Assembly: GCA_029882215.1 (NCBI GenBank)
Contig: JAOULC010000010.1
Coordinates: forward strand, 1 to 64,000
Length of the DNA stretch: 64,000 nucleotides
Direction: 5' to 3'
Source: Gammaproteobacteria bacterium
Lineage (GTDB): Bacteria; Pseudomonadota; Gammaproteobacteria; SZUA-229
Position numbers and translations under genes: made by a program. The notes under the pieces are model-generated. The model ran no database searches. It was given only the letters and a program-made list of their open reading frames with translations, and was not told the DNA's origin. Shown here piece by piece: positions 1 through 64,000 of this stretch (position 1 is the first letter of the stretch; the number at the start of each line of letters is the position of its first letter).

Positions 1-258
<258 letters not shown>

Positions 259-414
259 ATAACCCCAAGTGATTTGGTGGTTATGGGTAAGCTAGACAAC
301 ATGTGAGTAACACGAGAAAGAAGTGGATAATATCCGTCTTTGATACAAAACATAACACTTGAATGACACAGCATGCGGCCCGGTTGTTAGGTATAACAGC
401 TAGGCACAAAGAAT

Positions 415-533
415 TGCTTGGCGGCAATAGCGAGTTGGACCCACCTGATCCCATCCCGAACTCAGAAGTGAAACGATTTAGCGCCGATGGTAGTGTGGGG
501 TTTCCCCATGTGAGAGTAGGACACCGCCAGGCT
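415..533 (+). rRNA. rrf: 5S ribosomal RNA
   Basis: 'tgcttggcggcaatagcg...ccgaactcagaagtgaaac...gccgatggtagtgtggggt...gagagtaggacaccgccaggctt' matches the gammaproteobacterial 5S pattern. Confidence 0.96.
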
Positions 534-542
534 TATACACCT

Positions 543-582
543 AAAATCCCCCGTTCATTAACTTGGACGGGGGATTTTTTTT
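543..582 (+). terminator. Intrinsic terminator of rRNA operon
   Basis: Inverted repeat aaaatcccccg ... cgggggatttttttt followed by T-run. Confidence 0.9.
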
Positions 583-704
583 GAATGTGATTTTATTTTT
601 AAAGCTCGATTTTAGATGTTTTATATTTGTGAAGTAAGCTGTTAATAATATTGCTGTTGATGTGTTGTACTGATAATTAGAGTGCTATTTGAAATGTTTA
701 AGAT

Positions 705-1271
705 TTACTCATTTAGCTGGTGTTTAAAACGAGCTTCTTCTAGCTGTTTGCTTATTGTATGCTTAATAATGATTTCTCTGTCAGCTTCCGATATTTCTAC
801 AAAATCTATACACAGTGTTTTCGTTGAATCTTCTTGTTTAATGCGTATGACGCGTCCGGTACAGATAATACCTTTCATTTCAGGTAACAAAAGGAGCTTG
901 ATCATGACTAAATCCTGCTCAGAAAAACTGTTATTTGTTTTTATGGCTATTCCTGATGCACTTAAGTCTATTTCAGTGACAAGTTGATTGGAGCTTTGCG
1001 GAGATGTTTCTATAATATGTGTACTTATTAAGTCGATTTTTTTATTTATTATCTCGAAATAGCTTGCGATATCGGCTGTATTTCTTTTAATTCTATTTAA
1101 TAGCATCTGAGCCTCAAGGTCCAGAGCACTGATTGCCGAGCCTAATAAAAATGATGTTTGATCCGCCTTCAAGTCAGATAGTTTCTTACCATATGCTAGT
1201 GTTTCTATGCTGATCTGGACATTGTCTTTTATTCTGAAAAACTTTCTCTGGTCTGTTTCGCTGCTACTCAT
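705..1271 (-). CDS. PilZ domain protein, likely c-di-GMP-responsive
   Basis: 188 aa with R-x3-R motif (RKFFR) near the N-terminus and D-x-S-x-x-G (DLSASG), the two PilZ c-di-GMP-binding signatures; adjacent to stator genes. Confidence 0.75.
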   Translation of the reverse strand: MSSSETDQRKFFRIKDNVQISIETLAYGKKLSDLKADQTSFLLGSAISALDLEAQMLLNRIKRNTADIASYFEIINKKIDLISTHIIETSPQSSNQLVTEIDLSASGIAIKTNNSFSEQDLVMIKLLLLPEMKGIICTGRVIRIKQEDSTKTLCIDFVEISEADREIIIKHTISKQLEEARFKHQLNE

Positions 1272-1272
1272 A

Positions 1273-2169
1273 TTACTTTTCTTCCTCGTTGTAGTTCTTT
1301 ATATCGAGAATTTTATCTTCCACAGGTGTTGCTGACTGACGTATTTTTATTTCGACCCTACGGTTTTTTGCTCTACCAGCAGCGGTATTGTTGCTCTCCA
1401 GGGGTTTGGTATCTGCATGGCCTTGCACTGACAATCGACTGGCTTGAATATTTTGAGCATTTATTATCGACTTGAGCACAGAAACGGCTCTCGATGATGA
1501 AAGTTCCCAGTTGGATCTGAACAAGTAAGTATAAATCGGAATATTATCAGTATGTCCGGATACGATAATATCGCCAGGGGTAGACTTAACTAAAAAGCTG
1601 ATTTTCTTCATGATTTTTTCAAAGCTCTTATTTAAAGTCGCGCTACCGGAGGGGAAAGAGCCTTTTTCACTAATTCGTATAATGATTTCCTGGTTTTTAC
1701 CAACCACCTCAATAGTTCCTTTGCTAATCTCTTGTTTTAAAGCCGCTTTTATGCGTTTGGTAGACTCATTGATTTTTTTCTGTGTCTCTTTTTCAAGTTC
1801 CTTTTTTATTTCTTCGCGAGCCTTGTTGTTTATACTGTTTGAATCAGTAAATTTTATATTACGTTTGGGGCGATCAGTTGTATTTTGTTTGAGTATGCGG
1901 ATCTTTGTAGGAACCGGCTTACCAGGGCTAAATTCCTTCGAGATAATGCTCGTTCCTTTGGGTATTTCCTTAGTTTTAATATCTCTTTGAACACCAAAAG
2001 CCTCTTTCATTGAGCCAGCTAGTTGCTTGAATTTAAGAACATCCATTTCGGAAAACGAGAGCAATAGTACAAAAAAACACATTAGAAGTGACATCAAGTC
2101 AGCAAAGGTTGCCATCCATGCAGGGGCACCAGCAGGAGGGCATTTTTTCTGTGCGGTTTGTTCTGACAT
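1273..2169 (-). CDS. pomB: Flagellar stator protein PomB/MotB family with OmpA-like peptidoglycan-binding C-terminus
   Basis: KCPPAGAPAWMATFADLMSLLMCFFVLLLSFSEMDVLKFKQLAGSMK is PomB-like; C-terminal OmpA motif SGHTDNIP...NRRVEIKI. Confidence 0.88.
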   Translation of the reverse strand: MSEQTAQKKCPPAGAPAWMATFADLMSLLMCFFVLLLSFSEMDVLKFKQLAGSMKEAFGVQRDIKTKEIPKGTSIISKEFSPGKPVPTKIRILKQNTTDRPKRNIKFTDSNSINNKAREEIKKELEKETQKKINESTKRIKAALKQEISKGTIEVVGKNQEIIIRISEKGSFPSGSATLNKSFEKIMKKISFLVKSTPGDIIVSGHTDNIPIYTYLFRSNWELSSSRAVSVLKSIINAQNIQASRLSVQGHADTKPLESNNTAAGRAKNRRVEIKIRQSATPVEDKILDIKNYNEEEK

Positions 2170-2173
2170 AGTG

Positions 2174-2935
2174 CTATTCTTCGTCAGCTGACTTACGCTT
2201 GCCTTCTGGCAGGAATGTCTTCAGTAGTTCTTCAAGTACCCTGGGATTGATGCCTTCCTGTATAGCGCTTATTGTTTCGAGAATCAGGTCTTTATTAACG
2301 CGTTCTTCGTCACTACGTAAACTAAGTTTGTCGGCTATAGGTATGGCAAAGGCATTTGCCAGGACAGCGCCATAAAGCGTGGTCAATAATGCAACAGCCA
2401 TCGCTGGGCCAATGGTTTTAGGGTCTTCCATATTTGCCAGCATTTGCACCAGACCAACCAGTGTTCCGATCATTCCCATCGCTGGCGCAATATTGCCAAG
2501 TGTTGAAAAGAAACTTTGTCCGATTTCATGCCTTTCGATGGTTTGATTTATATCTTTATTTAACATTTTGCGTACTAGCTCAGGCGGGTGACCATCAACG
2601 CACAGCATAATGCCTTTTTTGAGGAAAGGGTTTTCTACTTCGTGTTGCTCGAGTGCTACCATGCCTTCTTTTCTGGCTATCTGAGCAAGCTGAACTGCCT
2701 GATCGATCAACTCCTGTGAGTTTATTGATTTGTGCAAAAATGCTTTAAGGCCTACTTTAAATGAGCCAAGAAACTGAGACATTGTAAAGCTCATTAATAC
2801 AACGGCGAAGCTGCCTAAGAGAACGATTAATATGGACGGTATATTGATAAAAAGAAGTACTGATCCGCCGGTTGCAATTGCCGCTATGATAATACCAAAT
2901 GCGCCTATTAAGCCTAATAATGTTGCAATATCCAC
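2174..2935 (-). CDS. pomA: Flagellar stator protein PomA/MotA family
   Basis: 253 aa starting MDIATLLGLIGAFGIIIAAIATGGS, PomA-like; conserved GTLVGLVQML and TTLYGAVLAN segments. Confidence 0.9.
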   Translation of the reverse strand: MDIATLLGLIGAFGIIIAAIATGGSVLLFINIPSILIVLLGSFAVVLMSFTMSQFLGSFKVGLKAFLHKSINSQELIDQAVQLAQIARKEGMVALEQHEVENPFLKKGIMLCVDGHPPELVRKMLNKDINQTIERHEIGQSFFSTLGNIAPAMGMIGTLVGLVQMLANMEDPKTIGPAMAVALLTTLYGAVLANAFAIPIADKLSLRSDEERVNKDLILETISAIQEGINPRVLEELLKTFLPEGKRKSADEE

Positions 2936-3103
2936 TCTTTGTGCTCTCTACATGTCTAATTGTTAAAAGTATGCGAGATATATCTCTCGCTAAAGGACTA
3001 TTTTCAGTTTCTTTATTCAGTTATTGTAGTCAACAATAGTGAAAAATGACCTTTTTTCGTAAATGTTTATACATATAGAATAAAACTTATAAAGAAGTAG
3101 ATT

Positions 3104-3922
3104 TTGAATTCAGAACAGAGCCATAAACTGTCAAAAGAACGAATTGAAAGCCAGATAGCAAGTTGTAGTGCTGATATGGTGCCGCTTATTCATGTGTTTG
3201 AGGAACTGGATTCAACTAACCAATGGGTGTTAGATCACCTGTCTGCCGGTTTTGAGCAGTCCATGCTATGTGTAGCAGAGTCGCAAATAGCAGGGCGTGG
3301 ACGAGCAGGTCGAAGTTGGTGTTCCCCTTCGGGCGGAAATGTATACATGAGTTTTAGTCATGTAGCGATGATGACTCGCGGAAATGTCTCTGCAATTTCT
3401 CTGGTAGTTGGTCTGGCTGTTGTGCGAGTTCTGAGCAAAAAAGGTGTTGGCGGTGTTTCCTTAAAGTGGCCTAATGATATCCTGATTGATGGTCGAAAAC
3501 TTGCAGGTATACTCATCGAGTCAAAAGCACGAAACAGCGAACTTGTATTGGTCATCGGTGTCGGTATTAATGTGAAAGTGCCTTTGGATTTTAATATCAG
3601 TTCTGAAACTGGCTGGATAGATTTATCGACCAAAGGTGTGCTGCTGTCTGATCGAAATGAATTAATAAGCCTACTTTATATAGAATGTCAGAAAATGATT
3701 GATGAATTTAGTCATAGTGGTTTTTTAGTCTTTCGAAGCGAGTGGATGAGCCATGACTACTTTGCAGGAAAAGAAGTAAAAATAGTTGATCGCGAAAAGA
3801 TTATTCATCGTGGTACTGAAATGGGTGTGGATGAAGAAGGTTGCTTGCTTGTTAGATCGGGTGAAGAAATAAAGCGGGTTTTCTCTGGTGATGTATCTTT
3901 ACGAGTCAATAATGAAAGTTGA
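3104..3922 (+). CDS. birA: Biotin--[acetyl-CoA-carboxylase] ligase, no N-terminal HTH domain
   Basis: DSTNQ, GRGRAGRSWCSPSGGNVYMS, LKWPNDILIDGRKLAGILIE motifs; TTG start, in-frame stop just upstream. Confidence 0.9.
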   Translation: MNSEQSHKLSKERIESQIASCSADMVPLIHVFEELDSTNQWVLDHLSAGFEQSMLCVAESQIAGRGRAGRSWCSPSGGNVYMSFSHVAMMTRGNVSAISLVVGLAVVRVLSKKGVGGVSLKWPNDILIDGRKLAGILIESKARNSELVLVIGVGINVKVPLDFNISSETGWIDLSTKGVLLSDRNELISLLYIECQKMIDEFSHSGFLVFRSEWMSHDYFAGKEVKIVDREKIIHRGTEMGVDEEGCLLVRSGEEIKRVFSGDVSLRVNNES

Positions 3923-4670
3923 TACAATTCTTTGTATAGATATTGGAAATAGCCGAATAAAGTGGGCTGTTTGTAAATTATCCGATATGAGTTTTTTAGA
4001 GGCTGGGGTTATGGCCAATAATGACCTGATGCTACCTGCTCTCGATAAGGTCTTTGGTGTAATGAAATCACAACCGGTTTGGATTGGCGCGGTAGCTTCA
4101 GACGAGCAAAAACGAAATATCACTTGCTGGTTTGAAAAAAACTGGAAGCAATCCGTGGTATTTATAGAGCCTGATATTGAAAGGTTCCACCACTTGAATG
4201 GTTATAATAGCAAATCGTCCCTTGGTGTTGATCGCTGGTTGGCCATGGTGGCAGCGCATTTCTATTATAAAAGCAAACTCTGTGTTATCGATGCAGGAAC
4301 GGCTATTACGATGGATGTCATAGATGCTGCAGGTGAGCATGCTGGTGGAGTAATTATGCCCGGCAGACGGCTAATGACGCAGTCTCTTGTGCGAGGGACT
4401 GCAAGGATTGAAGTGAATCTCGCTGTTGATGATTCGGTGGTGCTGGCAGACAACACAACTAAAGGTGTACATAGTGGCGTTATGGCATGTCTGGTTGGTG
4501 GTGTTGAAAGGGTCTTGTCAGAAGTTAAAAAGCAACATGGCGATCTTACTATTTTAGTGACGGGAGGGGATGCGGAATTAATAAAGTCGTCACTGAATAT
4601 TAAGGTAGCTTTAGAAAAACACCTGGTATTGCAAGGGGTGGGGATAATAGCTCGGGATGCGTATGCGTAA
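3912..4670 (+). CDS. coaX: Type III pantothenate kinase
   Basis: CIDIGNSRIKWAV, GVDRWLAMVAA, CVIDAGTAITMDV, GGVIMPGRRLM motifs; start chosen at ATG 3912 rather than the ORF-track 3888. Confidence 0.9.
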   Translation: MKVDTILCIDIGNSRIKWAVCKLSDMSFLEAGVMANNDLMLPALDKVFGVMKSQPVWIGAVASDEQKRNITCWFEKNWKQSVVFIEPDIERFHHLNGYNSKSSLGVDRWLAMVAAHFYYKSKLCVIDAGTAITMDVIDAAGEHAGGVIMPGRRLMTQSLVRGTARIEVNLAVDDSVVLADNTTKGVHSGVMACLVGGVERVLSEVKKQHGDLTILVTGGDAELIKSSLNIKVALEKHLVLQGVGIIARDAYA

Positions 4671-5349
4671 TATATTTTTAGTTTTACTGGCAGCAAATGT
4701 AACTGTGTATCTGTTGTATTTTTATGGCCCGGAGAATGGAGAGAAGCCTAAGGCGGCTCTTCCAGAAAATGTAACAAAGTTAGTGTTGCTAAGCGAGGTG
4801 GATAAGGCCTCTTTAACACCTGAAAAAAATGCAGAGGAGTCAGACGTTGTTGAGGAAGTAAAGGTTGCCGATGTAGTAGTCGATAAAAAATGTTATACGA
4901 TCGGCCCTTTTAGAGAGGAATCCGAGATTGAGGGCTTTAAAACTAAAATAAAAAGTAAAGTAAAAGAAATAGGAATAAGAGAGCGAATAGAAAAAGAGCA
5001 CTGGCGCTATCTTGTTTACTTGCCAAATAAAGGGACTAAAGAAAAAGCTGTAAAAATGGCGGCCGATCTTGCGCGCAAGGGCATGAAGGATTATTACGTA
5101 ATCGCCAGAGGAGAATATAAAAACAGTATTTCACTGGGTCATTTTAAAGATAAACTTCTTGCAGAAAAGCGATTGAATGCGATAACTCAAATGTCATATA
5201 AGCCGAAAATTCAGGCAATAGAGAAAGAATATACACTGTTTTGGCTTGATTATGTGGCAAACGATCAGAATGGCTTGAGTAGTAAAACACTGGAAGGATT
5301 TGAGTTGGAAGATTCAATTCATCAATTTAAACGAGAATGTGCAAAATAA
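4657..5349 (+). CDS. SPOR-like domain protein with N-terminal TM segment
   Basis: N-terminal hydrophobic helix; CYTIGPFREESEIEGF...YYVIARGEYKNSISLGHFKDKLLAEKRL resembles SPOR repeats; overlaps the coaX end by 14 nt. Confidence 0.6.
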   Translation: MRMRNIFLVLLAANVTVYLLYFYGPENGEKPKAALPENVTKLVLLSEVDKASLTPEKNAEESDVVEEVKVADVVVDKKCYTIGPFREESEIEGFKTKIKSKVKEIGIRERIEKEHWRYLVYLPNKGTKEKAVKMAADLARKGMKDYYVIARGEYKNSISLGHFKDKLLAEKRLNAITQMSYKPKIQAIEKEYTLFWLDYVANDQNGLSSKTLEGFELEDSIHQFKRECAK

Positions 5350-5396
5350 TAGTTGCGTTATGGGGACTCTTTCTTTATTATTGCGCGCTTGATTTA

Positions 5397-5472
<76 letters not shown>

Positions 5473-5603
5473 TATTTCATCAATCCTTGTTCAGAGGAGT
5501 GGTAAAAAGAAAGCGTTGTATGTTCGCGCTTCTGAAAGCAAGATAAAAGTGACAGAAATCACTGTAAAAAGTCATTTTATGTTGCTGTTTATTCTAAAAA
5601 TTA

Positions 5604-5632
5604 TTGACAGCCGGTGCATGATAAAGCAAAAT
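5604..5632 (+). promoter_or_regulatory. Putative sigma70 promoter for tRNA-Tyr/Gly/Thr-tufB
   Basis: TTGACA (5604-5609), 17-nt spacer, CAAAAT (5627-5632), about 20 bp before tRNA-Tyr. Confidence 0.5.
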
Positions 5633-5651
5633 GCACGGCTTCCAGTGATCT

Positions 5652-5736
5652 GGAGGGGTTCCCGAGCGGCCAAAGGGGGCAGACTGTAAATCTGCTGGTT
5701 CATCCTTCGGAGGTTCGAATCCTCCCCCCTCCACCA
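5652..5736 (+). tRNA. tRNA-Tyr (anticodon GTA)
   Basis: 85 nt class II tRNA, ggaggggttcccgagcggc...cagactgtaaatctg...cctcccccctccacca. Confidence 0.95.
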
Positions 5737-5776
5737 TATTTAATATGACTGGTAGTAGATGGAAGTAGATTGTTCA

Positions 5777-5850
5777 GCGGGTGTAGTTTAATGGTAGAAC
5801 TTCAGCCTTCCAAGCTGATCGCGTGGGTTCGATTCCCACCATCCGCTCCA
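5777..5850 (+). tRNA. tRNA-Gly (anticodon TCC)
   Basis: 74 nt gcgggtgtagtttaatggtagaac...cagccttccaagctg...gttcgattcccaccatccgctcca. Confidence 0.95.
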
Positions 5851-5968
5851 CTGGATTACTAGTGGTTGGCTACTAAAAACTGAAGTTGAGGTGTGTGGTT
5901 TGGTTGTGGGTTACTGAAAGGTACGGGCAGCTGGTTGGCAGCTCGAAGTCAGTTTTTAGTGTCTAACT

Positions 5969-6044
<76 letters not shown>

Positions 6045-6107
6045 CTAATTAACAGTAACTTATAGCAGTAATTTTTTAATAATAATTTACCCTGGAGAGA
6101 CGTTTCC

Positions 6108-7298
6108 ATGTCTAAGGAAAAGTTCGAACGTAATAAACTACATGTAAACGTGGGCACAATTGGTCACGTTGACCATGGTAAAACCACTCTGACAGCTGCA
6201 CTGACTAAGTGTATGGCAGAAAAATTTGGTGGTGCTGTTAAAGCATTTGATCAGATTGATAACGCACCTGAAGAAAGAGCGCGTGGTATCACGATCGCCA
6301 CTTCACACGTTGAATATGAGTCAGATACACGTCACTACGCGCACGTTGACTGCCCGGGACACGCTGACTATGTAAAGAACATGATCACTGGTGCTGCTCA
6401 AATGGACGGCGCGATTTTAGTATGTTCAGCGGCTGATGGCCCGATGCCACAAACTCGTGAGCACATTTTGTTGTCGCGTCAGGTTGGTGTGCCGTACATC
6501 CTGGTATTCATGAATAAAGCCGATATGGTTGATGATGCTGAGCTGATCGAGCTGGTTGAAATGGAAATCCGTGAGTTATTAGATCTTTATGATTTCCCAG
6601 GTGATGACACGCCTATCGTTGTTGGTTCTGCATTAAAAGCACTGGAAGGTGATACGTCAGAAATTGGTGTTGAAGCGATCTACAAGCTGGTAGATGCAAT
6701 GGATTCTTACATTCCTGATCCAGTGCGTGATACAGACAAAGACTTCCTGATGCCGGTAGAAGATGTGTTCTCTATTTCAGGTCGTGGAACAGTAGTCACG
6801 GGTCGTATCGAGCGCGGTATTATCAATACTGGTAACGAAATCGAAATCGTTGGTATTCGCGAAACTCAAACCACGACATGTACGGGTGTTGAGATGTTCC
6901 GCAAGCTGCTTGACGAAGGTCGTGCGGGTGATAACGTCGGTCTGTTATTACGTGGTACTAAGCGTGAAGATGTTGAGCGTGGTCAGGTATGTTGCAAGCC
7001 TGGTTCGGTTAAGCCGCACACAACATTTGAAACAGAAGTTTATATTCTGAGCAAAGATGAAGGTGGCCGTCATACGCCATTCTTTAACAACTACCGTCCA
7101 CAGTTCTACTTCCGTACAACTGATGTGACCGGTGCTTGTGATCTGCCAGAAGGTGTAGAAATGGTAATGCCAGGTGATAACGTCAAAATGACAGTTACCC
7201 TGATTGCTCCAATCGCGATGGAAGAAGGTTTACGCTTCGCAATTCGTGAAGGCGGCCGTACTGTAGGTGCGGGCGTTGTAAGTAAAATTATCGAGTAA
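6108..7298 (+). CDS. tufB: Elongation factor Tu (copy B, ATG start)
   Basis: [44 protein letters not shown]; context Thr-Tyr-Gly-Thr-tufB as in E. coli. Confidence 0.98.
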
Positions 7299-7313
7299 TC
7301 GGTCGTTTTACGT

Positions 7314-7348
7314 AACAGCTGGCAATGCTTTGAGTGTTGCCAGCTGTT
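7314..7348 (+). other. 12-bp perfect stem hairpin between tufB and tRNA-Trp (weak terminator or processing element)
   Basis: aacagctggcaa ... ttgccagctgtt; only a weak T-rich tail. Confidence 0.55.
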
Positions 7349-7355
7349 CTAGTTT

Positions 7356-7431
7356 AGGCCAGTGGCTCAATTGGTAGAGCAGCGGTCTCCAAAACCGCAG
7401 GTTGGGGGTTCGAGTCCCTCCTGGCCTGCCA
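7356..7431 (+). tRNA. tRNA-Trp (anticodon CCA)
   Basis: 76 nt aggccagtggctcaattggtagagcagcggtctccaaaaccgcag...ttcgagtccctcctggcctgcca. Confidence 0.95.
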
Positions 7432-7457
7432 CTTTTAATAAAGTAGCTGGTGTAATA

Positions 7458-7835
7458 ATGGTCGCAGTAAGCGAATCTGGAAAGTCTAAATTAGATACAA
7501 TTAAGCTGTTGTTGGCTTTGGTGTTGCTGGGGTTAGGAGTTGCTGGATTTTATTATCTAGAGAACGAGTCTCAGTTATATCGTGTGCTCGCTTTGCTTGC
7601 GGTTAGTGCAGTGGCTGTTGGTGTGGTTTATACAACCGCGCTGGGGCGTCGTATCAATGGTTTCAGAAAAGACTCCTTCTTGGAGGTCCGGAAAGTCGTG
7701 TGGCCTTCTCGTCAAGAAACTATCCAAACTACTCTGATTGTAATCGTAGCTGTATTTATCATTGGAATCTTCCTGTGGTTGCTTGATATGCTTCTGTTGT
7801 GGGGTGTTCAGGTGCTCACTGGTCAGGGAGGCTAG
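7458..7835 (+). CDS. secE: Preprotein translocase subunit SecE
   Basis: Conserved FLEVRKVVWPSRQETIQTTLIV; start moved to ATG 7458 because the ORF-track start (7362) lies inside tRNA-Trp. Confidence 0.93.
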   Translation: MVAVSESGKSKLDTIKLLLALVLLGLGVAGFYYLENESQLYRVLALLAVSAVAVGVVYTTALGRRINGFRKDSFLEVRKVVWPSRQETIQTTLIVIVAVFIIGIFLWLLDMLLLWGVQVLTGQGG

Positions 7836-7838
7836 TAA

Positions 7839-8372
7839 ATGGCTATGCGTTGGTATGTTGTACATGCTTATTCCAACTTTGAGGCAAAGGTAAGTCGTTC
7901 GCTGCGCGAGCAGGCTGAGCTTCATGGTGTTGCAGATAAGTTTGGTGAAATTCTGGTTCCCACTGAAGAAGTGGTTGAGATCAGGGAAGGATCAAAGCAC
8001 CGAAGTGATCGAAAGTTTTTCCCCGGTTATGTCCTAGTGCATATGGAAATGAATGACGATACTTGGCATCTGGTAAAAAATACGCCAAAAGTCTTAGGCT
8101 TTATTGGTGGTACCTCTGATAAGCCTGCGCCGATTTCTGATAAAGAGGCAGCAGCTATATTGCAGCGCGTACAGGATGGTGTAGAAAAGCCAAGACCTAA
8201 GGTGTTGTATGAAACAGGTGAGGTTGTGCGGGTTACCGATGGTCCATTCAATGACTTTAATGGGGTTGTTGAAGAAATCGATTATGAGAAGAATAGACTA
8301 AAAGTTGCGGTTCTGATTTTTGGTCGCTCTACTCCTGTTGAATTAGGTTTTGGTCAGGTAGAAAAAGCCTAA
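7839..8372 (+). CDS. nusG: Transcription termination/antitermination protein NusG
   Basis: [43 protein letters not shown]. Confidence 0.97.
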
Positions 8373-8443
8373 TAATCCAATTTTATTTTACTTATTAACC
8401 CAATGGGGAGCCGAGAGGCGCTTGCACCCGACGGAGAGTTATA

Positions 8444-8878
8444 ATGGCTAAGAAAGTCCAGGCTTACATCAAGCTGCAGGTTAAGGCAGGTGAAGCAAAT
8501 CCAAGTCCACCAGTTGGTCCAGCTTTGGGTCAGCATGGTGTTAACATCATGGAGTTCTGTAAGGCGTTTAACGCGGCTACTCAAAGTATAGAAAAAGGCT
8601 TGCCAGTACCGGTTATCATTACTGTTTATGCAGATCGTAGCTTCACATATGTTACTAAATCAACACCGGCATCGGTTCTTCTTCGTAAGATCTCAGGTGT
8701 TGCAAAAGGTAGTTCTACTCCTAACACTGTAAAAGTGGGTTCTGTGACTCGTGCGCAGTTAGAGGAAATAGCAACGTCTAAGAAATCAGATTTAACAGCT
8801 GCTAATATGGATGCGGCTGTTAGAACTATTGCAGGTACTGCGCGTAGTATGGGTCTGACTGTAGAGGGTGTTGAGTAA
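8444..8878 (+). CDS. rplK: 50S ribosomal protein L11
   Basis: [37 protein letters not shown]. Confidence 0.98.
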
Positions 8879-9567
8879 TGGCTAAGTTATCTAAACGTGC
8901 AAAAATCTTTGCTGAAAAAGTAGATTCAAACAAGTCTTACACTATAGATGAAGCGTTCTCATTGGTAAAAGAACTTGCTAATGCAAAGTTTGCGGAGTCT
9001 ATCGATGTGGCTGTTAATCTGGGTATCGACCCTAAGAAGTCTGATCAGGTTGTTCGCGGCGCTACCATTATGCCAAACGGTACAGGTAAAACTGTACGTG
9101 TTGCTGTATTCGCTCAGGGTGCTAATGCAGATGCCGCTAAAGAAGCTGGTGCTGATGTGGTTGGTTTTGAAGATCTGGCTGAGAGCATTAAAGGTGGTGA
9201 TCTGAACTTTGATGTTGTAATTGCTTCTCCGGATGCAATGCGCGTGGTTGGTGCATTAGGTCAGGTGCTTGGTCCTCGTGGCTTAATGCCTAATCCAAAA
9301 GTGGGTACCGTTACTCCTGATGTGGCTACGGCTGTTAAGAACGCAAAGTCGGGCCAGGTTCGCTATCGTGCGGACAAGGGTGGTATTATTCATGCTTCAA
9401 TCGGCAAGGCTGACTTTGAAAATGATGCGTTAAAAGGCAATCTTGCTGCACTGATTTCTGATTTGAATAAAGCAAAGCCATCGCAGGCTAAAGGTGTCTA
9501 CTTGAGGAATATTGCGATTTCTTCAACCATGGGCCCTGGTGTCAGAGTCGATATCTCAAGTTTATAA
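8878..9567 (+). CDS. rplA: 50S ribosomal protein L1
   Basis: [37 protein letters not shown]. Confidence 0.98.
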
Positions 9568-9589
9568 AGTTTTGACCGTATAGCCTGCT

Positions 9590-9770
9590 TGCAGGCTGTA
9601 TGTACGTCAAAGACCGTGGGTGTGAGTAATGAACGTTACTCGCTTAATTGATATAAGTCTGCCTACGCAGGCGGTAGTCCCGAATTTTCGGTTCGCCGTA
9701 GGTTGGTTGCTCCCCGGAGTAACTTGTATTAGATCGGATTTTTAAATCCATTAGATCTGGAGAAGTAAAC
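9590..9770 (+). promoter_or_regulatory. Putative L10 (rplJ) autoregulatory mRNA leader
   Basis: About 200-nt structured gap between rplA and rplJ with nested inverted repeats (e.g. gagtaatgaacgttactc, gcctacgcaggc), as expected for the L10(L12) leader; covariance search not run. Confidence 0.55.
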
Positions 9771-10301
9771 GTGGCATTAAATCTCGAAGACAAAAAAAGC
9801 ATTGTCGCTGAGGTTGCTGCGGTTGCTGCTACAGCCCATTCGGCTGTTGCTGCTGAGTACAGTGGTTTAACGGTTGGTGAAATGACCGAGTTACGTGTTA
9901 AAGCACGTAATGAGGGTGTTTACCTGAGGGTTGTGAAAAATACTTTAGCTCGTAGAGCATTTGAAGGAACTGATTTTGAGTGTATGGCAGATGACCTGGT
10001 AGGTCAGCTTGTGCTTGCGCTATCAATTGAAGATCCGGGTTGTGCTGCTCGTGTAATTAAAGATTTTTCAAAAGAACATGACAAATTAGTCACCAAAATG
10101 GTGTCGATTGGTGGTCAGAAACTGGAAGCGTCAGCACTGGCGCAACTGGCGAGCTTACCTACTTATGATCAGGCTATCAGCATGCTGATGTCGGTTATGA
10201 AAGCACCGGTTGAGAAATTTGTTCGTACTTTGGCAGAACCGCACACTAAGATGGTTCGTACTGTTGCGGCAGTTCGTGATCAGAAACAGGCGTCTGCATA
10301 A
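9771..10301 (+). CDS. rplJ: 50S ribosomal protein L10
   Basis: AEYSGLTVGEMTELRVKARNEGVYLRVVKNTLARRAFEGT; GTG start. Confidence 0.97.
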   Translation: MALNLEDKKSIVAEVAAVAATAHSAVAAEYSGLTVGEMTELRVKARNEGVYLRVVKNTLARRAFEGTDFECMADDLVGQLVLALSIEDPGCAARVIKDFSKEHDKLVTKMVSIGGQKLEASALAQLASLPTYDQAISMLMSVMKAPVEKFVRTLAEPHTKMVRTVAAVRDQKQASA

Positions 10302-10361
10302 TTTAAATTAAATGATTTAACCTCGGTTGAATCGAACTGAAAAGAATACTGGAGAATTACC

Positions 10362-10733
10362 GTGGCTGTATCTAAAGATGATATTTTAGACACTATTTCA
10401 AATATGTCTGTAATGGAAGTTGTTGAGTTAATCGAAGCAATGGAAGAGAAGTTCGGCGTTTCTGCTGCTGCAGCTGTTGCTGTTGCTGCACCTGCTGCTG
10501 CTGGTGAAGCTGCTGCTGAAAAAGAAGACTTTGATGTTGTTATGACTTCTTTCGGCGAAAATAAAGTAGCTGTAATCAAAGCTGTTCGTGGCATTACAGG
10601 TCTTGGTCTTAAAGAAGCTAAAGAGATGGTTGAAGGCGTTCCTTCTACTATTAAAGAAGCTGCACCTAAAGGCGAAGCTGAAGAAATCAAGAAAACTCTG
10701 GAAGAAGCTGGCGCTGCTGTCGATCTTAAATAG
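10362..10733 (+). CDS. rplL: 50S ribosomal protein L7/L12
   Basis: Ala-rich hinge and [27 protein letters not shown] start. Confidence 0.98.
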
Positions 10734-10780
10734 TAAGCTTCAGACACTTGCTGAATATCAGTATATTTCGGCTTGATTGA

Positions 10781-10813
10781 AAGGCTGGTGACGAATTTGT
10801 CGCCGGCCTTTTC
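10781..10813 (+). terminator. Putative rplL-rpoB attenuator (partial terminator)
   Basis: aaggctggtgac-gaattt-gtcgccggcctttt hairpin with short T tail, at the position of the known E. coli attenuator. Confidence 0.55.
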
Positions 10814-10886
10814 CTGCTTGTGGTTACAGGATTTGTAACACAGGCTGTATAATTTAATTGGCAATATTTACTTAAGAGGATTCCCG

Positions 10887-15038
<4,152 letters not shown>

Positions 15039-15047
15039 TCGGGCGAA

Positions 15048-15074
15048 GTTATCGCCGCTTTATCCGGCGATAAC
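15048..15074 (+). other. Perfect 10-bp hairpin between rpoB and rpoC
   Basis: gttatcgccg-ctttatc-cggcgataac; no T-run follows. Confidence 0.6.
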
Positions 15075-15125
15075 CTTGATTGATTTATTTACGATTACAA
15101 CCGATTTATCTTTAGGAGATAGGCC

Positions 15126-18100
15126 TTGAAAGATCTGCTCAAGCTTATAAAGCAACAAGGTCATGTTGAAGACTTTGATGCCATTCGTATTGGTCTTGCA
15201 TCACCCGACATGATTCGTTCATGGTCATACGGCGAAGTAAAAAAGCCGGAGACTATTAATTACCGTACTTTCAAACCGGAACGTGACGGATTGTTTTGTG
15301 CCAAGATATTTGGTCCGATCAAGGATTTTGAATGCCTGTGTGGTAAATACAAGCGTTTAAAGCACCGCGGTGTTGTTTGTGAAAAATGTGGTGTTGAGGT
15401 TACTCAGTCTAAAGTTCGCCGAGATCGTATGGGTCATATCGACCTGGCGAGCCCGGTTGCACATATCTGGTTTTTGAAGTCACTGCCGTCCCGTATTGGT
15501 TTGCTGTTGGATATGACGCTGCGTGAAATTGAGCGTGTGCTTTACTTTGAAGCGTTTGTGGTCACAGACCCTGGTATGACCACGCTTGAGCCAAAGCAGT
15601 TGTTAACAGATGAAACGTATTTGGAAGCGATTGAAGAGCACGGTGATGAGTTTGAAGCACTGATGGGTGCTGAAGCAATTTACAAATTATTGTCGCGTCT
15701 TGATCTTGAAAAAGAAACGGTTCAGTTACGTGAAGATATGGGAGCCACCAAATCTGAAACTAAACTGAAGCGACTTTCAAAGCGTTTGAAACTGGTTGAG
15801 TCATTCATTCAGTCTGGCAACAAGCCGCAATGGATGATTATGACAATTCTGCCGGTTCTGCCGCCAGATTTACGACCATTGGTTCCGCTTGATGGAGGTC
15901 GATTTGCAACCTCTGATCTGAATGACTTATATCGTCGCGTTATCAATCGTAATAACCGTCTGAAGCGTCTGTTAGAGCTTTATGCACCTGACATCATTGT
16001 GCGTAATGAAAAACGTATGTTACAAGAGTCGGTTGATGCATTGCTGGATAACGGCCGTCGTGGTCGTGCGATTACCGGTACTAACAAGCGCCCACTTAAA
16101 TCTTTGGCTGATATGATCAAAGGTAAGCAGGGTCGTTTCCGTCAGAACTTGTTAGGTAAGCGTGTTGATTACTCGGGTCGTTCGGTTATCGTGGTTGGTC
16201 CTAAGCTGAAATTGCATCAGTGCGGTCTGCCGAAGAAAATGGCGCTGGAATTATTCAAGCCGTTTATCTTCTCTAAACTACACCGTCGTGGCCTGGCTAC
16301 TACGATTAAAGCGGCTAAGAAGCTGGTTGAGAAAGAAGGTGCGGAAGTTTGGGATATCCTCGATGAAGTTATTCGCGAGCATCCTGTTATGTTAAACCGT
16401 GCACCTACATTGCATAGACTGGGTATTCAGGCGTTCGAGCCGGTACTGATTGAAGGTAAAGCAATTCAGCTGCACCCGTTAGTTTGTACCGCATTTAACG
16501 CTGACTTTGATGGCGACCAAATGGCGGTACACGTGCCATTGTCAATAGAAGCGCAGTTAGAAACACGTGCCTTAATGTTGTCGACGAATAACGTGCTGTC
16601 CCCGGCTTCCGGTGAGCCAATTATAGTACCGTCTCAGGATATCGTTCTGGGTTTGTATTATATGACGCGTACATCAATCAATGACAAAGGTGAAGGCATG
16701 TACTTTGCTGATGTGACTGAAGCTGAGCGTGCTTATGAAAGTGGCGTAGTGTCATTGCAATCTTTCGTTAAAATTCGTATCAAAGAAGTTTCTCAGGATG
16801 CGAACGGCGAAAGAGTTGTAACTCGTAAGATCTATGAGACGACTGTTGGTCGTGCAATTATCTCTGATATATTGCCAGATAATATCCCATTTGAAGTGGT
16901 TGACAAAGATCTGAGCAAGAAAGCGATTTCTAACCTGATCAATGTTTGTTATCGCCGGGTTGGTTTGAAAGATACCGTTATCTTTGCAGATAAACTGATG
17001 TATACCGGGTTTAAGTTTTCAACTAAGGCCGGTGCATCGATCTGTATTGGTGACATGGTTATACCTGATGAAAAAGCACCTTTATTAGCCGCTGCAGAAG
17101 CCGAAGTTCGGGAAATTGAAGAGCAGTATTCTTCAGGCTTGGTAACTAATGGTGAGCGTTACAATAAAGTCGTTGATATCTGGTCACATGCTAATGATCG
17201 TGTTGCGAAAGCAATGATGGATAAACTGGGCACTGATGATGTTGTTACTAAAGATGGTGAAACAGTTAAGCAACCATCATTTAATAATATCTTTATGATG
17301 GCTGACTCAGGCGCTCGTGGTAGTGCTGCGCAGATTCGTCAGTTGGCTGGTATGCGTGGCCTGATGGCTAAACCTGATGGTTCTATTATCGAAACGCCGA
17401 TCAAGGCCAACTTCCGTGAAGGTCTTGACGTATTACAGTACTTTATCTCGACTCACGGTGCCCGTAAGGGTCTTGCTGATACCGCACTTAAAACAGCGAA
17501 CTCGGGTTACCTGACCCGCCGTTTGGTTGATGTCGCACAGGATATGGTTGTATCTGTTGATGACTGTGGTACAGAAAATGGCCTGACAATGACACCAATC
17601 ATCGAAGGTGGTGATGTTGTTCTGCCATTGCACGAGCGGACATTGGGTCGTGTGACCGCGGTTGATGTGTTCAAGCCTGGTACAGAAGAGTTGCTGGTCG
17701 AAAAGGCAACAATGCTGGATGAAACGCTGGTCAAGCTGCTGGAAAATAATGGTGTTGATGAGTTGCTGGTGCGTTCAGCAATCACCTGTGATGCTGAATA
17801 CGGCGTATGTAAGAAATGTTATGGCCGTGACTTAGGTCGAGGTCACCTTGTTAACCGTGGTGAGGCTGTCGGTGTTATTGCAGCGCAGTCAATCGGTGAG
17901 CCGGGTACACAGTTAACGATGCGTACATTCCACATTGGTGGTGCAGCATCTCGATCTGCAGCGGCTAATAACATAGCTGTCAAGACAACGGGTTCGATGC
18001 GCTATCACAAAATGAAGGTTGTTAAGCAGACAAGTGGTAACTATGTGTCGGTTTCTCGTTCAGGTGAAATTGGTGTTGTTGATGAGTCGGGTCGTGAGAA

Positions 18101-19316
18101 AGAGCGTTATAAGTTACCATACGGCGCTATCATTACCGTTGCAGAAGGAAAACCTGTAGACGCGGGGCAGATTGTTGCGACCTGGGATCCGCACACGCAT
18201 CCAATCATCACTGAGGTGGAAGGTAGGCTTCAGTTTGGTGAGTTCATCGAAGGCGTTTCTGTGCAAAAAGAAGCGGACGAAGTAACAGGTCTGTCATCCA
18301 TTGTTGTTATAGATGCTAAACAGCGTAGCAGTGCCGGTCGTGATTTACGTCCAATGGTTAAGCTGGTTGATGATAAAGGCAATGACCTGATGATTGCTGG
18401 CAGTGATATCCCTGCGCAGTACTTCCTGCCTGGTGGTGCTATCGTTAACCTAGCAGATGGTGCTCAAGTAGCGGTCGGTGATGTTGTTGCACGTATACCT
18501 CAGGAATCGAGCAAAACGCGTGATATTACCGGTGGTCTGCCACGAGTTGCTGACTTATTCGAGGCGCGTAAGCCTAAAGAGTCGGCTATTCTGGCTGAAA
18601 TTACAGGTATTATTGGCTTTGGTAAAGAAACCAAAGGTAAGCAACGCCTGATGATTACCGATGATAATGGTGAGACTTACGAAGAGCTTATTCCTAAGTG
18701 GCGTCATATCAATGCGTTCGAGGGTGAGCGTGTGGTTCAGGGTGAGATGCTGGCTGATGGCGAGTTAAACCCGCACGATATCCTTCGACTGAAGGGTGTA
18801 GAACCGCTGGCAGAGTATCTGGTTAAGGAAATTCAGGATGTTTATCGCCTGCAGGGTGTAAAAATCAATGATAAGCACATCGAAGTTATTGTAAGGCAGA
18901 TGCTGCGTAAGGTTGATATTCATACTTCGGGTGATAGTCAGTTCCTGAAGGGTGAAATCCTGGAATACAGACGCATCGTTGAAGAAAATGAGAAGCTAAT
19001 AGCAGCCGGTAAGGCACCTTGTACATTCCAGCGTGTTCTGCTGGGTATTACTAAGGGCTCATTGGTGACAGAGTCATTTATTTCGGCAGCATCCTTCCAG
19101 GAGACTACCCGTGTTCTGACTGAAGCGGCAGTTCGCGGCAGTAAAGATGATCTTCGTGGTTTGAAAGAGAATGTAATTGTAGGTCGTTTGATCCCTGCGG
19201 GAACAGGTCTTGCATTCCATGATGAGCGTAGAAGACTAAGATCTGGCTTCGATGTGCCGGTTACCTCTGACTTGCCAGTATCTGGTGAGGAAGAAGCCGT
19301 AGAAGAAGACAGTTAG
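15126..19316 (+). CDS. rpoC: DNA-directed RNA polymerase subunit beta'
   Basis: 1396 aa; [12 protein letters not shown] catalytic motif, N-terminal CLCGKYK...CEKCGVEV zinc site; TTG start. Confidence 0.99.
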
Positions 19317-19499
19317 CCATATTAACAAAAGCAGTATTGTTCTTTTGTTAAATAATCATATAGCCTCTTGACAGAGGCTAGTTAGAAGCATAGTATGTGC
19401 GCCTCGCGACAGGCTGGTTGGTCTGTCGCTTGCGTTTTATGCATTTAAATTGCTAGTTATGTACCTGGGTGTAAAGCAGGTTTTGGAGAATAGTGTTCC

Positions 19500-19874
19500 A
19501 TGACAACGATTAATCAATTGGTTCGTAAGCCGCGTAAGCGCAAGCCAGTGAAAACTAATGTACCGGCATTGGAAGCATGCCCACAAAGACGTGGTGTTTG
19601 TACTCGTGTTTATACCACAACGCCGAAGAAGCCAAACTCTGCGATGCGTAAAGTGGCTCGTGTGCGTTTGACTAGTGGCTTTGAAGTGACCAGTTATATT
19701 GGTGGTGAAGGTCATAATTTACAGGAACACTCGGTGATATTGATTCGCGGTGGTCGTGTAAAAGATTTACCTGGTGTTCGTTATCACGTGGTTCGCGGTA
19801 GCCTGGATACACAGGGTGTTTCAACTCGTAGACAAGGCCGTTCTAAATACGGTACTAAGCGACCTAAAGGTTAA
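19500..19874 (+). CDS. rpsL: 30S ribosomal protein S12
   Basis: [40 protein letters not shown]. Confidence 0.98.
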
Positions 19875-19888
19875 TTTCGGATACTGAT

Positions 19889-20359
19889 ATGCCTAGAAGA
19901 AGAGAAGTCCCAAAACGCGTTATATTGCCAGATCCTAAATTTGGAAATCTGGTTTTAGCTAAATTCGTTAATATGATTATGCTTAGTGGTAAAAAGGCTG
20001 TAGCAGAAAAAATCGTATACGGCGCATTAGATCGTATTAGTGAGAAGGGTAATGAAGTGCCTGTCGATCTGCTTGAGAAAGCGTTAGACAACGTTAGTCC
20101 TGCTGTTGAGGTTAAATCTCGTCGTGTAGGTGGTGCTACTTATCAGGTTCCAGTTGAGGTGCGCCACAACCGTCGTCAAACACTGGCGATGCGCTGGATT
20201 ATTGATGCAGCGCGTAAGCGTGGCGAAAAGTCAATGCAGTTAAAGTTAGCTGGTGAATTAATGGATGCTTCTGAGAACCGTGGTTCTGCTGTTAAGAAGC
20301 GTGAAGATACTCACCGTATGGCTGATGCTAATAAGGCGTTTGCACATTACCGTTGGTAA
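19889..20359 (+). CDS. rpsG: 30S ribosomal protein S7
   Basis: [30 protein letters not shown]. Confidence 0.98.
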
Positions 20360-20392
20360 TATCAAAAGTAATATTAGTATAAGGTCCTAATA

Positions 20393-22480
20393 GTGGCACG
20401 CACAACTCCAATAGAGCGTTATCGTAACGTTGGCATCATGGCGCATATTGATGCGGGTAAGACGACAACGACAGAGAGGGTGCTGTACTACACTGGTGTA
20501 TCTCACAAGATTGGTGAGGTACATGATGGTGCTGCTACCATGGACTGGATGGAACAAGAGCAGGAGCGTGGTATCACTATCACCTCTGCTGCTACAACCT
20601 GTTTCTGGAAAGGTATGGATAAGCAATACGATGAACATCGTATTAATATAATCGATACCCCGGGACATGTGGATTTTACGATTGAAGTTGAGCGTTCATT
20701 ACGGGTGCTTGATGGTGCGGTTGCGGTGTTTTGTGCGGTTGGTGGTGTAGAGCCTCAATCCGAAACAGTGTGGCGTCAGGCTGATAAATACAAAGTGCCC
20801 AGGCTGGCGTTTGTTAATAAGATGGATCGTACTGGCGCAGATCTTCTGCGTGTGGTGGGTCAGCTTGAAACAAGGCTGGGTGCAAATCCGGTGCCGATGC
20901 AAATTGCTATCGGTTCCGAAGAGTTATTCGAGGGTGTTGTCGATCTTGTTAAGATGAAGGCAATATTTTGGGATGAAGAAAATATGGGTATTGCGTTTGA
21001 AGAATGCGATATCCCGCCAGATCTCCAAGGTCTGGCTGCTGAGTGGCGCGAGCGCATGCTCGAGGCTGCGGCAGAGTCCTCTGAAGAATTGATGGATAAG
21101 TACCTTGAAGAAGGCGATCTGTCGACAGAAGACATTAAGCAGGGTATTAGAGCTCGTACTTTATTAAATGAGCTCGTTCCTGTTTTTTGTGGTTCTGCCT
21201 TTAAGAATAAAGGTGTGCAGTCGATGTTAGACGGTATTGTTGATTACATGCCCTCACCGTTGGATGTGCCGCCAATTAAAGGTGAGATGATGGATGGTTC
21301 TGAGGTGATCAGGCATCCTAAAGATGAAGAGCCGTTTTCGGCGTTGGCGTTCAAGATAGCAACAGATCCGTTTGTTGGTAGTTTGACGTTTTTTAGGGTT
21401 TACTCGGGTGTTTTAAAAACGGGTGACTCTGTCTTTAACTCGGTTAAAGAGAAGAAGGATCGCGTTGGTCGTATTGTGCAAATGCATGCCAATAGTCGTG
21501 AAGAGATTAAAGAAGTTCGAGCGGGTGATATTGCTGCTGTTATCGGGCTTAAAAATGTAACGACCGGTGATACCTTGTGTGTTGCAGATGCGCCAGTGGT
21601 GTTAGAACGAATGGATTTTCCGGAGCCTGTTATTTCTGTGGCTGTGGAACCAAAGACGCTCGCTGACCAGGATAAGATGACTATAGCGCTAAGTAAATTA
21701 GCGGATGAGGATCCATCTTTTCGTGTACGTACCGATGAAGAATCAGGTCAGGTGGTTATCGCAGGAATGGGTGAGTTGCATCTTGAGATAATCATTGATC
21801 GCATGAAGCGGGAGTTTGGTGTTGCCGCTAATGTTGGTAACCCGCAGGTGGCTTACCGTGAAACAATACGTAAGTCAGCTGAGCAGGAAGGCAAATTTAT
21901 TCGTCAGTCAGGCGGACGTGGGCAATATGGTCATGTTTGGTTGAGGGTAGAACCACTAAATGAGGGCTCGGGTTATGAGTTCGTCAATGAAGTGGTTGGT
22001 GGCGTGGTGCCTAAAGAGTATATCTCCTCTGTTGATCAGGGGATAAGAGATCAGATGGAGAGCGGGGTGCTTGGTAGTTATCCGCTAGTTGATCTCAGGG
22101 TTACATTGTTTGATGGTTCTTATCATGATGTTGACTCTAATGAATTAGCTTTCAAAATAGCTGGTTCCATTGGTTTAAGGCAGGCAGTTCTAGAAGCTAA
22201 CCCTGTCTTACTGGAGCCAGTAATGAAGGTTGAGGTCGTTACCCCTGAGGATAATATGGGTGACGTAATAGGCGATCTCAGTAGAAGGCGGGGTATTGTT
22301 CAGGGTATGGATGATGTACCTGCTGGTAAGGTAATAAATGCTGAAGTTCCGCTGTCGGAAATGTTTGGTTATGCAACATCTTTAAGGTCTGCGACTCAGG
22401 GCCGTGCTACTTACTCGATGGAGTTTGCGCACTACTCTGAAGCTCCATCAAGTGTTGCGGATGTTGTGATTAATCACTAA
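20393..22480 (+). CDS. fusA: Elongation factor G
   Basis: [53 protein letters not shown] start. Confidence 0.98.
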
Positions 22481-22519
22481 GTGATTAAAGAATTTAACGA
22501 TTATTAAGAGGTAAGAGCT

Positions 22520-23710
22520 GTGTCTAAGGAAAAGTTCGAACGTAATAAACTACATGTAAACGTGGGCACAATTGGTCACGTTGACCATGGTAAAACCACT
22601 CTGACAGCTGCACTGACTAAGTGTATGGCAGAAAAATTTGGTGGTGCTGTTAAAGCATTTGATCAGATTGATAACGCACCTGAAGAAAGAGCGCGTGGTA
22701 TCACGATCGCCACTTCACACGTTGAATATGAGTCAGATACACGTCACTACGCGCACGTTGACTGCCCGGGACACGCTGACTATGTAAAGAACATGATCAC
22801 TGGTGCTGCTCAAATGGACGGCGCGATTTTAGTATGTTCAGCGGCTGATGGCCCGATGCCACAAACTCGTGAGCACATTTTGTTGTCGCGTCAGGTTGGT
22901 GTGCCGTACATCCTGGTATTCATGAATAAAGCCGATATGGTTGATGATGCTGAGCTGATCGAGCTGGTTGAAATGGAAATCCGTGAGTTATTAGATCTTT
23001 ATGATTTCCCAGGTGATGACACGCCTATCGTTGTTGGTTCTGCATTAAAAGCACTGGAAGGTGATACGTCAGAAATTGGTGTTGAAGCGATCTACAAGCT
23101 GGTAGATGCAATGGATTCTTACATTCCTGATCCAGTGCGTGATACAGACAAAGACTTCCTGATGCCGGTAGAAGATGTGTTCTCTATTTCAGGTCGTGGA
23201 ACAGTAGTCACGGGTCGTATCGAGCGCGGTATTATCAATACTGGTAACGAAATCGAAATCGTTGGTATTCGCGAAACTCAAACCACGACATGTACGGGTG
23301 TTGAGATGTTCCGCAAGCTGCTTGACGAAGGTCGTGCGGGTGATAACGTCGGTCTGTTATTACGTGGTACTAAGCGTGAAGATGTTGAGCGTGGTCAGGT
23401 ATGTTGCAAGCCTGGTTCGGTTAAGCCGCACACAACATTTGAAACAGAAGTTTATATTCTGAGCAAAGATGAAGGTGGCCGTCATACGCCATTCTTTAAC
23501 AACTACCGTCCACAGTTCTACTTCCGTACAACTGATGTGACCGGTGCTTGTGATCTGCCAGAAGGTGTAGAAATGGTAATGCCAGGTGATAACGTCAAAA
23601 TGACAGTTACCCTGATTGCTCCAATCGCGATGGAAGAAGGTTTACGCTTCGCAATTCGTGAAGGTGGCCGTACCGTTGGTGCCGGCGTTGTTAGTAAAAT
23701 TATTGAGTAA
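22520..23710 (+). CDS. tufA: Elongation factor Tu (copy A, GTG start)
   Basis: Protein identical to the 6108..7298 product; str operon context. Confidence 0.98.
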
Positions 23711-23716
23711 TTAAAA

Positions 23717-24028
23717 ATGGCTAATCAAACAATCCGTATACGTCTTAAAGCTTATGATTATCGCCTGATCGATCGTTCGGCTGGTGAAATCGTAGAAACT
23801 GCAAAGCGTACTGGTGCAAGAGTGCTGGGTCCGATTCCTTTGCCTACTAAAAAAGAGCGCTATACTGTATTGACCTCGCCACATGTTAATAAAGATGCGC
23901 GCGACCAGTATGAGATTCGTACTCATAAACGTTTGCTGGATATCGTTGATCCTACAGATAAGACTGTAGACGCATTGATGAAATTAGATCTGGCAGCTGG
24001 TGTTGATGTGCAAATAAAACTCAACTAA
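23717..24028 (+). CDS. rpsJ: 30S ribosomal protein S10
   Basis: [42 protein letters not shown]. Confidence 0.98.
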
Positions 24029-24043
24029 TTGGATTTTTTCTGT

Positions 24044-24083
24044 TATAATACGTGATTCACTGGCCCGGAATTACTTCTGGGCC
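24044..24083 (+). promoter_or_regulatory. Candidate promoter -10 (TATAAT, 24044-24049) followed by hairpin (24062-24083) between rpsJ and rplC
   Basis: gttaTAATacg perfect -10 hexamer; ggcccgga-attact-tctgggcc stem. The -35 is not convincing. Confidence 0.4.
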
Positions 24084-24149
24084 GATTTCATAGTGAGTTT
24101 GAGTAATTGCAGTTAATTGCATAAGAATTTAGTTTCCTGGGTGGAAGAA

Positions 24150-24788
24150 ATGGCATTGGGTCTAGTAGGTAAAAAATCTGGAATGACACGTATCTTTACA
24201 GAAGATGGTGTGTCGATCCCTGTTACTGTTGTTGAGGTGGCACCTAATCGTGTTACTCAATTAAAGAGTATTGAAGTTGATGGTTATTGCGCCATTCAGG
24301 TAACGACAGGAACAAAGCGTGCTTCGCGTGTTAACAAGGCGAAGGCGGGTCACTTTAGTAAGGCTGGTGTTGAGGCTGGTGCTGGTTTGTGGGAGTTTCG
24401 TGTTGAAGCGGATGCGATCGCAGAGCTTCAGTTAGGCTCAGAGTTTAATGTCGATGTGTTTGAGAATGGTCAGACTGTTGATGTGACGGGTCGTAGTATT
24501 GGTAAAGGTTTTCAGGGCGGTATTAAGCGTCATAACTTTTCAATGCAAGATGCTACCCATGGTAACTCGCTTTCGCACCGTTCAAACGGTTCGATTGGTA
24601 TGAATCAGACGCCGGGTCGTGTATTCAAAGGCAAGAAAATGTCTGGTCATATGGGTGATAGGCAGCGTACTGCTCAGAATCTTGAGGTGGTTCGTGTTGA
24701 TGTCGATCGTGGTCTGTTGTTGATTAAAGGCGCGGTTCCTGGTGCTAAAGGCGGCGACGTGATCATTAAACCTGCTGCCAAAGCATAA
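24150..24788 (+). CDS. rplC: 50S ribosomal protein L3
   Basis: [20 protein letters not shown]; start at ATG 24150 with RBS gtggaag; ORF-track start 24117 is probably too early. Confidence 0.97.
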
Positions 24789-24808
24789 CGAATTAGAGGT
24801 TCCTAGAA

Positions 24809-25414
24809 ATGGATCTGCAAATTTTTAACGGTTCGAACACTGTGTCAGTTAATGATGCTGTTTTTAGCTGTGAATTTAAAGAAGGGTTAGTGCATCAGGC
24901 TGTTACAGCGTTTATGTCTGGTGCTCGTCAGGGTACAAAAGCTCAGAAAAACCGCACAGCCGTTCGCGGTGGTGGGGCTAAGCCTTGGGCGCAGAAAGGT
25001 ACTGGTCGTGCTCGTGCGGGTACAAGTCGTAGTCCGTTATGGCGATCTGGTGGTGTTACGTTTGCTGCTCAGCCTCGAGATTACTCGGTTAAGCTGAATA
25101 AAAAAATGTATCGTGCTGCGATACGTGCGATTTTATCAGAGCTGGTTCGTCAGGAACGACTGGTCGTTGTTGAGGATTTTGCGGTTGCAGAAGCTAAAAC
25201 AAAAGCCATGGTTGCTAAAATGAAAGAGTTTGGTGAAGGTAGCACGCTTGTTGTTACCGAAACTGGTGATGAGTCGTTGTATCTTGCAGCTCGTAATTTA
25301 ATCGGTGTTGGTGTGACTGATGTTTCTGGTCTAAATCCTGTCTCATTGGTTGGCTTTGATAAAGTTATAATTACTGTTGGATCAATCAGAGTAGTTGAGG
25401 AATGGTTGGTATGA
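24809..25414 (+). CDS. rplD: 50S ribosomal protein L4
   Basis: [47 protein letters not shown]. Confidence 0.97.
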
Positions 25415-25707
25415 ACGAAGAACGCTTATTGCAAGTGCTGTTGTCACCTCACATATCAGAGAAAACAACAACTGCAGCAGATTCTTTGAATCAGCATACA
25501 TTTAGAGTAACAACAGATGCTACTAAAATCGAAATTAAACAAGCTGTAGAAAAGCTGTTTAATGTGAAGGTTGCAAAAGTACAAGTTGTTAATGTTAAAG
25601 GCAAAAGCAAGCGCTTTGGCCAACGTTTAGGCAAACGATCGGACTGGCGTAAAGCATATGTTGCTTTAGAAGCGGGTCAAGATATCGAATTTGCTGGCGC
25701 TAATTGA
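25411..25707 (+). CDS. rplW: 50S ribosomal protein L23
   Basis: [15 protein letters not shown]...[20 protein letters not shown] overlap with rplD favours start 25411. Confidence 0.96.
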
Positions 25708-25725
25708 GTTAAGGGTTAATAAACG

Positions 25726-26553
25726 ATGGCTATCGTAAAAACTAAACCAACTTCTCCTGGACGTCGTTTTGTTGTAAAGGTTGTTAATGATGATCTTTAC
25801 AAGGGTGAACCGCACAAGGCACTAATTGAGAAGAAATCAAAGAAAGGCGGCCGTAATAATAACGGTCGTATAACAGTTCGTCACATCGGTGGTGGTCACA
25901 AACAGCGTTACCGTGTTGTTGACTTCAAGCGTGATAAAGACGGTATTGAAGCTAAAGTAGAGCGTATCGAATACGATCCGAATCGTACTGCCAATATTGC
26001 TTTATTGGTATATAAAGATGGCGAACGTCGCTATATAATAGCGCCTAAAGGTTTATCTGCAGGTGATGTGGTTTCTTCTGGTGTTGCTGCACCGATCAAG
26101 GCAGGAAACGCATTGCCTATTAGAAATATTCCTGTAGGTACTCAAGTTCACTGCATTGAGATGAAGCCTGGTAAGGGTGCGCAGATTGCACGTAGTGCTG
26201 GTGCGGTTGTGCAGCTCGTTGCCCGTGAAGGTATCTATGCAACTATGAGATTGCGTTCAGGTGAGATGCGTAAGATACACGTTGACTGCAAGGCAACCAT
26301 AGGTGAAGTTGGTAATTCTGAACATAGCCTTTCTTCATTAGGTAAAGCCGGTGCTTCTCGCTGGCGTGGTGTTCGTCCGACTGTTCGTGGTGTTGTTATG
26401 AATCCTGTTGACCATCCACACGGTGGTGGTGAGGGTCGTACTTCTGGTGGTCGTCATCCTGTTTCACCTTGGGGTGTACCAACAAAAGGCTTTAAAACAC
26501 GTAGTAATAAACGTACGGACAAAATGATTGTTCGTAGACGTAATCGTAAATAA
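25726..26553 (+). CDS. rplB: 50S ribosomal protein L2
   Basis: [53 protein letters not shown]. Confidence 0.98.
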
Positions 26554-26567
26554 TTGAGGTTAGTACT

Positions 26568-26840
26568 GTGCCACGCTCACTTAAAAAAGGCCCGTTTATC
26601 GATCAGCATCTGCTCAAAAAAGTAGAAGCTGCAAAAGAAGCAAATGATCGACGTCCAATTAAAACCTGGTCTCGCCGTTCTGTTATCTTTCCTGACATGG
26701 TTGGTTTAACGATTGCTGTTCATAACGGCCGTCTACATATACCTGTGTTAGTAAATGAGAACATGGTAGGTCATAAGTTAGGTGAGTTTGCGTTGACGCG
26801 TACATTCAAAGGTCACATTGCTGACAAGAAATCTAGGTAG
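26568..26840 (+). CDS. rpsS: 30S ribosomal protein S19
   Basis: [24 protein letters not shown] start. Confidence 0.98.
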
Positions 26841-26848
26841 GGTAGATC

Positions 26849-27181
26849 ATGCAAGTTTCTTCTAAATTGAGATATGCACGAATTTCTGCACAAAAATGCA
26901 GACTGGTTGCGGATCAAATACGTGGTTTACCTGTTGATCAGGCTTTACAGATACTGACTTTCAGCACTAAAAAAGCTGCCAAGATGGTTAAACAAATACT
27001 GGAATCTGCGATTGCTAATGCTGAGCATAATGAAGGTGCAGATATTGATGATCTTAAGGTATCGACTGTTTTTGTTGATGAAGGTCCAACAATGAAGCGC
27101 ATTCAACCACGTGCAAAGGGTCGTGCGTATCGTATTTTGAAACGCACTAGTCATATCACTGTAATGGTTGCGGATAGCTAA
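26849..27181 (+). CDS. rplV: 50S ribosomal protein L22
   Basis: [51 protein letters not shown]. Confidence 0.97.
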
Positions 27182-27194
27182 GAGAGATAATGTA

Positions 27195-27881
27195 ATGGGT
27201 CAAAAAGTTCATCCAATTGGGTTTCGTTTAGGAATCGCAACTGACTGGAATTCTAAGTGGTTTGCTGAATCTAAAGACTACGCTAAGCTGTTAAATGCCG
27301 ATCTTTCTGTACGTGAGTACCTGAAAGCTAAACTCGCACATGCTTCAGTAAGTCGTATACAAATAGAACGTCCAGCTCGTTCTGCAGTAGTAACAATATA
27401 CTCTGCTCGCCCTGGTGTTGTAATTGGTAAGAAAGGCGAAGATATCGAGAAGCTGAGACATGACGTTTCTAAGCGTATGGGTATTCATGTTAATAACGTG
27501 AAAATCAATATAGAAGAAATTCGTAAGCCTGAAATGGATGCTCAATTGGTGGCTGATGGCGTTGCGCAACAGCTTGAACGTCGTGTGATGTTTCGACGTG
27601 CAATGAAGCGTTCGGTAAGTAATACAATGAGAATGGGTGCACAGGGCATCAAAATTAACATTGCTGGTCGTCTGAACGGTGCAGAGATTGCTCGTGCTGA
27701 ATGGTACAGAGAAGGTCGTGTTCCATTGCACACATTACGTGCAGATATTGATTATGGTGTCGCTAGAGCTAACACTACTTATGGTGTTATTGGTATTAAA
27801 GTTTGGATTTACAAAGGTGAAGTCCATGATTTTTATGCCATTAAAGAATCTGACGACAAGAACAAAAAGAAAGCAGGCTAG
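27195..27881 (+). CDS. rpsC: 30S ribosomal protein S3
   Basis: [24 protein letters not shown]; start at ATG 27195. Confidence 0.98.
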
Positions 27882-27892
27882 GAAATAGATAG

Positions 27893-28306
27893 ATGTTACA
27901 GCCAAAGCGTACAAAATTCAGAAAAGTGCATAAAGGTCGAAATCGTGGTCTTGCGCAAAGTGGAAACAAAGTTAGTTTCGGTGAGTTTGGTTTAAAAGCT
28001 GTTGATCGGGGTCGTATAACTGCTCGCCAGATTGAAGCTGCTCGTCGTGCAATGACTCGTCACATTAAACGTGGTGGTAAGATCTGGATTCGAATTTTCC
28101 CAGACAAGCCAATCACAACCAAACCTTTAGAAGTTCGTATGGGTAAAGGTAAGGGTAATGTAGATTACTGGGTTGCTCAGGTACAACCAGGCTCAGTGCT
28201 TTATGAGATGGATGGTGTTACCGAAGAGCTTGCTCGTGAAGCATTTAAGCTTGCGGCAGCAAAACTACCTATTAAAACTGTATTCGTTAATCGTCAGGTG
28301 ATGTAA
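27893..28306 (+). CDS. rplP: 50S ribosomal protein L16
   Basis: [21 protein letters not shown]. Confidence 0.98.
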
Positions 28307-28515
28307 TGGCTATTGTTTCAGCAAAAGAATATCGTGAAAAGTCAGTCACTGACTTGCAGCAAGAGCTGCTAGAATTGCGTCGCGAACAATTTAATCTGCG
28401 TATGCAGCAAGGTGTTGGCCAGGTTTCTAAAAATCATTTGTTTAATGACGTGCGTAAAAATATCGCTCGTCTTAAGACAATTGTTAATGAAAAGACAAAA
28501 GCGGGTGACAAATAA
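28306..28515 (+). CDS. rpmC: 50S ribosomal protein L29
   Basis: [20 protein letters not shown]; operon position. Confidence 0.96.
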
Positions 28516-28784
28516 TGAGTGAGTCTCAGACAGAAGTTGTACGTTCATTAACTGGTCGTGTTACCAGTGACAAGATGGACAAAACTGTTACTGTGATTGT
28601 TGAGCGTAAAGTTCGTCATCCCCTGTACGGAAAAATTATCAAACGTTCTTCTAAGTTTCATGTTCATGATGAAGCTAATGAATGCAATGTAAATGATGTT
28701 GTAACGATAGAGCAGTGTCGCCCGATTTCAAAATCAAAATCATGGCGTCTTGTTCAGATTGTTGAGAAAGCAAGCCAGATTTAA
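28515..28784 (+). CDS. rpsQ: 30S ribosomal protein S17
   Basis: [42 protein letters not shown]. Confidence 0.97.
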
Positions 28785-28824
28785 TGGCTTTTTATTAGAA
28801 TTTGTTAGTCGGAAGTAACTAGCC

Positions 28825-29193
28825 ATGATTCAGATGCAGACAGTTTTAAACGCGGCAGACAACAGTGGTGCTCGTCGTGTACAGTGCATAAAAGTACTGG
28901 GTGGTTCACATCGTCGCTATGCTGCGGTTGGTGATATCATTAAAGTAAGTATTAAAGATGCGATCCCGCGCGGAAAAGTTAAAAAAGGCGATGTATACAA
29001 CGCAGTTGTTGTTCGTACTGCTAAGGGTATTCGCCGTCCAGATGGTTCTGTAATACGTTTTGATTCAAATGCGGCAGTACTGTTAAATAATAATTTGCAG
29101 CCTATTGGTACTCGTATCTTTGGACCTGTAACTCGTGAATTACGTAATGAAAAGTTCATGAAAATTATTTCACTTGCACCTGAAGTGTTGTAA
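28825..29193 (+). CDS. rplN: 50S ribosomal protein L14
   Basis: [33 protein letters not shown]. Confidence 0.98.
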
Positions 29194-29209
29194 GGCGAGG
29201 TTATTAGAT

Positions 29210-29527
29210 ATGCAAAATATTAAAAAAGGTGACGAAATCATCGTTACTGCAGGTAAAGATAAAGGACGTCGTGGTAACGTACTGAGTCTGCTTGATAATG
29301 ATAGAATTTTGGTTGAAGGTGTGAATCTGGTTAAGAAACACGCTAAGCCGAACCCTGCGAAAGGTGAGCAAGGCGGCATTATCAGTAAAGAGATGCCTCT
29401 TCATCGTTCGAATGTTATGTTGTTCAATCCTGCAACAAACAAGGGTGATCGAGTAGGAATTAAGACGTTAGATGACGGCAAAAAAGTTCGTTATTTTAAA
29501 TCTAACAATGAAGTAGTTGACGTATAG
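29210..29527 (+). CDS. rplX: 50S ribosomal protein L24
   Basis: [21 protein letters not shown]; start at ATG 29210 instead of 29174. Confidence 0.96.
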
Positions 29528-29537
29528 GTTTCTGGCA

Positions 29538-30083
29538 ATGGCAAGGTTAGACAAGCATTATCGCGAAACAGTAGTGAAGCAACTTACAGAGCAGTTTGGT
29601 TATAAATCTGTTATGGAAGTGCCACGTATTACTAAAATCACCCTGAACATGGGTGTTGGTGAAGCAGTTGGTGATAAAAAAATCATTGATTACGCTGTAA
29701 CTGATATGGAAAAGATTGCGGGCCAAAAAGCTGTCGTTACGTTAGCTCGTAAGTCTGTTGCAGGTTTTAAAGTACGTGAAGAATGGCCAATTGGTGTCAA
29801 GGTAACATTGCGTAAAGATCGCATGTTTGAGTTTCTTGATCGCCTGGTTAATATCTCAATCCCACGTATTCGCGACTTCCGTGGTTTAAATGGCAAATCT
29901 TTTGATGGCCGTGGTAATTACAACATGGGTATTCGTGAGCAAATCATCTTCCCGGAAATCGATTATGATAAAATCGATACTCTGCGGGGTATGGATATCA
30001 GCATAACGACTACAGCAAAAACAGATGAAGAAGCTAAAGCATTATTATCAGCCTTTAGTTTCCCATTCCGAGAAAAAGGTTAA
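29538..30083 (+). CDS. rplE: 50S ribosomal protein L5
   Basis: [20 protein letters not shown]...[17 protein letters not shown]; start at ATG 29538. Confidence 0.97.
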
Positions 30084-30086
30084 GCA

Positions 30087-30392
30087 ATGGCTAAAGTATC
30101 TATGGTGCAGCGCGAGCTTAAACGCACTAAATTAGTAAATAAATATAAGGCGAAGCGAGCAGAGCTAAAAGCGATCATTGCTAACCCGGATGTTGATTTT
30201 GATGAGTTGATGGCAGCGCAAAACAAGTTAAATACTTTGCCGCGTGATTCAAGCCCAGTTCGTCAGCGTAATCGTTGTCAGGTTACTGGTCGTCCACATG
30301 GTTATTACCGTAAATTCGGTTTGTCGCGTATTAAGTTACGTGAAGCTGCAATGCGCGGTGATATTCCTGGCCTTGTTAAAGCAAGTTGGTAA
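30087..30392 (+). CDS. rpsN: 30S ribosomal protein S14
   Basis: [42 protein letters not shown] (long, zinc-independent type). Confidence 0.97.
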
Positions 30393-30404
30393 AGGTTTAA
30401 ACTT

Positions 30405-30800
30405 ATGAGTATGTCAGATCCAATCGCCGATATGTTGACTCGTATCAGAAATGGTCAGTCGGCAGATAAAGCAAGTGTCCAGATGCCTTCTTCAAAAGGT
30501 AAAGTGGCCATTGCAAATGTATTAAAAAATGAAGGTTTCATAACTAATTTCTCAGTTGATGAGAATGCAGGTAAGCCTTTATTAAATGTTGATCTTAAAT
30601 ATTATGAAGGTAAGCCTGTAATAGAAAAGATTCAGCGTGTAAGTCGTCCTGGTTTGCGTATTTACAAAAACAAAGACGAATTACCAAAAATTCAGAATGG
30701 TCTAGGTATTGCCATTATTTCTACATCGAAAGGTGTAATGACTGATAGCCAAGCACGCGCAACCAATCAAGGTGGTGAAGTGCTTTGTACTGTATCATAG
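30405..30800 (+). CDS. rpsH: 30S ribosomal protein S8
   Basis: [15 protein letters not shown]...[16 protein letters not shown]. Confidence 0.97.
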
Positions 30801-30809
30801 GGTAAAGCA

Positions 30810-31343
30810 ATGTCTAGAATTGCAAACAAACCAGTAGAACTGCCATCAGGTGTTGAAATTAAAATCAACGGCCAGATGGTAAATGTAAAAGGTCCTAAAG
30901 GAACTTCTGAAATCACGCTGCATGAAACTGTTAATGTTGCTCAGAACGACCAGGAATTAAATTTTTCAATGGCAGATGATGCCGCAACAAACCTTGCTAT
31001 GGCAGGCACGATGCGCTCGCTGGTCGCGAATATGGTTCACGGTGTTTCTCAAGGTTTTGAGAAACGTTTAACACTTATTGGTGTTGGTTATCGTGCAGCT
31101 GTTCAGGGTAAAGTTTTAAACCTTACTTTAGGTTTCTCTCACCCTGTAAATTTCGAAATTCCAGCAGGTATCACTATCGAATGTCCGTCTCAAACAGAGA
31201 TTGTCGTGACAGGTATTGATAAACAGCAGGTTGGTCAGGTTTCTGCGAATATCCGTGCGTACCGTCCACCAGAGCCATATAAAGGTAAAGGTGTGCGTTA
31301 TTCAGACGAACAAGTTCTTCGTAAAGAAGCTAAAAAGAAATAG
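30810..31343 (+). CDS. rplF: 50S ribosomal protein L6
   Basis: [16 protein letters not shown]...[14 protein letters not shown]. Confidence 0.97.
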
Positions 31344-31351
31344 GTGCTGAG

Positions 31352-31708
31352 ATGAAAGACGTTAAATCAAACAGAATTCGTCGTGCTAAAAAAACTCGTA
31401 TGCGGATTCGTGAGCAGGGTAAATGTCGTTTGAGTATTCATCGTACTCCTAGACATATCTATGCTCAAATAATAGCAGCAAATGGTTCAGAAGTTCTGAC
31501 ATCAGCATCAACCGTACAGGCTGATGTGAGTAAGGGTCTGAAGAGTACTGGTAATGTTGAAGCAGCAGTCGCAGTTGGTAAAGCAATTGCTGAAAAGGCT
31601 AAAGCTGCTGGTATCACTGGTATAGCATTTGACCGTTCCGGTTTCAAATATCATGGTCGTGTAAAAGCTCTGGCTGATGCTGCACGTGAAAATGGTTTAG
31701 AGTTTTAA
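31352..31708 (+). CDS. rplR: 50S ribosomal protein L18
   Basis: [16 protein letters not shown]...[27 protein letters not shown]. Confidence 0.97.
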
Positions 31709-31719
31709 GGCTAAAGATT

Positions 31720-32226
31720 ATGGCAAATTTCGAGAAAAAAGGACCAGAAGACGGCTTCATTGAGAAACTGGTAACAGTAAACCGTGTTTCTAAAGTAGTA
31801 AAAGGTGGTCGTCAATTTGGTTTTGCTGCACTGACTGTAGTAGGCGATGGTAATGGTCGTGTTGGCTTTGGTTACGGAAAGGCTAAAGAAGTACCAATCG
31901 CTATCCAAAAAGCTATGGATAAGGCGCGTAAGTCAATGCAAAATGTACATCTTAAGGGTGATACCTTGCAGTATGAGATTGTTGCTGGGCATGGTGCTGC
32001 TGAAGTTTTCATGAAGCCTGCATCTGAAGGTACCGGAGTTATTGCCGGTGGTGCAATGCGTGCGGTTCTCGAAGCTGTTGGTGTAAAAAACGTTTTGGCA
32101 AAATGTGTTGGTAGTCGTAACCCAGTTAATGTTGTTCGCGCAACTATTAATGGTCTAACTCAAATCAACTCACCAGAATATGTTGCTGCAAAACGTGGCA
32201 AAAAAGTTGAAGAAATTTTAGGTTAA
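31720..32226 (+). CDS. rpsE: 30S ribosomal protein S5
   Basis: [45 protein letters not shown]. Confidence 0.98.
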
Positions 32227-32232
32227 TGAACC

Positions 32233-32421
32233 ATGGCTAATACTAAAAAAGTTAAACTGACTTTGGTTAAAAGTAAAAATCATCGTCTGAAGAAGCATCA
32301 GGATTGTGTTCGTGGACTTGGCTTACGGCGCATGCACCACACGGTAGAAGTGATTGATACACCTGAAAACCGTGGCATGATCAATAAAGTTCAATATTTG
32401 TTAAAGGTTGAGGAAGCTTAA
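32233..32421 (+). CDS. rpmD: 50S ribosomal protein L30
   Basis: [48 protein letters not shown]. Confidence 0.96.
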
Positions 32422-32422
32422 A

Positions 32423-32857
32423 ATGCATTTAAATACACTCAAACCTGATGCTGGTAGCAAAAAGGCTGGCAAACGAGTTGGTCGTGGTATCGGTAGCGGT
32501 ACTGGTAAAACTTGTGGTCGTGGTCATAAAGGTCAAAAGTCACGCTCAGGTGGTTTTACAAAAATCGGTTTTGAAGGTGGACAGATGCCATTGCAGCGTC
32601 GTCTTCCAAAAGTTGGTTTTAATTCACGCATGGCCAGGACACGCGCTGAAGTACGCTTACATGAGCTGTTGCTTATTAATGAAGATGTAGTAACTCTTGA
32701 GGCGCTGATTGCGGCTAATATTGTTCCAGTCTTTACTAAGAAGGCTAAAGTTATCCTATCTGGTGAGATTGACAAAGCTGTAACTGTTAAGGGCCTTGCA
32801 ATTACTAAGGGTGCTAAAGCAGCGATTGAAGCTGCTGGCGGTAAAGTCGAAGATTAA
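32423..32857 (+). CDS. rplO: 50S ribosomal protein L15
   Basis: [44 protein letters not shown]; start at ATG 32423. Confidence 0.97.
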
Positions 32858-32863
32858 TACTTT

Positions 32864-34195
32864 ATGAATAATGCACTTAGTAACGGAAAATTACACGAAT
32901 TACGACAACGCATCTTTTTTGTTCTAGGTGCGTTGATCGTTTATCGTACCGGTACGTTTATTCCTGTTCCAGGTATAGACCCCGTCGTCATGTCGCAACT
33001 TTTTGAGCAACAAAAGGGTGGCATATTGGATGTTTTCAATATGTTCTCAGGCGGTGCTTTGGAGCGTATGTCGTTATTTGCTCTAGGTGTAATGCCATAT
33101 ATATCGGCATCGATCATTATACAGCTGTTGAGCCATACGGTGCCTTCACTCGAAGTTTTACGTAAAGAAGGTGAGAGTGGACGTCGTAAATTGACTACCT
33201 ATACCCGTTATTTTACCTTAGTACTTGCAACCTTCCAGTCTATTGGTGTTTCAATGGCATTACAGGGGCAGCAAGTAGGTTCTAGTCAGCTTGTATTGTC
33301 CCCAGGTTTTACGTTTGTAATGACGGCTACTGTAACGCTTGTTACTGGTACAATGTTCCTAATGTGGTTAGGTGAACAAATTACTGAGCGTGGCATTGGT
33401 AACGGTATCTCAGTTTTAATATTCGCAGGAATTGTTGCAGGCCTACCATCTGCAATAGGTGGAACATTAGAGCTTGCGAGGACTGGTGAGCTACATTCGC
33501 TAACCGTAATTTTGTTGTTCATAGTTGCTATGCTGGTAACGGCATTTGTAATCTTTGTTGAACGTGGACAGCGTAGAATTACTGTTAATTATGCAAAACG
33601 ACAACAGGGGCGCAAAATGTATGCGGCTCAAAGTAGTCACTTGCCTCTAAAATTAAATATGGCGGGTGTTATACCACCTATATTTGCTTCCAGTATTATC
33701 CTGTTCCCAGCAACTATGGGTGACTGGTTTAGTAAGTCACCTGGTATGGAGTGGCTAGCATCAATTAGCCAGACTTTGTCGCCAGGGCAGCCTGTCTATG
33801 TAATGTTTTACGCGGCTGCGATCATATTCTTTTGTTTCTTTTATACGGCGTTGGTTTTCAACTCCAGAGATACAGCAGATAACTTAAAGAAGAACGGTGC
33901 GTTTATCCCGGGTATCCGTCCAGGTGATCAAACGGCTAAATTTATTGATGGAGTTATGACACGCCTAACTTTAATAGGCGCTATCTATATGACGTCAGTG
34001 TGTTTATTGCCCGAATTCTTAATATTATATTTAAATGTGCCATTTTATTTTGGTGGTACATCTTTATTAATTATTGTCGTGGTAGTCATGGATTTCATGG
34101 CCCAGGTACAAACGCACTTAATGTCTCATCAGTACGAAGGTCTGATGAAAAAGGCGAATTTAAAGTCATCTGGTAACAGCGGTCTAATTCGTTAA
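32864..34195 (+). CDS. secY: Protein translocase subunit SecY
   Basis: 443 aa multi-[29 protein letters not shown]. Confidence 0.98.
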
Positions 34196-34219
34196 TCCGG
34201 TATTGTTTGGAGTAAAATC

Positions 34220-34333
34220 ATGAAAGTTCGCGCTTCTGTTAAAAAAATGTGCAGAAACTGCAAAGTTGTTAAACGTAAAGGCATTGTTCGGGTTATCTGT
34301 AAAGATCCACGTCACAAGCAACGTCAAGGTTAA
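34220..34333 (+). CDS. rpmJ: 50S ribosomal protein L36 (zinc-site containing type)
   Basis: Not in the ORF track (37 aa). Translation [37 protein letters not shown]. Confidence 0.96.
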
Positions 34334-34337
34334 CGTA

Positions 34338-34377
34338 TTGTATTTTGGTCAGAAAGCGGGTAGAATGCCGCGCTTTC
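34338..34377 (+). promoter_or_regulatory. Putative alpha-operon promoter with overlapping hairpin
   Basis: TTGTAT (34338-34343) - 17 nt - TAGAAT (34361-34366); stem gaaagcg...cgctttc overlaps. Confidence 0.5.
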
Positions 34378-34405
34378 CGTCTCATCATCATCGAGGATGT
34401 ATTGA

Positions 34406-34762
34406 ATGGCTCGTATAGCGGGTATTAACGTACCAACAAATAAGCATACTGTTATTGCTTTAACTTATGTCTATGGCATTGGTCTCACTCGGGCACAGTC
34501 TATTTGTGCAACGACCGGTATCGCTGAATCTACTAAAATCAGCGCTCTGACGGAAGATCAGGTAGAAACTTTGCGAACTGAAGTTGGTAAATTCACTGTA
34601 GAAGGTGATTTGCGACGTGAAGTATCAATGAATATTAAGCGTTTGATGGATTTGGGTTCATTCCGTGGTATCCGTCATCGCCGTGGTTTGCCTTTAAGAG
34701 GTCAACGCACTAAAACTAATGCGCGTACACGTAAAGGTCCACGTCGCGCAGTTCGTAAGTAA
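34406..34762 (+). CDS. rpsM: 30S ribosomal protein S13
   Basis: [30 protein letters not shown]. Confidence 0.98.
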
Positions 34763-34790
34763 ATAACGGTATCACTGAGGAATAACTCAC

Positions 34791-35174
34791 ATGGCGAAAG
34801 CTCAGGCCAAGAAAAAGGTAAAACGTTCAGTAGTGGATGGTGTTGCACATATATTTGCATCATTTAATAACACTATTGTCACAATTTCAGACCGTCAGGG
34901 TAATACCCTGTCATGGGCAACAGCGGGTGGTTCAGGCTTCCGTGGCTCTCGTAAAAGTACGCCATTCGCAGCTCAGGTTGCAGCTGAACGTGCTGGTGAA
35001 GCGGCTAAAGTTTACGGTCTTAAGAATCTTGATGTAAACGTAAAGGGACCTGGTCCTGGTCGTGAGTCAGCTGTTCGTGCATTAAATGGCGCTGGTTTCA
35101 AAATTACAAACATCAGTGATGTGACGCCTATACCGCACAACGGTTGTCGTCCACCTAAGAAACGTCGTGTTTAA
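34791..35174 (+). CDS. rpsK: 30S ribosomal protein S11
   Basis: [45 protein letters not shown]. Confidence 0.98.
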
Positions 35175-35191
35175 GGCAGAGGTACTATAAA

Positions 35192-35812
35192 GTGGCAAGA
35201 TATATTGGTCCAAAACTTAAATTAAGTCGACGTGAAGGCGTTGACTTAGGTCATAAGTCAGGCGTACGCCCGATTGACTCAAAATGTAATTTTGAAAAAG
35301 TCCCTGGTCAGCATGGAGCTCGCCGAGCTCGAGTAACTGAATATGGTACTCAGCTACGTGAAAAGCAAAAAATTCGTCGTATTTACGGTGTATTAGAAAA
35401 ACAGTTCCGTAACTATTACAAAAAAGCAGCTTCTACTAAAGGTTCGACAGGTGAGACTTTGCTTAAATTGTTAGAAACACGGCTGGATAATGTCGTATAC
35501 CGTTCAGGTTTTGGTTCTACTCGGTCAGAAGCACGTCAATTAGTTTCACATAAGTCGATTCTGGTTAACGGTTCTGTAGTTAATGTTGCCTCTTACCAAG
35601 TATCGGCTAATGATGTTATCTCAGTAAGAGAAAAAGCTAAAAAGCAAACACGCATCAAGGACTCAATGGCACTTGCTACAGCCCGTGGTATTGATGAGTG
35701 GATTAGTTTAGATGCTGCTAAAATGGAAGCAACGTTCAAGTCTGTACCAGAGCGTTCTGATCTGCCAGCGGATTATAACGAATCACTCGTAGTGGAACTA
35801 TACTCCAAATAA
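35192..35812 (+). CDS. rpsD: 30S ribosomal protein S4
   Basis: [23 protein letters not shown]...[21 protein letters not shown] start. Confidence 0.98.
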
Positions 35813-35827
35813 GGGAGACTTTTGTAA

Positions 35828-36814
35828 ATGTCAGGCAATAGTAAAAACTTGCTCAAGCCTCGTGTCATTGATGTTAAATCATTCAGTGATACGCACACTA
35901 AAGTTACATTGGAACCACTTGAACGTGGCTTTGGTCATACACTTGGTAATGCACTTCGTAGAATTCTTCTTTCGTCGCTGGAAGGTGCAGCGGTTTCTGA
36001 AGTCGCAATTGATGGTGTTCTTCATGAATACAGCACAATCGATGGTGTTCAAGAAGACGTATTAGAAATCTTAATGAATCTTAAAGGTGTGGCATTAACG
36101 TTACATGCTAAAGATGAGGTAGTGCTGTCATTATCAGCTTCTAAAGCCGGTGTCGTAACAGCTAACGATATCGTCCTAGATCATGATGTTGAAATAGTAA
36201 ATCCTGATCATGTGATCTGTACATTGAATAAAGATATTAATCTTTCAATGTCACTCAAAGTTACTAAAGGTCGTGGTTATGTTGCTTCCAATTCAGTTTC
36301 AGCTGATGAGGTTTCAAACATCGGTGGATTAAGACTGGATGCTTCGTATAGTCCAATTCGTAAAGTGTCATACAGTGTTGAGAACGCACGTGTTGAACAG
36401 CGCACTGATATGGATAAGCTGATCATTGATCTGGAAACAAACGGTACAATTGATCCAGAAAATGCAGTACGACGTGCAGCTGGTATTCTACAAGAGCAAC
36501 TTTCAGTATTCGTTGACTTGCAAAGTTCAGAAGTACAGTCACAAGAGCCTGAAGAAGCAGAAGTTGATCCATTGCTATTACGTCCAGTTGATGATTTGGA
36601 GCTGACAGTACGTTCAGCTAACTGTCTTAAAGCAGAGAATATCTACTACATAGGTGATTTAATACACCGTACTGAAGTCGAGCTGCTGAAAACACCAAAT
36701 CTGGGTAAAAAATCCTTAACAGAGATAAAAGACGTTCTTGCATCTCACGGTTTATCATTAGGTGTACGTCTGGAAAACTGGCCGCCATCATCTATTAAAG
36801 ATAAAACTAGTTAA
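35828..36814 (+). CDS. rpoA: DNA-directed RNA polymerase subunit alpha
   Basis: [51 protein letters not shown]. Confidence 0.98.
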
Positions 36815-36836
36815 CAAAGTTTTTAGGAATTAAATC

Positions 36837-37208
36837 ATGCGTCATCGTAAGTCGGGTCGTCAACTCAATCGTAACAGCAGTCACCGTATTGCTATGTTCC
36901 GTAATATGGCAACATCATTATTCGAACATGAAACAATCAAGACTACTTTGCCTAAAGCAAAAGAGTTACGTCGTATTGTTGAGCCATTAATCACATTAGC
37001 TAAAACTGATAGTGTTGCTAATCGCCGTTTAGCATTTGCACGTTTACGTGACAAAGCAATGGTTGCAAAACTATTTACAGATGTAGCGCCTCGTTTCACT
37101 ACTCGTCCTGGTGGTTACACACGTGTTCTTAAGTGTGGCTTTCGTTCGGGTGATGCGGCTCCAATGGCATATATCCAATTAGTTGAAGAAGCAAAATCTG
37201 AAGGTTAA
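36837..37208 (+). CDS. rplQ: 50S ribosomal protein L17
   Basis: [45 protein letters not shown]. Confidence 0.98.
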
Positions 37209-37224
37209 TCTTTATATTTGCTCT

Positions 37225-37260
37225 ACACAAAAAAGCCGGGATAGCCCGGCTTTTTTGTGT
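37225..37260. terminator. Bidirectional intrinsic terminator between rplQ and napC
   Basis: acacaaaaaagccggg-atag-cccggcttttttgtgt; A-run and T-run on both sides, convergent genes. Confidence 0.92.
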
Positions 37261-37278
37261 CTTATGATATTTCTTTAA

Positions 37279-37890
37279 TTAATCATGTCCAATGGCTGAA
37301 CTTGGGTCCACTTCATACATAGCTGGTAATGAGTGCGCGATACCTTTGTGGCAGTCAATACATGTTTGCCCCGATTCCAGGCCTTTTTGGTGCTGAGTCA
37401 TACCTCTACGTCCTTGCTGCGTGTAGTCCATTGATTTAAAGTCATGACAGTTACGGCATTCTCTAGAATCAGTATCTTTCATTACTTTCCAGACATTTCG
37501 CGCGAGATGAAGACGTTTCGCTTCAAACTTTTCAGGTGTATCAATTGTTCCCAGTGCTTTATGGAACAGTTCGTTAGTTGCCTGAATCTTACGTACCACT
37601 TTGTACGTCCATTCTTTTGGTACATGGCAGTCAGGGCAAGTAGCCCGTACGCCAGTGCGGTTGGAGTAATGAATGGTGTCTTTGTATTCTTCAAACACAT
37701 TCTCACGCATTTCATGACAAGAAATGCAGAACTCTTCTGTATTTGTCATCTCCATTGCAGTGTTGAAGCCACCCCAGAAAATAATGCCTGCGATAAAACC
37801 GCCAACCAGTAAGGTGCCAAGAGAGTATCTTGCAGTTGGCTGTTTTAGCAGGTTCCACGTTGTTGCTAATATTTGTTTAAGTTTATTCAT
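37279..37890 (-). CDS. napC: Cytochrome c-type protein NapC (tetraheme)
   Basis: Four CxxCH motifs (CISCH, CPDCH, CRNCH, CIDCH) and N-terminal TM helix. Confidence 0.95.
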   Translation of the reverse strand: MNKLKQILATTWNLLKQPTARYSLGTLLVGGFIAGIIFWGGFNTAMEMTNTEEFCISCHEMRENVFEEYKDTIHYSNRTGVRATCPDCHVPKEWTYKVVRKIQATNELFHKALGTIDTPEKFEAKRLHLARNVWKVMKDTDSRECRNCHDFKSMDYTQQGRRGMTQHQKGLESGQTCIDCHKGIAHSLPAMYEVDPSSAIGHD

Positions 37891-37925
37891 AGTGCTAGCC
37901 TGTTATCAGATGCTTGGTATAACCA

Positions 37926-38375
37926 TTACTGGTGCTTTATTGTTTTTATTGGCTGAAATGTATTTTCAACTAATGGGTTAGAGGTGACTTGCGGTACATG
38001 GCACTGTGTGCAGAAATAGCGCCTGGGCGCTATATTTGCCAATACATGATTTTCGCGATCGCTAAAATGTGTCTGACTAATTTTTGTAGCACCTGAATCT
38101 TTATAATTGGACCAGCTATGACAAGTAAGACACTTATTGAATTTTTTATTTATCTTATAGCCTTGTATCTTATGAGGAATCAAAGGGGGCTGCTGAACAT
38201 AGTCCCTTTCTATTGGTTCGCGGTCATTCTGAACCTTCTGAACTGCCGGGCTTTTATTTGCTTCATCAAGTGGAGTGCTACCGCGTAAAGAGTTAAGCTG
38301 CTGCGCAAACAGCTGTGATACGCCTAAGGTAAGACTAAACATTACTGTTAATAATATCAGCTTTTCTTTTTTCAT
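37926..38375 (-). CDS. napB: Periplasmic nitrate reductase diheme cytochrome NapB
   Basis: QQPPLIPHKI motif and two CxxCH (CLTCH, CTQCH). Confidence 0.95.
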   Translation of the reverse strand: MKKEKLILLTVMFSLTLGVSQLFAQQLNSLRGSTPLDEANKSPAVQKVQNDREPIERDYVQQPPLIPHKIQGYKINKKFNKCLTCHSWSNYKDSGATKISQTHFSDRENHVLANIAPRRYFCTQCHVPQVTSNPLVENTFQPIKTIKHQ

Positions 38376-39271
38376 TGAGATGACTCCTGATTTTGATATT
38401 CATTAGAAATAGTCGAGTGGTTAAAACGACTAGTAAATTTAAAAACCTGTTTGTCGCAGACATCTATACAGCGGCCACAATTTGTACAATTCAGGTTCAG
38501 TATGAGTGGACTTGCATTGTGCTTTTCACCATGTAATGCAGGGTGTATCACTTGCTCTTCAGGGCAGACTAAAAAACAATCCATGCAGTTATCGCATTTA
38601 TTTCTTTGATAGGCACTGATGCGAATCACACCCATTCTGCCAAATAAACTATAAAAAGCACCGACAGGGCAGATGTGGCCACACCATGCATCTCGACTGA
38701 TGAGCAGGTCGAATAGAAATATAACAAGCAGAATCAATCCGGAGATCAATAGTCCGTTAATAATACCTCTTTGGACCAAACTTACCGGGTTGATTAGTTC
38801 CCATGATAGTGTTCCTGTAATAAGAGCCATTACAAAAGTAACAGTGAGTAACCAGTAGCGTGTATTTCTAGGAAATAATGAGCTGCTTTTTATGTTTAGT
38901 TTTTTGCGCAGCCAGCTTGCGCTATCTGTCGCTATATTTATTGGGCATAGCCATGAGCAGTAAACTCTGCCGCCAACCAGCAGATAAAATAATGAAACAA
39001 TAATGGCACCTGTAATGATCACAGTAGACAGGTATTGACCTGCAAACAAGGACTGTACTGCAATAAACGGGTCTGATAAAGGAAGAATATCAAGCGTCAA
39101 ACTTGAGCTCAGATTTCCTTTGATTATCCATATACCGGCAAGCGGGCCGATTAAGAAAAGACTGAATACCAGCAGCTGTGTTAATCGGCGTAGCAACAGC
39201 CACTTATGGCGTTGCAGCCAGCTTCTTTCAAGCGAATCGTTTTGCTGTATATCAGGTGTAGGAGTGTTCAT
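38372..39271 (-). CDS. napH: Quinol dehydrogenase membrane component NapH
   Basis: Multi-TM, GRVYCSWLCPINI, CGHICPVGAFY, two 4Fe-4S motifs (CDNCMDCFLVCP, CTNCGRCIDVC). Confidence 0.93.
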   Translation of the reverse strand: MNTPTPDIQQNDSLERSWLQRHKWLLLRRLTQLLVFSLFLIGPLAGIWIIKGNLSSSLTLDILPLSDPFIAVQSLFAGQYLSTVIITGAIIVSLFYLLVGGRVYCSWLCPINIATDSASWLRKKLNIKSSSLFPRNTRYWLLTVTFVMALITGTLSWELINPVSLVQRGIINGLLISGLILLVIFLFDLLISRDAWCGHICPVGAFYSLFGRMGVIRISAYQRNKCDNCMDCFLVCPEEQVIHPALHGEKHNASPLILNLNCTNCGRCIDVCDKQVFKFTSRFNHSTISNEYQNQESSQ

Positions 39272-40059
39272 CAGTCTTTACCCAGACCTTTGCCGGCATG
39301 GTCATACTTAAGGCCATCGGGCAGGTTATATTCATGCTTAGCATCAGGAGTGACAAGGCTTTGCCCGGCTTTTTCTTTTTCTTTCCAGCCAAGGCGATAG
39401 TGTCGTCCAAGTTCACCTTTTGCCAGAGCAACGGGTAGTACTTTTATAGCGGCTTCATCGAGTACACAGGCGCGTTCACATTTGCCGCAACCTGTGCATT
39501 TATCAGAATGTACAACCGGGATGAATAGGGCATGTTTATTTGTGCGTATATTATGTTGTGGCTCTAGCGTAATGGCAGAGTTAATTAAAGGGCAGATTCG
39601 ATGACAAACATCGCAGCGTAATCCTTGAAAATTAAGACAGGACTCCTGATCAATTAATACAGCCAGACCCATACGGGCATCATCAATATCAGTTAATGAT
39701 TTGTCGAGTGCATTCGTCGGGCATGCTTTAACACAAGGTATATCCTCACACATTTCGCAGGGAATTTTACGCGCTTCAAAGTAAGGTGTGCCCGTAGCGG
39801 CACGATCAACAATGTCAGCCAATTTTAGTATGTCGTAAGGGCAGTCCCTTACACATAATCCACACCGAACACAGGCAGCAAGAAAATCATCTTCTGTGAG
39901 TGCACCCGGAGGACGAAGTGAAGTGGTTGCTAGTGAGCTGGCATTTTTTGTATAAAAACCCAGCCCCAGTCCTAACAGTGAGACACCACAAATAGTACGA
40001 GCCGTTTCTGTTAAGAAACGTCTTCTCTTCGCATTGGTTTGTGATGAGACGAGAGACAT
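39271..40059 (-). CDS. napG: Ferredoxin-type protein NapG
   Basis: Tat-like RRRFLT, multiple 4Fe-4S motifs ([37 protein letters not shown]). Confidence 0.93.
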
Positions 40060-40068
40060 AACCGCTCC

Positions 40069-42576
40069 TTATACTTTCAAAACTTTAACAGCGCATTTTT
40101 TGTAGTCTGTTTCTTTTGACAGAGGGTCAGTCGCATCAAGTGTTAACTTATTAATCAATCGACCGGCATCAAACCAGGGAACAAAAATAAGTCCTTCGGG
40201 CGGACGATTACGTCCACGAGTTTCTACACGGAGTTCGATTTCACCACGGCGGCTCGCAACCTTGGCAAGCATGCCTCTGCGCAGGCCGCGCTTTTTCGCA
40301 TCATTCGGATGAATGAACATTACGGCATCCGGGAAGGCTCTGTACAGTTCAGGTACACGACGTGTCATTGAACCTGAGTGCCAGTGTTCCAGTACGCGGC
40401 CAGTTGATAGCCATAAATCATATTCTTTATCAGGGCTTTCAGCGGCGGGTTCAAACGGTGCAAAAATAATATTAGCGCGGCCGTCTTTTTTACCATAGAA
40501 CTGAACTTTACTGCCTTTTTCAACGAAGGGGTCGAAGCCTTCACGGTAACGCCAGAGAGTTTCCTTACCATTTATCACTGGCCAGCGGAGACCGCGGGCT
40601 TTGTGATAAGTATCGAATTCGCCAAGGTCGTGGCCTTTTTTAGGGCCTTGTGTTCCGAACAAGCGATATTCTTCAAATAAGCCTTTTTGCATATAAAAAC
40701 CAAAATGATCCATTTCGGTATTGTCGTATGCATTGCCTTCGCTGTCTGTTATTTGTTGTTTGGGGTATTTATCAACGTTACCATTTTGAAATAGTACTTC
40801 ATATAATGTTTTACCTCGAAGCTCAGGCTTTTTATCGATTAATTCTTTAGGCCAGACTTCTTCAACGGTAAAGCGTTTTGAAAACTCAGCCATTTGCCAT
40901 AAGTCAGACTGTGATTCACCGGGTGCTTTAACTTGCTGGCGCCAGAACTGTGTACGACGTTCAGCATTACCGTAAGCCCCTTCTTTTTCTGTCCACATGG
41001 CAGTCGGTAAAATAAGATCGCCTGCGATGGCAGTAACAGTGGGGTACGGATCGGACACTACAATAAAGTTTTCAGGGTTTCTGTAGCCCGGGTAAGTTTC
41101 ATCGTTAAAGTTAGCGGCTGCTTGTACATTGTTATTACACATAACCCAGTAAGCGTTTAATTTGCCATCTTTGAGCATGCGGTTTTGTAACACAGCGTGA
41201 TAACCGGGTTTTTCTGGAATGGTACCTTCAGGTAGTTTCCAGATCTTTTCAGCAAATGTTCGGTGAGCCGGATTTTTAACAACCAGATCAGCGGGTAAAC
41301 GATGGGCAAAAGTACCCACTTCACGTGCTGTTCCACAAGCAGACGGTTGCCCGGTTAATGAGAAGGGACTGTTGCCGGGCTCAGAAATTTTACCCATTAA
41401 TAAGTGGATGTTGTAAACCAGACCGTTAACCCATACACCTCGAGTGTGTTGGTTGAAACCCATGGTCCAGAAAGAAGTGACTTTCTTGGAAGGATCGGCA
41501 TAAACTTTTGCTAAAGCTAGCAGGTTTTTTTCTGGTACACCGCTGAGCTTAGAGGTGTATTCAAGTGTGTATTCAGAAACAGATTTTTTATACTCTTCAA
41601 AAGTTATGCCGCTGAGTTTGCCACCGGTGCCGGTTTTCTTTTGTTCCAGCGGGTGCTCAGGACGCAAACCATAGCCAATATCAGTTGGGGTCTTTTTGAA
41701 GTTAACATGATCCTTAACAAATTCTTTGTTATAAGATTTTGTCTGGATAATATAATTTGCAATATAGTTGGCGATGGCCAGATCTGTTTGTGGAGTAAAC
41801 ACCATGCCGTTATCCGCCAGATCAAAACAGCGATGTTTAAAAGTAGACATAACATGAACTTCGCAGCCTTCTTTTGTCAGCCGGGTGTCACTTAAGCGTG
41901 ACCATAGTATGGGATGCATTTCTGCCATATTGGCGCCCCATAAAACAAAGACATCTGCATGTTCCAAATCATCATAGCAACCCATAGGTTCATCGGCGCC
42001 AAAGCCACGCATAAAGGCACCAACAGCCGAAGCCATACAGTGACGGGCGTTGGGATCAAGATTGTTAGAGCGGAAACCGGCTTTAAACAGTTTAGATGCC
42101 GCATAACCTTCCCATACTGTCCACTGGCCAGAACCGAACATACCAACAGAGGTCGGGCCTTTTTTCTTTAAGGCTTCCTTCCATTTAACGGCCATGATAT
42201 CAAAGGCCTGATCCCAGCTTATCGGTGTGAATTCACCTTCCTTATCATAGACACCATCAGTCATACGCAGCAGAGGTGTGGTAAGGCGGTCTTTTCCATA
42301 CATGATCTTAGAAAGAAAATAACCTTTAATACAGTTAAGTCCGCGGTTTACCGGTGCATCAGGGTCGCCCTGAGTGGCAATAACACGGCCGTCTTTAGTG
42401 CCAACCAGTACACTGCAACCTGTTCCACAAAAACGACATGGTGCTTTATCCCAGCGAATTTGACTGCTACTGGTTTTAGCGATGGCATTATTGATCCCCG
42501 GTATCGTGATACCCGCGGCAGCGGCAGTTGCGGCAATTGCATTGGTTTTAATAAAGCTTCTTCTTGTTAGTTTCAT
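40069..42576 (-). CDS. napA: Periplasmic nitrate reductase catalytic subunit NapA
   Basis: Tat signal [48 protein letters not shown]; Mo-ligand region [10 protein letters not shown]. Confidence 0.98.
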
Positions 42577-42878
42577 AGTGTGGGCTCCAGTGGATCAGAT
42601 TCATTACAACCACATGTGGGTATAGTGGCAGGGTCAATTACTTCATCAATATTATTTTCATCGTGGTGGTAAACTACCGCGACAGAGAGAATGTTGGGCA
42701 TATCCTGAAACTGCATTACACGATCTGCCAGAGCATTGGAACTCTCGTCTTCAATTGTGACGATCAGTTTTCCTCCGCTATTTGCATGCACTTCAACACC
42801 ATCAATTTGAGACAACATATTCGATGCTATTTCTGATTTATCTGGTGAAGCGTGAATGAGCACGCCGCTAATATTCAT
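42573..42878 (-). CDS. napD: Nap chaperone NapD
   Basis: [31 protein letters not shown]; 4-nt overlap with napA. Confidence 0.9.
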
Positions 42879-43411
42879 AATGCAGACTCCTTAAGGTATG
42901 AACCATGATCAGGTTCATTGGGGTTTTGATAACTGAGCTTGATAGCGTGATTCGGACATGGCTGAAAACAGGCGCCACATCCATTACATAATAATGAGTC
43001 AATAACAGGGTATGGAGGCTGCCCCACTCTGGGAGTAAAACCAATGGCTTCTGTTTCACATTGTTCACGGCAAGTCATGCAGTGAATGCCCTTAAAGACA
43101 AGGCATTTGTCAGTGATGGTGGACTGAATAGTCCAGGGTTGTTCGCCAGCTCTTACTGCCAGTACGTTGTCATTACAACTATCGACACAGTCTAAGCAAA
43201 AGGTGCATTCACCCTTAGAGAAATCAACCTCTGGGTATTTGCCAGAACCTGAGAACAGAATGTTTTGCGGGCAGGCCTTTATGCAGTCACCACACTGTGT
43301 ACAGATTTCGACAAAAAGGTATTCAGCAAGTGAAAAAGGCGGACGTATTGGTGCATGACGGTTGGTAAAATCACCCCGTAAAAATTGCTTTCTGGTAATC
43401 GCTCCTGCCAT
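42875..43411 (-). CDS. napF: Ferredoxin-type protein NapF
   Basis: ITRKQFLRGDF and three 4Fe-4S clusters; start placed at internal ATG (43411, MAGAITRKQF), as the ORF-track N-terminus overlaps the promoter region. Confidence 0.88.
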   Translation of the reverse strand: MAGAITRKQFLRGDFTNRHAPIRPPFSLAEYLFVEICTQCGDCIKACPQNILFSGSGKYPEVDFSKGECTFCLDCVDSCNDNVLAVRAGEQPWTIQSTITDKCLVFKGIHCMTCREQCETEAIGFTPRVGQPPYPVIDSLLCNGCGACFQPCPNHAIKLSYQNPNEPDHGSYLKESAL

Positions 43412-43477
43412 ACCACGCACCCTGACTTTATCTTGATTAATTTGAATATAATAATAGTGTGATTGAAAAAACACGCT

Positions 43478-43491
43478 GTGATATAAATCAA
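43478..43491. promoter_or_regulatory. Putative FNR binding site upstream of napF
   Basis: GTGAT-ATAA-ATCAA, 9/10 to TTGAT-N4-ATCAA; centred about 31-34 bp upstream of TATTAT -10-like hexamers (43448-43456) on the minus strand. Confidence 0.6.
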
Positions 43492-43621
43492 TAACTGAGT
43501 CGATACTATATAGCAGTAGTGACTGCGTTTTGTTAGCTAACAGTATAAAACAAGGAGCAGGGTAGAGGTGTTTAAGGCGAGTATGCAATAGCGGGTTTTG
43601 CCAGCTATTGCATCAGTTATG

Positions 43622-46471
43622 TTAATTGGGTGTTTTTTTGTTTTGGCGCTGCATTAATTCTTTTAAGTACTTACCGGTATAAGAACAGGGTTCTTTCATC
43701 ACATCTTCAGGTGTTCCTGCAGCAATAATTTGCCCGCCTTTACCGCCACCTTCCGGGCCTAAGTCAACGATCCAGTCGGCGGTCTTGATAACATCGAGAT
43801 TGTGTTCAATAACGATCAATGTGTTGCCGTGATCACGCAAGCGGTGGATGACTTGCAATAACTGCTGTACGTCATGAAAGTGCAGGCCGGTAGTTGGTTC
43901 ATCCAAGATATAGATGGTCTGGCCGGTATCTCGTTTAGATAATTCTTTTGCTAACTTGATTCGCTGCGCTTCTCCGCCTGACAGTGTGGTCGCACCCTGT
44001 CCTAATGTTATGTAGGACAAACCAACGTCTACCAGTGTTTGTAATTTGCGTTTCAAAACAGGTATAGCATCAAAAAATGGCAGGGCATCTTCAACTGTCA
44101 GGTCGAGGACCTGATTAATGTTTTTACCTTTGTACTGAATGTCGAGCGTTTCTCGGTTATAGCGTTTGCCATGGCAAATATCGCAGGGCACAAAAATATC
44201 CGGTAGAAAATGCATTTCAACTTTAATGACGCCATCACCTGAACAGGCTTCGCAGCGGCCGCCTTTAACATTAAAACTAAAACGTCCCGGTTTGTAACCG
44301 CGAGCTCTAGCCTCCGGTGAACCTGCAAACAGTTCACGAATAGGGGTGAACAAGCCGGTATAGGTTGCCGGGTTAGAGCGCGGTGTGCGACCGATCGGTG
44401 CCTGATCGATATCGACCACTTTATCAAAATGCTCAAGCCCTTCTATTGACTGATAAGGTGCGGCTTCAGCAGATGCTTTATTAATATGTTGAGCCAGTAC
44501 TTTGTATAAGGTGTCATTAATGAGTGTTGATTTTCCGGAACCGGAAACGCCAGTAACGCAGGTCAGCAGGCCGACCGGTATTTGCAGATTAACATCCTGT
44601 AAGTTGTTGCCGGAGGAACCGTTAATTTTCAGCCAGGCATCACCGGCAGGAGTACGCTGCGTGCTGATATTAATCGCTTCTTTTCCGGACATGTACTGAC
44701 CGGTCAGCGAGTTGTCATTAGCCATGATTTCTGCCGGTGTTCCCGTTGCAGTCACGTTGCCTCCATGTACACCGGCACCGGGCCCAATATCAACCACATA
44801 GTCAGCGGCAAGAATAGCATCCTCATCGTGCTCAACGACGATAACCGTATTGCCCATGTCGCGTAACTGCAACAGGGTTTTAATCAACCGGTCATTGTCA
44901 CGCTGATGTAAACCAATTGAAGGCTCGTCAAGAATATACATCACCCCCATCAGGCCGGCACCAATCTGACTGGCCAGTCTGATACGCTGTGCTTCACCGC
45001 CGGAGAGACTGTCTGATTTTCTGTCCAGCGATAAATATTCAAGGCCAACATTGACCAAAAAACGTAAACGGGTGCTGATTTCTTTTACAATTTTATCGGC
45101 AATTTCGCCCTGTTTTCCCGACAGCTCTAAACTATCGAAAAACTCAAGACTGTGTTCAATGGCCATATTGGTAATTGACGGCAGGTTTTTATCGGTAATA
45201 AAGACATGGCGTGCGCTTTTATTAAGGCGCGTGCCTTCACATGAGGGACACTGTTGCTGCGATAAATACTTTGAAAGCTCTTCGCGCACAGCCGATGAAT
45301 CGGTGTCATGATAACGGCGATCCATATTTGGGATGATGCCTTCAAACGGGTGGATGCGGCTTTTTGCCGGACCGCGCTGTGACGGATAATAAAATTTTAT
45401 TTCATCGTCGCCACTGCCAAAAAGAATGATCTTTTTGATTTTTTCTGGCAGCTCCTTATATGGAGTTTCCAGATCAATACCGTAATGATCCGCCAGCCCC
45501 TGGAGCAGGCTGAAGTAGTAGGCGTTGCGCCGGTCCCAGCCGCGTACCGCACCACCGGCTAAACTGATGGCGGGGTTAACAATGACACGGGTGGGATCAA
45601 AGTAATCTTTGTTGCCAATGCCTTCACAGGCTTCACAGGCACCGACCGGGTTATTAAAAGAAAAGAGTCTTGGCTCAAGTTCGGTCAGGCTGTATCCACA
45701 CACAGGGCAGGCGTATTTTGATGAAAAAATAATTTCATCGCCTTCTTTTTCATCAATATAGGCAATCATTGCAATGCCACCGGTCATTGCAATGGTGGTT
45801 TCAAAAGATTCTGCAAGCCGCTGCTGAATACCGTCACGGACTTTGAAACGATCGACGATAACTTCGATAGTGTGTTTTTTATTGGCTTCGAGTTCAGGTG
45901 TTTCATCCAGTTCGACGATGACGCCATCAACCCGGGCGCGGATAAATCCCTGACGTTTCAGGTCGTCAAATAAATTCTGGTATTCGCCTTTGCGTTCCTG
46001 AATGACCGGGGCCAGCATCATCATGCGACTGTCTTCGGGTAATTCCAGTACCAGATCAACCATCTGGCTGACCGTTTGTGCTTCAAGTGATTCACCGTGA
46101 TCCGGACAAACCGGGATACCGGCGCGGGCATAGAGCAGGCGCAGATAATCATAGATTTCGGTGATGGTACCGACAGTCGAGCGCGGGTTGTGTGAGGTGG
46201 TTTTTTGTTCGATAGAAATAGCCGGTGACAAGCCTTCGATATGATCGACATCCGGTTTTTCCATCATCGATAAAAACTGCCGGGCATAAGCCGAGAGTGA
46301 TTCGACATAGCGACGCTGGCCTTCAGCAAAAATAGTATCAAAAGCCAGTGATGATTTACCGGAGCCCGACAACCCGGTAATAACGATAAGCTTATCGCGT
46401 GGTAAATCGAGCGAAATGTTCTTTAGGTTATGTGTTCGCGCGCCACGTATTTGTATCGTCTTATTTTGCAT
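43622..46471 (-). CDS. uvrA: Excinuclease ABC subunit A
   Basis: [62 protein letters not shown]; start at ATG 46471, ORF track begins 28 codons earlier. Confidence 0.97.
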
Positions 46472-46607
46472 AACAATCCTGCTGCTGTACTGATAGAATA
46501 GGCGCGCGTTGGTAGTCAATGCCCGACCCTGAGCCAACTGCTGATTATAACTCATTGGGCAATGAAAACAGGGCCGAATGTCTATATGAATAGAGAGTTT
46601 TAGATAG

Positions 46608-47978
46608 ATGCCAGTAAAGCAGCAGGGTTTAACCCCTCTTGAATTAAAAGCAGGATCATCAATTGCGTTAATCTACGGCATCCGGATGCTGGGCTTGTTC
46701 ATGATTTTGCCGGTATTCTCTATCTATGCAGAAAACCTGGCTGATACAACACCTTTACTGATAGGCCTTGCATTGGGGATCTATGGGCTCACACAGGGCT
46801 TACTGCAAATCCCTTTTGGTATGTTATCCGATAAAATTGGCCGTAAACCCGTGATCGCAGCCGGTCTGTTGGTGTTTGCTATGGGCAGTGTCGTTGCGGC
46901 CTATGCTGATACAATCTATGGCGTGATAGGTGGTCGGGCAATACAAGGTGCTGGCGCTATTGCCGCCGCTTTGATGGCACTGGCCGCTGATTTAAGCCGG
47001 GAAGAGCACAGGATGAAAGTCATGAGCCTGATCGGTATTAATATCGGCCTGGCTTTTGCACTGGCGATGATTTTAGGCCCGGTGATATATGCCTGGGCCG
47101 GGATGAAGGGTATTTTTCTTATCACGGCTGCTCTGGCGCTGTCCGGCATTATTGTGCTATTTAAAATTGTGCCCAGGGCCAACAGCTTAAGTTTTCACCG
47201 GGATGCCCAGTTAACCCCCTCTGATTTGTCCTCTATTTTCAAAAATACTCAGTTATTAAGGCTCGATGCTGGAATATTTATCCTGCACGCAGTGCTGATG
47301 GCCAGTTTTATTGCAATACCCTTGATGTTGCGCGATGCCGGGCTGGAAAGCCTGCAGCATGGCTGGCTCTATACGCCAGTTTTTATCGTTTCAATTATGT
47401 TGATGGTACCGTTTATTATCATCGCAGAAGCCAAGCGGCGGATGAAGCAGGTGTTTGTGGGTGCTGTATTCGTGCTAGCGGTATCACTGATCATCATGAT
47501 GTTTTCAGCGAACCATCTTGTTACTATCGTGCTGGCTTTAACGCTGTTTTTTACGGCATTTAACCTGTTAGAAGCCAGTCTGCCATCGCTGGTTGCAAAA
47601 ATATCACCGGCAGACAGGAAGGGGACCGCAATGGGGGTTTATTCCTCATCACAGTTTCTGGGGGCATTTACCGGCGGCGTAATCGGTGGCTGGGCTTATG
47701 GTCAGGGTGGTGCCGTGTGGCTGCTCGGCTGTTGTGTTGCTCTGGTACTGGTCTGGTTCATGCTGGCGGTGACCATGAAAAACCCGCGTTATGTGAGTAC
47801 TTATTTGTTAAATATTGGTCCGATTGAAGAAAAAGAGGTTAACCGTATGATCACAACACTGGTGGCAATACGAGGCGTCGCAGAGGTGTCTATTATTGCT
47901 GAAGAGGGTGTTGCCTACCTGAAAGTAGATTTAAAAGCATTAGATCTTGATCAGCTGATGTCGTACTCAGTTACCTGA
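46608..47978 (+). CDS. MFS transporter, YajR-like, with C-terminal soluble domain
   Basis: 12-TM MFS pattern [25 protein letters not shown]-terminal [20 protein letters not shown] resembles the YAM domain. Confidence 0.85.
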
Positions 47979-48259
47979 TCAGCAAAATAAGTCTTTAATA
48001 TTCAGGCTTGGGCTTAAATATGGCTAAGATTCTGTATTTAAGTCTAAGTTGTATAGAAAATTTGCGCTTAAAATGAGAAGATATAAAAGCTGATAGCACG
48101 CTCAGGTCAATGGGTGGCGGGTCTCTATAAATACCAGTCGATGGCTTTCATTGAGGATAGAGCTCAATATACAAATCGCTAATCAAAGTGGTAAGTTATT
48201 GATAGTTAACCATATTTGATTGTTTTTGACTAATTATATAATCGTAAGAGAGTTTTGAT

Positions 48260-48757
48260 ATGGCACGTGGTGTAAATAAAGTAATTTTGGTGGGCAACTG
48301 TGGTAAAGACCCGGAAACTCGTTACACTCCTAGTGGTGCTGCGGTAACAAATATTTCTATCGCAACGACGGAAAGCTGGAAAGATAAAAGCAGCGGTGAA
48401 CGTCAGGATAAAACGGAATGGCACAATGTGGTATTTTTTGGACGCTTAGCAGAAATTGCAGGCGAGTACTTGAAGAAAGGTTCACAGGTTTATATTGAAG
48501 GTGCGCTAACTACTGAAAAGTGGACAGATAAATCGGGTAATGACCGTTATACCACTAAAATCAAAGCCAATGATATGCAGATGTTAGGTGGTCGTGAGGG
48601 TGGTGGTTTTGGGGGCGGCTCGAATCAGCCACAAGGTTCTAACTCGTCTTATAAGCAGTCAAATAGTCAGCCAGCGAGTCGGTCGAATAATCAACAAGCG
48701 GCCCCTGCATACAGTGGAGCGGATGATCACGATTTTGATGATGATATCCCGTTTTAA
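48260..48757 (+). CDS. ssb: Single-stranded DNA-binding protein
   Basis: [35 protein letters not shown]-terminal DDDIPF tip. Confidence 0.97.
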
Positions 48758-48790
48758 TTTGACGAATGTACTAACAGTGAAAGATTAATG

Positions 48791-48818
48791 AAAGCCCCGT
48801 TAATTGGGGCTTTTTCTT
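48791..48818 (+). terminator. Intrinsic terminator of ssb
   Basis: aaagcccc-gttaatt-ggggctttttctttt. Confidence 0.88.
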
Positions 48819-48938
48819 TTGTTTAAATAAAAATAAAGGCATAATGAGAGTGCTTTTTTTACTATTAAGTTTGAATAAGTGTCATTTTTAGTGCAGTTAA
48901 GTGATGAGTTTTACGCATAATAAGCATAAGGCAGTAGT

Positions 48939-49343
48939 ATGGACGACAGCGATCATAATTCCTCGGCCGAGGCGGGTGTTAAAGTTTTATACATCGAAGA
49001 CAACTCCGCAAATATTAAACTGATGCAGGATATATTCTCCGAATTTCTTCCTTATGATTTTATTTCTGCAATGAATGCAAAAGAGGGCATTGCACTGGCA
49101 AAGGAGCAGCAGCCAGGTCTGATATTGATGGATATCAACATGGAGGGCATGGATGGTCTGGAAGCGTTTGAACTCATAAAACACGATGCAAACCTTGCAA
49201 CCATACCGGTGTTCGCAATCAGTGGCGATGCCATGCCGGAACAGATAGAAAAAGCACTCGCTCTTGGTTTTTCAGACTATATATCAAAGCCTTTTAATAT
49301 ACTGAATTTAATTGAGACAATTAACCAGTGTTTGAATAAATAG
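48939..49343 (+). CDS. Single-domain response regulator (receiver only)
   Basis: LYIEDNSANIKLM, phospho-acceptor LILMDINMEGMDG, SKPFN lysine; no output domain. Confidence 0.85.
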   Translation: MDDSDHNSSAEAGVKVLYIEDNSANIKLMQDIFSEFLPYDFISAMNAKEGIALAKEQQPGLILMDINMEGMDGLEAFELIKHDANLATIPVFAISGDAMPEQIEKALALGFSDYISKPFNILNLIETINQCLNK

Positions 49344-49448
49344 CATTATAAAAACAAATCAGAACCTTAATCACTGCCAGCGTAATAAGTATCAACTTGT
49401 TATGCTGTGACAAGTGTTGTAACAAATAACTTATTTCGAGAAATCATT

Positions 49449-51278
49449 ATGTGTGGAATTGTTGGTGGTGTAGCAGAGAGAAATGTAGCGCCAATTTTAT
49501 TAGAAGGACTCCGGCGTCTTGAATACCGTGGCTATGATTCTGCCGGTGTCGCGGTTATCAATAATCATCAGTGTATCGAGCGGCAAAGAAAAGTGGGTAA
49601 AGTTGAAAACCTTTCGCAGGCGATAGAGCAAAATCCGCTCAACGGCTTTACAGGAATTGCCCACACCCGCTGGGCAACACATGGTGAGCCATCAGAACTG
49701 AATGCGCACCCGCATATCTGCAATGAAAGTGTGGCTGTTGTGCATAACGGCATTATAGAAAATCATGCGACACTACGTAGTCAGCAAACCGGGCAGGGCT
49801 TTCGCTTTACATCAGAGACGGATACCGAAGTTGTTGTCCACCAGATAGAAAGTTACCTGCAGCAGGGTAATGACTTGTTGGCGGCGGTAAAAAAATCAAT
49901 CAAAGACTTTGACGGTGCTTATGCGCTGGGCGTTATTTGTGCGAAAGAGCCGCAGCGCTTAATTGCAACGAGAAGTGGCAGCCCGCTAGTCATTGGTGTC
50001 GGCTTTGGTGAGTACTTTATTGCCTCGGATGTGGCTGCGTTATTACCAGTAACATCCCGCTTTATTTTTCTTGAAGAAGGCGATGTTGCTGACATCACAA
50101 AAGACTCGCTGGTTATTTACGATGCCTCTGATGCTGTTGTCGACAGAAAAGTCAGTGTCTCTGAGTTAAGCGTTGATGCAGTTAGCCGTGGTGAATATCG
50201 CCATTACATGCTGAAAGAAATTTATGAGCAGCCCGCTGTGCTGCAGGATGTGCTGGAAGGGCGGATCTTTAACGGTAAAGTCATTGATAGTGCTTTTGGT
50301 CATGATGCATCCAGTGTATTTGATCAGGTAAAACAGGTACAAATTATTGCTTGCGGTACTTCTTTTCACGCCGGTATGGTAGCAAAGTACTGGCTGGAAT
50401 CATTGGCCGGTATTCCCAGTCATGTAGAAGTGGCAAGCGAATTCAGATACCGAAAGCCTGTGGTGATGGATAACACATTGGTGGTGACGATCTCACAATC
50501 AGGTGAAACAGCGGATACACTGGCGGCGCTTAGAAACTTAAAAGAAAAAGCAAAATACTCTTTGTCAATTTGCAATGTGCCGGAAAGCTCTTTAGTGCGT
50601 GAATCAAAGCTGGTTATGATGACCCGTGCCGGTCCGGAAATTGGCGTGGCTTCCACCAAAGCCTTCACGACTCAGCTGGCGGCTCTGATGCTACTGACCT
50701 TGTCACTGGGCCGGCGTTTTAATATTGACGAGGCGACAGAAAAAAGATTATTGAAAGAGCTCTCTCACCTCCCGGCAAAAATCGAAGAGTTACTGGAACA
50801 TAATAAAATTGAAACATGGTCTGAAGATTTCAAACATACAGAAAATGCCTTATTCCTTGGGCGCGGTATTCAGTATCCCATTGCAATGGAAGGTGCGCTC
50901 AAGTTAAAAGAAATTTCTTATATCCATGCGGAAGCTTATGCCGCTGGTGAATTAAAACACGGCCCGCTGGCATTGGTTGACCCGGAAATGCCGATCGTCG
51001 CTGTAGCCCCCAAGGATGGCATGGAAGATAAGCTTAAATCAAACTTGCAGGAAGTGATTGCACGAAAGGGAAGGGTTTATTTATTTGCTGATCAGAATGT
51101 TGATGCCAGTGATCTGGGTGTTAACTGTCAGGTAATGACGGTGCCGGCTGTAGATGCCGACATAGCGCCAATACTTTTTGCAGTTGCCTTGCAGTTGTTC
51201 TCATATTACGTGGCCGTTATTAAGGGCACGGATGTTGACCAGCCGCGAAACCTGGCCAAATCGGTGACTGTGGAATAG
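49449..51278 (+). CDS. glmS: Glutamine--fructose-6-phosphate aminotransferase (isomerizing)
   Basis: MCGIVGGVAERNVAPILLEGLRRLEYRGYDSAG; C-terminal DQPRNLAKSVTVE; start at ATG 49449 to expose Cys2. Confidence 0.97.
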   Translation: MCGIVGGVAERNVAPILLEGLRRLEYRGYDSAGVAVINNHQCIERQRKVGKVENLSQAIEQNPLNGFTGIAHTRWATHGEPSELNAHPHICNESVAVVHNGIIENHATLRSQQTGQGFRFTSETDTEVVVHQIESYLQQGNDLLAAVKKSIKDFDGAYALGVICAKEPQRLIATRSGSPLVIGVGFGEYFIASDVAALLPVTSRFIFLEEGDVADITKDSLVIYDASDAVVDRKVSVSELSVDAVSRGEYRHYMLKEIYEQPAVLQDVLEGRIFNGKVIDSAFGHDASSVFDQVKQVQIIACGTSFHAGMVAKYWLESLAGIPSHVEVASEFRYRKPVVMDNTLVVTISQSGETADTLAALRNLKEKAKYSLSICNVPESSLVRESKLVMMTRAGPEIGVASTKAFTTQLAALMLLTLSLGRRFNIDEATEKRLLKELSHLPAKIEELLEHNKIETWSEDFKHTENALFLGRGIQYPIAMEGALKLKEISYIHAEAYAAGELKHGPLALVDPEMPIVAVAPKDGMEDKLKSNLQEVIARKGRVYLFADQNVDASDLGVNCQVMTVPAVDADIAPILFAVALQLFSYYVAVIKGTDVDQPRNLAKSVTVE

Positions 51279-51286
51279 AACTATCA

Positions 51287-51325
51287 GGTCAGTGAGATGG
51301 TTGTGTCTCGCTGACCGGCTTTAAT
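51287..51325. terminator. Hairpin between convergent glmS and acyltransferase gene
   Basis: ggtcagtgaga-tggttgtg-tctcgctgacc then ggctttaattt; weak T-run. Confidence 0.55.
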
Positions 51326-51330
51326 TTGTC

Positions 51331-53358
51331 TTAATTCTCAAATATATTTTCTTTGTTTATTTTATCTGCAAGCAGTTTAAGCAGCATTTTCGCACCAGTT
51401 GAGCTTAAGTGGTGATGGTCACGATAGAATGCGTGTTCTAAATCATGAGTGACACAGCGCTCGGCTACCGCTGTGTCGCAGAAAAGTTCATGTGGATAAA
51501 CTCTGTGGATGTTTTTATGCTGAATACTGTCAAGTAAAGCAAAAGCATGTTTTGTTGTATTCCGATAGGATGCGTAAGACGTTGTGGACATGTTCTCTGC
51601 CAGAATGCTTTTTATCTGCTGATCGGGTTTTCTGAATATCAGCTGCGCCAGATGTGATGGAATGTCTTTTCCGGCGTCTGGTACAGGGTAAATTAGTATA
51701 ACTTTGTGGCCATGGTTGGCTAGTTCCAGTACAGTATTCCGGTATTCCTTGGTCACGGCAGCTCGGTGTGCTTGCAGGTTTAAAAGAGAATTGTCAGGAT
51801 ATTGCAGGTAAGTTCTCCCTGTCCCTTTAAAGCCGTCTATCTGGTTAGCTAAATTATTTTCTGGCAAGATGGCTAATATGTTTCCTCCCAGTATAACCAG
51901 TGCGTTACTGTGTGATAGTAATTGCGATCTTCTTGAACTCTGCAGTGCGGCGTTGCATTCGCCAGCTTTGTTTGTTTTGGTGTTAACACTGTTCATGTTG
52001 AGTACGTATTGACAGCCATTAGTATTGAGTACGGTAAAGTTATATTTGTTCTCACTTGAATAGTCTAATAGTGGTTTTTGCAGTGCCATCATATGCGAGT
52101 CACCGACCAGGAAAATAGTATCCGCTGAGTTATTATCAAATGTACAGGAGTCTTGGTTGCATACGTTTATTTTTGATGGCTGCATCTCCATGTCGCCAAG
52201 AATAGCTGGTAGTCGAGAAGGAATGCCTTTGTAGTGTAGTACTGTGGCATTTAGGCCAAAAATAAGTATTGCTGTTATGCCTAAGAAGACAAGCAGGCTA
52301 CGTCTGTTAAATGTTGACCGGTTTCTGAAAGGCTTTTCGATTAAGAAATAGGAGACAAGAGATAACACAAAAGCCAGTAGTATCCAGCCTGATTTTTCGT
52401 AAGCTGATGGTGTTGCATTAATGATTCTGCCAAATGCGAAAATAGGATAGTGCCACAGGTATAAAGAATAAGAAATTAGTCCTGTTGCAACAAATATTTT
52501 GCTGGAAAGCAGTTTGGTAACCGGGTTTTTTTTGTTAGCAAACCAGATGATTAAGACGGTGCCAATAATAACCGGTAATGTGACCAGCCCGGGGTGGTTG
52601 TCACTGAATTTTGTAAAAGTGACAGAGTAAATGATCAACAGCAAACCAATGAGCGGCATGACTTGTTTTAGAAGTGTGTTGTTGACTTGCTGCGGGTGTT
52701 TATACAAAGTATAAGCTAGAAAGCTGCCTGCCAGAAGTTCCCAGAAGCGACTCGATAGCATGTAAAAAGAAGAAGAGGGGTTTTGCTGGGTCATCCATTG
52801 CGAAAATAAAAGACTAATGAGCAGTGCAAATGCAAGCAGGTAAAGAGCATGGTTCTTACACCAGCGATAGATGCCAATCAGAATCAAAGGAAAAATAATA
52901 TAAAACTGCTCTTCGACAGCCAGTGACCAGGTATGCAGAAAAGGCTTAAGTAGTGCAGACTCTGCACCATATTCTTGTAATGAATGATCCCAGTAAAAAT
53001 TGGAGGCGAATAATAAAGAACTGAGCTGGGACTTAGCGAAGTCGATAAATTGTAGAGGGATCAGATATAACCAGGCAAAGGGCAAAGAGACTAGCATTAC
53101 AGTAAACAGTGCAGGCAGCAGTCTGCGAGCTCGCCGTTCATAAAAATCAGTGATGGAAAACCGCCCTGTTTGTACCAGTTCCTTAATGATTAGAGAAGTG
53201 ATTAGGAACCCGGAAATAACAAAGAAGATATCGACACCAAGAAACCCACCGGTTAACAGATGGCCTGCTTTAAATGCAAACTCCGCATGGTAAATAAGTA
53301 CGGAAATAACGGCTATCGTTCTTAATCCGTCAATTTCTGGTCTGTATTGGAGTCGCAT
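51331..53358 (-). CDS. Acyltransferase family 3 (OafA/YrhL-like) with C-terminal SGNH domain
   Basis: YRPEIDGLRTIAVISVLIYHA, FLGVDIFFVISGFLIT, FYERRARRLLPAL, LHTWSLAVEEQFYIIFPL; C-terminal FLVGDSHMM and DHHHLSSTGA. Confidence 0.92.
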   Translation of the reverse strand: MRLQYRPEIDGLRTIAVISVLIYHAEFAFKAGHLLTGGFLGVDIFFVISGFLITSLIIKELVQTGRFSITDFYERRARRLLPALFTVMLVSLPFAWLYLIPLQFIDFAKSQLSSLLFASNFYWDHSLQEYGAESALLKPFLHTWSLAVEEQFYIIFPLILIGIYRWCKNHALYLLAFALLISLLFSQWMTQQNPSSSFYMLSSRFWELLAGSFLAYTLYKHPQQVNNTLLKQVMPLIGLLLIIYSVTFTKFSDNHPGLVTLPVIIGTVLIIWFANKKNPVTKLLSSKIFVATGLISYSLYLWHYPIFAFGRIINATPSAYEKSGWILLAFVLSLVSYFLIEKPFRNRSTFNRRSLLVFLGITAILIFGLNATVLHYKGIPSRLPAILGDMEMQPSKINVCNQDSCTFDNNSADTIFLVGDSHMMALQKPLLDYSSENKYNFTVLNTNGCQYVLNMNSVNTKTNKAGECNAALQSSRRSQLLSHSNALVILGGNILAILPENNLANQIDGFKGTGRTYLQYPDNSLLNLQAHRAAVTKEYRNTVLELANHGHKVILIYPVPDAGKDIPSHLAQLIFRKPDQQIKSILAENMSTTSYASYRNTTKHAFALLDSIQHKNIHRVYPHELFCDTAVAERCVTHDLEHAFYRDHHHLSSTGAKMLLKLLADKINKENIFEN

Positions 53359-53446
53359 GGTATTGATTTAACCTAAGTGCACGCTGAGGTCAGCGCAAAA
53401 GGCGCTATTCTAGCAAATATTGGCGGATTTTTTATTCCTGATGCAA

Positions 53447-53478
53447 AAAAAAGCCGTAATCAAAGTTACGGCTTTTTT
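53447..53478 (-). terminator. Intrinsic terminator downstream of merC/GDCCVxC pair
   Basis: aaaaaagccgtaa-tcaaag-ttacggctttttt. Confidence 0.8.
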
Positions 53479-53648
53479 GTACCGGGTAATCTATCCCAGA
53501 TAAGCTTTATACTGAACTCTTATGTTACGGTTCTTTTTTAAAGCGATGTCATATTGTTATTATTGACCCTCTTAAGGGTACAGCGACGGTCTTATTGGCT
53601 GTTAGTTGTGATCTGATTAGTATCTGCATTGTTGTCATCCAGAAGTAT

Positions 53649-53873
53649 TTATGAACAGCAGGACTGTTGCAGTTGAATCGGTGGGCAGGGAACGGTGCCA
53701 TACGAGCAGTAAACACAGCAGTCGCCAGGTTTAGGTTTTAGTAAGGCATTGCAGTTTTCGCACTCATAAAACCACTGGCAGGCATCAGTGGGCATGATTT
53801 CAGTTTTGCTATGGCTGCACTCGGGGCAGGTAATGACTGAGTCGGTGGTAAATACGGGGCGGTGTTCTGACAT
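53649..53873 (-). CDS. GDCCVxC domain small Cys-rich protein
   Basis: 74 aa, 10 Cys; CPEC, CENC, PGDCCVYCSYGTVPCPPIQ. Confidence 0.8.
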   Translation of the reverse strand: MSEHRPVFTTDSVITCPECSHSKTEIMPTDACQWFYECENCNALLKPKPGDCCVYCSYGTVPCPPIQLQQSCCS

Positions 53874-54274
53874 TAGCTAGCTGCCTTCTGCGGCTGGCTG
53901 ACGCAAACAGGCAGCAGCCATTGCCAGACTGAAACAAGCATCATTAGTACTAATCCGCTATAAAGCAGGTAGGTACTCCAGTCATCGGACCAGAACAGAT
54001 AGAGTGTTGCCAAAACCATGAGCGGGCCTGATGCGCCAAAAATCAGCTGAATATAGCGGCGAAATACCCAGCCAGAATACAGCTGCAGTAATAAGCTCAG
54101 AACGGCAAATAGGGGGAGTAATGTGTTGATAAACAGGCCTTCGTAAGCAGATAGAAAGCCCAGTCCTGCTGCTGCACCCAATGAGGCCGCTGCAGGAAAG
54201 CATGAAGCGCAGCCCATTGTGCTGATGATTGCCCCCAAAGAGCCGGAATTGTCGAGTAATTTGTGAAGCTGCAT
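53873..54274 (-). CDS. merC: MerC family mercury uptake membrane protein
   Basis: GSLGAIISTMGCASCFPAAASLGAAAGLGFLSAYEGLFINTLLPLFA closely follows the MerC GALGSVVSAMGCAACFPALASFGAAIGLGFLSQYEGLFISRLLPLFA pattern. Confidence 0.88.
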   Translation of the reverse strand: MQLHKLLDNSGSLGAIISTMGCASCFPAAASLGAAAGLGFLSAYEGLFINTLLPLFAVLSLLLQLYSGWVFRRYIQLIFGASGPLMVLATLYLFWSDDWSTYLLYSGLVLMMLVSVWQWLLPVCVSQPQKAAS

Positions 54275-54306
54275 ATGATTTATTGCCTTTTGTTGTGCGT
54301 TTTCGG

Positions 54307-54337
54307 ACTATAACTCCGTACCTGACTACGGGGTCAA
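54307..54337 (-). promoter_or_regulatory. MerR-type promoter/operator for merC
   Basis: Minus strand TTGACC-CCGTAGTCAGGTACGGAGT-TATAGT: 19-bp spacer and CCGTA-N6-TACGG dyad. Confidence 0.8.
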
Positions 54338-54418
54338 TGCATAAAGATATTTGAGTTGCATTAAAAGATGGGGTCTGTGGTAAAATTTCAGGTCTGATTA
54401 AATATTTTTAAGGTAGTT

Positions 54419-55798
54419 ATGGCTCGCAAGCTGTTTATAAAGACATTCGGTTGCCAAATGAATGAATACGATTCTGCCAAGATGCGCGATGTACTGGCAG
54501 AGTCACACGGGCTTGAAGAAGTGCTTGAAGCACAAGATGCCGATATTTTATTGCTAAATACTTGCTCGATCCGTGAAAAAGCTCAGGAGAAAGTCTTTCA
54601 CCAGCTGGGTCGATGGAGAAAGCTGAAAGATAAAAATCCAGACTTAATTATTGGTGTAGGTGGTTGCGTTGCGAGTCAGGAAGGTGCTGTTATTCGGCAG
54701 AGAGCACCTTATGTGGACTTAGTGTTTGGCCCGCAAACCATTCATCGCCTGCCAATGATGCTCAGTGAGCTTGAGAAAAGTCGCTCGCCGATGATGGATA
54801 TATCCTTTCCTGAAATCGAAAAATTCGACCATTTGCCGGAGCCGACAGTTGATGGTCCGGCCGCTTTTGTTTCCATCATGGAAGGCTGTAGTAAATACTG
54901 TACTTTTTGCGTCGTGCCTTATACCCGCGGTGAAGAGGTCAGTCGGCCGTTTGATGATGTGCTGGCTGAAATCTCCAAGCTGGCAGCACTGGGTGTTCGC
55001 GAAGTGAATTTGCTAGGGCAAAATGTTAATGCATACCGCGGGGAAATGCTGACAGAAGATGGCAGTGCCGATGAGCCGGCTGATCTGGCTTTGCTGATTA
55101 CTTATGTCGCCGCCATTGATGGCATTGACCGAATCCGTTTTACCACCTCTCATCCCGTTGAATTTTCAGACCGTCTGATTGATGTTTATGCTGAGGTCCC
55201 TGAACTGGTGAGCTTTGTTCATCTGCCGGTGCAAAGTGGTTCTGACTTTACACTGTCAGCGATGAAGCGTGGTCACACAGCAATTGAATATAAATCTAAA
55301 ATCCGTCGTCTGCGTGCACAGCGGCCGGGCCTTACGGTTTCTTCTGATTTTATCATTGGTTTTCCGGGGGAGTCAGAAAAAGATTTTGAAGACACCATGA
55401 GACTGATTGATGATGTCGGTTTTGATATGTCTTACAGTTTTATTTATAGTGCCCGCCCCGGTACCCCTGCATCAGAGTATGAAGATGATGTGCCGATGGA
55501 TGTAAAAAAGCAGAGGCTGCAGCGCTTACAGGATAAAATTAACGAGCAGGCTGCAGCGATCAGTCACGCCATGATCGGTTCTGAGCAGCGTGTTCTGGTT
55601 GAGCGTAAAGCGCGAGATACAGAAGGCGAAATCACAGGCCGCACGGAAAACAACAGGGTGGTCAGGTTTGCCGGCCCAGAGCATTTAATCGGTCGCTTTG
55701 TCACGGTGAAAATTACCAGTGCAACAACTAATTCATTACGTGGTGACTTTGTTGCCGTATCCGACCACGACACTGTGCGACAGTTTGCAGCACTTTAA
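54419..55798 (+). CDS. miaB: tRNA-2-methylthio-N6-dimethylallyladenosine synthase
   Basis: [12 protein letters not shown], radical [19 protein letters not shown]. Confidence 0.97.
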
Positions 55799-55833
55799 TC
55801 TTCTAACGATTACTCCAAAAGTAACCATAAAAT

Positions 55834-56799
55834 ATGACTGAAACTTCCAGTGTATTACTTGAGCCGTCTAATAATATACGGCTGGCAAATTTATGCGGCT
55901 CAATGAGCGGCCACCTGCGTGAAATTGAAAAACGACTAGGTGTTGAAATCAGTCACCTGAGTAATGAATTTAAAGTCAGCGGTGATGCCGCTGTGGTAAC
56001 GAGGGCGCTGGAACTTTTAAAAAATCTCTACGCGATCACGGAAAAAGAAACCCTGACGTCAGAGACGGTGCATCTTAATTTGCAGCAGTTTATTAATGAC
56101 AAATATTCAGCGGATGCTGATCTGGCATCGGAGATGGTGAATATCCGGCGCGGTCCAATTAAAGGCCGCAGTCTGCATCAGCGTGAGTATCTGCGTAATT
56201 TAAGTCAATTCGATGTAACCTTTGGCATCGGCCCGGCAGGAACAGGTAAAACATATCTGGCTGTTGCGGCGGCTGTTCAGGCGTTAGAGCAGGAAAAAGT
56301 TCAGCGGCTTGTGTTAGTAAGACCGGCTGTTGAAGCCGGTGAAAAGCTGGGCTTCTTACCGGGAGATATAGCGCAAAAAGTAGATCCCTATATCCGGCCG
56401 ATTTATGATGCTTTGTACGAAATGCTGGGCTTTCAGCAGGTCAATAAACTGATTGAAAATAATGTAATTGAAATTGCACCGCTGGCTTATATGCGCGGCA
56501 GAAGTTTAAACGAGTCGTTTATTATTCTTGATGAAGCACAAAATACCACCATTGAACAAATGAAAATGTTCCTGACGCGATTCGGTTATGGTTCTAAGGT
56601 TGTGGTGACCGGTGATATTACACAGATTGATTTACCCAGAGAAAAAATGTCAGGTCTGAAACATGCAGTTGACGTTTTAAAAGATGTTGATGCCATAGGC
56701 TTTACCTATTTTGACAGCAAAGATGTTGTACGCCACCCGATGGTGCAGAAAATAGTCGAAGCTTTTGAAAAACATAATAAGCAGAAAGGTAATAGCTGA
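55834..56799 (+). CDS. ybeZ: PhoH-like ATPase YbeZ
   Basis: FGIGPAGTGKTYLAVAAAV, RPAVEAGEKLGFLPGD, ILDEAQNTT. Confidence 0.95.
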   Translation: MTETSSVLLEPSNNIRLANLCGSMSGHLREIEKRLGVEISHLSNEFKVSGDAAVVTRALELLKNLYAITEKETLTSETVHLNLQQFINDKYSADADLASEMVNIRRGPIKGRSLHQREYLRNLSQFDVTFGIGPAGTGKTYLAVAAAVQALEQEKVQRLVLVRPAVEAGEKLGFLPGDIAQKVDPYIRPIYDALYEMLGFQQVNKLIENNVIEIAPLAYMRGRSLNESFIILDEAQNTTIEQMKMFLTRFGYGSKVVVTGDITQIDLPREKMSGLKHAVDVLKDVDAIGFTYFDSKDVVRHPMVQKIVEAFEKHNKQKGNS

Positions 56800-56801
56800 T
56801 C

Positions 56802-57254
56802 ATGCTCGATCTTGTTATTCAGAATCAGCAGCATGATATTGAGCTGCCGCAGCAGGAAAACCTGCAGAAATGGGCCGCAGCTGCTTTAATAAACGCTGAT
56901 GATGTTCAGGTAACTCTGCGCGTTGTTGATACAGGTGAAAGCCGGGCTTTAAATAATGAGTACCGTGGAAAAGATAAGCCCACAAATGTTTTATCTTTTC
57001 CTATGGATGTGCCGCAAGAGTTTCTTGAAGTACTGGATATCAACTTACTGGGTGATCTGGTTGTTTGTGCTGAGATTGTTGAACAAGAGGCAGCACAGCA
57101 AAATAAAATAGCAGAGGCTCACTGGGCACATATGCTGGTGCATGGTATGTTGCATCTGCAGGGCTTTGATCACATTGACGATGATGAGGCCGAGCTGATG
57201 GAAAAGCGTGAAATAAGCATACTCAAACAACTGGGTTTTGAAAGTCCGTATTAA
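56802..57254 (+). CDS. ybeY: Endoribonuclease YbeY
   Basis: LVHGMLHLQGFDHIDDDEAELM; NEYRGKDKPTNVLSFP. Confidence 0.96.
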   Translation: MLDLVIQNQQHDIELPQQENLQKWAAAALINADDVQVTLRVVDTGESRALNNEYRGKDKPTNVLSFPMDVPQEFLEVLDINLLGDLVVCAEIVEQEAAQQNKIAEAHWAHMLVHGMLHLQGFDHIDDDEAELMEKREISILKQLGFESPY

Positions 57255-57287
57255 ATTTTGTCAAATAAGAGATAGAGCAAAAAACCG

Positions 57288-58142
57288 ATGGCTGAAAAAG
57301 AGTCTGTAAAAAGTCAGCAAAGCTGGCTTGAGCGTTTAAGTCTGGCATTTATATCAGAGCCACAGAACCGTCCGGAACTGATAGAAATGCTGAGGCAGGC
57401 ACAAAAGCGTGACCTGTTTGATAGTAATGCACTGACCATGATGGAAAATGTCATTCAGGTGGCAGAAACTCAGGTGCGGGATATTATGGTGCCACGTTCA
57501 CAAATGATCGTGATCGATGAAAATTCAAGTTATGAAAACATGCTGCCTGTCGTCACTAACTCCGGGCACTCACGCTTTCCGGTAATTGGTGATAATCGTG
57601 ATGAGATTATCGGTATTTTATTAGCGAAAGATTTATTGCGTTATGCGGATACTGCAGAGCGTGATAACTTTGAACTGAGAGATATTCTGCGCTCTCCGGT
57701 GTTTGTACCTGAAAGCAAGCGTATTGATGATCTGTTGCGTGATTTCAGAGCCAGTCAGAATCATATGGCACTGGTGGTTGATGAATACAGCGGTATTGCC
57801 GGGCTGGTCACCATTGAAGATGTGTTAGAACAAATCGTTGGCGAAATTGATGATGAGCATGATGATGCAGATCAGATTAATATTCGACGTCATGGTTTGA
57901 CCCGCTACTCGGTACGGGCAATGACTTCAGTGGAAGAGTTTAATGATGTTTTTGGCAGTGACTTTAGTGACGAGCAGTTTGATACGATTGCCGGTGTACT
58001 GATTCAAAAGTTTGGCCATGTACCAGCGCGCGGTGAAATAGTATCTATCGGCCGCTTGCAGTTTAAAATAATGAGTGCTGATAGCCGCCGTCTGCATAAT
58101 ATTCAGGTTATTATTTTACCTGTTGCTGTGGCAGAAGAATAA
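57288..58142 (+). CDS. corC: CorC/YbeX CBS-domain protein
   Basis: VRDIMVPRSQMIVID, HMALVVDEYSGIAGLVTIEDVLEQIVGEI. Confidence 0.94.
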   Translation: MAEKESVKSQQSWLERLSLAFISEPQNRPELIEMLRQAQKRDLFDSNALTMMENVIQVAETQVRDIMVPRSQMIVIDENSSYENMLPVVTNSGHSRFPVIGDNRDEIIGILLAKDLLRYADTAERDNFELRDILRSPVFVPESKRIDDLLRDFRASQNHMALVVDEYSGIAGLVTIEDVLEQIVGEIDDEHDDADQINIRRHGLTRYSVRAMTSVEEFNDVFGSDFSDEQFDTIAGVLIQKFGHVPARGEIVSIGRLQFKIMSADSRRLHNIQVIILPVAVAEE

Positions 58143-58150
58143 AGTATCGA

Positions 58151-59647
58151 ATGAAAAAGTATTTAAACGGATTTGCAGCTAATAAGCGCTTAGTTGATTT
58201 TGCTGTGCTTTTCTCCGGGCTCATTTTGCCCTTTGCTTTTGCACCTTATAACCTTCCCTATCTTGCATTTCCACTGCTGAGTGTCTTTTTGTTATCGACA
58301 TTAAATCAAACCTGTGGCCGCAGTTTCTGGCGCGGCTGGCTGTTTGGTTTTGGGCAGTTTGTCATGGCGTTTAGCTGGATTTTTCACAGCGTCCATACTT
58401 TCGGCCATGCGCCTGCGGCATTAGCCATCGCTATGATTATTGCGCTGGCCGCCTACTGTGCATTATTTCCGGGTCTGGCGGCTTATTTAACACAGCGTTT
58501 TTTTAATAAAAATAAAGCGATGTATTTGTTGGCTGGTTTTCCGTTAATGTGGGCCTTAACCGAGTGGCTGAGAGGTTATCTGTTTACCGGTTTTCCATGG
58601 TTGTCGGTGGGCGTGTCACAGATTGATACCAGTCTGGCGTATTATGCTCCGCTGCTCGGTGCGCTTGGTATTGCTGTCATCATGTTTTTGCTGGCCGGAC
58701 TAATCTTGCTGAGTGTGCTAGAACCACTGAAAGCTAAGTATCTGTTATCGGTGGCTGTCGTACTTCTGCTGCTGGGGCAGTTGCTGTCTTTGGTAAACTG
58801 GAGCCGGCCTGTTTCAGATGATCTGAAAGTAAGCTTGCTGCAGCTGAGCATCACTCAGGATAAAAAATGGCTCACAGAGTTTAAACAGCCATCGATGGAC
58901 TGGTATTTTCAGCAAACCCGATTACTGGCGGACAGCGATATTGTCGTCTGGCCGGAAACGGCAATCCCGAGCTTTATTGAACGTGTGCAGCCATACTGGC
59001 AACAGCTGACACAGCTGGCAAAAGATTCTGATACAACCGTGCTGGCCGGTGTGTTTATGCGTAATGCCAAAACCGGTCGTTATTACAACAGCATCGTCAG
59101 TAGTGACGGTGATTTTTATCAGAAAAAACATCTGGTGCCGCTGGGCGAATACATGCCTTTTCGGGCTGTCTTTGCAGCGCTCCGGGAATACGTTAAATTT
59201 CCAATGAGTAATATTGCTAATGGTCCTGATGATCAGGCCTTAATGAAAGTGGCGGGTTATGAAGTGGGTGCGAGCATTTGCTTTGAAGATGTCTTTGATC
59301 GTGACATTCGTGCTTCATTACCGCAGGCCAAATTATTAGTGAATATCAGTAATGATGCCTGGTTTAAAGATTCGGCTGAGCCTTTTCAGCATCATCAGAT
59401 TGCCAGAATGAGAGCAATGGAATCGGCCAGGTACCTGTTGCGCGCAACCAATACCGGTGTGTCGGCAGTGATTGGGCCAAAAGGTGAAGAGATTGTGACC
59501 AGCCAACTATTTGCACGGACGAGCATCAGCGCCGAGGTTAAAGCAATGACAGGTACGACGCCCTATGTGTTCTGGGGTAACTTCCCACTGGTGATACTGG
59601 CGCTGGGTTTACTTGGCTGGCGAGCTTACTCGCAGCGAAGTGACTAG
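58151..59647 (+). CDS. lnt: Apolipoprotein N-acyltransferase
   Basis: N-terminal TM region, WPETAIPSF, GASICFEDVF, NISNDAWFKDSAEPFQH. Confidence 0.95.
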   Translation: MKKYLNGFAANKRLVDFAVLFSGLILPFAFAPYNLPYLAFPLLSVFLLSTLNQTCGRSFWRGWLFGFGQFVMAFSWIFHSVHTFGHAPAALAIAMIIALAAYCALFPGLAAYLTQRFFNKNKAMYLLAGFPLMWALTEWLRGYLFTGFPWLSVGVSQIDTSLAYYAPLLGALGIAVIMFLLAGLILLSVLEPLKAKYLLSVAVVLLLLGQLLSLVNWSRPVSDDLKVSLLQLSITQDKKWLTEFKQPSMDWYFQQTRLLADSDIVVWPETAIPSFIERVQPYWQQLTQLAKDSDTTVLAGVFMRNAKTGRYYNSIVSSDGDFYQKKHLVPLGEYMPFRAVFAALREYVKFPMSNIANGPDDQALMKVAGYEVGASICFEDVFDRDIRASLPQAKLLVNISNDAWFKDSAEPFQHHQIARMRAMESARYLLRATNTGVSAVIGPKGEEIVTSQLFARTSISAEVKAMTGTTPYVFWGNFPLVILALGLLGWRAYSQRSD

Positions 59648-59656
59648 GACTAGCTA

Positions 59657-60217
59657 TCAGTGCTCAGGGTTATGAAAGCGACTGAACTCAGTTTGCTTGC
59701 ACACTGGGCAGGGCATCAAAGGGCTGACGCTGGCGACATGAATCACATTATTACAATGGCTGCATTTGTAATCGCCGCGGCAGACCAGTTCAGTTGCATA
59801 ATGTGTTGAATCGTTAATCTCGCCAATAAACTGCTTGATCTCCATGCGTGTGTGATCAGCAACAGATAAAAATAAATCCAGTATTTTCTGTTCCAGTGCA
59901 TCCAGATCTGTTTTAAGCCATTCTGTAAAGTCACTATTGGTTTCCATCAGGTGCTCGGCGGCATCATTCAGATCATGCTTGATGGTGTTAGCAATTTTTT
60001 CTGCTTCTTCGGCTGTTAATTCATTATCTGCTTTGGCTTTGTTGATCGCCAGATCTAACGCGGTTTGCAAGGTCGGGGGGGGGGCTTCCCCTGCATTATC
60101 AATCGTTGATTTTATTCGCTCCATCATCTTGTTATAACCCTCAGCTAAGTGAGCGGTATCGTGATGATTCATAGTGATTCCTACTTTAACTGTAAATACC
60201 TCAAGTCGGTGTTTCAT
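59657..60217 (-). CDS. Zinc-ribbon protein, YbeL-like (DUF1451 type)
   Basis: C-terminal CRGDYKCSHCNNVIHVASVSPLMPCPVCKQTEF; position beside leuS as in E. coli ybeL. Start may be a later ATG (MNHHDTAHLAEGYNKM, at 60172). Confidence 0.75.
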   Translation of the reverse strand: MKHRLEVFTVKVGITMNHHDTAHLAEGYNKMMERIKSTIDNAGEAPPPTLQTALDLAINKAKADNELTAEEAEKIANTIKHDLNDAAEHLMETNSDFTEWLKTDLDALEQKILDLFLSVADHTRMEIKQFIGEINDSTHYATELVCRGDYKCSHCNNVIHVASVSPLMPCPVCKQTEFSRFHNPEH

Positions 60218-60336
60218 TGGCTCCTAGCCTGTTGTATCCTTGCCGTTTCCATTAAATGCTTTTTATTTTTTTCAGGCAATTGTTGAGTTGTTTGCCTGCG
60301 TTTTGAGCATTTGATACACATTTATAGACCAGATAA

Positions 60337-62819
<2,483 letters not shown>

Positions 62820-62820
<1 letters not shown>

Positions 62821-63422
62821 TGAAAAACTTGCGGGCTAAAAAAAATCCGCTCAGAAATCCGCTCAGGCTGATCAGCGTATCTGTCATTTTATTGCTGATG
62901 TTATCAGCCTGTGGTTTTCATTTGCGCGGTGCTTATCAATTACCGGCTGAAATGTCGTCTGTATATCTTTCGGCAAAAAATAGTCATTCAGAATTATTAT
63001 TAGATTTGCGGCGAACCTTACAAGCTAACGGCTCACTGGTGATTGATGATGCGACCCGGGCAAAAGCAAGCCTGAAAATCCAGTCTGAGAAACAGACAGA
63101 GCGGGTAATCTCGGTTGATAGTCATGGTCGTGCCAGTGAGTATGAGCTGAAGTTTGACGTTATTTATTCTTTGAGCGTTGTCGATGAGACGGAAAAAACA
63201 TTGTTTCGCATTAATGACAGAAAGCTTGAATTAATTCGCGAGTATTTATACGACAGTACAGCTGTTTTAGGAACGGCTAGTGAAAAATCTGTACTGATTC
63301 GGGATATGCAGCGTGATGCTTCACGTCTGATTATGTTGCAAATCCAGGCGGCTTATCGAAAAGCGAATGAGCCGGCTGGTGATGATAATATCATACATTC
63401 AGCACCGGTATTAAAGCCGTGA
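62820..63422 (+). CDS. lptE: LPS assembly lipoprotein LptE
   Basis: Lipobox LLMLSACGFHLRGAYQLPAEM; leuS-lptE-holA order. Confidence 0.93.
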
Positions 63423-64000
63423 AAATAAGAACCGATCAGCTCAAGCAGCAGCTGGAAAAAACACTCTCTCCTGTTTATTTGATTTCCGGCGATGAGCCAT
63501 TACAAGTGATGGAGGCCGGTGATCAGGTTCGGGCAAAAGCACGTGAGCTTGGCTACACTGAGCGCACGGTCATGGATGTGGATAAAGATTTTGACTGGGC
63601 TACGCTGACCGCAGAGTCTAATAGCTTGTCCCTGTTTGCGGAGCAGCGAATTCTTGAGTTGCGCATCCCAACGGGAAAACCGGGCAAGCCCGGTGGCGCT
63701 GCACTGGCTGAATATGCCGCCAGACTTCCGCAGGATACGATATTAATTATCAGTGCCGGTAAGCTGGACAAAACAGCGACCAATACAAAATGGTATAAAT
63801 CGCTGGATAGTGCGGGCGTGACATTGCAATGCTGGCCCATTGACAGTGTGGCACTGCCAAAGTGGATTGAAAACCGCTGTATCATGAAAGGCATGCAGCC
63901 GGAGAAAGAGGCTGTGCGGATTCTGGTGGAGCGGGTGGAAGGTAATATGCTGGCTGCGGCACAGGAAATTGAGAAACTGTGTTTACTGGCTGGTTCCGCA
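63419..64000 (+). CDS. holA: DNA polymerase III subunit delta (partial, runs off window)
   Basis: GTG start overlapping the lptE stop: VKIRTDQLKQQLEKTLSPVYLISGDEPLQVMEAGDQVRAKARELGY; not in ORF track because it has no stop in the window. Confidence 0.92.
   Translation, partial: MKIRTDQLKQQLEKTLSPVYLISGDEPLQVMEAGDQVRAKARELGYTERTVMDVDKDFDWATLTAESNSLSLFAEQRILELRIPTGKPGKPGGAALAEYAARLPQDTILIISAGKLDKTATNTKWYKSLDSAGVTLQCWPIDSVALPKWIENRCIMKGMQPEKEAVRILVERVEGNMLAAAQEIEKLCLLAGSA

Follow-up and report, generated by a model that had tools for sequence, protein, structure and literature searches.

Within the 64,000-nucleotide stretch of DNA analysed here (the window), two short genes on the minus strand lie downstream of a mer-type promoter and operator, and a single mercury-type regulator gene is found on another contig of the same draft genome. 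The features are as follows.

54307 to 54337, minus strand: mer-type promoter/operator, with -35 hexamer TTGACC, a 19-bp spacer and -10 hexamer TATAGT.
54316 to 54331, minus strand: perfect dyad CCGTA-GTCAGG-TACGG inside the spacer, the predicted site of a MerR dimer.
53873 to 54274, minus strand: merC, encoding a membrane Hg(II) transporter of 133 aa (NF033784, 144.3 bits against a cut-off of 140; PF03203, E 1e-13).
53649 to 53873, minus strand: gene for a GDCCVxC protein, 74 aa (NF041374, 109.2 bits against a cut-off of 40; motif GDCCVYC).
54419 to 55798, plus strand: miaB-like neighbour, named from sequence, divergent and outside the unit.
G000:C15:15506-15910, outside the window: gene for a solitary 134-aa MerR of the Hg type, flanked by secF and a DsrE-family gene.

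Read on the minus strand from 54337 to 54307, the sequence is TTGACC CCGTAGTCAGGTACGGAGT TATAGT, two promoter hexamers around a 19-bp spacer, and the end of the -10 hexamer lies 32 bp from the ATG of merC. An earlier, sequence-only reading of this DNA had described a MerR-type operator with a 19-bp spacer and a dyad before merC, in the layout of Tn501/Tn21, and examination of the genome confirms both points. The -35, spacer length, -10 and CCGTA-N6-TACGG dyad are those of the Tn501/Tn21 operator, in which CCGTACATGAGTACGG sits within a 19-bp spacer (PMC11049809), and the dyad agrees at 12 of 14 positions with the proteobacterial MerR site TCCGTAC-N4-GTACGGA, also within a 19-bp spacer (PMC1526738). 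Exact copies of CCGTA-N6-TACGG occur once in the window and at two places genome-wide, and the combined pattern of promoter and dyad, which fixes 18 positions, is matched exactly at a single site in the 3.43-Mb genome. The next-best genome matches carry three mismatches and are no commoner than those of a reversed-pattern control, and the number expected by chance in the window with up to three mismatches is 0.03. Other promoters of this kind, for which the earlier reading had proposed a scan, were sought genome-wide with the combined pattern, which returned background only and no second operator. Among 58 non-redundant merC loci, 30 have the strict operator pattern before merC, and it was seen in none of 200 shuffled sets. 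No standard sigma-70 promoter was found in the merC region, and an Rfam scan of positions 53300 to 54500 gave no match. Elsewhere in the window, identical minus-strand 31-mers at 6137-6167 and 22549-22579, the complement of which encodes a 10-residue stretch as in EF-Tu, belong to two copies of tuf separated by about 16 kb.

MerC is an importer of Hg(II), and apart from the product of the merC gene described here no protein of the genome exceeds the NF033784 cut-off; weak matches on contigs C141 and C14 were judged not to be MerC. The N-terminal region of the protein has a CASC cysteine pair, seen within GCASCF. The stop codon of merC and the start codon of the GDCCVxC gene overlap as TAATG, and because of this overlap the two genes are probably carried on one transcript. 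What had been taken for a stand-alone merC unit is stand-alone in that its regulator is unlinked, but merC is accompanied by a second gene. The GDCCVxC protein has 11 cysteines, nine of which (C16, C19, C32, C38, C41, C52, C53, C56 and C63) are invariant across 24 homologues. Comparison of its AlphaFold model (mean pLDDT 79) with the PDB gave no significant match, the top weak ones being zinc-ribbon parts, and at the sequence level the protein weakly matches a zinc ribbon of RNA polymerase.

Genome searches for MerR-domain, MerA and HMA (MerP-type) proteins returned no match within the window, in agreement with the earlier statement that merR, merA and merP are not visible there. A MerR-domain search of the whole genome, which that reading had called for, identified exactly one Hg-type MerR, encoded on contig C15 and unlinked to the merC window on contig C6. 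Its best NCBIfam model is the Hg MerR model TIGR02051 at 129.4 bits, below the curated cut-off of 150.85 and at least 22 bits above any other non-MerR model; the CueR model scores 94.9 bits. Among solved structures the best match is Tn501 MerR (5crl, E 5.9e-27), with a score well above those of CueR, ZntR and CadR, followed by a Gram-positive MerR and only then by CueR and CadR. The Hg-binding cysteines 82, 117 and 126 (Tn501 numbering) are all present, as in each of the four species that make up the genus sample, and a CC pair not found in Tn501 MerR precedes the loop. In a phylogenetic tree the solitary MerR groups with mer-linked MerRs, apart from the family's remaining MerR-type regulators, although support for the dividing branch is modest (94/95). 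No mer operator is found at the solitary merR gene itself in any of the four species. The genome encodes four other MerR-domain proteins; as read from sequence, one is a fusion with a B12-type domain, another is a short orphan adjoining an ihfA-like gene, and the remaining two resemble response regulators. The DsrE-family gene adjoining merR in all four species (PF02635; L027 14887-15402; L097-L099) has an apparent signal peptide, and a second DsrE-family gene follows the GDCCVxC gene in the nearest species, G037 (L030 2143-2574); a link between sulfur handling and mercury is possible.

A mercuric reductase was likewise sought genome-wide, another check that had been proposed, and no MerA exceeds the cut-off, the best match scoring 314.5 against 454.45. 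Five long MerA-like matches were read as relatives of glutathione reductase or lipoamide dehydrogenase and have no C-terminal Cys pair. MerP is also absent from the genome, with the three HMA matches corresponding to a CopZ-like protein, a CopA-like protein and one more P-type ATPase. Of the features of a mer resistance operon, merA, merP and an adjoining or internal merR are lacking here. The earlier option that merC is a remote member of a mer regulon needs correcting, given that the genome holds no larger mer operon elsewhere, no MerA, no MerP and no second operator. MerA is absent from all four species of the genus. Nine of the 11 other merC genomes in the family have MerA, and the two exceptions are hard to judge, as merC is truncated in one (G009) and the contig ends just after merC in the other (G028).

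Because the regulator scores under the curated Hg-MerR cut-off, its metal specificity could differ, and the MerR and operator might respond to a soft metal other than mercury (Zn, Cd, Pb, Au or Ag) that MerC and the GDCCVxC protein would then serve. The CC pair, which is found in some other metal sensors, and the lack of a mercuric reductase in the genus fit such a reading. Nevertheless, mercury MerRs are the closest models and structures by a wide margin, the operator resembles mer sites and not the published ZntR consensus, and sister MerRs sharing the three cysteines sit in merC-merA loci, making a different metal unlikely. 

Comparison across merC loci reveals a division between MerA and the GDCCVxC protein. 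Of the 58 non-redundant merC loci, 36 have merA without GDCCVxC, 15 have GDCCVxC without merA, seven have neither and none has both. With 16 genomes of unstated completeness searched whole, in four of which only part of the first-look candidates was scored, MerA over the curated cut-off was found in none of the 14 merC-GDCCVxC genomes. Long MerA-like matches of about 730-750 aa in such genomes lack the C-terminal Cys pair. The GDCCVxC family is not tied to merC, because some of its genes stand alone and others have MerR- and MerT/MerP-like neighbours (L160, L161). In L160 and L161 the GDCCVxC gene adjoins a different MerR-type regulator and a MerT-like membrane gene, with a MerP-like gene also present in L161. 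At L035, L037, L057 and L063, merC is accompanied by a putative Fe-S metallochaperone (matched to the L037 protein, NF047645) and merA is absent from that place; in L057 this putative metallochaperone occurs together with GDCCVxC beside merC. A degraded GDCCVxC gene with in-frame TGA and TAA codons (L165, G034:C19:23889-24017) shares its contig with a merR-merC-merA locus some 7 kb away.

The draft state of the assembly, with 98% completeness and 4.6% contamination, counts against the proposed control in trans, but a binning error is an unlikely cause of the separation of merR from merC because both loci sit in conserved neighbourhoods. Each of the four species of the genus encodes MerR between secF and the DsrE-family gene and has merC on another contig, preceded by a mer operator whose spacer is 19 bp long. 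The position of merC is common to the present genome (G000) and G037, where miaB adjoins it and GDCCVxC comes next, whereas in G035 and G036 merC is at a different place and is followed by the Cys-rich metallochaperone NF047645. The MerRs of the genus form one clade (support 100/99), whereas the merC genes form two that are joined in zero bootstrap trees; a single clade for the four merC genes is not formally rejected by the AU test (p 0.06). From these trees, two origins of merC in the genus are favoured, and it is likely that a resident MerR has had two different merC units under it. Across 54 genomes of the family, an Hg-type MerR (scoring at least 98 bits) is present in 15 of 15 genomes with merC and in one of 39 without (Fisher p 2e-12, with kinship ignored). 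Control of merC in trans by the unlinked MerR is thus well supported as a sequence-based prediction, and the earlier suggestion to this effect gains from both the unlinked Hg-type MerR and the same split in four of four species.

Another explanation offered at the outset is that the operator and merC are a functionless remnant of a decayed mer operon, as might be suspected in a genome with a single operator and neither MerA nor MerP, when related genera have merA-bearing mer operons. Yet the merC, GDCCVxC and merR reading frames are intact, the operator is kept at 17-18 of 18 positions between the two closest species even though their MerC proteins are just 69% identical, MerR with all its Hg cysteines occupies the same place in four species, and both merC versions of the genus are under mer operators. 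Because a decaying system would not be expected to hold intact frames, operator and MerR cysteines together while other sequence diverges, we regard a relic as very unlikely. Slightly less probable still is control by some other regulator, or weak constitutive expression, since the four additional MerR-domain proteins that could be invoked are of different types, no standard sigma-70 promoter lies nearby and a 19-bp spacer makes a poor promoter without MerR (PMC11049809).

We consider it probable, therefore, that the locus is a working MerR-controlled promoter through which a regulator encoded at an unlinked locus switches merC and the GDCCVxC gene, with MerC importing Hg(II) and, more tentatively, the Cys-rich protein taking the place of reduction. 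The operator, the gene pair, the unlinked MerR with its Hg cysteines, their conservation and the absence of MerA are the observations underlying this proposal. The solitary MerR would be made without autoregulation, because its gene carries no mer operator. A MerR dimer on the CCGTA-N6-TACGG dyad would hold RNA polymerase off the over-long promoter, and binding of Hg(II) to the three MerR cysteines would untwist the spacer and turn on merC together with the overlapping GDCCVxC gene; we infer these steps, with Hg(II) as the inducer, from the known mechanism of MerR and from conservation. Hg(II) would then enter the cell through MerC. A point against the proposal is that, where MerA is missing, uptake of Hg(II) ought to be damaging if the second gene does not deal with the metal. 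In this genome the Cys-rich GDCCVxC protein might take up the metal in place of reduction, and in the sister species an Fe-S/Cys metallochaperone might do so in its stead. A role for the GDCCVxC protein as a mercury sink, carrier or chaperone is the least supported step, and we put it forward tentatively.

The usual view of mercury resistance is one of import and subsequent reduction by MerA. The presence of a conserved importer under MerR control where MerA is missing, combined with the mutual exclusion of merA and GDCCVxC beside merC, suggests that some bacteria handle mercury without formation of volatile Hg(0). It is conceivable, though we would not yet favour it, that MerC-GDCCVxC is a recurring, reductase-free mercury module replacing MerA in several proteobacterial lineages, in which MerR-controlled uptake is coupled to a small, Cys-rich, zinc-ribbon-like protein that binds or passes on Hg(II), and that in this genus one resident MerR has served two different merC units in trans. 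The regulatory part of the main proposal is likely, whereas we infer the chemistry that would follow uptake. If true, estimates of mercury cycling based on merA counts would be affected, the GDCCVxC family would have its first testable role, and the genus would be a clear natural example of unlinked targets under a single MerR.

Control in trans by an unlinked MerR and MerB without MerA are already known, and a MerR-merC unit without MerA was not found in the literature searched, nor was any report on GDCCVxC; most subscription journals lay outside that search. The locus shares with the Tn501/Tn21 mer operon its promoter and dyad, a three-Cys MerR and a merC-type transporter, but differs in that merR is unlinked and has no operator, merA and merP are absent and a GDCCVxC gene follows merC. 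The accessible portion of the comparative study of MerR regulons by Permina et al. 2006 (PMC1526738) has the same proteobacterial MerR site and spacer, and describes no solitary MerR with merC-only, MerA-less targets. Regulation in trans by an unlinked MerR has been predicted in Pseudomonas pseudoalcaligenes CECT 5344 (PMC10433974) and shown experimentally in Synechocystis, where the MerR Slr0701 regulates an unlinked merA (PMC6741143). As in Synechocystis, a solitary MerR here would act on a target elsewhere in the chromosome, with the response to Hg being predicted in our case. However, the Synechocystis target is merA and the element is also present at its own merR gene, whereas here the predicted target is merC-GDCCVxC, merA is absent and merR has no such element. 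Finally, genomes noted to have MerB without MerA (PMC8261052) similarly keep a mer function without mercuric reductase and pose the same question of the fate of Hg(II), with MerB being the part retained there, and MerR and MerC the parts retained here.
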